A stretch of DNA of 51,270 bases from NCBI GenBank assembly GCA_021852265.1, contig JAJZNV010000006.1, positions 1 through 51,270 on the forward strand. The letters are read 5' to 3'. Below are positions 1 to 51,270 of this stretch, one piece after another; position 1 is the stretch's first letter, and each line of letters opens with the position of its first letter. Position numbers and translations under genes: made by a program. The DNA comes from Nanobdellota archaeon. Its GTDB lineage: Archaea; Nanobdellota; Nanobdellia; Parvarchaeales; Parvarchaeaceae. The notes below the pieces were generated by a model, which was not told the origin of the DNA, did not search any database, and saw only the letters and a program-made list of their open reading frames with translations.

Positions 1-41
1 ATTAAATAGTTGATTTCCAATGATAAAGATAAATAGTTTGC

Positions 42-551
42 TTGAGTAACGATCTTATGGCAAGTAGGGCGCTTAAGAGATACCAATTGGAATATGTAGC
101 TAAGGTACTTGTCATAGTAGGGTTGTTGTTTATTCTTCTTTCTTGGATTGTAGGGGTTTATTATTTTGGAGTTACGGGAAAGATTACGCTGTTTATACCT
201 CCTTTTATATTCACTTGTGTTTTAGCAGTGCTGCTTTTTATGATTAGATACAGATACACATTGTTTGAAAAATATCCTTATCTTATGAACCTGCCATCAT
301 TGTTCTATCGTATCAGAGACCGAAAAGGTTCAAAAAATCAGAGCATTGCATTCAGCATGATCTTCACCGTGCATGCATTGATAATCGCCTTTCTAGGCAT
401 CTTGAGCATGGTTTTGACGTTCAGCGTAGGTTCCGGCATTCAAAGCAAAGGAGTTTCGCCATTTTTATATGGGTATCTTGCAATAATTGTGATTCTGATC
501 GTATCCGTGATATTACAGTACCGCAGGATCTATATTAAGTTTTTGAGATAA
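42..551 (+). CDS. multi-pass membrane protein of unknown function (start may be ATG at 57)
   Basis: 169-aa ORF with about four hydrophobic segments; no recognised family. Confidence 0.6.
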   Translation: MSNDLMASRALKRYQLEYVAKVLVIVGLLFILLSWIVGVYYFGVTGKITLFIPPFIFTCVLAVLLFMIRYRYTLFEKYPYLMNLPSLFYRIRDRKGSKNQSIAFSMIFTVHALIIAFLGILSMVLTFSVGSGIQSKGVSPFLYGYLAIIVILIVSVILQYRRIYIKFLR

Positions 552-810
552 ACTGTATATTAGACAGATAAGTTAAAACAATTCTTTAAATAAGGTAAAG
601 AACTAACTCGAATTTGGATCGAAATCGTTTCTTTATAGAATCTTCATAATTTATCTATTTTTTTCTGTCTTTTTAGCGCACATGGTATAAATGCTTAAAT
701 ACTCGCATATTTCTATACGATTAACATGAGCAAATATATTAAGATACTAACAGGAGTATTTTAGAAAATTTATTATAATGCGATAATTTTTTTATCCTGC
801 CCAGCTAATC

Positions 811-1263
811 CTACCGATTTATACTGGCGATTTTTATCTCGAATTTAAGTGTCTTACCAGATAGTGGAAAGTTAAAGTCAATGATGACATCTTCCCCAAC
901 TACATCAGTTATTAGACCTCTGTGGCCCTGACTGGAAGTGGCAGCCATTCCTATTTTAACCTCATTTTCACCGAACTGTTTCTTTGAAACCTTGATTATC
1001 AACTCTTTTCTAGGCAGTCCATATGCCTTCTCAGGAGAGAGACTTATGCGCTTGGTCTCGCCCGCTTTCATCCCTATAACAGCCTCATCGAAACCACTTA
1101 TTACCTGTCCCGAGCCCACTTCAAATTTTAGAGGTTCTTTTCCTTCATTTGAGTCGAATATAGTGCCATCTTCAAGCGTGCCCTTGTAGAAAACACTGAC
1201 ATTGTCCCCCTTCTTTATAATAAAGTCGTTTGCTTTCTCTACCATTAATATCACATATCCCAA
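811..1263 (-). CDS. FKBP-type (SlyD-like) peptidyl-prolyl cis-trans isomerase, cytosolic
   Basis: GDNVSVFYKGTLEDGTIFDSN...GSGQVISGFDEAVIGMKAGETKRISLSPEKAYG; start probably at the internal MVEKAND. Confidence 0.93.
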   Translation of the reverse strand: MGYVILMVEKANDFIIKKGDNVSVFYKGTLEDGTIFDSNEGKEPLKFEVGSGQVISGFDEAVIGMKAGETKRISLSPEKAYGLPRKELIIKVSKKQFGENEVKIGMAATSSQGHRGLITDVVGEDVIIDFNFPLSGKTLKFEIKIASINR

Positions 1264-1496
1264 TAATCAGTATCAGGAATAACACTCTCCTTAAAAGAAA
1301 TTTCAAATTTCTTCTGCAGGCGTCATTATGTAAGAGTATATACTATTATATTAACGTGTTTGGTGGCTCAATCGACTACTTTTTTGCCAACGCAATTATT
1401 TCATAAAGCGATGGAAGATCTTTGCAGCGAAAGAGTAAGCATAGACAAGTGCTCTTTTAATAAACAGGTAAGTTAATGCAGGGCATGTAATTGACG

Positions 1497-2105
1497 TTAG
1501 CTAAGGTACTTTATCAGCTCATCGGTGGTTACAACATCAAAGAGCTTAGCCATATTTAGAAGGGAGCGTTGATGTGCCTCTTTATCCGTACTGGAGGAAG
1601 AATCTGATGCGACTATTGTATAGAACCCGCGGTTCACGGCGTCACGAGCACTGGATTCAACGCCTACTTCAGTTGATATGCCTGCTATGACCAATGTCTC
1701 TATGCCGGCATTTCTGGCCATCAACTCGAAATTCGTACCGATGAACACGCTTGCAGTATTTTTGTTTAGCACAACCTCATTTTCCTTAGGTATTATCGCT
1801 AACTCGAATGCTTCTTTTGGTAGCTGCGAGAGATTGTACTTCATCTTGGAAGAAGCATATTTTCTTGCAGGCGATTCAAACTCATGCGGCAAAGGTGTTA
1901 TCTTTGTGAAAAATATCGGCATATTTTTCTCACGTGCCTTTGCTATCAATCTATTCATATTAGACAGGAATTCGTCCTTATTGTAAATTCTTTCTACAAG
2001 CATCGTCTGCACGTCCCATACTATGAGAGCAGTGTGCTCTGGATTTATTATCTCTTTGATATTTTCGTATGCTTTTCTAGTCATTTCATACCATAGCATT
2101 AACAA
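1497..2105 (-). CDS. isochorismatase-family hydrolase
   Basis: TALIVWDVQ and VIAGISTEVGVESSARDAVNRGF motifs; the usual nucleophile Cys position is Gly. Confidence 0.85.
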   Translation of the reverse strand: MLMLWYEMTRKAYENIKEIINPEHTALIVWDVQTMLVERIYNKDEFLSNMNRLIAKAREKNMPIFFTKITPLPHEFESPARKYASSKMKYNLSQLPKEAFELAIIPKENEVVLNKNTASVFIGTNFELMARNAGIETLVIAGISTEVGVESSARDAVNRGFYTIVASDSSSSTDKEAHQRSLLNMAKLFDVVTTDELIKYLS

Positions 2106-2199
2106 ATTATAAACTTTTAGGTGCCAGATACCAAATAGTCAGGTGAATATTCACTGTCTTAGCGGTGCCTAGATTTTGTCCGTCATAATGAAACAATTT

Positions 2200-2808
2200 T
2201 TATGGTAACTGAAAAGGTGATTCGTGCGGCAATCTGTATCTCGCTTTTTTTAGGGCCCCCCAGACTTCCTCTAGGTTGCCGCCATCATATCTTATTACCT
2301 GCGGATGCCTGAAGTTTTTGTTGCCCTCGCTAGCAGGCATTATGACTAGACCCCTGTGTCTGTGCTTAAGCCAGCTTTCTATATAAGGTGGGAAATCGTC
2401 GACGAGCACTTTCCCGTACACGAGTCCCTTATCTTGTGTAAGTATCACATCAACATCGTAGCCCATGTTCTTGTCGATCCATTTTTTCTTTCCGGAATAG
2501 GCAGAAGGATTTCTTTTTGGTACTTTAGAGAGGATCACAATCCTAAAACCGAGTTTTTTGGCTATTTTTAGTATATCCCACCCAAGTCTAAATTTTGGAA
2601 GGTTAACCCACCAGTCCTCTTCTCTTTTTATGAGGTTAATTCTCTCCCTGAGATATTCAGGCATCTCTTCGCCGTTGGAATGGACACGCGTCTTTGGCTC
2701 TTTAGGAGACCTGAGCCTTTCCAGACTGTTGAACATAGCTTTATCATAATCACACAGTGTTCCGTCCAAATCGAATAATGCTATCGCTTCTTCATCAAAT
2801 ACCACCAT
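2200..2808 (-). CDS. HAD-superfamily phosphatase (5'-nucleotidase-like)
   Basis: ALFDLDGTLCDYD motif I, VILSKVP motif II, VLVDDFPPY motif IV. Confidence 0.75.
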   Translation of the reverse strand: MVVFDEEAIALFDLDGTLCDYDKAMFNSLERLRSPKEPKTRVHSNGEEMPEYLRERINLIKREEDWWVNLPKFRLGWDILKIAKKLGFRIVILSKVPKRNPSAYSGKKKWIDKNMGYDVDVILTQDKGLVYGKVLVDDFPPYIESWLKHRHRGLVIMPASEGNKNFRHPQVIRYDGGNLEEVWGALKKARYRLPHESPFQLP

Positions 2809-2855
2809 ATGTTAATGATTCGTGCAAATAAATTGTTTTGTACTGGTTAATGAAA

Positions 2856-4019
2856 CTATTGTCCGTTAAGTATGCCTGCAAAACGATTGATTACTGTATC
2901 GTTTACGCTGCCCCAGTCCATGAATCGCCTGCATTCCGTATCCTGGAATGTCGAAAGTTTGCCAAAATCTTTTTTCTGTGAGAGGTATATCTCAGTCCCA
3001 TAATACACGACGGAATTCTTGAATTTTCTCACCTTTCTTATACTATTGTCAATTCTGTTCCTATCGTTTTTCAGTATCCAGGAAATTCTCTGCATATCAT
3101 GGTTATCTGCAAAGGCAAAGTGCTCTGTAGAATAATCTATCTTGTCCTCAGAGTACTGTCGCCTAAGCTTAAAATTCTGCGAGAAGTCGAGGGGCGTCTT
3201 GAATATATTATTTAACGCAGACATCGCAAACTCCTCTGCGTCCGAGTCGCCTATTATATCCCAGTTTTTGCCCTGATTCTTAAAGAGTATAGCACGTAGG
3301 CGCTCTCTCAGTTTCTCTTCGTTTTTTAAAAACCAAAGCGTGTCGAGGTGCTCGGTTTTAATTCCCGTAAGCCATATCTCGGGCATAAACATGAGCCTGT
3401 TGTCAAGTTTAAGGCATTCTGATACAAACTCTGACCAGAACTTTGTAGAGGGGCCTATAGCATGATCCAGTCTGTACCCGTCTATCCCAAATTCTTTTAT
3501 CCAGTAAGAAGCTGCATCAATCAGGTAATTTATCACCTCATCGTTTTCTGTGTTAAGCTTCGGCAGCGTTTTAACATCCAGAAAACACTTATATGTCCCT
3601 GATTTATCAAAAACAAACCATTTTCGATACATGCTACGTTTATCCCTGAAAGCCGAGCGGAAGAAGTTATGCTGATTAGATACATGATTAGCTACGAAAT
3701 CCAATATGACTTTTATTCCAAGTTTATGTGCCTTGTCTACCAGCTGCTTTAAGTCTTTATTGGAACCGAAATGCGGGTCTATCTTATAAAAGTCGAGTAC
3801 AGAGTAGCCGTTGTATTCGGCGGCTTCGGATATAGGCGTAAGCCATATAGCATCGAATCCAAGTTTTTTTATGTATTCAAGTTTATTTTCAACGCCTCTC
3901 AAGTTTCCGCCCATTCTTCTTCTAGAAGTTTTTAAGGCGAGAGCTGCGTCTTTGCGTTTATTGCCCGTCGAAAAGCGATCTACCATTATCTGGTAAACTC
4001 TCATAAGAATAGTATGCAT
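2856..4019 (-). CDS. alpha-amylase family (GH13) glycosidase
   Basis: GFDAIWLTPI, VILDFVANHV, DGYRLDHA (nucleophile Asp), MPEIW (acid/base Glu), FADNHD; short C-terminus. Confidence 0.9.
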   Translation of the reverse strand: MHTILMRVYQIMVDRFSTGNKRKDAALALKTSRRRMGGNLRGVENKLEYIKKLGFDAIWLTPISEAAEYNGYSVLDFYKIDPHFGSNKDLKQLVDKAHKLGIKVILDFVANHVSNQHNFFRSAFRDKRSMYRKWFVFDKSGTYKCFLDVKTLPKLNTENDEVINYLIDAASYWIKEFGIDGYRLDHAIGPSTKFWSEFVSECLKLDNRLMFMPEIWLTGIKTEHLDTLWFLKNEEKLRERLRAILFKNQGKNWDIIGDSDAEEFAMSALNNIFKTPLDFSQNFKLRRQYSEDKIDYSTEHFAFADNHDMQRISWILKNDRNRIDNSIRKVRKFKNSVVYYGTEIYLSQKKDFGKLSTFQDTECRRFMDWGSVNDTVINRFAGILNGQ

Positions 4020-4057
4020 GGATTATTAATAAAAGATATATAATATGTACAACAAGG

Positions 4058-5143
4058 ATGTATATGGTAAGGGTTACTCTCAGGGATATCTATAAATCAT
4101 TCAAGCACAAAAAACAGGCCGTTAGTGTACTGTCTGGTGTTAACCTGGAAATAAACGAGGGGCAATTCACGGTAATACTCGCTCCATCCGGTGAAGGGAA
4201 AACAACTCTCCTTAGAGTTATAGCCGGACTCGAAAGACCGGATAAAGGCGATGTGCTTATTGATGGTAAGAACGTAAATGATTACCCTCCGAAAGACAGG
4301 AATCTGGCCATGGTTTTCCAAAACTATGCAGTATATCCTTTTCTTACGGTTTATGGAAACATAGCATTTCCACTGAAAGTCATGCATGTAGCAAAGGATG
4401 AGATAGACCGGCGTGTAAAAACTGTTGCAAAGATGCTGCAAGTGGACGGGCTTCTAGACAGGAAACCAACGCAGTTATCCGGGGGCCAGAGGCAGAGAGT
4501 AGCTATCGCGAGAGCGCTTGTAAAAGGAACAAAACTGCTTCTTATGGACGAGCCGCTATCAAATTTGGACGCACAGCTGAGGACTTTGGCAAGGGCTGAA
4601 CTTAAGCAGCTTCAAAAAAAACTTGGTATAACAGTTGTATACGTGACACATGACCAGAGTGAAGCTATGGTATTGGCGGATAGAGTCGCGATACTTCACG
4701 CAGGGAAGATAGAAGAGGTAGATGATCCATTAAGTATCTACAGACAGCCGTTAAATACCTGGGTAGCAGGTTTTATAGGGAATCCACCGATGAATCTTAT
4801 AGAAGGAAAACTGGTAAAAAAGCGGACATTCGCATTTAATAAATCAAAGATAAAGATCCCTACAACCGTCGCAAAAAGAATTCTGGGAAATATGGAGACT
4901 GCTATAGTCGGTATAAGACCAGAGGATATAAAACTCGGCAGTGGCGATATCAAAGGAACGGTCACTCTAGTTGAACCGCTGGGATCACAGACTCTTCTGC
5001 ATGTAGCTGTTGGAGATACACAGATAAAAGTTATCGCATTTCATACACACATGATTGAACTTAATAGAAAGGTGTCACTTGATCTGTCCAGTAATAGCAT
5101 GGTTTTCTTCGATAAAAGGACTGGAAAGACTGTAATGGGATGA
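4058..5143 (+). CDS. sugar ABC transporter ATP-binding protein (MalK/UgpC-like)
   Basis: Walker A-like APSGEGKTT, signature LSGGQRQRVAIARAL, Walker B LLLMDEPLSNLD, H-loop VTHDQSEA, C-terminal TOBE-like region. Confidence 0.93.
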   Translation: MYMVRVTLRDIYKSFKHKKQAVSVLSGVNLEINEGQFTVILAPSGEGKTTLLRVIAGLERPDKGDVLIDGKNVNDYPPKDRNLAMVFQNYAVYPFLTVYGNIAFPLKVMHVAKDEIDRRVKTVAKMLQVDGLLDRKPTQLSGGQRQRVAIARALVKGTKLLLMDEPLSNLDAQLRTLARAELKQLQKKLGITVVYVTHDQSEAMVLADRVAILHAGKIEEVDDPLSIYRQPLNTWVAGFIGNPPMNLIEGKLVKKRTFAFNKSKIKIPTTVAKRILGNMETAIVGIRPEDIKLGSGDIKGTVTLVEPLGSQTLLHVAVGDTQIKVIAFHTHMIELNRKVSLDLSSNSMVFFDKRTGKTVMG

Positions 5144-5183
5144 CATTACCTTAGATAGGTGTGCACTATTTTCAAATAGGTTT

Positions 5184-6053
5184 TTATCTTATACCGCTTA
5201 CTGAATACATCTGTGTAAGATACTTCTGGAAAACAATGTATAATGTCACTATCGGCAGCCCCATAAGAATCGAAAAAGCAGCGAATATATTCAGATTCAC
5301 CGCAGCGGTCTGACTACCGGATGCAGTCGCTGAAACATGGTAAAGTCCAAGCATGAGCGTATACAAACTGCCTTTACTTACAAGAACATTTATAACCGCA
5401 TAATCTGTGTACGCCGCTATAAATGCCAGTAGCGTCAGAAATATTACTATAGGCCGCGCTATCCTGAATAACACAGTCAGGAACGCCATGAACCTGCTTT
5501 GCCCATCAACCATAGCAGCTTCTTCATAATCTTTTGGCACGCTGTCTATGAAGATTTTTGACATGTATGCGCCGAATATAGCCGTACCGCTGGCGTAGAT
5601 GAGTATCAAGCCGAGGTAATTATTCAACAACCCGAGATGTGAATAGCTCAGGTATATCGGTATCACGATAGCAGTGAATGGGAAAAACGTCAGAATATAT
5701 AAGAAAACTATAAGCGCCTTCTTTCCAGGGATATTGAGACGTGACAGAGCTATACCTGCTAAAAATGCAGTTGATAAAGCAACGGCTACAGTGCCTGCTG
5801 CGAGTACGAGGCTGTTAATGAGCCATGTAAAGAACGGGCTTGCCATCACTGCTTCGTAAGCTGAAAGTGTAAAATCGGAAAAATTCGGTATAAGTGAGCT
5901 CAGTGAAAGTGTGGCTATAGAGGGTATCTTGCTGAAAGATAAGAGGACTATATAATAAAGTGGGAATAAAGCAAAGATTAGCACCATTCCAATCACTATG
6001 TAAGATAGAGTCCATTTGATGAAATTCAAAACAGTGTATTTATTCACATCCAT
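5184..6053 (-). CDS. sugar ABC transporter permease (MalG-like)
   Basis: six-TM ORF with EAA-type loop DYEEAAMVDGQSRFMAFLTVLFRIARP; next to MalF- and MalE-like genes. Confidence 0.9.
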   Translation of the reverse strand: MDVNKYTVLNFIKWTLSYIVIGMVLIFALFPLYYIVLLSFSKIPSIATLSLSSLIPNFSDFTLSAYEAVMASPFFTWLINSLVLAAGTVAVALSTAFLAGIALSRLNIPGKKALIVFLYILTFFPFTAIVIPIYLSYSHLGLLNNYLGLILIYASGTAIFGAYMSKIFIDSVPKDYEEAAMVDGQSRFMAFLTVLFRIARPIVIFLTLLAFIAAYTDYAVINVLVSKGSLYTLMLGLYHVSATASGSQTAAVNLNIFAAFSILMGLPIVTLYIVFQKYLTQMYSVSGIR

Positions 6054-6061
6054 TATTTACC

Positions 6062-6973
6062 TCAACTTATCATGTCCAATACCTTCGTGTATTTTAACAT
6101 GAAAATTGCCATTATCGCAAGTATCACCACAGAAATTACTGAGAATGCTGCACCGAGGGAATAGTTATAATAAGAAAATGCCTGCGAATACGCGTACACT
6201 GTAAGGGAATAAGTGCTTGTTCCAGGACCACCAGATGTCAACAAATATATCGGATAGAAATTATTCCATGTAAATATAAAACCGCTTATGGATGCAAAGG
6301 CAACTGCACCCTTTATGGAGGGCCAGGTCACGCGCGAAAAACGCTGTAACATATTTGCACCGTCCACCTTTGCCGACTCATGGAATTCATCAGGAACACT
6401 TTGCATTGATGAAAGGAAAAATGCGGTATAATACGGAAATGAAAGCCACAGGTTGGTTATTATAAGCACACTCCATGCAGGGATAACAGAATAAAGCCAA
6501 TTTATTTGTGAGAGTCCAAATAGACTTAGGAACTGATTTATTATACCGAAGTGCGTATTCCACATCCCAGACCATACAAGAAGAGATATAAATGCGGGAA
6601 ACGCCCACGGCAGCAGTATAAGCGTGAATATGGGGAGTTTGAGTTTAAAGCCCTTTTGGTTGAGTATTACTGCCACTAACATCCCCATCAGCACCATCGG
6701 CACTATACTCCCAACAGTCCAGATAAGTGTCTGTAGTATTATTGGATATATCAATCCGCTCTGGAACAGCAGATAATAATTCTGAAAGCCAACGATCGTG
6801 GCGTTGAACAGATGTTGAAGACTAAAGTTAGTGAATGAGATATAAATTCCATAAGCAATGGGGTAAAGGAATATAAATAGAATAAGCCCGATTATTGGTA
6901 AAAGGTACACATAGTTTGTAAGAGCTTTCCCAAAAGTCTTTTCTAATCCAATTTTAAAGGCGTTGGGAAACAT
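6062..6973 (-). CDS. sugar ABC transporter permease (MalF-like)
   Basis: EAA-type loop EFHESAKVDGANMLQRFSRVTWPSIKG; multi-TM. Confidence 0.9.
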   Translation of the reverse strand: MFPNAFKIGLEKTFGKALTNYVYLLPIIGLILFIFLYPIAYGIYISFTNFSLQHLFNATIVGFQNYYLLFQSGLIYPIILQTLIWTVGSIVPMVLMGMLVAVILNQKGFKLKLPIFTLILLPWAFPAFISLLVWSGMWNTHFGIINQFLSLFGLSQINWLYSVIPAWSVLIITNLWLSFPYYTAFFLSSMQSVPDEFHESAKVDGANMLQRFSRVTWPSIKGAVAFASISGFIFTWNNFYPIYLLTSGGPGTSTYSLTVYAYSQAFSYYNYSLGAAFSVISVVILAIMAIFMLKYTKVLDMIS

Positions 6974-7026
6974 ATGGAGTATATCTCATTTATTAGGTAT
7001 AAAACCATCCCAGTCTTTGTGACATC

Positions 7027-8424
7027 TTAGCTACAGGCTGGCAAAGTTATTGTGCCATTACTGGCAACGAATGCCTGTACACAACTAGCTACATCTTGTG
7101 CAGTTATAGTCTTATTTGTGTAATACAATCCCAGCTCAGGGTGCATACCAGATACGCCACTGTAATAATAGTTCATCTGTGGTGTACTTGGTTGAGGAAT
7201 AGTGTGTCCTTGTTCTTGTGCAAGAATGCCCTGTTCCACGCCACTAAATTCTGCAGCTGTTAAATTCTCAGCAGCAGCAAATGGGGGAAGAAGTGTGCCT
7301 GCCTGTGCACTAGAAATCAATTGGGATAATACTACGTTATTTGATGGGAGGTCTCCACTCCCATTATACATCCACGCTTGTGCCTGTGAAGAAGCAAGGA
7401 ATTCTGCAAATGTTATAGAAGCATTAATCTGTGCTGCTGAAGCACCGCTGGCCTGCGGGACCGTTACGGCTATCGCATTTGATCCTAGTATTGGAGCGAA
7501 ATATTGTCCAGTCGATGACACCTTCGGAAGTGGCGCCGCGCCTAGATTAGTACCTAAAGCATTGACAAGTGGTACGAGATCCCAAGGTCCATCAAACATT
7601 ATTGCTGCTTTACCGGTCTCAAATAATTGGCCTTCAAGTCCACTTGCAAAGCTGACACCCGAGCCTGAACCAAGATCAGGGTTTATGTGATTTATAAATG
7701 TTTGATTATACCAAAACTCCAGTGCATTCACCATTGCAGAACTATTTAGTGTCGGTGCACCGTATGTCCCATATTTGAACAGTCCTCCACCAAATCCTGC
7801 TAACCAAGCGGCTTCAACGTACCCATAAGTTGCACCCATCCCATAAGCGAATCCCCAGATTCCTTTGGTGTTATTCAAGTTCGTAAGATATGGTAGCAAT
7901 GCGCCGGTATTTGAAAGCACACTAGAATTAGTGATGTAAGCCTTGTTATAGTACATAAGTATAGAATTTTCATTTAGAGGCAAACCAAATACAACTGTGC
8001 CATTCTGTACTGAAACAGAATTCAGAGGTCCGGTTGCAAACTGTGAGAAGTAAGAAGAACCCAAGTAAGGGTTAAGATTCAGTAGTAATCCTGCGGAATA
8101 AAGCAGACCTTCATCGTTATTCGAGTCTACGTAAACATTCGGGGCCGAGGCCGCTACTGCAGCGGTCTCAAAGTTGGATGTTGAGAGACTGACATTAGTT
8201 ATTAAAACATGTATGTTTGGATGCTGTGCCTCAAATGCAGGCAATATCTTTGAAGCAAATGCATTATACTCAGAAGGAGAGAACGCTTCCCAGAAAGTTA
8301 TACTCACGCCCGTTGAAGGAACTGAAGAAGGTTTATAATAGTAATAGGCAGCGACACCGACTATAGCCACCACAACAACTACAAGAACCGCAACCCACAA
8401 ATTCATCGAGACCTTGTTGGTCAT
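7027..8424 (-). CDS. membrane-anchored extracellular sugar-binding protein (MalE-like)
   Basis: N-terminal TM then SBP_bac_1-like sequence (VSITFWEAFSPSEYNAFASKILPAFEAQHPNI..., KAAIMFDGPWDL); adjacent permeases. Confidence 0.9.
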   Translation of the reverse strand: MTNKVSMNLWVAVLVVVVVAIVGVAAYYYYKPSSVPSTGVSITFWEAFSPSEYNAFASKILPAFEAQHPNIHVLITNVSLSTSNFETAAVAASAPNVYVDSNNDEGLLYSAGLLLNLNPYLGSSYFSQFATGPLNSVSVQNGTVVFGLPLNENSILMYYNKAYITNSSVLSNTGALLPYLTNLNNTKGIWGFAYGMGATYGYVEAAWLAGFGGGLFKYGTYGAPTLNSSAMVNALEFWYNQTFINHINPDLGSGSGVSFASGLEGQLFETGKAAIMFDGPWDLVPLVNALGTNLGAAPLPKVSSTGQYFAPILGSNAIAVTVPQASGASAAQINASITFAEFLASSQAQAWMYNGSGDLPSNNVVLSQLISSAQAGTLLPPFAAAENLTAAEFSGVEQGILAQEQGHTIPQPSTPQMNYYYSGVSGMHPELGLYYTNKTITAQDVASCVQAFVASNGTITLPACS

Positions 8425-8564
8425 GTTAAAATAAGCAAATTATTATATTTAAGTCTTTTTTGGGCCACTCTTACTGTTTAGGGTTGTCCTTTAAGTTTGT
8501 AGCATTCACCTTATATATGGTGTTCCAAGATAAATGATTAAAACTGCTAGCGCAATAGATTTAT

Positions 8565-9077
8565 ATGCTTGAGAACTTCAAAGACAAAAAACCAGAGATA
8601 CCCGCAGGTGTGTATATAGCAAAAACGGCAGAAATAATCGGAGACGTCAGCTTAGGTGAAAACTCCAGTGTATGGAATGGTGCAGTGCTTAGAGGAGACA
8701 TGCACTACATAAAACTCGGGAAGAATGTGAACGTCCAAGATAACGCTATTATCCACGGGACTAGTCCAAATTATCCTACTACTGTAGGGGATAATGTGTC
8801 AATAGGACATGCAGCGATAGTACATGGATGTAAAATTGGAAATAACTGTATAATCGGAATGGGCGCAATAGTATTGGAGGGTGTTGAAGTAGGCGATTGG
8901 TGTATAATCGGCGCTGGTTCAGTCATAACAGAAGGTGCAAAGATTCCAGGTGGAAGCCTTGTGGTAGGGGTGCCTGGACAAATCATCAAGAATCTTACAA
9001 CTGAGCAAAAAGAACGGATAACCCGGAATTGGAAGAATTATATAAGTCTAAAAAATGATTATATAGAAACCAGTTAG
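8565..9077 (+). CDS. gamma-carbonic anhydrase family left-handed beta-helix protein
   Basis: hexapeptide repeats; SSVWNGAVLRGDMHYIKLGKNVNVQDNAIIHG, VSIGHAAIVHGCKIG keeps three His metal-ligand positions. Confidence 0.9.
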   Translation: MLENFKDKKPEIPAGVYIAKTAEIIGDVSLGENSSVWNGAVLRGDMHYIKLGKNVNVQDNAIIHGTSPNYPTTVGDNVSIGHAAIVHGCKIGNNCIIGMGAIVLEGVEVGDWCIIGAGSVITEGAKIPGGSLVVGVPGQIIKNLTTEQKERITRNWKNYISLKNDYIETS

Positions 9078-9088
9078 ATATAACTTAT

Positions 9089-9355
9089 TCAGACTAGCAT
9101 CGAAGCGTATTCTTTGTGCACTTCTATGAAGTGCAGTATGTAAGGGCAGTCTGGCTTTACTTTAAGATTATGTTTTTTTGCATATGCGAACGCCTCCAGA
9201 GCTATCTCAGCAGCAACGCCATGACCTCTATCTTTTACGGGAGTAAACGTGTGATAAATTATCATTACATTTCCATCTATTCTATAAAGAAGGTCGGCTT
9301 CGCCATGCTCCGTAGTCTTCCACATTCTTCCAGACTGATTATTTACTATTGCCAT
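9089..9355 (-). CDS. GNAT-like N-acetyltransferase domain protein (YjdJ/NATD1 type)
   Basis: EADLLYRIDGNVMIIYHTFTPVKDRGHGVAAEIALEAFAYAKKHNLKVKPDCPYI. Confidence 0.85.
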   Translation of the reverse strand: MAIVNNQSGRMWKTTEHGEADLLYRIDGNVMIIYHTFTPVKDRGHGVAAEIALEAFAYAKKHNLKVKPDCPYILHFIEVHKEYASMLV

Positions 9356-9959
9356 TTTTGTGTGCCACTCTGCGGTTAAGCCCCGCAGACGACAATAATG
9401 AACCGGAGAACAACACTGCCCATAAGAGAGTCGGATAGACTATCAGTCTCTCCATACCTCCCGGACCCAGTCCAAAATAGATATTTGTCTCGAGTAGGAT
9501 TGTTGCAGCAAGGCTTACTGCTCCAAGTATTATAGAGGGGTAACGTGCTGCAGTCTTCCAGACAGCTCCATAGTATATAGCGGCGACAGATCCGAAAATA
9601 AATACTGCTGCGGAAAATAGTACATGAACTACACCGAAATTTTCATTGAATGCTCCTACTCCTATCGCACTAACTCCAGCAATAAGCACAAGTGCAGTAA
9701 ATATTCTGCTGTGCATGCCTTTGTACAGGAAATAAGAGCCAATGGCTATCATAAGTCCGAGCAGGATTATTGATGAATTAAAAAGCCATGCAGAGCTGCC
9801 GACGCCAAGGTCGCTTATATAATTATTTGATATGCTGTACCCTGCATAAAGCGCTTCGGATACAAACATCGCTATAATAAAATATATCGCACCGAGTCCA
9901 ATGAGAAGCCCCGCGATTTGAAGGTCGGATAAGTCCGATTTCATATAACTTTCTATCAT
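9339..9959 (-). CDS. DUF998-like multi-pass membrane protein
   Basis: YAGYSISNNYISDLGVGSSAWLFNSSIILLG and GAFNENFGVVHVLFSAAVF patterns. Confidence 0.7.
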   Translation of the reverse strand: MIESYMKSDLSDLQIAGLLIGLGAIYFIIAMFVSEALYAGYSISNNYISDLGVGSSAWLFNSSIILLGLMIAIGSYFLYKGMHSRIFTALVLIAGVSAIGVGAFNENFGVVHVLFSAAVFIFGSVAAIYYGAVWKTAARYPSIILGAVSLAATILLETNIYFGLGPGGMERLIVYPTLLWAVLFSGSLLSSAGLNRRVAHKNGNSK

Positions 9960-10020
9960 TTCATTATTTAATACTTTAGTTTCTGAGATCGTTTATTAAC
10001 GTGAAGATACATTTATTTGA

Positions 10021-10425
10021 ATGGATAACAAAGCTATACGGCAGGTGATTGAATCAGATCCTTTTCTTAAGTACGTGGGCGTGAAAGTACTCGTGCTCAA
10101 GGAAGGCTATTGTAAGATATCGGTCGATTTCAGAGAGGAACTAACTAGATTCGGAGGCTTGCTAAATGGAGGTGCGATAGCAACACTTGCGGATGCTGCG
10201 GGTGGCTGTTCAGTTCTGACACTAAATGACGGTAGCAATCAGGTGACTGCACAGTTGGATATCTCTTTTCTAAAACCGATAAGGAGCGGGCCGGTAATAG
10301 CAGAGGCAAATGTGATCAAGAAAGGTAAGAGCCTCTCTTTTGCGGATGTCCAGGTATATGATGGAGATGGTGACAAATGCGCAGTCGCAAAGGGAATATG
10401 GTTCTTTGTCGGAGTGAGGACTTAA
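10021..10425 (+). CDS. PaaI-like hotdog-fold thioesterase
   Basis: LLNGGAIATLADAAGGCSVLTL...QLDISFLKPIRSG. Confidence 0.9.
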   Translation: MDNKAIRQVIESDPFLKYVGVKVLVLKEGYCKISVDFREELTRFGGLLNGGAIATLADAAGGCSVLTLNDGSNQVTAQLDISFLKPIRSGPVIAEANVIKKGKSLSFADVQVYDGDGDKCAVAKGIWFFVGVRT

Positions 10426-10485
10426 GCGGCTGATTTTTATCTCTTTATCCCATACAGTTAAATAATAAGAACGAGTACATCTCAA

Positions 10486-11703
10486 GTGGAAAAGTCATTT
10501 TCTGAATCAATAGAACTCGTTAAGAACATTTATAAGTTTTCTTCGGAAGAACTGGAAATCCTTGAAAAGGTTGATGCTGCAGCGGGAGAGCTCGTTGCTT
10601 CTGAGTTCGACCATTACCTGAAGAGAGAAGTGAACACAGACGCCCTTGCTATAGCAAAGAAGCATGGTATCTTAGGGCTTCCCATTGATAAAAAATATGG
10701 AGGTTTGGGTGTAAATCCAATGATAAGTGTGCTTGCCGGTGAAAGATTTGGACAAGTAGGACTGGGCTTTTCCACATTTTTTGGCGCTAATGTAATGCTG
10801 GCAGGCATGGCCGTGCAAAACTGGGGCAGTGACGAGCAGAAAGAGCGCTACCTTAGGCGCCTTGCGGCAGGAGATATTATCATGGCATTCGGATTAACTG
10901 AACCCGACATAGGTAGTGATCCAATGTCACTGAAGACCAGCTACGAAAAGAAAGGCAGTAACTATATACTGAATGGTTCTAAATATTACATCTCCAACGG
11001 CGGAATTGCAAATGCAGTGGTTGTATTCGCACGTTCAAAAACAAATCCCGCTGAAATATCCGCATTCATAGTCGACACCGATAAACCAGGTTTTAAGGTG
11101 GAGATGGAACTAAAAGAAAAGATAGGACTTTTCACCTCCGACACCGGGATGTTAGGATTTCATGACCTGGAGATACCTGAGCAAAATATCCTCGGCAGTC
11201 TCGGAAATGGCATGTTAGTTGCATACTCCTCAATATTATACGGTAGGTTAGGGATATCTTCTGCATGTACCGGCGTGATGGAAGACTGCCTTAACTCAAC
11301 TGTAGCACGGGCTAAGGAGCGTATCCAGTTCGGAAAAGAGATAGGCAAACACCAGCTCGTACAAGAACATATAGCAGAGATTGCACTAAACATCGAGCGG
11401 GCGAGATGGCCTACTTATATCACAGCATTAAGAGCAATAGAATACCTTAAGAGCCCAAGTGAAGATCTAGTTAGGGAGCTAGACCAGAGAAGTGCGATCG
11501 CAAAAAGAATTGCATCGCGGGCAGCCTGGGAATCAGCAGATCATGCGGTGCAGGTATTCGGTGGCTTTGGGTATTCGCTTTTGTCCCCTGTAGGAAGACA
11601 TTATTGTGACACTCGTGTCACAAGAATATTTGAGGGAACGGATGAGATAATGAACCTAAAAATAGCCAGTCATATATTGGGTAAAGGGTTCAGGGCGTTC
11701 TAA
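10486..11703 (+). CDS. acyl-CoA dehydrogenase (GTG start)
   Basis: AFGLTEPDIGSDP, QVFGGFGYS, RIFEGTDEIMNLKIA. Confidence 0.95.
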   Translation: MEKSFSESIELVKNIYKFSSEELEILEKVDAAAGELVASEFDHYLKREVNTDALAIAKKHGILGLPIDKKYGGLGVNPMISVLAGERFGQVGLGFSTFFGANVMLAGMAVQNWGSDEQKERYLRRLAAGDIIMAFGLTEPDIGSDPMSLKTSYEKKGSNYILNGSKYYISNGGIANAVVVFARSKTNPAEISAFIVDTDKPGFKVEMELKEKIGLFTSDTGMLGFHDLEIPEQNILGSLGNGMLVAYSSILYGRLGISSACTGVMEDCLNSTVARAKERIQFGKEIGKHQLVQEHIAEIALNIERARWPTYITALRAIEYLKSPSEDLVRELDQRSAIAKRIASRAAWESADHAVQVFGGFGYSLLSPVGRHYCDTRVTRIFEGTDEIMNLKIASHILGKGFRAF

Positions 11704-11707
11704 GCAT

Positions 11708-12151
11708 ATGCAGATAAATCTAAACGGGACTTTCGATTTAAACGCAGATCTAACAAAAACTTTCGCTTTTCTTACGGATCCTAAAAAATTGAGTACGTGT
11801 ATACAGGAGCTTAAGGAAACTAAATTTATCGACGATCGCAATTTTGAGACCGTCCTTACAATAAGGATAGGTCCCATCCCAGGTAATTTCAGTGCCAAAT
11901 GTAACATAGACCCGACGCCTCCCGACACAATAAAGCTGACAATCGAGGGCTCTGGCACAGGAAGCTCGATGCATCTTGCTTTATCTTTAAAATTAACCAA
12001 AAAGACAGAAAAAATTACCAGCGTTGCATGGAGCGCAAGTACTGAAATTGGAGGTATTGTAAGTGGATTAGGAGAAACTGTGCTACGTGAGTTAAGCAGT
12101 TCTAAGATAGAAGAGATAATAAGTGCAGTGAGAACGAAAGTGCCACAATGA
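11708..12151 (+). CDS. CoxG/SRPBCC-superfamily protein
   Basis: LNGTFDLNADLTKTFAFLTDPKKLSTCIQEL... matches the CoxG-type N-terminal pattern. Confidence 0.75.
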   Translation: MQINLNGTFDLNADLTKTFAFLTDPKKLSTCIQELKETKFIDDRNFETVLTIRIGPIPGNFSAKCNIDPTPPDTIKLTIEGSGTGSSMHLALSLKLTKKTEKITSVAWSASTEIGGIVSGLGETVLRELSSSKIEEIISAVRTKVPQ

Positions 12152-12159
12152 AGATAATG

Positions 12160-13359
12160 TCAGATATAATCTGATTTAACGTTCTCAAGAACTATAGCGA
12201 AACCTTGTCCACCTCCAACACAGAGAGTTGCTACTCCTATTTTTTTGTTTTCATTACTTAGTGTCCTTGCAAGTGTTCCTACGAGTCTCGCTCCGCTCGC
12301 ACCGAGAGGGTGTCCTATTGATATAGCACCGCCGTGGATGTTCACTTTATTAGGGTCCAGTTTAAGCTCTCTCATCGCATACAAAACAACAACTGCAAAA
12401 GCCTCGTTTATCTCCCAATAATCAACGTCTTCGACTCTCAATCCTGCATTTTTTAGGGCTTTTATAGAAGCTGGGACTGGCCCTTTACCCATAACAGATG
12501 GGTCCACTCCTGCCCAGCCCATTGACCTTATCTTTGCCAGCGGAGTCAGCCCATATTTTTTAACCGCATTTCCCGAAGCAAGCATAACCAATGAAGCGCC
12601 GGCGTTTAGCGGAGAAGAATTCCCCACAGTTATTGTGCCGTTCGTCTTAAATGCAGACGGAAGTGCCTTTATCTGTTCTAATGTCGTGTCTTGCCTTATA
12701 CTCTGATCTTTATCTACCACGGTTCTTTTACCCTGAAAATCGACTTCTACCGGCATTATCTCATCATTGAACCATCCAGACTGCTGAGCTTTTGAAGCTA
12801 ACATATGGCTTCTTAATGACAGTTCATCCATCGCATCCTTTGTTATGCTACTCTCCTCTGCTAATTTCTCTGCAGTAAGTCCCATGTTGTACCCTACACC
12901 CATCTGGTATTTTGTATATTCGGGCATTGTGAGAAGTTTGTAATTTGGAATTATAAACGGATTATCGCCTATTGGAAGATGAGTCATATGTTCCATCCCG
13001 CCGGCCAGAACGATCTCGGAATTGCCGCTCATTATTTCCATGGCACCTGTGCTTATGGACATCATTGAGGAAGAACATGCCCTATCGATGCCCATCCCAG
13101 GCACTTCCACAGGTAATCCTGCCAAAAGAACAGGATGCCTTCCACCATACAACCAGTTTTCGCCAGCCTGGAAAGCACAGCCAGTTATTACATCACCTAT
13201 CTCAATCGGATTTATTTTCGTTCTCTGAACCACTTTTTTTATAAGCATAGCGAGGGCTTCATCCATTCTTAATGAATTAAAGACGTCTCTTTCCGGCTCT
13301 TTGGGTCTAGATCTAGAAAAGGCTGTCCTGAGATAATCAACTATGTATGCATTTGCCAT
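12160..13359 (-). CDS. thiolase (acetyl-CoA C-acetyltransferase)
   Basis: IDRACSSSM (active Cys), NEAFAVV, IHGGAISIGHPLGASGARL, CVGGGQGFAIV; start set to MANAYIV, 1 bp after the upstream stop. Confidence 0.94.
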   Translation of the reverse strand: MANAYIVDYLRTAFSRSRPKEPERDVFNSLRMDEALAMLIKKVVQRTKINPIEIGDVITGCAFQAGENWLYGGRHPVLLAGLPVEVPGMGIDRACSSSMMSISTGAMEIMSGNSEIVLAGGMEHMTHLPIGDNPFIIPNYKLLTMPEYTKYQMGVGYNMGLTAEKLAEESSITKDAMDELSLRSHMLASKAQQSGWFNDEIMPVEVDFQGKRTVVDKDQSIRQDTTLEQIKALPSAFKTNGTITVGNSSPLNAGASLVMLASGNAVKKYGLTPLAKIRSMGWAGVDPSVMGKGPVPASIKALKNAGLRVEDVDYWEINEAFAVVVLYAMRELKLDPNKVNIHGGAISIGHPLGASGARLVGTLARTLSNENKKIGVATLCVGGGQGFAIVLENVKSDYI

Positions 13360-13360
13360 A

Positions 13361-15337
13361 TCATTTCCCCTTGAACTCCGGTTTTCTTTTTGAAAGGAAT
13401 GATGAAAGACCCTCCTTAAGATCATCTGTACCGAAGATTATCCCTCCAGCTGTAGACTCAAGATCAAATCCTGCCTCAAGTGGGGTTTCAATTCCTTTGT
13501 TTATCAGGACCTTCGCCAGCATTGCGGATACAGGCGCAGAATTCTCAGAGATCTCCTTGGCGTATTCCAGAGCTGCGGCATCTATATCACTGTCTATTAC
13601 TTTTGAGACTAATCCCTTCTCAAACGCCTCCTTCCCGCTCATCTTCTCTCCGGTAAGTATCAGTCTGGAAGCAATAGACGTCCCGACTAATTTAGAGATG
13701 CGTTGTGAACCTCCCCACAAGGGTATAAGCCCGCGATTTATTTCCGGCAGCCCAAGAAGGGCTCCGCTGGTTGCTAAGCGAATATCACAGGCGAGGGCCA
13801 GCTCAAATCCACCGCCGAGCGCGTAGCCTTCGATTACGGCAATGGTTATCTTTGGAGTCCCAGAAAATTTTTCCATAGTCTCCTGTCCTTTCTTTGAAAA
13901 TTCTATGAATTGCAGTTCATTTTGAAAAAACATTGAAAGATCTGCGCCGGCAGATAAAATTCCACCCGCTCCTCTTATTAGAATAACTCTTGTTTCAGTG
14001 TCAGCTCTAAGAACGGTCATGGCTCGATTTAATTCATCCAAAGTATCTCCATTTATAAGATTTAGCTTTGGCCGGTTTAGCGTTATGCGCATGACTTTTG
14101 GTGCCACCTTCTCGACTAATATAGTTTTAAATTCGGACTTAGTCCCTGCTGTATACTGCCCTGCATCAGTAACAGATAGTCTGCCGTCTACAGCATCACG
14201 CATTTTATTGGCTTTTATGCTAGCGGCGGGCTCAAATACATTTACGTCGAATTTCTTTGCCAGGTTTTCCAGTCTCACCTTCACGTCGGAATTATCAAGT
14301 CCTTTTGCCACAGATATTGGTCCGAATGGCCTGTTTAAGCCAAGCTTTACGGCAGTCTCTATATCATCCGGGCTCGCTACTCCGTTTTCTATCAATTTTA
14401 CAGCCTCATTTATTTCCAGAGCGAATATATCTACTAACTCCAATTTATCGCTCGGCCTTGCCGAATCCAGGATTTTCGGTCTGCCATTCTTCCAATCATA
14501 AAAACCGGCACCGTTCTTTTTGCCGAGGCGGTTATCCTTCACAAGTTCGGCGTATACTTTCGCTTTTGAGTAATCTGGCGACAGCTTATCTGCAAAGTAG
14601 AGCAGCGAGTCATTGACGATGTCTATACCTACAAAATCAAATAACTCATACGGTCCCATCGGCAGTCCCTGTGCCCTTACAAATGCGTCTATCTCCTCTG
14701 GTTTCGCAATTCCTTTATCTACAAAAAGACCGAAGAGAAGGATCTCCGGTGCACTTATCCTATTCACAATGAAACCGGGCGTGTCTTTATTCACTTTTAT
14801 TGGGGTCTTTCCTATTGATTTTATTAATTGCACAACGGAATCAAAAACCTGATCACTAGTCTTCTCCCCCTTTATTACCTCTACAAGCTTAAGTACAACC
14901 GGAGGATTGAAGAAGTGGGTCCCTATAACCCTCTCTGGGTTCTTGGTTTGTGCGGCGATGTCCGTTATTCTTATGTTGGATGTGTTTGAACAGAGTATTG
15001 TATTTTCTCCCGTTAGTTCTCCGAGTTGCTTGAATATTCTTGCTTTCAGGTCAAGTTTTTCTGGTACAGCTTCTATAACAAAACCGACGCCGTCTATTCC
15101 TGCAGACATGTCTGTGTAAGTCTTTATCTTATTAAGGGCATCTTTAGCCTGCTGCGCAGTTATTACATTTTTTGTTGACAATCGCGCCAGACTATCTGAT
15201 ATCTTCTCAACAGCCGCGGTCAGGGCATCCTTGTTTATGTCAATTAGTCCAACCGTGAATCCAGAAAGTGCGAATACTTCGGTTATCTCATGCCCCATTT
15301 CGCCGGCGCCGATTACGGCAATCTTCTTGGTATCCAT
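13361..15337 (-). CDS. 3-hydroxyacyl-CoA dehydrogenase / enoyl-CoA hydratase fusion protein
   Basis: N-terminal Rossmann VIGAGEMGHEI and GFIVNRI; C-terminal crotonase ILIRGAGGILSAGADLSMF and ALGGGFELALACDIRLA. Confidence 0.95.
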   Translation of the reverse strand: MDTKKIAVIGAGEMGHEITEVFALSGFTVGLIDINKDALTAAVEKISDSLARLSTKNVITAQQAKDALNKIKTYTDMSAGIDGVGFVIEAVPEKLDLKARIFKQLGELTGENTILCSNTSNIRITDIAAQTKNPERVIGTHFFNPPVVLKLVEVIKGEKTSDQVFDSVVQLIKSIGKTPIKVNKDTPGFIVNRISAPEILLFGLFVDKGIAKPEEIDAFVRAQGLPMGPYELFDFVGIDIVNDSLLYFADKLSPDYSKAKVYAELVKDNRLGKKNGAGFYDWKNGRPKILDSARPSDKLELVDIFALEINEAVKLIENGVASPDDIETAVKLGLNRPFGPISVAKGLDNSDVKVRLENLAKKFDVNVFEPAASIKANKMRDAVDGRLSVTDAGQYTAGTKSEFKTILVEKVAPKVMRITLNRPKLNLINGDTLDELNRAMTVLRADTETRVILIRGAGGILSAGADLSMFFQNELQFIEFSKKGQETMEKFSGTPKITIAVIEGYALGGGFELALACDIRLATSGALLGLPEINRGLIPLWGGSQRISKLVGTSIASRLILTGEKMSGKEAFEKGLVSKVIDSDIDAAALEYAKEISENSAPVSAMLAKVLINKGIETPLEAGFDLESTAGGIIFGTDDLKEGLSSFLSKRKPEFKGK

Positions 15338-15346
15338 AAAGTAACC

Positions 15347-15685
15347 CTAGCCAGCTCTTTTCAGCAATGCGACAAGTTTTTGCGCAGAAGAAAGATCTCC
15401 GGAAACCTTTAGTTTGCCGAATAAAAATGCCTTTACGCCATCAAGCTTTCCATTTATTATATCTTCTAAAACCTGATCTGCCCCCGTAAATACATTTTTG
15501 GCATCCGTTATTTCTCCATCGGTCATCGACAGCGTACCATCTTCGCTGAACTGTATACAAAAAGCTGCGGTGTCGGATGGCTTAAACTGAAACTTCGAGC
15601 CGCTCCAGGCTTTTGCATCATTTTTAAGGTCTGGCTTTACATTGAACTTGTCGATCAATGCCTTCATTGCGTCGTGCGATGTCAT
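15347..15685 (-). CDS. SCP2 sterol-binding domain protein
   Basis: 112 aa; AFCIQFSEDGTLSMTDGEITDAKNVFTGADQVLEDIINGKLDGVKAFLFGKLKVSGDLSSAQKLVALL. Confidence 0.9.
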   Translation of the reverse strand: MTSHDAMKALIDKFNVKPDLKNDAKAWSGSKFQFKPSDTAAFCIQFSEDGTLSMTDGEITDAKNVFTGADQVLEDIINGKLDGVKAFLFGKLKVSGDLSSAQKLVALLKRAG

Positions 15686-15724
15686 AATTATGATTGTGAT
15701 TTTGTGGTAATAAATGTTACGTTA

Positions 15725-17347
15725 TTAGGGAGATTTTAAATATGTCTGCAGATGCTCGCGTAATACCTTCTTATCTGCCTTTTCTGTACTAGTTTTCGGA
15801 AGTGAATCAACAAAAATAACTTTGTCGGGTATCCACCATTTTTCTATCCTGTGGCTGTCAACGTATTTCTGTAGATGCGCTTTTATCTCTTCCTCAGTTA
15901 TGTCTCCCTTTTTGACTACAAAAGCCACCGGTCGTTCGCCCCATTTATCGCTTGGCATCGCAACTACTGCGACCTCACCGACCCTCTCATTATCACTTAT
16001 TGCGTCCTCAAGGACTAGCGTTGGTATATACTCACCACCACTCTTTACAACATCTTTCTCTCTATCGCTTATATGCAGGTATCCATGTTCATCTATAAAG
16101 CCTAGATCGCCAGTGTGCAGCCATCCGCCACGCCACAGTTCCGCGGTTTTCTCCGCGTCTTTGAAATATTCTTTAGTGACCCAAGGTGCCCTGGCAACTA
16201 TCTCTCCCGCAGTTTTACCATCTCTCGGAACTTCTTTCATATTCTTATCAACAATTTTTATTTCTGCCATAGGAATAGGCAGACCTGCACTCAGCGATAA
16301 TTCAAACTTTTCATCTTCTGACAGGGAAGCCGCTGCGTCGTTCTCTGAGAATATTGAAAGTACCGGACATGTTTCAGATAGTCCATATCCTCCTATTGTT
16401 ATTATCCCCAGCTCCTTGGCCCTGAGGGCCAATCCCTTAGGCAGGGAAGAACCACCAATTATTACTTTCCAGCCTCTTAGATATTCTCTGTATTCGTTGA
16501 TTTTTGGGGAATTAAGTATCATATAGAGTATCGCTGGCACCATTGCAGAGAACGTAACTTTCTCCTTTTTTATAAGTTCCAGTATGGTATCTACCTCATA
16601 CCTGCCAGCCAGAACATACTTGTTTCCACCAAGGAGTCCAGCATATGGCATGCCCCACTGGTGCACATGGAATAAAGGAACGGCAGTCATAAAAACATCC
16701 TTATCGGTTAGGTTTAGCGGAGGAGCCCGCACGGCCGATGAAACCGCAAGAGTATGCAGGACAAGATCGCGATGCGTGAAGAGCACTCCTTTCGGCATTC
16801 CCGTGGTTGCCGATGTATAAAAGATAGTTGCGATCGTATCCTCCTCAAGATCTGGAAATTCATACTCCGCGTCTTTTATGATATCATCATAGTTATAGAA
16901 CGGTGATAGAGTAGTCTCTATCTTACTATGGTCCTCTTTATAAATTATCCAGCCCTTGATAAAATTGAAAAGTTCTTTATTCTGTTCAAGGATAGGTACA
17001 AAGTCCTCCCTTACGATAACATATTTGTCTTCAGCATGGTTCATCGTGTAATATATCAATTCTGGAGTGTAGCGGATATTAACCGTGTGTAGTATCGCCC
17101 CCATCATTGGAACTGCAAAGTAGGCTTCCATATACCTGTTCGTGTCCCAGTCAAGCACGCTCACGATGTCACCCTTCTTTACACCGATTTTTTCGAGCCC
17201 GGCTGCAAAGTTTCTTACGCGTTTAAAGAATTCTTTGAAGGTGTATTTTTCTCTATCTGCGTACAGTATCTCTCTATCTGGAAAATTTAAAGCAGTATTT
17301 ATAAAAAGATTTTTTAGGATAAGTTTAGAAGTATGATAGCCATCCAT
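15725..17347 (-). CDS. AMP-forming acyl-CoA synthetase / long-chain fatty acid-CoA ligase
   Basis: IFYTSATTGMPKGVLFTHRD, GGYGLSETCPV, GWLHTGDLGFIDEHGYLHISDREKDVVKSGGEYI. Confidence 0.95.
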   Translation of the reverse strand: MDGYHTSKLILKNLFINTALNFPDREILYADREKYTFKEFFKRVRNFAAGLEKIGVKKGDIVSVLDWDTNRYMEAYFAVPMMGAILHTVNIRYTPELIYYTMNHAEDKYVIVREDFVPILEQNKELFNFIKGWIIYKEDHSKIETTLSPFYNYDDIIKDAEYEFPDLEEDTIATIFYTSATTGMPKGVLFTHRDLVLHTLAVSSAVRAPPLNLTDKDVFMTAVPLFHVHQWGMPYAGLLGGNKYVLAGRYEVDTILELIKKEKVTFSAMVPAILYMILNSPKINEYREYLRGWKVIIGGSSLPKGLALRAKELGIITIGGYGLSETCPVLSIFSENDAAASLSEDEKFELSLSAGLPIPMAEIKIVDKNMKEVPRDGKTAGEIVARAPWVTKEYFKDAEKTAELWRGGWLHTGDLGFIDEHGYLHISDREKDVVKSGGEYIPTLVLEDAISDNERVGEVAVVAMPSDKWGERPVAFVVKKGDITEEEIKAHLQKYVDSHRIEKWWIPDKVIFVDSLPKTSTEKADKKVLREHLQTYLKSP

Positions 17348-17418
17348 TTAATTTTGTTACGCCCATGTTATATAAGCATTAAAGAAGAATGCAGACTGCA
17401 GTACCAGAATCTGATGCC

Positions 17419-18384
17419 CTACAAGAAATGAACTTTTTCAAAAGAACGTTTTAGTCTCAAAGCGCCATTGTTCCTGTTTACATGCACCGTCACGCCAAAT
17501 GTTCTTTCACCCACTATAAATTCTGGTGAAAACCAATACACGCGATATTCTTTCCCTTCTAAAGTTGCTTGAGCAAACTTGTAAGCATCGCGCATAAACG
17601 GCATATGCTTAACTGCAGTATCGTAACTTCTGTTTATCGCTTCCTGTGTAGTTTTAACTGGTCCGGTAATCCTGTTTGGATTAACATGCAACATGGATGT
17701 TTTGCCACTTAATTTATGGCCCACATGGTATTTCCAATATTTTATTGTGTAAGATTTGCCAGCACGTATTTCTTTTACAATCAGCCAGATCAAAGGATTT
17801 ATGGTTGGAATTACGCCATTTGCATGCAGGGTCTTTACCCGTATATTAACTCTTAATCTCATAATCCCTCGGACTGAAAAGTAACATATATATGCGGCAA
17901 AAATTGTCCAAACGGTATAAGTCCAAACTGCCATCGGCACGCTTCCTTTTTCAAACAAAAGGATAAAGAAAGCACTTATTGACCCTGCAGTAACCACGAG
18001 ATTCACGGCTACGTCCGCATCTGCATGCAGCTGTCGTTCAGATAGCGGGGAAAATGGTGGAATAGAAAAATTTGTAAATCCGTCAAGTGCAAGGTGGGTC
18101 AGCCCGCCTATTTCAAATGCAACAAAAAACAAAAAATAGTCTCCTACCGATATGCATACTGCGAGAAACGCCATTATCAGAGAAAAAACGGTTACTCCTA
18201 TAATAGAGTGCGTTATCCCATGATGCTTAAAGCGTGGAAATATTTTCGTAAGTGGGTAGAGGAGGATATCCGCATCTGGTAAGCCACCTCCAAGTGCAGC
18301 AGCGGCGATATAATTAGTGGCAGATTGACCAAATAGTCCAAATGCGATTGTATATGGAAATAATATATGGGTAAACAAGTCCAT
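17419..18384 (-). CDS. YdjM/DUF457-like membrane-bound metal-dependent hydrolase
   Basis: FTHILFPYTI, LPDADILL, FKHHGITHSIIG, GGLTHLALDGFTN. Confidence 0.85.
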   Translation of the reverse strand: MDLFTHILFPYTIAFGLFGQSATNYIAAAALGGGLPDADILLYPLTKIFPRFKHHGITHSIIGVTVFSLIMAFLAVCISVGDYFLFFVAFEIGGLTHLALDGFTNFSIPPFSPLSERQLHADADVAVNLVVTAGSISAFFILLFEKGSVPMAVWTYTVWTIFAAYICYFSVRGIMRLRVNIRVKTLHANGVIPTINPLIWLIVKEIRAGKSYTIKYWKYHVGHKLSGKTSMLHVNPNRITGPVKTTQEAINRSYDTAVKHMPFMRDAYKFAQATLEGKEYRVYWFSPEFIVGERTFGVTVHVNRNNGALRLKRSFEKVHFL

Positions 18385-18388
18385 AAAC

Positions 18389-19819
18389 TTATTTACCGCC
18401 TTCTATATCGCGTCCTCGTGTGAATGATAGTATTCCTGCGATTGCTAATATCACAAGTGCAACATACAAGGCAACATATATACCGGACATGAATTCTGCA
18501 GAAACTTTTCCTATGAGTGTACTTGTGCCGACAAATATCTCAAATGCAGTGCTTTTTGGGATAGAGTGCGCAGCGACAGAGATAACAAGCACAAAGCTGA
18601 ACATTATACCCAGTGAGCTCATAGTTCTCAGGAGTCCATTTGTGGCCCCATACGCGCCAGGCTGTGCATTTGCCATAACGGCCCGGTTATTCGATGGGAA
18701 AAACATTGCTGAACCGATGCCAGATACAATTGATGCAGCAAGTATAAGTGAAATGTAATATGACAGTGTCGCACTGAGATTCAAATAGAGGAGTATGGCT
18801 ACACACATAAGTGCAATCCCTGCAGTTGCTATATTTCTTGCACCATATCTATCTGCGAGGCCCCCCATAAAAGGGGCTAGCAGTCCGCTAAGTATATACC
18901 CTGGCACCAAAACTAGTGCCGCATCAAGGGGGGATAACCCCCTAATCCCCTGCATATACATTATTATAAGAAAAGCTATAGCGAGGTATCCTAAACTCTG
19001 AAACAGCGCCGCCAATATACTGGAACGAAGAATGCGATTCTTAAACTGGCGAAGGTCAAGCATCGGACTATGCGTTTTTAATTCCCATAATACAAAGGCG
19101 GGGAGTAATGCTGCCCCCATAAGCATCATAACTACATCCGAAATTGATAATGAAGTAGCAATAGAATTTATAGCACTATAAGAGAGCAAAAATACTGCTG
19201 CACCAAATGTGAGCATCCCTGGTATATCCATCCCGCTCTTTATTATTGGGTTATCACGTATATACTTCAATCCGTAGAAGAATGCCACAATACCTATCGG
19301 AACGTTTATGAAAAAGATATAACGCCATCCTAAGAATGTAGTTATTACTCCCCCTATAACTATTCCAAGCATCGCTCCCACATTCCAGCCCATAGCTGTA
19401 AATCCGAATGCATGGCCACGCTCTTTCGGCTCAAAGGTATCCGCGATTATTGCGCCGCTGTTTGCAGTCATCATCGCACCTCCTATCGCTTGGAAAACTC
19501 TGGACCCTATCAAAAACGTATCTGAGAGGGCCAAACCGCATGCAAATGAACTCGCCGTAAATATTATAAAACCGAAATTAAATATCCTTGCTCTTCCGAA
19601 TATGTCGCCGATTCTGCCAAGTTGTGTCGTGCAAACCGTAACGATTAGGAGATATGCTAATATAACCCAGATTATACTAAGAAAATTTGAGTTAAGCTCG
19701 TTTACAATTGTAGGAAAAGCCAGTAATACAACCGTGCTGTCTACGCCAACCATCATAGTGGCGAGCACGAGTATTCCCAACACGACGTTTTTATTCGAGG
19801 GGCTCTTGCGGGCTGTCAT
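18389..19819 (-). CDS. MFS transporter, DHA2/EmrB-QacA-like drug exporter
   Basis: multi-TM; VDSTVVLLAFPTI, LGRIGDIFGRARIFN, GSRVFQAIGGAMM. Confidence 0.9.
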   Translation of the reverse strand: MTARKSPSNKNVVLGILVLATMMVGVDSTVVLLAFPTIVNELNSNFLSIIWVILAYLLIVTVCTTQLGRIGDIFGRARIFNFGFIIFTASSFACGLALSDTFLIGSRVFQAIGGAMMTANSGAIIADTFEPKERGHAFGFTAMGWNVGAMLGIVIGGVITTFLGWRYIFFINVPIGIVAFFYGLKYIRDNPIIKSGMDIPGMLTFGAAVFLLSYSAINSIATSLSISDVVMMLMGAALLPAFVLWELKTHSPMLDLRQFKNRILRSSILAALFQSLGYLAIAFLIIMYMQGIRGLSPLDAALVLVPGYILSGLLAPFMGGLADRYGARNIATAGIALMCVAILLYLNLSATLSYYISLILAASIVSGIGSAMFFPSNNRAVMANAQPGAYGATNGLLRTMSSLGIMFSFVLVISVAAHSIPKSTAFEIFVGTSTLIGKVSAEFMSGIYVALYVALVILAIAGILSFTRGRDIEGGK

Positions 19820-19834
19820 ACAGATTTTATCTGT
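19820..19834. promoter_or_regulatory. inverted repeat ACAGAT-N3-ATCTGT adjoining the MFS exporter start codon
   Basis: perfect 6-bp arms, acagattttatctgt. Confidence 0.45.
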
Positions 19835-19902
19835 GGAACAAATAAAAACTTAACTATGTATTTTAGAATAGTATTTAATTTAATACCCCTATAAATCGTA
19901 TT

Positions 19903-21450
19903 ATGGATAAGGACAGTATAAACCTCTCTAAAAATGTGAATATCCCTGCACAAAACATGATAACCGGGAGGGGATGTATATTTGGCCAGAGCGGTTCTGG
20001 AAAATCTTATCTCACGGGTGTTATTCTTGAGGAACTGTGCAAGCGAAAGCTTCCGTTCTGTGTGATAGATCCTGAAGGTGAATATTATCCGCTAAGGAGC
20101 ACCTTTCAGGTAATAATCATTGGCGGAAACCATGGTGATTTGGGGGTTGAAGTGGATTTCCACAGTTTATTTAGAATGAGCATACAGAATAATATTCCAG
20201 TCATACTTGATTTATCTGATACGTTACAGAAGGAATACCTTGTTAATAGAGTACTGTCGGAGTTATATTTATTGGAGAACGAGTTAAAATCCCCTTACCT
20301 TGTTGTTGTAGAAGAAGCAGACAAATTTGTACCACAGGTTCGCCACAATCTAGGGATGATAGAGGAATTGGCAGTGAGGGGACGCAAGCGTGGAATAGGA
20401 TTATTATTGGTCTCGCAAAGACCTGCAAATGTGGATAAGAATGTACTATCTCAATGTTCATATGGATTTATAGGTAAACTTACGATAGAGAATGACATCA
20501 AGGCGGTAAACATATTTTTCACAAGGACAATTCTAAGAGGCATTGCTACTCACAATCCAGGTGACTTTTCATCGTTTGGACTCGGTATAACCAGAACTAT
20601 ACACGTTAAACAGATGTTGACTGCCAACGCGGGGGCCACACCTAAATTAAAACGCACTGCTGCCGGCGAAAGGCTATCGAAGGTTATAAGTGAACTGAAA
20701 AAGGCAGTTAGCCCCTCACAACCTCCTGCAATAATACCTAAGAAAGTGATTAGCGTGAAAGCACTCCGTGAAGGAGTCGATGAATCCTATATAATGCAGT
20801 TTGCGATGAAAAATGAAAGAAAACGATTTGGGATATTTGGAGAAAAAATCGAGGATATAGAATCAATAAACAAAAAATTTATAAGCCTGGTTCTGGCCGG
20901 CATCCGGTTCCCACTAAAACACTGGAGGGAGTATAAGGAAGAGTTTCTGCTATTGGATGATAAACTGCAGTTTGCTGTATTAAATGGTAAACTATCCCTG
21001 TTTAAAGGTCCACTCAGCGGAGAGAACCGACTCCTGCCAGAGGACCACGATGTTCTTTTAGTTTTGGCGAAAGACGGTAAAAGGACTCCTGCTGAGATAA
21101 GCAAAGAATTAGGCATGGGGAATAGAGCAGTGCATAATTCGCTTAGCAGGTTAAAGCTTAGAAACCTTATCCATTCGGATAGAAAAGGGGCTTCGCTTAT
21201 CGATTATAAAAAATTTCTTATGTTAGAAAGGCCGGCAACATCCACTTTGGGTGCAGATGCTTCACTAATAATAAATCACCGTGTTGATGAACGCATAGAG
21301 AAAGAGTGGATAAGGACGCTGTTTCCATCAGCGACTATATTTGAGTGCGAGCGAGTACTTCTGCCAATATACGAAGTAAAGCTAAAACACAAAGATAAGG
21401 TGCGTATCTTACTCATAGATGCCGTATACGGCAGATTGTTAAGAGATTAG
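19903..21450 (+). CDS. HerA/DUF87-type ATPase with C-terminal winged-helix region
   Basis: Walker A GQSGSGKSYL, VIDPEGEY, Walker B YLVVVEEADKFVPQ, RGRKRGIGLLLVSQRPANVDK; HTH-like DGKRTPAEISKELGMGNRAVHNSLSRLKLRNLI. Confidence 0.9.
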   Translation: MDKDSINLSKNVNIPAQNMITGRGCIFGQSGSGKSYLTGVILEELCKRKLPFCVIDPEGEYYPLRSTFQVIIIGGNHGDLGVEVDFHSLFRMSIQNNIPVILDLSDTLQKEYLVNRVLSELYLLENELKSPYLVVVEEADKFVPQVRHNLGMIEELAVRGRKRGIGLLLVSQRPANVDKNVLSQCSYGFIGKLTIENDIKAVNIFFTRTILRGIATHNPGDFSSFGLGITRTIHVKQMLTANAGATPKLKRTAAGERLSKVISELKKAVSPSQPPAIIPKKVISVKALREGVDESYIMQFAMKNERKRFGIFGEKIEDIESINKKFISLVLAGIRFPLKHWREYKEEFLLLDDKLQFAVLNGKLSLFKGPLSGENRLLPEDHDVLLVLAKDGKRTPAEISKELGMGNRAVHNSLSRLKLRNLIHSDRKGASLIDYKKFLMLERPATSTLGADASLIINHRVDERIEKEWIRTLFPSATIFECERVLLPIYEVKLKHKDKVRILLIDAVYGRLLRD

Positions 21451-21454
21451 CCAG

Positions 21455-22036
21455 CTAATATGGCGTAAAAGTTATGTGCACTGATTCCATTTTTTTATAG
21501 AACGCTTCTTCCGCAACCTCTTCTTTTGGCTGATAAATCAGATGCTCAAGGCCGGTCCATATGCTAAACCAGCTAGCTGGCGTAAGAACTATGCCTATTG
21601 CGTCGGTCAGTATAGCATTTAAGTCGAATGTCACGGGCGTGGATAAAGTAAGAGCATCCACGAGACCTAAGATTATGCCAATAAGGATAAGCAGTAATGC
21701 CTGTTGTTTATATGCTAAAATGGCCTTTTTTGCGCTTTTATAATGCCTCCTGAAATGCTCTTTTAAGCGCTGCTTTATTAGTTCCTCATGTGACAAGCTT
21801 CTAGTTACTTTCGGTATCAAAAACCTTAGCTCAACTCCCTCCCCTTTATCCCGAGTCGCACGCTTAGCTTCGGATAAAAAGTCTTCAGATAATGAGCGCT
21901 CACTGTATGGTCTGGGATCAAAATCCGAAAAGATGTCATCATAAGTGTCTAGGATAAGGCTTACCTCCATCTTATTAAGAATGCTTTTTATGCCTACCGC
22001 ATTATCCTCTTCCACTATTAATACTCTCTCTATCAC
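21455..22036 (-). CDS. membrane protein of unknown function
   Basis: 193 aa; charged N-terminal domain followed by two hydrophobic helices. Confidence 0.6.
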   Translation of the reverse strand: MIERVLIVEEDNAVGIKSILNKMEVSLILDTYDDIFSDFDPRPYSERSLSEDFLSEAKRATRDKGEGVELRFLIPKVTRSLSHEELIKQRLKEHFRRHYKSAKKAILAYKQQALLLILIGIILGLVDALTLSTPVTFDLNAILTDAIGIVLTPASWFSIWTGLEHLIYQPKEEVAEEAFYKKMESVHITFTPY

Positions 22037-22173
22037 ATTTTAAACATTCACATAATCCATACTAAAAACAGAATCAAAATGGTCGACACACTTACATTTA
22101 AATTTTTGGCATTGCATGCCATATACCATAAATCAGACACTGACCAAATTGGTATACTGCAAGTAAAATTCTG

Positions 22174-23952
22174 CTATTTGTATTGATTCAGAGCCAGTAT
22201 CGCTGACACCAATCCGACGTGAGATAATGCCTGTGGATAATTTCCAAGGTATTTCTTGTCCTTTAAATCTAACTCTTCCGGTAGTAGGTGAAGATCATTG
22301 AAGTATGTCAACAATTTTCCCAAACCTTCTCTTGCCCGTTCTACCTGGCCCATAAGCGCAAGGTCCTCAATATACCAAAATGATATTAACAAGAATCCGT
22401 TATCTGAAAAAGGCTTGCCGTCTTCGACTTCGTATCTCTTGAACAAAAAATCAGTAGGCATTAGGCGTTTCTCTATTTCCTTAAAAGTGTTAACAAATAG
22501 TTCGTCGTGCGGGCTGCAGAAACCCACTAAAGGCAACCTTAACAATGCCGCGTCTACATTATTTGAGCCGAAGGACTGAACATAAAAATGGCGAGTCTTG
22601 TCCAGTCCTTTTTCCTGTACAGTCTTCTTTATCTCATCGGCTATTGCATGAATCTTATTTATTTCTTCGGGAGATTCTATGTTTGAAAGGAGTGTAGCAG
22701 CGTTATTCAGAGCCTCCCATGCAACTATTTTGGAATATACATATTGACGATCCTCGCTTCTCATTTCCCATATAGACCTATCCGGCTCCATCCAACGTTC
22801 CATGAGTTTATGTGCGGTAGTCTTTACCATCTCTAGCATCTCTGTAGTTATAGTCCCACCATGTTTCTGCGCTACGTTTATTGCGTTTATCAAAGAGCCA
22901 TATTGATCTAATTGGAACTGTTCTATCGCTTTATTCCCGAATCTTACCGGTTTTGAGTCCAGATACCCGTTAAGTGGCACTTCCCTCTCAACAACTGCAT
23001 TCGAATTAGAGATAGGGTACATGGACTTTATTACGCCTTTATCTGCCTGTATTTGATTCACGAGACTATAGAAGAACTTCATTGCCTCATCTATATGTCC
23101 AAGGTTAGCAAGAGCATCTATGACATAGGCGGTATCACGTATCCACATAAATCTATAATCCCAATTTTCTCCGCCACCCACAACCTCGGGTAGGGAAGCT
23201 GTAGGCGCCGCAACCATAAAATATTTCGGGTCAAAGAACATCCCCTTAAGAGCTAACACGGACCGGTTTATCCACTCCGAGAACTCTCCGGAGTACCTTG
23301 ATTTAGATATAAGGGTCTTCCAGAAGAGTTCTGTCTCGTCTAGACGGTGCTCGCTATTGAAGCTTTTTATGTGGTGGCTTTCCTTAACAGAATTCGCGGT
23401 TACAAACCATGTTACTTCGCCGGCTGACATCTTAAAAACCCCACTAATACCATTTGTTTTCTTATCGAGTTTTATGTCCGTAGACAGGGCCTGTGTCCTG
23501 TCCCCCATTTTGATTATATACCCATTATCAGCAAATTCCACAGCCTCTAGTTTCTCCTTCTGATTGAACGGAAAGAAATCTATTTTAACATCAATCGCCT
23601 CTTTAAAGCACTCTACGCGCCTATGTATTTCGGGAAGGAGCGCCTGCGGCTGGTCCAACATGGGCAGGAAATCCGATAATCTTAAAGCTAACTTATCGTT
23701 ATAAAAAAATTCTGTCAGAAGTACATTTGTATCTTCCTTGTATCTTTGAGAAGATTTATAATCTGAATCTACCGGAGATATTGCGAAATAACCTCCGCTG
23801 CTCCTGTCAAGTATAGAGAAAAACACCGGATCTGAATCAAAATTTGGAAAACATGCCCAATCTATCTCTCCATCTTTAGAAACCAAGGCCGCGCTTCTAT
23901 TATTGAACAAAACTCCATGATCTTCTATACGTGGAAAATCCGAAAGTGCCAT
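22174..23952 (-). CDS. GH15 family glucoamylase/trehalase-like glycosidase
   Basis: VSKDGEIDWACFPNFDSDPVFF, ENWDYRFMWIRDTAYVIDAL, NGFLLISFWYIEDLALMGQVERAR, SHVGLVSAILAL. Confidence 0.93.
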   Translation of the reverse strand: MALSDFPRIEDHGVLFNNRSAALVSKDGEIDWACFPNFDSDPVFFSILDRSSGGYFAISPVDSDYKSSQRYKEDTNVLLTEFFYNDKLALRLSDFLPMLDQPQALLPEIHRRVECFKEAIDVKIDFFPFNQKEKLEAVEFADNGYIIKMGDRTQALSTDIKLDKKTNGISGVFKMSAGEVTWFVTANSVKESHHIKSFNSEHRLDETELFWKTLISKSRYSGEFSEWINRSVLALKGMFFDPKYFMVAAPTASLPEVVGGGENWDYRFMWIRDTAYVIDALANLGHIDEAMKFFYSLVNQIQADKGVIKSMYPISNSNAVVEREVPLNGYLDSKPVRFGNKAIEQFQLDQYGSLINAINVAQKHGGTITTEMLEMVKTTAHKLMERWMEPDRSIWEMRSEDRQYVYSKIVAWEALNNAATLLSNIESPEEINKIHAIADEIKKTVQEKGLDKTRHFYVQSFGSNNVDAALLRLPLVGFCSPHDELFVNTFKEIEKRLMPTDFLFKRYEVEDGKPFSDNGFLLISFWYIEDLALMGQVERAREGLGKLLTYFNDLHLLPEELDLKDKKYLGNYPQALSHVGLVSAILALNQYK

Positions 23953-24019
23953 TTATAACCTAGGTATTTTGAGAATATATTTGTTATAAGAGAAGGCTGT
24001 TATTTATAGAAACAAACAT

Positions 24020-24586
24020 TCAACCCTTAATCCCCACGACCTTTATACTGAATATCAGAGTGTCTCCTGCCAGAGGAGGATTAAAATTAATGGTTGCATT
24101 TGTGCGGTTTAATGAGATTATCCTGCCCTGCTGATATGCATTACCAACAGTTTCTCCTAAGTATACGGTCTGATTTTGAAATACTGAGATCGGCACTGTT
24201 ATTATCAGTGATTTGTTAACATCACCGTACGCCTCTGAAGGTGGCAGGGTAATATTTTTAGTCTCTCCAAGTGACATACCTATCACAGCGTTATTGAAGC
24301 CGGTAATTATATGACTTGAACCAACTACAAAATTAAGCGGATTCTGACCTACATTCGAGCCGAATACGGTACCATTGGTTAGATATCCGGTGTAGTAGAC
24401 GCTAACATTGTCTCCCGGTGACACTGTTCCTATAGATGCAGGGCTTCCTGCATGGGCAGTTAGTGCATAGTAAACAAAAAGAATTGTGACTATTGATATC
24501 AGTGCGACGATCAGGTAAATAAATTTGAAATGCAATTTTGCTTTGTTAACCGGTTCGACAGTGTCCATACTAAGATAATTTAGCAT
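24020..24586 (-). CDS. membrane-anchored extracytoplasmic FKBP-type PPIase
   Basis: N-terminal TM then GDNVSVYYTGYLTNGTVFGSNVG...IITGFNNAVIGMSLGETKNITLPPSEAYG. Confidence 0.9.
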   Translation of the reverse strand: MLNYLSMDTVEPVNKAKLHFKFIYLIVALISIVTILFVYYALTAHAGSPASIGTVSPGDNVSVYYTGYLTNGTVFGSNVGQNPLNFVVGSSHIITGFNNAVIGMSLGETKNITLPPSEAYGDVNKSLIITVPISVFQNQTVYLGETVGNAYQQGRIISLNRTNATINFNPPLAGDTLIFSIKVVGIKG

Positions 24587-24672
24587 AGTTCTTTGTATTT
24601 AAATCTAATTCATTGAATTAAATAAAGCAGTGTACTTCTACTGCAGTTTTGAGCTTCTGCCACTATGATAAT

Positions 24673-25539
24673 CTAGAGAGTGGGGATATCCATATAAGCC
24701 TGTAGTGTCCTGCTAGGCTTAATACTCTGCAGAGCATTATCTATCCCGCGTGTGAGTTTATTCGCTCCTGCGGACAAGCGTGCATAGGCACTTTTGCATC
24801 TGTTAGTAAGGTAGGTGTAGCCATTTTCAATTTTTGTCTTGTAGAATTTCCATGATTTATCAAGGCTACTGTACAGATTTGCGCTGGTCTTTTTCATCCA
24901 CGCCTTTACACGTGGTGCATTCTTATACAACCAAAATGCTGTCTTTAAAACTGCATAAGCAGCTAGGGAATATACTCCAAGAACGTACCCAGTAAGCAGC
25001 CCTGGAATAAAAGAGGGTGTATTTACAAGTTTTGCCAGGCTTCCATACATTGTGTGTTTGAACGCGTTTATTCTCCAACCATAATCTGCCTTAGGCAGGG
25101 GGTATACAGGTTTACCGGCGGCTATCGAAGCTGATGAATAATCCATTCCGACTGCATTTGCAGGACCAGTGATTAGATTTGCAAGATTCTCCTTTTTTGA
25201 TGCTTTTTTATCGTACAGTGTTGCTACGCCAGCGCCGAAATCTGTGCTCATCAGTCCAAGCTGGTAAAGCTGTGTCGACACTGGAAAAATAAATTGCAGT
25301 GCGCCCGGTATGTATTTGCCGAGCCATTTACCTGCTCTTGTTGCAAGTGAATCTATACTTTTTGGGTGAAGTGCATCAAACGCACCCAGTCCAAGGCAAG
25401 AAAGACCGAATTTTGAAGCTTTTTTCAGTCCTTTTTTAAATGCAGTACCATCCGAGCTGTTCTGGTATTTGGATGGCGCACCCATTACATGCTTTAGCAA
25501 AAGTGTTTCTATACCCTTCTTAGATGCCATACGCTGCAA
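24673..25539 (-). CDS. basic protein of unknown function with hydrophobic segments
   Basis: 288-aa ORF without overlapping competitors; Lys/Arg-rich; no recognised family. Confidence 0.6.
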   Translation of the reverse strand: MQRMASKKGIETLLLKHVMGAPSKYQNSSDGTAFKKGLKKASKFGLSCLGLGAFDALHPKSIDSLATRAGKWLGKYIPGALQFIFPVSTQLYQLGLMSTDFGAGVATLYDKKASKKENLANLITGPANAVGMDYSSASIAAGKPVYPLPKADYGWRINAFKHTMYGSLAKLVNTPSFIPGLLTGYVLGVYSLAAYAVLKTAFWLYKNAPRVKAWMKKTSANLYSSLDKSWKFYKTKIENGYTYLTNRCKSAYARLSAGANKLTRGIDNALQSIKPSRTLQAYMDIPTL

Positions 25540-25592
25540 TATTATTAAATATGAATACCAGTCATATATAAATATTCAAATGGTGGTATCCT

Positions 25593-26366
25593 GTGAAATT
25601 AATATCTCTGAACATAGAACACGGCGCAAACATTAGAAAGCTGGTAGACTTCATAAAAAAACAATCTGAAACAACTGACATTTTCGTGTTCCAAGAGATG
25701 GATGAGCCAACCAGCAGCGGGCCAACGAAGGCACCCGGGGGTGTCTTGGGAAATAACATAACCCTGCCAGCAGCATACTCTACAATAAGCAATGTGCTCA
25801 GTGATTTTGTTCCTTACCGGTCAAAACCATACGTCTCGCTCGGTAGCTTCCTTGCGATATTTGTAAAACGTGGTTTAGAAATTGACGGGCGCAGGGAAAG
25901 GGTGTTGACTAAAACGGTAGAACTTTTCGGCTTGAATTCGAGATCTAGATTATTATGTATACGGGTGCACAAGGGTGATAAATCCTTTTGGGTGTGTAAT
26001 ACACATGGTGTGCTTATACCGGGTAAATGGAGAGAAGATACAGCAGAGAGGCTGCTTCAATCTAGAATGATTCTGAATACACTCTCAGAGTTTGAAGAGC
26101 CTAAGTTACTCTGTGGAGATTTCAACTTACCACCTCATACAAAGACAATGGAATTACTGGAGAAAAACATGGATAACTTAATAGTTAGATATAAAATAAA
26201 GAATACCCGCAGCAGGCTGTACCTAAAAAATGCCAAGTATGCAAACGGTGCGGAAATAACTGACCATATCCTTATATCTCGGGATGTAAAAGCCACTGGT
26301 TTCAAGGTCCTGGATACCAACGTCTCAGATCATCTACCGCTGGTATTAAATTTTTCTGTTGTTTGA
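25593..26366 (+). CDS. endonuclease/exonuclease/phosphatase (EEP) family protein (GTG start)
   Basis: ISLNIEHG, FVFQEMDEP, LLCGDFNLPP, SDHLPLVLNF. Confidence 0.85.
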   Translation: MKLISLNIEHGANIRKLVDFIKKQSETTDIFVFQEMDEPTSSGPTKAPGGVLGNNITLPAAYSTISNVLSDFVPYRSKPYVSLGSFLAIFVKRGLEIDGRRERVLTKTVELFGLNSRSRLLCIRVHKGDKSFWVCNTHGVLIPGKWREDTAERLLQSRMILNTLSEFEEPKLLCGDFNLPPHTKTMELLEKNMDNLIVRYKIKNTRSRLYLKNAKYANGAEITDHILISRDVKATGFKVLDTNVSDHLPLVLNFSVV

Positions 26367-26467
26367 GCTTTTCTGGCACAGGTTATGGTGTGTAATAATT
26401 TTTAGTAAAAATTACAATTTATACTAAGAAAGTTAAGTATTTGTACAAGTTTGTTTCTATAAAATAG

Positions 26468-27202
26468 ATGAAAATTGCAGACTTAGAAAAGATAGTATCG
26501 GAAAGCTCTACGAGCCCTGCCTTATCGGTTGTGCAGTCGGAGCAAAAATTTAACTGGCGTTCTGGCCTTGGCACATATATAAACACAATATCCGACGTCC
26601 AAACAAAGACTAAATATACAAGGCATAATAGTGAGTATAACATTCACGCATTAAATCAAGCGGATCTAATAAACTTAAGCGCTGAATGTCTAACATACGA
26701 AGTATACGGTGAACTAAACCAAGGCCATAACTGCGTTGATATAACACTTGAAACGGGTGACGAGAACAGTATAGACGGAAAACCTGGTAATGGGATAAGT
26801 GACAAGTATACTCTACAGGACAGCGTATATATGGATACACTTGAAGGAAATGTTTCATTAGGAGGCTACGAACTAATTTCTTCAAATAAACTTTGTTCCT
26901 TTTCTAAAGGGGATAAAAATAATGAATCAAAAAGCTTGCTTGCATTATTTATTAACCGAAAGTGGAATGATACGCTGATTGTAAGGTACACTGAAAAAAA
27001 GAGCGAAGGTGGTGTTGTTGAACAAGAGCTCTACTTCTCGGAAGGTGAACGTGACATGTCGCGTTTAGACACCGGGAAAAACACTGGACTTATTGAGATA
27101 TTAAAAAGGATAGATTTTATGCATGAACACAGGTTAAAGCAGATTAGTTCTCACTTTATCGGATATTCCGATGAGTTACTAAATCAAATAGGTCTAAAAT
27201 AG
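26468..27202 (+). CDS. hypothetical protein
   Basis: 244-aa ORF, soluble, acidic; no recognised family. Confidence 0.6.
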   Translation: MKIADLEKIVSESSTSPALSVVQSEQKFNWRSGLGTYINTISDVQTKTKYTRHNSEYNIHALNQADLINLSAECLTYEVYGELNQGHNCVDITLETGDENSIDGKPGNGISDKYTLQDSVYMDTLEGNVSLGGYELISSNKLCSFSKGDKNNESKSLLALFINRKWNDTLIVRYTEKKSEGGVVEQELYFSEGERDMSRLDTGKNTGLIEILKRIDFMHEHRLKQISSHFIGYSDELLNQIGLK

Positions 27203-27291
27203 ACCTGTTGAATTGAAATCAGAAATGCCATTTAGAGCATAGCTTTATTTTAAATTCGACAGCTTAAATATTTACAGTAATTATTATAAAT

Positions 27292-29187
27292 TTGATGGCG
27301 ATGTCCACACTTACGAAAAACAGAAATAAAGTTAGGTCATTTTATGAATGGACATTTGGCGTTATAAGCGTATATCCTTTACCTTCATTTGCATTCATAG
27401 GTCTTCTTTTTGGTGTACTATTCTTTTTCTTCATAAACGGAGAATTCGCGGATATAATCTGGTTCTTGACGCTTATAATAGGAGGTATTCCAATAGTTTT
27501 TCAAACTTTAAAAAAGATGCTGGCGGGCAAATTTGCTTCGGACATAGTTGCGATGCTGGCCATAATAGTATCAATAATACTGCATCAGTCATTTGCTGGA
27601 GCAATAATAGTACTTATGCAATCTAGCGGGGAAGGAATTGAGAGATACGGATTTAGAAGAGCTTCCTCTTCTATAGAGGCTCTTTTGGCAAGGGCACCTA
27701 AGCTAGCTAGAAAAAAGGTAGGTTCACACCTAGAAAATATAGATGCAACGCGAGTAGTTGTAGGAGATATTCTAATTGTGGCCCGTGGCGATCTTATACC
27801 GGTAGATGGTACGATAATATCTGGAGAATCATATGTTGATGAGTCTGCGTTGACAGGTGAGCCTATACCAATTAAAAAAAGAACTGGCGATACCGTGATG
27901 AGCGGGAGCGTGAATGTATCGGACACATTTGAGATAAGGACCGATAGAATAAGTAAAGAAAGTGCTTATGCACGTATTGTCGAACTCGTAAAGGATGCAC
28001 AAAAACACAAACCACCCGTACAGAGACTAGCAGACCAGTATGCTGTCTGGTTTACTCCGCTTACATTGGCTATGGGTGCGTTTGGTTTTTTTGTTACGTT
28101 TAAGGTGTCGACAATACTTGCTGTCTTAGTGGTTGCTACACCTTGTCCATTAATAATAGCGGTGCCGATAGCAGTGTTATCCGCAATAAATAAGGCATCT
28201 AGGGATGGCATAGTTGTCAAGAGTGGCGCAGCAATGGAACAGATAAGCGGTGTCAAAGCAGTCTTCTTTGATAAAACAGGAACAATAACATTCGGTGCTC
28301 CTGTAATGGAGGATATTTTATCCATCGGAGTATATAGCAAGAGAGATCTTCTATACAAGAGCGGCTGCCTTGAACAGCTTTCATCTCATCCTCTAGCAAT
28401 AGAAGTGACTAAACGCGCGAAGGCTGAGTTCAAAAGACTTGAAGTCCCGAAAAAATTCAGAGAGACCCCTTCCTTTGGAGTCGAAGGGTATCTCGGAGGA
28501 AAGCGTATAGTGATTGGTTCGAGAAAACTTTATGAGCGCGAGGCATCTCAGAAGCTAGCTCAAAAATATATCAACCTTGTAGATAAAGCGAATGCGAACG
28601 GGAAACTCTGCTCATTCATAACAATTAATGGCAAATTAGAGGGGATAATAGTATTAACCGATCAGATAAGACCCGGTGTGCAGACCACTGTCCAGAAATT
28701 TAAAGACATAGGCGTAAACGAAGTTATAATGCTTACGGGGGATAACCAGACAAATGCAAGAGTTATAGCGGATCAGGCAGGTATCTCCCATTTTGAAGCA
28801 GGTCTGATGCCAAATGATAAAGTAAAGTTCATAAAAACGGCGACAGAAAAAGAGGGAGCTACCGCAATGGTAGGCGACGGAATAAACGATGCGCCAGCCT
28901 TGGCAACGGCAACGGTTGGTATAGCAATGGGTGCACATGGTACTGGAATAACTGCTGAGGCAGCAGATATGGTCTTATTGGTTGATGACATAACAAAGGT
29001 CGCCGATGTAATTACGATAGGTAAACGCATGCTTCAAATCGCCAAGCAAAGCATCTACATAGGTGTAGGGATGAGTATAGTTCTTATGGTGATTGCGAGC
29101 TTCGGCGTTATACCTCCTCCAATCGGGGCTGTTGTACAGGAAGGCCTAGACATAACAGTTATACTTAATGCGCTAAGAGTCAGGTAG
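27292..29187 (+). CDS. P1B-type heavy-metal translocating ATPase (TPCP motif, P1B-5-like)
   Basis: VVATPCPLIIAVP, FFDKTGTITFG, SSHPLAIEV (HP locus), MLTGDNQTNA, MVGDGINDAPALATATVGIAMG, C-terminal VVQEGLDITVILNALR; no N-terminal HMA domain. Confidence 0.95.
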   Translation: MMAMSTLTKNRNKVRSFYEWTFGVISVYPLPSFAFIGLLFGVLFFFFINGEFADIIWFLTLIIGGIPIVFQTLKKMLAGKFASDIVAMLAIIVSIILHQSFAGAIIVLMQSSGEGIERYGFRRASSSIEALLARAPKLARKKVGSHLENIDATRVVVGDILIVARGDLIPVDGTIISGESYVDESALTGEPIPIKKRTGDTVMSGSVNVSDTFEIRTDRISKESAYARIVELVKDAQKHKPPVQRLADQYAVWFTPLTLAMGAFGFFVTFKVSTILAVLVVATPCPLIIAVPIAVLSAINKASRDGIVVKSGAAMEQISGVKAVFFDKTGTITFGAPVMEDILSIGVYSKRDLLYKSGCLEQLSSHPLAIEVTKRAKAEFKRLEVPKKFRETPSFGVEGYLGGKRIVIGSRKLYEREASQKLAQKYINLVDKANANGKLCSFITINGKLEGIIVLTDQIRPGVQTTVQKFKDIGVNEVIMLTGDNQTNARVIADQAGISHFEAGLMPNDKVKFIKTATEKEGATAMVGDGINDAPALATATVGIAMGAHGTGITAEAADMVLLVDDITKVADVITIGKRMLQIAKQSIYIGVGMSIVLMVIASFGVIPPPIGAVVQEGLDITVILNALRVR

Positions 29188-29244
29188 TTGACTTTGTAAT
29201 TAGAGAATAAAAAGCAATTAAGAAGCACCCTTGTATATTGTACT

Positions 29245-29499
29245 TTAGTTTTTAGGAGGCAATTGATCGGTGCTTTCAGTTGTATGTGTTTTTAAATGGG
29301 AGTCAAGTTCCTCTTTTGTGTTGAATACTGCACTGCATTTATCACATTTGAAGGACTGACTCTGTAGTTGTGGAGGTGTTGTCGGTTGTGCAGCATGTGT
29401 ACTCATGTGTGAATCTAGTTCTTGCTGTGTTTTAAATTTAGACCCACATACTTTGCACTTAAACGATTTCCAAAACAGATGCATTTTATTTGTATGCAC
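29245..29499 (-). CDS. small protein with two C2H2 zinc fingers
   Basis: FKCKVCGSKFKTQQELDSHMSTH and FKCDKCSAVFNTKEELDSHLKTH. Confidence 0.9.
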   Translation of the reverse strand: MHTNKMHLFWKSFKCKVCGSKFKTQQELDSHMSTHAAQPTTPPQLQSQSFKCDKCSAVFNTKEELDSHLKTHTTESTDQLPPKN

Positions 29500-29537
29500 T
29501 TTAGATATAAAAACTTTAAGTCACGATAGATTCTGGT

Positions 29538-30329
29538 TTACACTTTTATATTTTTTGGTTTCCAACTTCCAGTACCATCAGGAAGCTCTGTTCTCTCAAA
29601 GTCCTGATAAATAAGAGGGTAACGCACTTTCATCTTATTGGCTACCTCGTCGAAAACTTTTCTTATCTCGATTTCGGCGTAAGGAGATGTTCTCATAGTT
29701 ATAACGTGTCTTATAGTTCTATGGTTTGCAGTCCATATAACATTGGTTGCTATTCCATCAGGTAGTATACGCCTAAGGGCGGAAGTAAGAATTTTTTTCA
29801 GACTGAAATCCATGCTATCCCAGTTATATTTTTTCTCGAGTTTTTTGTACCCGTTTTCTATGGTTTCTACTGCCTCAACAAAGTCTTTATCATTTTCCAT
29901 CTCTGGTGGGACCCATAGTTTTATTTCTTTGGGCCGCACGTACCTCAGAGATTCCTGACTTATAGCAGTCCCAACTCTATGCCTTGCAAGTTCATGGGTA
30001 AATACTCTAGAGACATTAAGAAATGCAAAAGTGACCGTCGAATGCTCAAGTATTGAACCATCTCCTTTTAATAGAATATTCTCAAGATACTCTTTAGATG
30101 TGCCCCTTATTTTCGTAACATTAGGGTTCATCCCCACACCATAACTTTCATAACACATCCTTCCAGCAACCTCGATTAGATACTCTCCGTTGCTCGATGC
30201 TGCCGCCTGCGTTGAATCATACCACATTTTTGCAATGTCTCCGCCGTGATCAGAAAGCATTTTCTCCAGATTTTCTTTTACCAGCGAAGTCTCCGCAATG
30301 AGATAAACTTTAGGCACTATCTTTTTCAT
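29538..30329 (-). CDS. thyX: flavin-dependent thymidylate synthase
   Basis: VSRVFTHELARHRVGTAISQESLRYVRPKEI, NHRTIRHVITMRTSPYAEIEIRKV. Confidence 0.92.
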   Translation of the reverse strand: MKKIVPKVYLIAETSLVKENLEKMLSDHGGDIAKMWYDSTQAAASSNGEYLIEVAGRMCYESYGVGMNPNVTKIRGTSKEYLENILLKGDGSILEHSTVTFAFLNVSRVFTHELARHRVGTAISQESLRYVRPKEIKLWVPPEMENDKDFVEAVETIENGYKKLEKKYNWDSMDFSLKKILTSALRRILPDGIATNVIWTANHRTIRHVITMRTSPYAEIEIRKVFDEVANKMKVRYPLIYQDFERTELPDGTGSWKPKNIKV

Positions 30330-30494
30330 ATTCTCTTATGAGTTAAGAAACGTCAAATTTAAATACTTGCCTATTGCGACACTGTTATCAAAAGTATGCC
30401 TATTATAGTTAGAGTAAGTCCAGCTATCCAAAATGGATAATACACTGTGAGGAAACTTTGAAGCGCTTCAGCATGCGTAACGAGAATTCCTCCG

Positions 30495-30899
30495 CTAACC
30501 CAGATTCTTTGTGGAGAGCAGTTTACTAGGATTAACTGTGTAATCTTCCTGATTAAAATTAAACATGTGCCGGGTGGTCTTTATCGGAAAACGTTTTCCA
30601 CTAAGTGCTGCCAGTATTACATCTTGTCTTTTAACATAGTTGTATTCTGATCTCCAGTAAGATAGTTCAACCTCCTCATAATTCACGACTATGCAAGGGG
30701 CTTTTTTAGCACCGAGCTTTTTTAGGGCATTAAACCGGTGGTGCCCATCTAATATCACATATTTATTTTTCCCCGCGTTTGTAACCACTATCGGTACAAA
30801 CCTTTGGGATAGGAGTGTACTTTTTATTTTTTCAACGGCCTTCGAGTCTATCTCTTCATGTTCAAGCAGATTTTTAATTTCGATTTCTTTTGTTTTCAT
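30495..30899 (-). CDS. ParB/Srx-fold protein, SerK/SbnI-like
   Basis: VILDGHHRFNALKKLGAKKAPCIVVNY core and a C-terminal VILAALSGKRFPIKTTRHMF segment. Confidence 0.75.
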   Translation of the reverse strand: MKTKEIEIKNLLEHEEIDSKAVEKIKSTLLSQRFVPIVVTNAGKNKYVILDGHHRFNALKKLGAKKAPCIVVNYEEVELSYWRSEYNYVKRQDVILAALSGKRFPIKTTRHMFNFNQEDYTVNPSKLLSTKNLG

Positions 30900-31023
30900 A
30901 TCTGTGCTTATGTATAGTAGACCCGACTGTATTGGGCAGTTTCTTTACCGTCATATCATATTTTAACAGGGCAATGATTATTTAAACCTGGGCCAGCAAT
31001 ACTGAATTTTCTTTGTAAACGAT

Positions 31024-31374
31024 TTAGATAGTCTTTGCTATATCTGCAACTATAGGTATCTCGATATTAACGCCATTTACTGCTTGATATCCAACATACA
31101 TTCCAAAGAGCCATGCTAACACCCACAAAAGAGACAATAAACCCAATAGTGAGAATGCCCACGTCGCAATAAGAATAACACTTAAAATGTAATAAATTAT
31201 AATAACGCTTATCCAGTATATTATTGACTGAATCGAATGAAATCTAAGATTTCTATATCGAGCACCATACTGTATATAGACAAAAACCGCTGAGAGTATA
31301 GGTATTATGTATGCTACAAGGTACATTATTTTATCTCCAGATGGTAAAGATGAATTTGGAGTGCTGTTTTTCAT
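31024..31374 (-). CDS. DUF4870/Tic20-like small membrane protein
   Basis: GDKIMYLVAYIIPILSAVFVYIQYGARYRNLRFHSIQSIIYWI. Confidence 0.7.
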   Translation of the reverse strand: MKNSTPNSSLPSGDKIMYLVAYIIPILSAVFVYIQYGARYRNLRFHSIQSIIYWISVIIIYYILSVILIATWAFSLLGLLSLLWVLAWLFGMYVGYQAVNGVNIEIPIVADIAKTI

Positions 31375-31398
31375 AAAATCATGTTCGTATTGAAGTAC

Positions 31399-32544
31399 TT
31401 AACTTGCAGTTACATTAGCAGTTGCACGGGCACCTTCCTGTCCCTGAATAACTACTCTATATGTAGAACCAGATACTAGATTAACTGAAACATGATTTTC
31501 ACCTAAACTTATCCTGCCATTGAAGTTAAATGTAAAGGATTGCCCTGCCGCTAGTGTATAGCCCTCACCTTCAAAGTTGCTGCCCAAAGCCGGTAAAAAT
31601 AATGTTCCGTTCTGCGCTACAAGGAAGTTGATAGTCTTGAATGATGCCTGCAAGATCCCCTGGTGATCTATTTCACTTTCATATTCACCGGAAGTGTAAG
31701 TATTGTTGTACCCCGAATCATATCCAGAACTATTGGCTGTGCCGAAGCCACCTCTATCCTCCCTAGATATATTCCCAGAAGGCCCAACGGAGATGTTATC
31801 AACGGATATCAGTTGGTTACCAAACAGTGTTATATGCCTTATGATAATGCTCTGATTTGAATTGTCTTTTACAGTGACAGACAGATGTGTTATATTTGAC
31901 ACTGAAGAAAGTGAAGTATTTGAAATACTTATGTTGGCAATATTATTCCTCAAAGCATGCAGTTCTTTGATATCTAATCCGTGTTCGGACCCTATAGTCG
32001 CGCCTCTTAATTTCGAATTACCTACGGATACCGCACGTACAGACGGAACCATAATAAATACTGTAGAATTAGCAGTAAACACAGTTATAACTGTTGGTGA
32101 AAGCTCTGTTATTAGATTAGTAGTTCCATTAACCGAAGTATTTGTCGTGACCTTGGCAGTTATTTGCGCGTTTGGTAACGTCACTGGATAGACGGTATTA
32201 TTTAATTCAATGCTTGCAGAAGTAACGTTAAAGCGGATCATGTTTATTTTTGAGCCATTCGGGACGTATAAGCTCCCAAGTACTACACTTACATTGATAA
32301 GAGAAAGAAGATTTAGAGTTCCACTGCCTGGAGCACTTACCCACGCACTGCTATTGCCCGAAATAGTGTGCACCATCACAGAAGAATACGTTATGTTCAA
32401 GCTCTGCGTTCCATGTGGCACATTAGGAGGGTCTATTAAACTTATAAAAACATTATTCTGAGTTTGAGGGTATGCGAGATAAAAATAGATTACGCCCACC
32501 ACTGCAAGAACAATCAGCACCACTGCAATTAGCGAATATCGCAT
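31399..32544 (-). CDS. membrane-anchored extracellular protein, DUF4382-like
   Basis: N-terminal anchor; VFISLIDPPNVPHGTQSLNITYSSVMVHTISGNSSAWVSAPGSGTLNLLSLINVSVVLGSLYVPNGSKINMIRFNV. Confidence 0.75.
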   Translation of the reverse strand: MRYSLIAVVLIVLAVVGVIYFYLAYPQTQNNVFISLIDPPNVPHGTQSLNITYSSVMVHTISGNSSAWVSAPGSGTLNLLSLINVSVVLGSLYVPNGSKINMIRFNVTSASIELNNTVYPVTLPNAQITAKVTTNTSVNGTTNLITELSPTVITVFTANSTVFIMVPSVRAVSVGNSKLRGATIGSEHGLDIKELHALRNNIANISISNTSLSSVSNITHLSVTVKDNSNQSIIIRHITLFGNQLISVDNISVGPSGNISREDRGGFGTANSSGYDSGYNNTYTSGEYESEIDHQGILQASFKTINFLVAQNGTLFLPALGSNFEGEGYTLAAGQSFTFNFNGRISLGENHVSVNLVSGSTYRVVIQGQEGARATANVTAS

Positions 32545-32597
32545 TGTAAATCATTGCCTTCAGCGTTTATAAGTCTTTCGACAAGTACGTGAGCTGA

Positions 32598-33164
32598 CTA
32601 TGCAGATAATTTTTGTGTTAGAATTACAAGTGCACTTACTATATCGCGTATATGTTTTTTTGTTTCTTCATCTTTTATTTTGCCATCTTGCCCTAACTTA
32701 TCCTGTATAAACGGTATCATAACTTCCGGCTTTTGCACAGCCTGCAATCCAAGAAAAGTCATTATCTGTCTAAGATGATATTGCGCTCTGGAACCGCCCA
32801 GCATTCCTATGGAGCTGCTTACTATAGCGGCGGTTTTTCCATCAAATGAATTGTCACCATAAGGCCGTGAACCCCATTCTATTGCGTTTTTTATCAGGCT
32901 CGGAACTGAATAATTGTATTCAGGCGTAACTATAATTATTGCATCCGCAGCCTTCACTCTCTCCTTAAAGTTCTTAACACTTTCCGGTTGAGACATGTCA
33001 TCATCTTGATTAAAGTGCGGGAGCTTGCCCAGATCCGATGGTTCAAACGTATCTAGCACTGCGTCATTTGGGATAAACTCCGCAAGGCCTTTCAGGATAT
33101 GCGCGGTGTACGAGTCTTTTCTGAGGCTTCCTCCGAATGCAAATATTTTAACTTTCTTTTCCAC
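32598..33164 (-). CDS. NADPH-dependent FMN reductase family protein
   Basis: FGGSLRKDSYTAHIL, IIIVTPEYNYSVPSLIKNAIEWGSRPYGDNSFDGKTAAIVSSSIGMLGGSRAQYHLRQ. Confidence 0.93.
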   Translation of the reverse strand: MEKKVKIFAFGGSLRKDSYTAHILKGLAEFIPNDAVLDTFEPSDLGKLPHFNQDDDMSQPESVKNFKERVKAADAIIIVTPEYNYSVPSLIKNAIEWGSRPYGDNSFDGKTAAIVSSSIGMLGGSRAQYHLRQIMTFLGLQAVQKPEVMIPFIQDKLGQDGKIKDEETKKHIRDIVSALVILTQKLSA

Positions 33165-33263
33165 CAGAGATAGTCTCCGCCCTCATTTATATTGGTTTCT
33201 CTAAAGAGGTTGTAACGGATAAAAAAATATAAAATTAATAAATGAGGGCTCCCCTCCTTATAC

Positions 33264-33728
33264 ATGAGATTCAGCTATTATGTAATACTATTGATAATCC
33301 TCTTTGTTGGAACCGGCTGGTATATACTGTCTTTCTCGACCTTTTTCCCGACCAATATAACAAATATAACTGGCTTTAGCGGAGTTATTGTCACACAGGG
33401 TTCTGTTTCCTCAAACAGCGGCGTGGTGGACTTGACGCTGCTGAACAGAGAACCTTTCTCTATTGTTCTGAATGGATCGTATGCAAGTGTCACTCTTACC
33501 AGCCCTAGGGACATTACAGATCCGGTTATGAAGCTTAATTGCACCAGCGATGATCTTTCACCGAATTCAAGCACGACCTGTGTTGGAAAAGGGATACCAG
33601 ACGGTTCTGCGATTGTAAATATGACTATAGATTATACACATTATAAGAATACAAACCTAATTATAAATGAGTCATATGGTAAGTTTGATTATGCATTATG
33701 CACAAAGTTCTCCGCGGTTTGCGAATAA
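33264..33728 (+). CDS. secreted or membrane-anchored protein of unknown function
   Basis: N-terminal hydrophobic anchor and 154-aa extracytoplasmic-looking sequence. Confidence 0.55.
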   Translation: MRFSYYVILLIILFVGTGWYILSFSTFFPTNITNITGFSGVIVTQGSVSSNSGVVDLTLLNREPFSIVLNGSYASVTLTSPRDITDPVMKLNCTSDDLSPNSSTTCVGKGIPDGSAIVNMTIDYTHYKNTNLIINESYGKFDYALCTKFSAVCE

Positions 33729-33742
33729 ACAATAGAAGAACA

Positions 33743-34057
33743 TTATTTCTCACGTACGTCTTTGTTAAACTTTCTTTTTAATAAGGCAACTGCCTCCTTC
33801 TCCGTCTTTGCCTTTCCACTCGTTATAAGATTCTGAAGTGCATTTTTTATCGCTACCTCAAATTCCTTATTCCCAGGAGGCTTGTGCTCAATGTATTTTA
33901 TCTTTGAACGTGCTATAGTAACATCTGAGCCTTCTGTGCGCAGGAGTATGGAGTTTTTATCTACTGAACTCAATATTCCGCTGGCGTGACCTTTAGAAAG
34001 GAATCTAACGGTGACTTCTGAACCGATATAGGATGAAAGTATTTCGTCCGATAGCAT
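33743..34057 (-). CDS. Sm-like (LSM/Hfq-fold) candidate with helical C-terminal extension
   Basis: YIGSEVTVRFLSKGHASGILSSVDKNSILLRTEGSDVTIARSKIKYIEHK resembles the Sm1/Sm2 strand pattern. Confidence 0.5.
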   Translation of the reverse strand: MLSDEILSSYIGSEVTVRFLSKGHASGILSSVDKNSILLRTEGSDVTIARSKIKYIEHKPPGNKEFEVAIKNALQNLITSGKAKTEKEAVALLKRKFNKDVREK

Positions 34058-34135
34058 AGTAAGTTCTGTAAAGGGATATATTTAACTCTTTATTCATTAT
34101 TCAAATGCGTATATAATCTACTGTAAATTAATCAA

Positions 34136-34354
34136 ATGGAAAACCTAGAAAAAATTATCCTTGATGTCAAGAAATTAGGTTTTAACTTTCACAAAACTAT
34201 TTACAAAACAAGAGTCGGGTACATCTCCTCAAATATCGCGGCAATCACCTCTGCCGCAGGATTATATATAGGAAGCTATTCACTTGGTATAGCATCATTA
34301 CTGATTACATCGGCAATGTTATATTTTACTCTGGAAAAACCAGAAGATAAGTAA
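34136..34354 (+). CDS. small membrane protein of unknown function
   Basis: 72 aa with two hydrophobic segments. Confidence 0.5.
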   Translation: MENLEKIILDVKKLGFNFHKTIYKTRVGYISSNIAAITSAAGLYIGSYSLGIASLLITSAMLYFTLEKPEDK

Positions 34355-34459
34355 AGACTAAACTTATACTTAGCAGTCCGTGTGCTGAAAAGTATATACC
34401 TGGCCCAAAAAGCTCCTCAAGGGATAAAAGTATAAGAACAATTGAGATTATATCAAATT

Positions 34460-34873
34460 ATGGACTGCATTTTTTGTGAAGTCGCCGCTCATTCTGTGGA
34501 CTCCAAGATAGTCTATGAAGATGATAGCATTATGGCTTTCTTGGATATCAATCCGGTCAGCGAAGGACACACACTAATAATCCCAAAAAAGCATTATGAA
34601 AATATTTTTGATATAGAAAACCTCGCACTCGATAAGATTGTCCGAGCAGCCAAGAGACTCGCATCGGCATACAAGGATGCATTCAATGTAAATGCGGTGA
34701 ATTTATTAAATGCGTCTGGGGCCGCAGCACAACAGAGTGTTTCTCACTTCCATCTACATTTGGTTCCAAGGCAGGAGAATGACGGTTTGGACTTCTGGTT
34801 CCATGGAAAAGGAGAATCCAAGGAAGCGTTAGCCAAAACACTAGAAAAAATAAGAAAATTTGTCAAATATTAG
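34460..34873 (+). CDS. HIT-family nucleotide hydrolase
   Basis: MDCIFCEVAA..., VSHFHLHLVPR histidine triad. Confidence 0.95.
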   Translation: MDCIFCEVAAHSVDSKIVYEDDSIMAFLDINPVSEGHTLIIPKKHYENIFDIENLALDKIVRAAKRLASAYKDAFNVNAVNLLNASGAAAQQSVSHFHLHLVPRQENDGLDFWFHGKGESKEALAKTLEKIRKFVKY

Positions 34874-37444
34874 ATGGCACTGTATATGGCAATGAATGAA
34901 GGATTATCGAATAATGTTATCCCGGAGAGTTATAAACTGTTCTTTGAACCGGATTTAAGGACTTTTAAGTCGAAAGGTGAAGAGGAGATAACCGTCTCCC
35001 TGACAGAAAAGACAAAAAAGATACGGATAAACTCTAAAGAGATAGAAATCTTACATGCACGTGCAGAATTCGACAGTAGAGAAATAACTGCTTCTGTAAA
35101 CACCATACCTGAACGCGAGGAAATAGAGTTTTCTTTTGAAGAAGAACTTAAAGACAAAGTAAAATTAAAAATCGAATTTGTGACGCAAAACAATGATAGA
35201 ATGTATGGGTTTTATAGGAGTAAATATCTTATGAACGGGAAAGAAGAATTTATGCTGTCAACGGACTTTGAGCCGACAAATGCCAGGGCAGCGTTTCCGT
35301 GTTTTGATGAACCTGCATTTAAATCAACGTTTAGTCTATCTATAAAAATAGATAAAGCCCTAGAAGCGGTGTCAAATACTCCTGCAAAAAGAGAGTATCT
35401 CGATAATGACAAGAAAGTAATAGAGTTCGAAACGACGCCTAGGATGTCAACTTATCTATTTTATGTTGGTGTTGGAAAATTCGATAGAGAGAGCGAGGAT
35501 CTGGATGGACGTAAAATAAGCGTGCTTACAACTCCAGGAAAGGGCATGCTGGCGAGAACGGCACTTGGTTACACCAAAAAATTCCTTGCGTATTTTGAAG
35601 AATATTTCGGCGTTAGGTATCCCCTTCCAAAACTGGACCTTATAGCTATACCGGACTTTTCAGTAGGTGCTATGGAGAATTGGGGCGCTATAACTTTCAG
35701 GGAGAGTAGGCTTCTGGTGGATAAGAAGAGCTCTTTAAGAGATAAAATGTCAGTAGCGGAAACGGTGGCTCATGAATTGGCACACCAATGGTTTGGTGAT
35801 CTTGTTACAATGACCTGGTGGGATGACCTCTGGCTAAACGAAAGTTTCGCGACACTGATGAGCTATAAAGCGATGGAAAATGTTTTTCCCGAATGGGAGA
35901 AGGACCTCGAATACCTGTTATACGCATTTGACAGCGCGCTCATGGCAGATGGGCTTAACTCTACTCATCCAATAAGCGTAAATGTTAGAAACACGACAGA
36001 GATAGAGGATATTTTTGATGTTATAAGTTACAGGAAAGGGGGCAGCGTGCTCAGAATGCTTGATTATTATGCGGGCGTGGAAAATTTCCGTAAAGGCCTA
36101 AAGACATACCTTATCACACATGCATATGGTAATGCAACAAAAGCCGACTTATGGAAAGCTGTAGGGGAAGCGTCGCATATTTCGGGGACAGAGCTTCCAA
36201 TAGAGTCCATTATGGATAGATGGTTAAACAAACCCGGCTATCCGATTATAAACGTGTATGAAGAAAACAAAGGATTCAGACTGTGCCAAAAGCGCTTTTT
36301 ATTTTCTGGAGAAACTAAAGATGAATGGCCAGTGCCAGTGCACTATGCACTTGGTGACAAAAAGGGGATCCTGCGTGATTCCGATGATAAAATTCTGATG
36401 CTGACCGAAGAGTATAAACTACATGATCTCCCGATTAACTCGAATGGGGGTGGCTGGATAAAACTAAATTATGGACAGCACGGCTTTTACAGAGTAAATT
36501 ACAGTGAAGGGCTGCTGGAAAAGCTTGGGAACCTTATAAAAAGTAAGAAACTCCCGATAGAAGATGCTTGGGGAGTAGAAAATGACATTTTTGCGCTGGT
36601 AAGAGGAGGCATGATAAAAACTGGGCGTTATCTTGATTTTATTATCCGATTTTGTGGAAACTGTCAATATCCTTTAAGCGCAAGCACACTCGAACACTTG
36701 GTGTGGTTATGTGTTATTAATCAGGGTAACCCCTCTTATGAAAAAATAGCGTCTATAACCGGATTAATTGCTGGAAGACTGCTTAAAAAATTAGGGTGGA
36801 AAGAAAAACGCGCGGAAAGCACAACAGATCGCATAATGCGGATAACTGCAATAAACGTGCTCGGATTTTTAGGAGACAAGACAGTAACTAAAAGATTATT
36901 GTCGATTTTCTATGCATATCTCAAGAAGAAAAAGGTTATACGCGCCGATTTGCTGCAAAGCGTTTATTCTACCGCGGCTATAAATGGAGATGTTGGGGTC
37001 TTTGAATCTCTGCTTAACCTATATGAGACTACCAATTCCGCTACGGAAACCATTTTAATATTGTCTGCTCTTGGAAAATTCCGAAACAGGGATCTACTAA
37101 TAAAGGCACTTGAATTCTCAAAATCAGAAAAGATAAGACTTCAAGATTCATGGATCATAGCCAGTGCCGCGACATATAATCCCCTTGCTTCAAAAACGTT
37201 ATGGCCTTGGATTAAAGATAATTGGAAATTACTGTCACAAAAATTTGCGCCGGGAACCAAAATCTTGCGCAAATATGTAGAGAGCTTAGAGATGACAAAA
37301 GACAGAGAAATTTTAGAGGAGATAAGTGTTTTTTTCTCACAGAAGGATAATTTCCGTGATGAACTTAGATATCCTTTGAATCAGACCCTTGAAAAGATTA
37401 ATTTGAATATAAGGTACTTAAGACACGCAGGTACTAGCGTATAA
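34874..37444 (+). CDS. M1-family zinc aminopeptidase (tricorn interacting factor F2/F3-like)
   Basis: GAMENWGAITFRES, VAHELAHQWFGDLVTMTWWDDLWLNESFATLMSY; starts right after the HIT stop codon. Confidence 0.96.
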   Translation: MALYMAMNEGLSNNVIPESYKLFFEPDLRTFKSKGEEEITVSLTEKTKKIRINSKEIEILHARAEFDSREITASVNTIPEREEIEFSFEEELKDKVKLKIEFVTQNNDRMYGFYRSKYLMNGKEEFMLSTDFEPTNARAAFPCFDEPAFKSTFSLSIKIDKALEAVSNTPAKREYLDNDKKVIEFETTPRMSTYLFYVGVGKFDRESEDLDGRKISVLTTPGKGMLARTALGYTKKFLAYFEEYFGVRYPLPKLDLIAIPDFSVGAMENWGAITFRESRLLVDKKSSLRDKMSVAETVAHELAHQWFGDLVTMTWWDDLWLNESFATLMSYKAMENVFPEWEKDLEYLLYAFDSALMADGLNSTHPISVNVRNTTEIEDIFDVISYRKGGSVLRMLDYYAGVENFRKGLKTYLITHAYGNATKADLWKAVGEASHISGTELPIESIMDRWLNKPGYPIINVYEENKGFRLCQKRFLFSGETKDEWPVPVHYALGDKKGILRDSDDKILMLTEEYKLHDLPINSNGGGWIKLNYGQHGFYRVNYSEGLLEKLGNLIKSKKLPIEDAWGVENDIFALVRGGMIKTGRYLDFIIRFCGNCQYPLSASTLEHLVWLCVINQGNPSYEKIASITGLIAGRLLKKLGWKEKRAESTTDRIMRITAINVLGFLGDKTVTKRLLSIFYAYLKKKKVIRADLLQSVYSTAAINGDVGVFESLLNLYETTNSATETILILSALGKFRNRDLLIKALEFSKSEKIRLQDSWIIASAATYNPLASKTLWPWIKDNWKLLSQKFAPGTKILRKYVESLEMTKDREILEEISVFFSQKDNFRDELRYPLNQTLEKINLNIRYLRHAGTSV

Positions 37445-37463
37445 AAAACACTCAAAGAAAAGC

Positions 37464-38273
37464 TTAGCCTAGCAACGATAAGAATTTATCAAGAATCGAG
37501 GCTGGGACGCTAGTTCCTATCTCATTAAAAGTACATTGCAGGCTCTGGGCTGCACGATTGAAGGCCTGGTCGACGGTCCCAATCTGATTTTTCGACTCCG
37601 AGATACCTAAAACAAAGCATACACTTCCATTAACTTCTGCAATAGAAAGTTCTGCATAAGTAACACTTACGTTCAAGATTTTCTGATTCGAGAATTTCAC
37701 ATATATCCCACTATAGCCACCTACGGACGTGGCAGTTATATTTGCATTCGGAATCGCCGCCAATATACTGTTCGAAGTGGAAAAGTTTCTATCTAAGATT
37801 GTTATCGCCCCTGCTGCAACAAAGCTTAAATTTGAGGGTACAATAAAGTTCTCCGGACTGGTTAGATACTCTGATAAAAGACTTGGTGCACTTGCGGCAA
37901 ATGACAGGACTTCAGAAGCAGGGATAATTATCGCAACTTGGCTCTTGTTCCCAAATTTTGAAGGTTGTGTAGTGTTCTGTGGTGAGATCAAATTTGCGAA
38001 CTGAGAAGTATTAACTGAAACCCAATTGGCAGGATAAGCAAATGTCACTCCGGGGGCGGAGAAAGTTTTACTTTGGGAGGGGCTGTTAAAAGTCGACCCG
38101 AGTGCATTAAAAAACAAACCTAATTCAGCTGGATAAAGTAGATATAGAACTGCAACCAGCACTGCCGCGGCTATCGCAGTTATTCCAAGTGCTTTCAGTA
38201 TATTCTTGGATATTCTTTTTCTCCTATCAACCTGTGTATAATCGAACTGTTGCGGGTTTTGGGAAGTCATCAT
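37464..38273 (-). CDS. membrane-anchored extracytoplasmic protein of unknown function
   Basis: N-terminal cytosolic tail and TM, then 200-aa soluble domain (FSAPGVTFAYPANWVSV...). Confidence 0.6.
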   Translation of the reverse strand: MMTSQNPQQFDYTQVDRRKRISKNILKALGITAIAAAVLVAVLYLLYPAELGLFFNALGSTFNSPSQSKTFSAPGVTFAYPANWVSVNTSQFANLISPQNTTQPSKFGNKSQVAIIIPASEVLSFAASAPSLLSEYLTSPENFIVPSNLSFVAAGAITILDRNFSTSNSILAAIPNANITATSVGGYSGIYVKFSNQKILNVSVTYAELSIAEVNGSVCFVLGISESKNQIGTVDQAFNRAAQSLQCTFNEIGTSVPASILDKFLSLLG

Positions 38274-38400
38274 ACGATTATGTTCAATTTTTAAGATATA
38301 TACCTAACCGTCCCATACATTGCTCCTGTGCTAATCATGTTTTAGCAGGGTATGCAACGTTAAAATAATAAAATTGGAACAAAAAGTAGGAGTACTAGCG

Positions 38401-38877
38401 TTATCCCCAGCGGTCATATGCGGGGTGTCCTTTCCTAACGGCCACGAAAATGCCCTTTGCAGTGGCAGTAATCTTGCCATTCGCTTCCAATAGTGTTTCT
38501 ACTTCCGCTTTGTTTTCATGGATTTCTATGGCATGCGTTTTCAGGTGAAGTACCGTGTCGAGAGGAGTGGGCTTTAGGAAGGTGACTGTATACTGCGCAG
38601 TAACCGTGGCAGGCAGCTTATCATACCCGCCTTTCTTCATTATATAGTAAGCTGCTGACCAGTTGCTATGACAGTCCAGAATAACGGATAACACGCCTCC
38701 ACTTACGTAACCTTCAAAGACATGGTGATACTTCTTTGGTTTAAAATCCAGCTCTACATTCTCACCATTAACCTTGCTTTTTATCCTAAAGCCTTTCTTG
38801 TTCGCTGGACCGCAGCCAAAACATACACTATGAGGGGCGTATTTTTCCTGCAAACTCAGCTCCAGTTTTTTCTTCAT
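38401..38877 (-). CDS. PaaI/4HBT hotdog-fold thioesterase
   Basis: HSVCFGCGPANKKGFRIKSKV...HHVFEGYVSGGVLSVILDCHSNWSAAYYI; start set to MKKKLEL. Confidence 0.8.
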   Translation of the reverse strand: MKKKLELSLQEKYAPHSVCFGCGPANKKGFRIKSKVNGENVELDFKPKKYHHVFEGYVSGGVLSVILDCHSNWSAAYYIMKKGGYDKLPATVTAQYTVTFLKPTPLDTVLHLKTHAIEIHENKAEVETLLEANGKITATAKGIFVAVRKGHPAYDRWG

Positions 38878-38962
38878 AAACTCTATCAGTATAATCAAAG
38901 ATTTAAATTTTACTATGTGTAATATAAGGATACCCACAAAGAATATAAATAGTGATTTTCTG

Positions 38963-39286
38963 ATGTATAGAATGGAATACAACGGATTGTTAAAGTTAGA
39001 AGATATACTGAAAGGACGCGAGGCACTTATCACCTCTCAAAAAAAGGATGTACGTATATACGGCATAGTTCTTATTGGTGAACGTGTTGAGCTATCTGGT
39101 TACGTAAATAGTGGCTCCAGAGAAGGTTATGCACACCCTGTAAAAGCGGTATACGAGGAACTATCAAGACGACTTTTGTACAGCGACTGCACATGCGAAT
39201 CACGCAGATATAATGGTGATCCATGCAAACATGCAACAAAACTTTGGGATGTTTATATAAGAAACGCCAGAAAAACCAAATTTTAA
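38963..39286 (+). CDS. SWIM zinc-finger protein
   Basis: CTCESRRYNGDPCKHATKLW (CxC...CxH); start set to MYRMEYN. Confidence 0.8.
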   Translation: MYRMEYNGLLKLEDILKGREALITSQKKDVRIYGIVLIGERVELSGYVNSGSREGYAHPVKAVYEELSRRLLYSDCTCESRRYNGDPCKHATKLWDVYIRNARKTKF

Positions 39287-39801
39287 TGGAAACTGGGAAT
39301 AGAATACCAAAAAATTATTTTGTAACGTCTGGTAAGGGGGAAAGTGACGTAACTGTACATGCGGGTTCATTTGATATGGCATTGATGGAAGCAGGGATAC
39401 ATAATCTCAACATAATAACATACTCTTCAATAATGCCACCGTCCGCAAAGGAGGTCGAAAAACGAGAACTTCCGTTCGGTGCCGTAGCCGAAACTATCAT
39501 GGGCGTTGAGAGCGGTAAGGAAGGGGAACAAGTCACTGCGGGGCTGATTTTCGGATGGGTTTATAAAGATGGCAAAAAACTAGGCGGCCTTGTTGCAGAG
39601 TGCCATGGGAACATGTCGAAGGGAGAAGCAGAGGTAACACTAAAGGAGAGCCTCAATGGAATGTTCACTTCTAGGTTTGGTAATACTGGCGAGGTGCTCA
39701 AGGATACTAGACTCAAAATTGAGAGCTTTGTACCGAAAAAACGCTTCGGTACTGCACTGGTAGCTATAGTTTTTACGACCTATGAACACCCTTTGGTTTA
39801 A
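39286..39801 (+). CDS. pdaD: pyruvoyl-dependent arginine decarboxylase
   Basis: NLNIITYSSIMPPSAKEV (Ser-Ser autocleavage site), GLIFGWVY, ECHGNMSKGEAEVTLKESL; ATG overlaps the upstream TAA (TAATG). Confidence 0.93.
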   Translation: METGNRIPKNYFVTSGKGESDVTVHAGSFDMALMEAGIHNLNIITYSSIMPPSAKEVEKRELPFGAVAETIMGVESGKEGEQVTAGLIFGWVYKDGKKLGGLVAECHGNMSKGEAEVTLKESLNGMFTSRFGNTGEVLKDTRLKIESFVPKKRFGTALVAIVFTTYEHPLV

Positions 39802-39804
39802 GGC

Positions 39805-41706
39805 TCACATTCTTTCTATAGGTATAAGCCCTAACAGTATCATTGCATTGTAAAGAACTATTCTACACGAATCTATAAGCCAAAGCCTAAATGCCACTTT
39901 TTCTTTCTCTGCTTTCAGAACGGGCGTATTAACGTAGAATGAATTGAACTCCAATGCGAAATCAGATATATAATTGGCCATGCCTGCAAGATCCAGAGAC
40001 TTCGCTGAACGTTCCAGCACATCCGGGAACCCTGCTATACCGAGCAGAATCTTTTTCTCCGGTTCAGTTAAATCACCTACTTCAGATGCTTCTTTAGCCA
40101 GGTTCGTCTCAGCAGCCTTTTTTAGTATGCTGCTTATCCTTGCATACGTATATATCAGATACGCTGCACTTTTTTCCTCGAGTTTAAGAGCTTTGTCTAT
40201 ATCAAACACTATTACGTTCTTTGGATCTGCCCTAACCATCTCATAACGCAGTGTCGAAACGGCAAGTTTTTCGGCTATATCATGGCATTCCTTTTCGTCC
40301 AACTTGGCGTTTTTGTTCTTAGTCTGCTCAAACAGTATCCTATGAAGCTGATCCAAAAAATCATCCGCATTTATGTATATCCCTTTCCTTCCACTCATCT
40401 GAAAGACTTCCTTGTCTTCCTGCTCTTCGATGCCTAGTTTTTGCGCTGTATTCTTTGATAGGGCGACGACCTCGTAACCGTAGTGCACATATCTCAGGTC
40501 CTTACCTTTACCAAGTTTCGCTATCGCTTCGGTTACCACATTCTGCTCATAGCTCTGCCGTATATCTATGACGTTTATAGAAGTCTTGACGCCATTGAAA
40601 ATAGGGTGTTTAGATTCCCCCTCCTTGTCTAGCGTAGTGGTCCACAGATCCTGTCCATTTTTTTGTACTTCGAATTTCTTGTACCTAAAGTCGCTGTCTA
40701 ACAGTCCATGTTTCCACATTGCATACGCAATGTCCTTTCCGGCGTATACCACAGTCCCATCAGAACGCACGAGTATCTTATCATCATTATTGTTTGACGA
40801 GTTAAGTCCGAACGTCCAGCAGCCCTTTTTTTTACCATCGGTTTCGAGGCGCACTGCCCCTATCTCTTTTAACTGCCTAAATGCTGTGGCCCAAAACTTA
40901 TACGCAAGAATGTGTGATTCGTAGTTTACAAGGTTATAAAACACGTTTAGCCTATCAAGAGTCTGAAGCTGCGCCTTGAGCACCTCAAGGACCATCTTTC
41001 TTGCATAATGAGCGATATCATTTTCTCCATGTTCTATTGCTTTAAGGACTTCACTCCGTTTCTCCAGCAGTGTAGGATCTTCCTTGTACAGGCTATTTAC
41101 CTTCACATACACTTCATCACCGAGATAATGATCAAACTTTACACCATCCTTTCTCTCCGGGAACCCTAAATATTTCACACCGACGATATTGTCCGCCACC
41201 TGCGCACCCGTATCATCTATGTAATTAGTAACGGTAACATCATAGCCGACGAACCTCAAAAGGCGGGCAAGTGCATCTCCTATAGACGAATTTCTGACGT
41301 GCCCGATGTGCAAAGCTTTGTTTGGGTTTACGCTGGTGTGCTCGATCATTATTCTCTCTCCATTTCCTACCAAGGTTCTGCCATACTCTTTGTCGAGCAT
41401 AGAGCCCAGCTCTTTTGCTATATACTCATAATTATACCAACAATTCACATAGCCGTTTAAGACGCTTGCCTTCTTAATGAAAGGACATTTTTCCAGCTTA
41501 TTTTTTATCTCATTGGCAACCGTTTCTAGGTTTTTACCGCTCTTTTTGCTTTCCCTTAATGCAAGAGTTATTGCGAAATCTCCTTCATAGCCAGGCAGCT
41601 GTTTCTTAAAATTTAATTTTACGTCCTCTACGCTTTGAAGGGACAGCCTCTCCATTATATCTTCAAAAATCCTGCGCATTGGGTTTTTATTGAATCCTAC
41701 TTGCAT
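39805..41706 (-). CDS. argS: arginyl-tRNA synthetase
   Basis: VNPNKALHIGHVRNSSIGDALARLLRFVGYDVTVTNYIDDTGAQVAD and C-terminal anticodon-binding region. Confidence 0.96.
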   Translation of the reverse strand: MQVGFNKNPMRRIFEDIMERLSLQSVEDVKLNFKKQLPGYEGDFAITLALRESKKSGKNLETVANEIKNKLEKCPFIKKASVLNGYVNCWYNYEYIAKELGSMLDKEYGRTLVGNGERIMIEHTSVNPNKALHIGHVRNSSIGDALARLLRFVGYDVTVTNYIDDTGAQVADNIVGVKYLGFPERKDGVKFDHYLGDEVYVKVNSLYKEDPTLLEKRSEVLKAIEHGENDIAHYARKMVLEVLKAQLQTLDRLNVFYNLVNYESHILAYKFWATAFRQLKEIGAVRLETDGKKKGCWTFGLNSSNNNDDKILVRSDGTVVYAGKDIAYAMWKHGLLDSDFRYKKFEVQKNGQDLWTTTLDKEGESKHPIFNGVKTSINVIDIRQSYEQNVVTEAIAKLGKGKDLRYVHYGYEVVALSKNTAQKLGIEEQEDKEVFQMSGRKGIYINADDFLDQLHRILFEQTKNKNAKLDEKECHDIAEKLAVSTLRYEMVRADPKNVIVFDIDKALKLEEKSAAYLIYTYARISSILKKAAETNLAKEASEVGDLTEPEKKILLGIAGFPDVLERSAKSLDLAGMANYISDFALEFNSFYVNTPVLKAEKEKVAFRLWLIDSCRIVLYNAMILLGLIPIERM

Positions 41707-41712
41707 AAATCA

Positions 41713-42849
41713 TCATTCCCTGCGCAGTGCACCTGTCATACAGTGCACGCCTCCGTATCCCGCGAGTAATTCATTCACTTCTATCGAAAGCACTTCTACG
41801 CCTGCCGCTTCGTATCTTTTTGCCGCGACGCCGAGTTTATCATTTGTAGGCATTAATATCTTGTTCTCTTTCAGGGCAAGAAAATTTGTTGAAAACCTTT
41901 CCTTCTCTAAGTCTACCTCAAGCACATCAAAACCATTTGCTTTTAGGAAATCAAAAAACTTTGTACTAGTCGTCTTTCTGTATGATTTACCGCCATTGAC
42001 ATAAACAGTGCATTCAGCAGTCCTTAATATCTTCTTATCTCCAACCACAAGATTCGGACCGAGTATATTAAAGTAAGTATCGAGATGCATCGTTTCCTGG
42101 TTTGCGGGCTGAGTTACAACTGCGATTGTTTCGTAGCCGAGCGCTCCGCTTTCCAATAGTTCACTCACACTCTCTTGAGTGTTCCTATAACCGTGACCCA
42201 GAAATGCGATATTGCCGGCTGGAAGAAAGTCTCCTCCTTCCATCGGATTTTTCATGATATGAACCGGTTTAATCCCGAGCGTTGAAAACCCCATTTCTGT
42301 TAATTCTGTTTCACCCATCCTAGCCGGCATTTTCAGGCTTCCTAGCACCAGCCCCTTGTCAGTTACAAACTGCTGGTCCCGCATATAAAACAGGTTTCCG
42401 AAGGGATGCACGTGCAGGAGAGCACTTCTCGCCCTAAAATCCTTCTCTTCTGTTATGCTTAAGAATTCTGGTCTTAACACTGCCATCATCCAAAGGGTAT
42501 CCAGAGGATAGCCGCTTATGACAGTACGTATATTTTTAGACCACTTTGGGTCTGCGGCATATCGTGATTTTTTGTATAAGGATTCTATTTTGTCTTGGAT
42601 ATAATTTCTAAATCCTGTATTTTCTTTTACAAGATCGCTTAATTCATACACTTTAACTCCCTCCTTTCGCAGAGTGTCTTTTAGTAGTAGGTGTTCTTCT
42701 TGGGCTTTGCTTAATTTTATAACGTCATCATAAAGATTTTCTATGGGAGATATCTGAGCGTATGCAACCTCTGATGAGGGAGTATAGAGAACTGCATGCG
42801 TAAGCCGGGCCCATTCAGCAACCTGCTGGGCTATCACTTTTTCTGCCAT
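41713..42849 (-). CDS. arginine deiminase-family protein
   Basis: NLFYMRDQQF, NPMEGGDFLPAGN, MHLDTYFNIL, AGYGGVHCMTGALRRE (catalytic Cys). Confidence 0.88.
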   Translation of the reverse strand: MAEKVIAQQVAEWARLTHAVLYTPSSEVAYAQISPIENLYDDVIKLSKAQEEHLLLKDTLRKEGVKVYELSDLVKENTGFRNYIQDKIESLYKKSRYAADPKWSKNIRTVISGYPLDTLWMMAVLRPEFLSITEEKDFRARSALLHVHPFGNLFYMRDQQFVTDKGLVLGSLKMPARMGETELTEMGFSTLGIKPVHIMKNPMEGGDFLPAGNIAFLGHGYRNTQESVSELLESGALGYETIAVVTQPANQETMHLDTYFNILGPNLVVGDKKILRTAECTVYVNGGKSYRKTTSTKFFDFLKANGFDVLEVDLEKERFSTNFLALKENKILMPTNDKLGVAAKRYEAAGVEVLSIEVNELLAGYGGVHCMTGALRRE

Positions 42850-42972
42850 TATTAAGCTTAGTTATCAACAATTTAATACTTTTCGTCAGTTTAGGCGCCG
42901 ATTTCCTAGCCACGCTGTCGGCTTTAGGTTACTATAAGCATAAATAGTAGTTCGTGGTAATTTCACTGTGAT

Positions 42973-44307
42973 ATGAAAGAATTTGAATCTTTTGGTCTGA
43001 AACCAGAGCTTTTGCTTTCCCTAAAGAAGATGGGTTTTGTTAACTCAACGGATGTACAAGAAGCAGCGATACCGTTAGCATTAACCGGCAAAGATATAGT
43101 TGTAAGGGCAAAGACGGGCACCGGAAAAACGGGTGCCTTCCTTATCCCAATCATAAATAGAGTAAGTAAGGCAGATTACGATGCAGCGTTAATAATAACC
43201 CCGACCCGTGAGCTTGCACTGCAGGTAACAGACGTCGCCAAGCAGATGTGCAAGGATTCTGACCTCCGTATAGTCACTGTGTACGGCGGTGCATCAATGA
43301 ATGTGCAGATAAATGAACTTAGGCGCAGGGTAAACATAATAGTTGGTACTCCCGGTAGGCTGATAGATCTTATGAAGCAACGCGAGCTTAGAACAGAGGG
43401 CATAAAATTTCTTGTGCTTGATGAGGCAGATACTATGTTTGATATGGGTTTTATTGAGGATATAGAATACATAATTTCACAACTCCCGAAAAACAGGCAG
43501 ACGATGCTGTTCTCCGCGACTATGCCTTCGATGATAGTTTCGATAGCAAAAAAACACATGAAAGATGCAACAAGAATCAATGTTGGTAAAGAAGAGGAAA
43601 TAACAGTAAATACAATAACACACTCTTATGCATTCGCCTCCGGCCGCCAGAAATTCTCAGTTTTATTGGCGTACATAAACCAATATCACCCGAAAAAGGC
43701 GATAATATTCTCTGCAACGCAACGTGGCGCAGATATGCTATACAGATTATTAAAGAACAACAATTTCGATGCGACGATAATGCATGGAGGGCTAAGCCAG
43801 GCACGGCGAGAGTATTCATTATCAGACTTTAGGAAAGGAACACAATTCCTTATAGCCACGAATGTGGCTGCACGCGGGCTAGATATAACTGATGTTTCGG
43901 ATGTAATAAATTTCGATGTAAGCGAGGATCCAGCGGTCTATGTACACCGTGTTGGTAGATCTGCACGTATGGGTGCTGAGGGAAGAGCATTTAGTATATT
44001 CCCCTCTAGGGATAGATACCTCATAGAAGAGATAGAGAACGCTGCTAAAGTTAAAATGAACCTGCTTGAACTTGATACCTCTGCATATAAGGAAGCAGAG
44101 AACCTTCCAGAGCCGTCATATGAGAATAGAGGAGGGTTTAGGAGAGGTGGCGGTCAGAAATTTTATGGGCACGGTCCAAGACGATTCGGTGAAGGAGATC
44201 GACGAAACCAACACAATAGATTTGAAAAAGGTGGATTTTCAAGACATCACCCGAAAAAACGATTCGGACAGTCTCAGTCTCGTGGATTTTTTAATTCTAA
44301 CAACTAA
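42973..44307 (+). CDS. DEAD-box RNA helicase with Gly/Arg-rich tail
   Basis: AKTGTGKTGAF, PTRELALQ, VLDEADTMFDMGF, FSATMPS, VHRVGRSARMG; tail GGFRRGGGQKFYGHGPRRFGEGDRR... Confidence 0.96.
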   Translation: MKEFESFGLKPELLLSLKKMGFVNSTDVQEAAIPLALTGKDIVVRAKTGTGKTGAFLIPIINRVSKADYDAALIITPTRELALQVTDVAKQMCKDSDLRIVTVYGGASMNVQINELRRRVNIIVGTPGRLIDLMKQRELRTEGIKFLVLDEADTMFDMGFIEDIEYIISQLPKNRQTMLFSATMPSMIVSIAKKHMKDATRINVGKEEEITVNTITHSYAFASGRQKFSVLLAYINQYHPKKAIIFSATQRGADMLYRLLKNNNFDATIMHGGLSQARREYSLSDFRKGTQFLIATNVAARGLDITDVSDVINFDVSEDPAVYVHRVGRSARMGAEGRAFSIFPSRDRYLIEEIENAAKVKMNLLELDTSAYKEAENLPEPSYENRGGFRRGGGQKFYGHGPRRFGEGDRRNQHNRFEKGGFSRHHPKKRFGQSQSRGFFNSNN

Positions 44308-44354
44308 ATAGATACTATGGCCAACGTAGCATATCAAAAGGGTTCTATCTAACT

Positions 44355-45080
44355 ATGAGAACCAGCTTTTTACTAGTCGCGGTCGTAGTGATTTCTGCAC
44401 TGTTGGCACTGGACCCAATAAAACTGCTGTCGCTTTCTGATGCTAGTATGTTTTTCATGGTGATAGGTGTTACATACGGTGTAGTGTCTGCATTCGCAAT
44501 AAATGACGTTGATAAATCTTTAGACCAGTTGCGTGATTCTTTTGGTAGAGAGGCAAGTGCACTAAAATCAATATACCTGCTGGCCAAGCGAATTTCGGAC
44601 AACGCCGCGTTCAGGAAGATACAGCTCGCTATGCTCGACTACTGCAGAGAAACGATTGACCTCGACCTCAGTGCATATGAGAAAGATTCCAGTGCGCATC
44701 TAAAATTCCATTCGCTTCTTGGGCAGATATCCTCGATAAAAATAAAAAACCGTAGGGACGATGCATTTTTTAGTTCAATAATCGAAGAAGCAAAAATAGC
44801 ATCAAACTCCAGAGATGAGCAGATAATACTTACAAAAGACAGGCTGCCAAAAATACAGTGGGTCTTGGAGGTATTCCTCTCAATGATACTAATCATCATA
44901 CTCACTATTGTAGTGCTTCCTGATGGGGCGGTATCAACTGTTGTAGAGTTTTTAATGCTGTCTGCGATACTTCTTACGCTTGTAGTCATCTATGAACTCG
45001 ATTCAATGAACGATTTTGAGGATGAGATATCCAACGAACCGTACAGAAAATTAATTGCTCTCATCGAAAAAGGGGTTTAA
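44355..45080 (+). CDS. membrane protein of unknown function
   Basis: 241 aa; paired hydrophobic segments at both ends with a helical soluble middle. Confidence 0.6.
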   Translation: MRTSFLLVAVVVISALLALDPIKLLSLSDASMFFMVIGVTYGVVSAFAINDVDKSLDQLRDSFGREASALKSIYLLAKRISDNAAFRKIQLAMLDYCRETIDLDLSAYEKDSSAHLKFHSLLGQISSIKIKNRRDDAFFSSIIEEAKIASNSRDEQIILTKDRLPKIQWVLEVFLSMILIIILTIVVLPDGAVSTVVEFLMLSAILLTLVVIYELDSMNDFEDEISNEPYRKLIALIEKGV

Positions 45081-45095
45081 CAAATTTTAGATTAT

Positions 45096-45554
45096 TCAGT
45101 TTAAAAACTCCCATCCTGCATTGACAAGCGTAACAATAAGAAGATTTATCGCCAGTCCCAATACGCTTAATATTATGAATGCAGAGGGAATTATTGCAAA
45201 ATTAAGCACGAGAAACGGAAGTAATCCAAGTCCGATCACCAGCATTGCAAGATTACAAACCATCGTTACCGTGACCAGCAGGACGGCTAGGAATCCACCA
45301 TAAAGTTTGCCATCCCAAATCATAATTGCATCAACTATGTAAAATACGGATATTATAATGGCGAACACTGCAACTACCTGACTAGCTATAGTGAGGCTAT
45401 CATTATTTAGCATACCCCCTGCGAATATGAGAGTTATAGTTGAAAGCACTATCCAGAACACTCCATACCCGAACAGCGCGATGCCGGCAAATTCAAGCCT
45501 TTTATCAATGTGCTTAAAAACGCCCTTCCTCGACATACCTAATAGTATCCTCAT
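45096..45554 (-). CDS. multi-pass membrane protein of unknown function
   Basis: 152 aa, about four TM segments. Confidence 0.55.
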   Translation of the reverse strand: MRILLGMSRKGVFKHIDKRLEFAGIALFGYGVFWIVLSTITLIFAGGMLNNDSLTIASQVVAVFAIIISVFYIVDAIMIWDGKLYGGFLAVLLVTVTMVCNLAMLVIGLGLLPFLVLNFAIIPSAFIILSVLGLAINLLIVTLVNAGWEFLN

Positions 45555-45618
45555 ATCATTAATAACCTTAACTTGTCTTTTGTGGTATCTTGTATTAACG
45601 GGGGTTGGCAGAGAATGA

Positions 45619-46251
45619 TCAGGTATTTACTTTGATTATCTCCAATAATTCTTCAAGGTTGCTTATTGTATAATCTGATCCACAGTCAAGGTCTCCTTCT
45701 CTCCGTATCAGGACACTCTTTATTTTTGCCGCTTTCGCCGCTGTTATATCGTGCCTACTGTCACCAACAGCAAGCCCCTCCTCGACTTTTACGCCCATCA
45801 ACTCAAATGCCTTCAAAAATACGTCGGGTGCAGGTTTACCCGCCTTTACACTGTCAGAACTGACCCATTCATCTATAAGATCCGAAAGGCCTGTCTTTTG
45901 AAGAAATGCCGGTAACAGCTCTCCTCCGAGCCCGGTTGCTATGCTTAGTTTTATACCCAAAGATCTTAATTTTTTTAAGACGGATTTTGTTTCCGGAAAA
46001 GGCGTTATGGTGTGGAGATTCTTGAGGACCGCATCCTTTCGTATTCGTCTTATATCAATTACATCCTGTTCCGTTGGAGACTTTAGGAAAGCTTTTACCA
46101 TGTCTTTAACGGAGATCCCTCCGAACTTCTTGAGTTCCTCTGCCGTTATTTTTACCTTTTTTTCAGCGAATGCAGCTATTTCTCCAGCTATTAGGCTATC
46201 CTGACTGTCAATCAGCGTTCCATCCATATCAAACGCTATTCCTTTTATCAT
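45619..46251 (-). CDS. HAD-superfamily phosphatase (phosphoglycolate phosphatase-like)
   Basis: GIAFDMDGTLIDSQDS, KLSIATG, GKPAPDVFLKAF, AVGDSRHDITAAKAA. Confidence 0.93.
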   Translation of the reverse strand: MIKGIAFDMDGTLIDSQDSLIAGEIAAFAEKKVKITAEELKKFGGISVKDMVKAFLKSPTEQDVIDIRRIRKDAVLKNLHTITPFPETKSVLKKLRSLGIKLSIATGLGGELLPAFLQKTGLSDLIDEWVSSDSVKAGKPAPDVFLKAFELMGVKVEEGLAVGDSRHDITAAKAAKIKSVLIRREGDLDCGSDYTISNLEELLEIIKVNT

Positions 46252-46460
46252 AGTCTTTTTTAATACCGTTGCGGTGACTGAAGATTCGCTTTTCCAGCCA
46301 TTTGTATTCCTTATTTTGCTTTACTGTCCAAATTTATTTGCAGCCAGCATATTATTTATTCCAACCCAAGTATTTATTATTTCGCGGTTCGCTTTCATCT
46401 CCTACCCAAAGGATAGGGTTTTCTGCTCACATTTATAAAAACATAACTCCAAGTAATAAG

Positions 46461-47477
46461 ATGCAGGATTTATCAAGATTCGAATTGGTAAAAAGGAACA
46501 CGGCAGAAGTGATAACTGATGAGGAGCTCAAATCTCTCTTATTAATCAAAAAAACGCCAGCTGCATACATCGGCAGGGCGACCACCGGTCCGCTTCATCT
46601 AGGACACCTGATAGCACTTGGAAAAATATTCGATTTCCAGAGGGCAGGAATAGACGTAAAAATACTGCTTGCAGATATACATGCTGCACTTGATGATCTA
46701 AAAGCAAAATGGGAAGACCTTGACAAACGGGCCGAATACACTCAAAAATGTATAGAATTGTCATTTGACTGGCCTTCAAAAATAACATTTATAAGAGGCT
46801 CGGATTTCCAGTTAAAACATGATTATGTCCTGGATATGCTTAAGGCTTCCACAGGTACAACAGTTGAGAGGGCTACGCGAGCCGCTTCTGAGGTAACAAG
46901 GATGAAGAATCCAAAGGTCAGTGAGCTTATTTATCCGCTCATGCAATCCTTGGATGAGCAATACCTCGATGTAGACATCCAACTCGGCGGCTTAGACCAG
47001 AGGCACATACTCGCATTCGCAAGGGAAATCCTCCCGCGTTTGGGATACGCAAAGCGCGTAGAGATCATGACACCATTAGTATCCTCCCTTAATGGACCGG
47101 GAACCAAAATGAGCTCTTCAATCCCCTCAAGTCATATAAAGGTCTACGAATCGCGTGAATCCATAAAGAAGAAAATAGACGCTGCTTATTGCCCTGCAGG
47201 AGTGGTAGAGGACAATACTGTGCTCCAGATAGCCAAATTCCTGATATTTCCTGCAGAGAATAAAATGATAATAGAACGAGAACCAAAGTTCGGCGGAGAC
47301 GTAGAAATCGACTCCCCCGAGCACTTGGAAAGTCTATTCAAGGATAAGAAACTGCACCCAACCGACCTGAAGAATGCTGTGGCAGATTACCTCGGAAGCA
47401 GATTCACAAAAGCCAGAGAATACTTTGAAAAGCATAAGGACATGCTAGAGGCGCTTGGACCTGAATTTTCGGCTTAG
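46461..47477 (+). CDS. tyrS: tyrosyl-tRNA synthetase, archaeal type
   Basis: AAYIGRATTGPLHLGHLIALGKIFDFQRAGIDVKILLADIHAALDD, VDIQLGGLDQRHI, GTKMSSSIPSSHIKVYE; start set to MQDLSRFE. Confidence 0.93.
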   Translation: MQDLSRFELVKRNTAEVITDEELKSLLLIKKTPAAYIGRATTGPLHLGHLIALGKIFDFQRAGIDVKILLADIHAALDDLKAKWEDLDKRAEYTQKCIELSFDWPSKITFIRGSDFQLKHDYVLDMLKASTGTTVERATRAASEVTRMKNPKVSELIYPLMQSLDEQYLDVDIQLGGLDQRHILAFAREILPRLGYAKRVEIMTPLVSSLNGPGTKMSSSIPSSHIKVYESRESIKKKIDAAYCPAGVVEDNTVLQIAKFLIFPAENKMIIEREPKFGGDVEIDSPEHLESLFKDKKLHPTDLKNAVADYLGSRFTKAREYFEKHKDMLEALGPEFSA

Positions 47478-47535
47478 ATAATAGTAAAAAATGCTTCGAT
47501 TAAGCTATTTATTCTAAAATAATATTAAGACAAAT

Positions 47536-47730
47536 ATGAAAAAGAAACAGCCAAAAGCGGTTAAAAAGAAGAAAACTGCCCCCAATGGCTTCGAAGCAGA
47601 AGAAGACATTGAAGAGAAAGGGGAGATTAAGGATTTAACACACGAAGCAGAAGAAGAGGAAAAAGAAGAGAGTGAATTCGAAGAAGATGAAGATGAATCT
47701 CAGCAAAGTACTGAGGAAGACGAATTCTAG
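47536..47730 (+). CDS. small charge-segregated (Lys-rich then Glu-rich) protein
   Basis: MKKKQPKAVKKKKTAPNG...HEAEEEEKEESEFEEDEDESQQSTEEDEF. Confidence 0.55.
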   Translation: MKKKQPKAVKKKKTAPNGFEAEEDIEEKGEIKDLTHEAEEEEKEESEFEEDEDESQQSTEEDEF

Positions 47731-47776
47731 AACGCCTCGTAATCTGATTTGATGCGGTTCCGATATAGTTCTGGGT

Positions 47777-48436
47777 ATGAATAAATTTATTTTATTGCAG
47801 CCGGAAAAAGCGAAGGCGGCTATCAAGATCCTGGAGGATACCTATCCAAATCAAAAATATTATCTTGATTTTTCAACGCCCCTGGAGCTGCTTGTGGCAG
47901 CTATTCTGTCAGCACAGACGCGTGATGTTGTCGTTAATTCAATAACACCCGCACTTTTCAATGATTATAAGACTGCAAAGGATTACGCCGGTGCCGGTGA
48001 ATCCGATTTGCTGAAGTATATCTCCAAAGTCACATTCGCAGGTAATAAAGTCAAAAATATAATAAAAGCTTGTTCTATGATAGAGGATGATTATGACGGT
48101 AAGGTACCAAACAGCATCGAATCTTTAGTTAAACTTCCCGGTGTTGGCAGAAAAACTGCCAATACTGTTCTGATAAACGCTTATGGGATAGTCGAAGGAA
48201 TCCCGGTGGATACGTGGGTAATAAAGCTAGCTAGCAGGATAGGTCTAAGCAAGAGCCAAAAACCAGACGAAATAGAGCGGGACCTTATGGGTCTAGTAGC
48301 TAAGCCGTATTGGAAAACGATTGCATACGTACTGAAAGCCCACGGCCACAAAATATGCCATTCTGCGCGCCCTCTCTGTAGCATCTGCGTGCTTAATAAA
48401 CTATGCCCAAAAAATGGTGTCTCAAAATCACTGTAG
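47777..48436 (+). CDS. nth: endonuclease III
   Basis: AAILSAQTRDVVVN, LPGVGRKTANTVL, VDTWVIKLASR, CX6CX2CX5C [4Fe-4S] motif CHSARPLCSICVLNKLC. Confidence 0.94.
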   Translation: MNKFILLQPEKAKAAIKILEDTYPNQKYYLDFSTPLELLVAAILSAQTRDVVVNSITPALFNDYKTAKDYAGAGESDLLKYISKVTFAGNKVKNIIKACSMIEDDYDGKVPNSIESLVKLPGVGRKTANTVLINAYGIVEGIPVDTWVIKLASRIGLSKSQKPDEIERDLMGLVAKPYWKTIAYVLKAHGHKICHSARPLCSICVLNKLCPKNGVSKSL

Positions 48437-48499
48437 TTTCTATGTGATTGGCAATCGGTGAACTCTTCAAACCGGAAAAGTGGTGTAGGTAGTATATGC

Positions 48500-48811
48500 T
48501 TATTGCAGGTTTACCAGCAAGTCTTCCCCTTCTACTTTGACTTCAAAGGTCTTGAGAGGTGTTTTTGCAGGGCCCTCAACAACACTTCCTGTTTTAATAT
48601 CGAATTTTGAACCATGCCAAGGACATGTAATGATATTGTCACTAAGCTTACCATTTGAAAGCGGACCGCCGACATGCGTGCATTTCTCATCTGTCGCATA
48701 GAACTTGCCCCCGAAACGAGATATCAAAATTGTCTTTCCAGAGATCTGAAAACTCTTCATTTGCTTATCTTTAATATCCGATACTTTTCCAACCTTTACA
48801 AAATTTGCCAT
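48500..48811 (-). CDS. Rieske-type [2Fe-2S] ferredoxin
   Basis: KCTHVGGPLSNGKLSDNIITCPWHGSKFDIKTG. Confidence 0.95.
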   Translation of the reverse strand: MANFVKVGKVSDIKDKQMKSFQISGKTILISRFGGKFYATDEKCTHVGGPLSNGKLSDNIITCPWHGSKFDIKTGSVVEGPAKTPLKTFEVKVEGEDLLVNLQ

Positions 48812-48875
48812 GTCATTTGAAATCGGGTGATAAATTTAAAGTTATCCAGAGATTCGCACTTTATTTATATAAAAT

Positions 48876-49511
48876 GTGCGTAATCTGCATATGACAAGGC
48901 AGGTTTCAGCGTTATATAAAACTCTTGATGAACATAAGCCCGAGGACATCATCAAATCACTATTCGAGTCCTCTTACAATGAGCTTCTAAGTATAAAACC
49001 CAAGTCCAGCCTGCTGAAGGCTCTGAATAAGAGAATAACAGCGTTGATTGAACCAATAAATAAAAATCTTGAACCACCAAAGTTGGTGATGGAGCTGGAA
49101 CGTATTATCTCAGATAAACTGAGGATTGGAGAGGACGTTAATTTTGGCGTCGACTTTGCGCTTGGTGGAGAAGGAGACTGCGTCGTATTTGCGGATATCT
49201 TCTTTTCGGCGCTCTATGTCATGAAACGCTATGATGTGCTCGATAAACTTAGGGTACATTACAATCATAATGGCACCCATGTATGGCTTTCATACAGAGA
49301 CATAAAAGGGACAATTAAAATAAACGATGCATATTTTTCTCCTAAGCGAACAGGAAGGCTTCCGCTTTTATTATCATACAATCTTAATAATCTGGGTGTA
49401 ACGCTTGAGAATATGGGAAAGCTTAGAGCTGCACGTTCGGCTTATAAGACAGCTATAGAACTGGCTCCTTACTCTGAGCTCCCAAGGTTGAACCTGGAGG
49501 ACTCGTATTAG
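48876..49511 (+). CDS. transglutaminase-like protein with C-terminal TPR-like repeat (start may be MTRQVS)
   Basis: candidate Cys-His-Asp triad GEGDCVVFADIF / GTHVWLSYRDI / IKINDAYF; TPR-like NNLGVTLENMGKLRAARSAYKTAIELAP. Confidence 0.65.
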   Translation: MRNLHMTRQVSALYKTLDEHKPEDIIKSLFESSYNELLSIKPKSSLLKALNKRITALIEPINKNLEPPKLVMELERIISDKLRIGEDVNFGVDFALGGEGDCVVFADIFFSALYVMKRYDVLDKLRVHYNHNGTHVWLSYRDIKGTIKINDAYFSPKRTGRLPLLLSYNLNNLGVTLENMGKLRAARSAYKTAIELAPYSELPRLNLEDSY

Positions 49512-49513
49512 CT

Positions 49514-49936
49514 ATGGCAAAAGAATATAAAAATCCTTCCGTTGCTGCAGACGGAATAATAATAAAAGACAAGAAGATTCTGTTAGTAAGGAGGGGACAC
49601 GACCCCTATGCAGGCAGCTGGGCATTACCAGGCGGTTTTGTCAACTACGGAGAAAGAACGGAGGATGCCGTCGTAAGAGAAGTCAGGGAAGAAACCACGC
49701 TTGAAACTGTGGTTGATGATCTGGTCGGCGTTTATTCAGATCCCCACAGAGACCCCAGAGGACATGTCATATCCATAACTTATCTATTAAAGAACCCAAT
49801 TGGAGAACCACACGGCTCCGATGATGCCAAGGAAGCGCGATGGTGGGATATAGACTCGCTGCCGTCACTTGCATTCGACCACGCTAAAATAATAGCAGAG
49901 GGCCTTCGGCTGTATAAGCAAAAAAAATTAGCGTAA
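49514..49936 (+). CDS. NUDIX hydrolase
   Basis: Nudix box GGFVNYGERTEDAVVREVREETTLET. Confidence 0.94.
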   Translation: MAKEYKNPSVAADGIIIKDKKILLVRRGHDPYAGSWALPGGFVNYGERTEDAVVREVREETTLETVVDDLVGVYSDPHRDPRGHVISITYLLKNPIGEPHGSDDAKEARWWDIDSLPSLAFDHAKIIAEGLRLYKQKKLA

Positions 49937-49940
49937 TGGT

Positions 49941-50258
49941 ATGCTCCTAGCCAGATTTAAGGTGGCTGAGAGAAGCATGGAACCTTCCCTTAGTGCAGGG
50001 GATTTTGTCATAGTCAGCGGCCTGCCATATCTCTTTAAGGAGCCCAAAAAAGGCGATATCATTGTTGCACTCGTAGACGACAGGTACCTAATTAAACGAA
50101 TAAAAAAGACCGTTGGTGGCCGTTATTTTATTATGGGTGACAACAAAAAATACAGTGTTGACAGCAGAAGTTTCGGACCGGTATCACGCAAACAGCTCGT
50201 CGGAAAGGTCATAAAATGTATAAAAAAGGCACAGAAGGTAGTTCGAGAGAGAAGATAA
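49941..50258 (+). CDS. sodX: soluble S26-family peptidase, nickel-SOD maturation protease-like
   Basis: VAERSMEPSLSAGDFVIV (Ser), RYLIKRIKK (Lys), IMGDNKKYSVDSRSFGPVSRKQLVGKV; no TM segment; NiSOD gene nearby. Confidence 0.85.
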   Translation: MLLARFKVAERSMEPSLSAGDFVIVSGLPYLFKEPKKGDIIVALVDDRYLIKRIKKTVGGRYFIMGDNKKYSVDSRSFGPVSRKQLVGKVIKCIKKAQKVVRERR

Positions 50259-50291
50259 TGCTCGGAATACAATTTCGGCCATTAGCCGTTC

Positions 50292-50387
50292 TTAACTATG
50301 GGCTGCTAACCAATTGTTTCTCAAAACGAAGGCTAGCAACACGACCAGATAAGCTATTACCGCTCCCGCGATAATTGTTGTGTCCAT
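50292..50387 (-). CDS. 31-aa single-TM microprotein MDTTIIAGAVIAYLVVLLAFVLRNNWLAAHS
   Basis: manual translation; GGAGGAGG just upstream of the ATG; AT-rich TATA-like element about 40-50 bp upstream; below the ORF-track length cutoff. Confidence 0.6.
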   Translation of the reverse strand: MDTTIIAGAVIAYLVVLLAFVLRNNWLAAHS

Positions 50388-50425
50388 ATTCCTCCTCCAT
50401 CATAGTATTATATAGGACGAACTTG

Positions 50426-50436
50426 AATATAAATTT
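50426..50436 (-). promoter_or_regulatory. putative archaeal TATA box for the 31-aa microprotein
   Basis: minus-strand AAATTTATATT; predicted TSS about 25 nt downstream leaves a short leader containing GGAGGAGG. Confidence 0.5.
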
Positions 50437-50607
50437 TTCTAAAGCGGTTATATCTGTATTGAGGGGCTTTCTACAGGCTTTACGTCGCCATAAATGGAAA
50501 TTCAATAAAATAGCATTTTGATATTAGTAGTGTTCTTTTCTCTATAAAATTCCCATTATGGTTAGTATGAGAGGATAAAATCATTTTTGGTTCTAAAATC
50601 CCACCAA

Positions 50608-51126
50608 TTAAGCTTTTGGCACCACTGTATCATGTTCTGTTGGGTATGGTGCTTTAACGTGCGAAGTCTCTATTCCTTTCGTTTTCCAGAATATTTCCGC
50701 AAATTTATTGACGTTCTCTAAGAGTTCTTCTGCAGATTTAATATCTGTATCCTGTTTGGACTTTGATCCCGCCTTCATTATTTTCCAGACAATATCATGC
50801 AGCTCCGGAAACTTCTGTAAATGATCTGGCTTAAAATAGTCGCCCCAAATTATCCTGATCTCATGTTTGCACAGTTCGGCGTGCTTTTCCTTTACATCCG
50901 TATATCTTGCCATCTTATGGTGATAATCATTTTTATCTTCTGGTTTCATACTTTCTGAAGGGACCTTCAACTGGCTTATAAGCATATCCATACGAATCAC
51001 GGTATGAGCCGACAACTGCGCAAGATGTGGATCGTATATGCCGCAAGGTATATCACAATGAGCATAAACTATCTTTGCAGGAAATATTTTATCCAAAATT
51101 TGGAAAACTGACTTTAAAACTAACAT
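50608..51126 (-). CDS. sodN: nickel-dependent superoxide dismutase precursor (22-aa propeptide, mature N-terminus His-Cys)
   Basis: nickel hook HCDIPCGIYDP after MLVLKSVFQILDKIFPAKIVYA; HAELCKHEIRIIWGDYFKPDHLQKFPELHDIVWKIMKA matches the NiSOD helical core. Confidence 0.96.
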   Translation of the reverse strand: MLVLKSVFQILDKIFPAKIVYAHCDIPCGIYDPHLAQLSAHTVIRMDMLISQLKVPSESMKPEDKNDYHHKMARYTDVKEKHAELCKHEIRIIWGDYFKPDHLQKFPELHDIVWKIMKAGSKSKQDTDIKSAEELLENVNKFAEIFWKTKGIETSHVKAPYPTEHDTVVPKA

Positions 51127-51145
51127 AATTTCAATAGAAGCTTTA

Positions 51146-51157
51146 GATTTATAAATT
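51146..51157 (-). promoter_or_regulatory. putative TATA box of the NiSOD gene
   Basis: minus-strand GCGCAAAATTTATAAATC about 25-35 bp upstream of the ATG. Confidence 0.6.
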
Positions 51158-51166
51158 TTGCGCTTT

Positions 51167-51182
51167 TTGCATCAATGTGCAA
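51167..51182. promoter_or_regulatory. inverted repeat TTGCA-N6-TGCAA upstream of the NiSOD TATA box
   Basis: ttgcatcaatgtgcaa, 5-bp perfect arms. Confidence 0.4.
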
Positions 51183-51270
51183 TGCCATCAGGTGCCTTGA
51201 ATTTTGCGGTATTAATCTTGCCATAAACCTGCTTATGAGAACAGACTTTCAGCAGATATATCTCTGAACT

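Follow-up and report, generated by a model that had tools for sequence, protein, structure and literature searches.

A nickel superoxide dismutase and its probable maturation protease in a Parvarchaeum-like DPANN archaeon

The sodN-sodX locus

The window, 51,270 nucleotides of DNA, is contig 17 of a 776.5-kb, 88% complete genome. Its host is a Parvarchaeum-like DPANN archaeon. One end of the contig carries sodN, which encodes the precursor of a nickel superoxide dismutase (NiSOD), and sodX, which encodes a soluble S26-type peptidase. Genes for TyrRS and Nth (both forward) are followed by a Rieske ferredoxin gene (reverse), a TPR-Nudix-sodX run (all forward, closed by sodX) and finally sodN (reverse), separated from the contig end by 144 bp. 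The sodN and sodX genes converge across a gap of 349 bp, reported as 350 bp in a preliminary description of this DNA, and therefore cannot share a transcript. The main features are these:

48500..48811, minus strand: Rieske [2Fe-2S] ferredoxin gene, a recurrent neighbour of the cassette (PF00355, 80.3 bits)
49514..49936, plus strand: Nudix hydrolase gene, 4 bp upstream of sodX (PF00293, 81 bits)
49941..50258, plus strand: sodX, predicted soluble S26-type NiSOD maturation protease of 105 amino acids (PF10502, TIGR02227, TIGR02754)
49974..49976, plus strand: codon of SodX Ser12, the presumed nucleophile (Ser in 112 of 112 SodX sequences)
50094..50096, plus strand: codon of SodX Lys52, the presumed general base (Lys in 113 of 113 SodX sequences)
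50608..51126, minus strand: sodN, nickel superoxide dismutase precursor of 172 amino acids (PF09055, E 4.2e-45; TIGR02753)
50611..50676, minus strand: C-terminal extension of SodN, GIETSHVKAPYPTEHDTVVPKA, about 22 residues, a beta-hairpin in the model
51028..51060, minus strand: nickel hook HCDIPCGIYDP, directly after the propeptide (alignment conservation)
51061..51126, minus strand: SodN propeptide, MLVLKSVFQILDKIFPAKIVYA, 22 residues ending in V-Y-A ahead of His1 (read from the sequence)
51148..51155, minus strand: TATA-like box about 26 nt before the sodN ATG (read from the sequence)

Profile searches place SodN firmly within the NiSOD family, with 174.7 bits against TIGR02753 (E 1.3e-51, cut-off 90) and 153.8 bits against PF09055 (cut-off 25), the Sod_Ni search that the preliminary description had named as a check. 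The propeptide and hook that it had reported are also present, and the hook carries the NiSOD pattern His1-Cys2-Asp3-x-Pro5-Cys6-x-x-Tyr9. Among 117 aligned NiSOD rows, H1 is kept in 116, while C2, D3, P5, C6, Y9, D10 and P11 are kept in every one. Conservation extends into the propeptide, where position -1 is Ala in 113 of 114 sodN loci and position -3 is Ala or Val in 109 of the 114.

An AlphaFold model of SodN (pLDDT 91.7) has the helical-bundle subunit fold. Streptomyces NiSOD takes all of the top 16 places among its fold matches in the PDB (TM 0.89-0.94 by target length) and is likewise the only PDB relative found by sequence (E about 1e-25). The C-terminal extension is predicted to form strands at residues 154-158 and 166-170. 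A comparable tail is present in every Parvarchaeum and Micrarchaeota NiSOD row, in a scoring that leaves out many Thermoplasmatota and Sulfurovum rows, where the landmark pattern failed. Upstream of the gene, the TATA-like box may be the promoter of a leaderless sodN transcript.

Further genomes of this archaeal genus have the Nth, Rieske, TyrRS, HAD and Nudix genes in corresponding positions. This synteny with sister genomes rules out a bacterial chimeric contig; the contig is truly archaeal, and the pair lies in an archaeal genome, as the preliminary description had held. In the relatives, sodN and sodX are found on one strand. The order in G012 and G024 is sodN, Nudix, sodX and Rieske, with Nth pointing towards them, and in G015 it is sodN, Nudix and sodX up to the contig end, so that in all three genomes a Nudix counterpart lies between sodN and sodX. 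G004 has Nth facing Rieske, sodX and sodN, which all point the other way, and no Nudix gene; Nudix is part of the cassette in only some of the genus. If the Nudix-sodX block were flipped between Rieske and sodN, the G012 order would become that of the window, and with such a local inversion the SodX of the window would correspond in position to the SodX of its relatives. Its identity to these counterparts is 39-54%, and that of SodN is 59-76%.

Several other genes are of note. The Nudix gene of G024 (L042, 8520-8863) is split over reading frames and is either a decaying gene or an assembly error; the gene is whole in G012, G015 and G019. Elsewhere in the window, positions 10021-15337 encode a hotdog-fold thioesterase, an acyl-CoA dehydrogenase and a fused 3-hydroxyacyl-CoA dehydrogenase/enoyl-CoA hydratase, which are parts of fatty-acid beta-oxidation in a genome of less than 0.8 Mb. 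An arginine deiminase family gene adjoins an arginyl-tRNA synthetase gene at 39805-42849.

Superoxide dismutase types in the genus and beyond

NiSOD and SodX occur together in nine of 28 sampled genomes of the genus (G000, G004, G012, G014, G015, G019, G023, G024 and G027). Fe/Mn-SOD is present in exactly the remaining 19, with no overlap and no genome without either. Many of the genomes used are incomplete MAGs, which weakens single absences but not the whole pattern. The association has a raw Fisher value of 1.4e-7 that ignores kinship, and a kinship-corrected test has only two to three independent pairs, too few for significance. On an RpoB tree the SOD label needs three changes, two of them forced by well-supported branches, and G014 (Ni) and G021 (Fe/Mn) are sisters with 100/100 support. 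About one third of the species of the genus have NiSOD without Fe/Mn-SOD, and close relatives that differ in SOD type, such as G014 and G021, let the drivers of metal choice be asked. This split between Ni and Fe/Mn across the genus, in which the species tree places about three switches, may be new.

Similar exclusion is seen outside the genus, where Fe/Mn-SOD was found in none of 39 other NiSOD-bearing genomes of archaea and bacteria. Among 295 Micrarchaeota genomes searched, NiSOD is present in 52 and Fe/Mn-SOD in 166. Fe/Mn-SOD thus accompanies NiSOD in one of 52 genomes, compared with 165 of the 243 that lack NiSOD (raw Fisher 1.7e-20, ignoring kinship). The one exception, G306, is the sole genome seen with both types, and by these profiles 78 of the 295 have neither, owing to incompleteness or to another defence. 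NiSOD was also found in 109 of 390 Thermoplasmatota genomes searched.

The Rieske ferredoxin gene follows NiSOD loosely and may be functionally linked to it. It is present in seven of the nine NiSOD genomes (the window genome, G004, G012, G014, G023, G024 and G027), often beside the cassette, and in one of the 19 Fe/Mn-SOD genomes (Fisher p 2e-4, uncorrected for kinship). That single genome is G021, whose sister carries NiSOD. The Rieske gene of G014 and of G021 has no sodN beside it; close to it lie genes that in G012 and G015 border the sodN cassette. This placement would fit a cassette that was lost or moved away from an older site shared by sodN and Rieske.

A tentative reading of these patterns is that superoxide dismutase is a swappable module in the genus. 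The nickel set (sodN-sodX, often with the Nudix and Rieske ferredoxin genes) and Fe/Mn-SOD would have been exchanged at least two and probably three times, one always taking the place of the other. The Rieske ferredoxin would be a functional partner of NiSOD, and the swaps would track the supply of metal or exchange with Micrarchaeota and Thermoplasmatota living alongside. Taken whole, we consider this scheme possible though rather doubtful. The pattern around the locus offers a natural experiment in SOD replacement.

The SodX peptidase

SodX matches PF10502 with 74 bits. Against TIGR02754, the profile of NiSOD maturation proteases, it scores 63.2 bits, which is 0.05 bit below the curated cut-off of 63.25, so that the TIGRFAM search proposed in the preliminary description fell just short of its threshold. 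The eight counterparts in the genus all exceed it (64-86 bits). SodX scores higher still against TIGR02227, signal peptidase I (74.8 bits, cut-off 47), and its identity therefore cannot depend on a profile alone.

Besides Ser12 and Lys52, SodX carries the motif block GDNKKYSVDSRSFGPV. Its predicted structure (pLDDT 91.6) matches SipA, LepB and LexA-fold Ser/Lys peptidases, and a search for a membrane anchor revealed no transmembrane-like stretch (best 19-residue mean hydropathy 0.89). Near sodN there is thus an S26-type Ser/Lys dyad in a soluble protein, in agreement with the preliminary description.

Type I signal peptidases are membrane-anchored enzymes of general export, expected throughout a lineage. 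The peptidase might be such a general, bacterial-type enzyme that lies near sodN by chance, with the propeptide serving as a secretion signal; the TIGR02227 score would agree with this, and the A/V-x-A cut motif is indeed that of signal peptidases. However, SodX has no anchor and is absent from the Fe/Mn-SOD genomes of the genus. PF10502 had no match in these 19 genomes, which must export proteins too, and TIGR02754 matches of at least 62 bits fall in exactly the nine NiSOD genomes of the 28, with one further match of 23 bits in G011. Moreover, the charges of D12, K13 and K18 break the hydrophobic part of the propeptide, and a SodX homologue adjoins sodN across phyla, in nearly all of some 118 archaeal and bacterial sodN loci. 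We consider a general signal peptidase very unlikely.

The usual arrangement, from Sulfurovum to Thermoplasmata, has sodX next downstream of sodN on the same strand, often overlapping it. Exceptions are the convergent pair of the window, two divergent pairs in Thaumarchaeota, a few loci with sodX upstream, G019, where the two genes are on different contigs, and a single locus lying at the edge of a contig. Distances among SodN and among SodX sequences are correlated (r 0.75 for 113 pairs, with 0 of 2000 permutations as high), and shared ancestry explains part of this. Because SodX perfectly follows SodN within the genus, it looks dedicated to NiSOD. Chance is excluded by the E-values, together with the Ala at position -1 of nearly all propeptides and the invariant Ser and Lys of SodX. 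This large set of sodN-sodX loci gives a clear view of a dedicated protease and its cut site.

Origin, proposed maturation and known systems

A NiSOD scan returned 47 loci, 32 of them from archaeal records. All NiSODs in the scan that are at least 57% identical to the window protein are archaeal, and the best bacterial sequences reach 56%. The closest named relatives by NiSOD are 'Nanoarchaeota archaeon YP1.bin68' (76%) and 'Candidatus Parvarchaeota archaeon clean1593' (74%). In a tree of 117 NiSOD sequences, 30 of 39 Thermoplasmatota rows form a separate clade. The window SodN falls in a group of poor resolution, alongside sequences from Micrarchaeota and other DPANN archaea and from some of the Thermoplasmata and bacteria. 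Because bacterial sequences lie inside this mixed group, the tree shows an old exchange between domains at some time, in one direction or the other.

The same tree splits the genus, with G012 falling among Micrarchaeota, and an AU test does not reject a single genus clade (p 0.217; 0.41 without G012). We therefore claim neither one NiSOD origin in the genus nor several. The NiSOD of G012 (contig C6, L225, 6487-7005) has neighbours that match those of close relatives of the window, and it may be a Micrarchaeota allele that replaced an earlier one in place.

Three further observations concern individual loci and carriers. Two loci from another family of the same class (L006 in G032 and L011 in G045) hold NiSOD-SodX pairs on long branches. 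The NiSOD of 'bacterium DX1.bin10' (L037) is nearly identical to that of a Thermoplasmata locus (L038) and probably comes from a misnamed or misbinned contig. Carriage by phages or plasmids was rejected, as zero phage records matched and the plasmid matches were two distant records only.

The preliminary description had reasoned that NiSOD is mainly bacterial, and hence that the pair implies inter-domain transfer. This argument fails, since NiSOD is widespread in Micrarchaeota and Thermoplasmatota, the nearest proteins are archaeal, and archaeal NiSOD has been published (PMC10783094, PMC9287336). The phylogeny that it had asked for speaks against recent bacterial transfer into the window genome and for the old cross-domain exchange. 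Had the window archaeon recently received the pair straight from a bacterium, this would agree with the tree, where the bacterial NiSODs of Sulfurovum, Aquificota and Patescibacteria are interspersed with archaeal ones, and with the 56% identity of the top bacterial matches. Nevertheless, the nearest rows belong to the same genus and then to Micrarchaeota and other archaea, where NiSOD is widespread, and the locus is syntenic in sister genomes, which makes such a transfer highly improbable. An assembly or binning artefact, with the NiSOD end of the contig derived from another organism, is barely credible: sodN does lie at the extreme contig end and the G012 NiSOD does cluster with Micrarchaeota, but nine genomes of the genus have NiSOD, in several cases with TyrRS, Nth, Rieske and Nudix again as neighbours, the contig-internal Nudix and sodX genes are part of the same cassette, and a single genus clade is not rejected.

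We conclude that sodN and sodX of the window very probably encode a NiSOD and the protease that matures it, functioning in this DPANN archaeon like known pairs. Direct support comes from homology, the preserved ligand and catalytic residues, the predicted folds, synteny, the co-distribution of SodN and SodX, and the exclusion of Fe/Mn-SOD. On the strength of family matches, folds, conserved residues and co-distribution, the preliminary assignment of a NiSOD with a dedicated SodX-type protease is very probably right.

According to work cited in PMC8346466, SodX activates NiSOD through preprotein cleavage. By analogy with the Streptomyces and cyanobacterial enzymes, on which the steps beyond the sequence evidence are modelled, SodN would be produced as an inactive precursor. 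SodX, as a soluble, signal-peptidase-like Ser/Lys protease without an anchor, would cleave after V-Y-A and free His1, Cys2 and Cys6 for nickel binding. The mature helical subunit would then dismute superoxide in the place of the Fe/Mn-SOD used by most of the genus. NiSOD is likewise predicted to be a cytoplasmic enzyme and, of the two types searched (NiSOD and Fe/Mn-SOD), the sole SOD present, and sodN and sodX would be expressed as two separate units following the local inversion.

SodN had not been detected in archaea as of 2009 (PMC2667541). NiSOD has since been reported in Lutacidiplasmatales (PMC9287336) and, in PMC10783094, in marine group II as well as sporadically in other archaea, DPANN among them; the marine group II lineages were found there to carry a single SOD type each. 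Of the genome surveys, one attributes Mn-SOD to Parvarchaeota (PMC5864196) and another sodA to all Parvarchaeales genera (PMC10134863), both without the word nickel in the main text, and a third reports sodA and mentions nickel only in transport (PMC7779479). In the literature searched, mostly outside subscription journals, we found no description of NiSOD in the genus or in Micrarchaeota. Archaeal NiSOD is nonetheless already known, and the window pair joins known archaeal and bacterial pairs.

The NiSOD of Streptomyces is a hexamer. The window protein shares with it (PDB 1t6u, 1q0d, 3g4x) the hook HCDxPCGxYDP, an N-terminal propeptide and, in the model, the helical-bundle fold at 34-37% identity. 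It differs in having some 13 additional residues within the first half of the core, and in the C-terminal beta-hairpin, which is absent from Streptomyces. NiSODs of Thermoplasmatota, which include marine group II and Lutacidiplasmatales, are also archaeal and have sodX beside sodN in sampled loci, but five aligned rows of their separate clade are only 33-35% identical to the window protein. SodX resembles the TIGR02754 proteases in size, Ser/Lys dyad, GDNxxxSxDSRxFG block and linkage to sodN, and differs in its score just under the cut-off. The Micrarchaeota NiSODs have 55-68% identity to the window SodN and the same C-terminal tail. Their pairs lie on one strand, with sodX abutting or overlapping sodN and no Nudix gene between, whereas the window pair is convergent.
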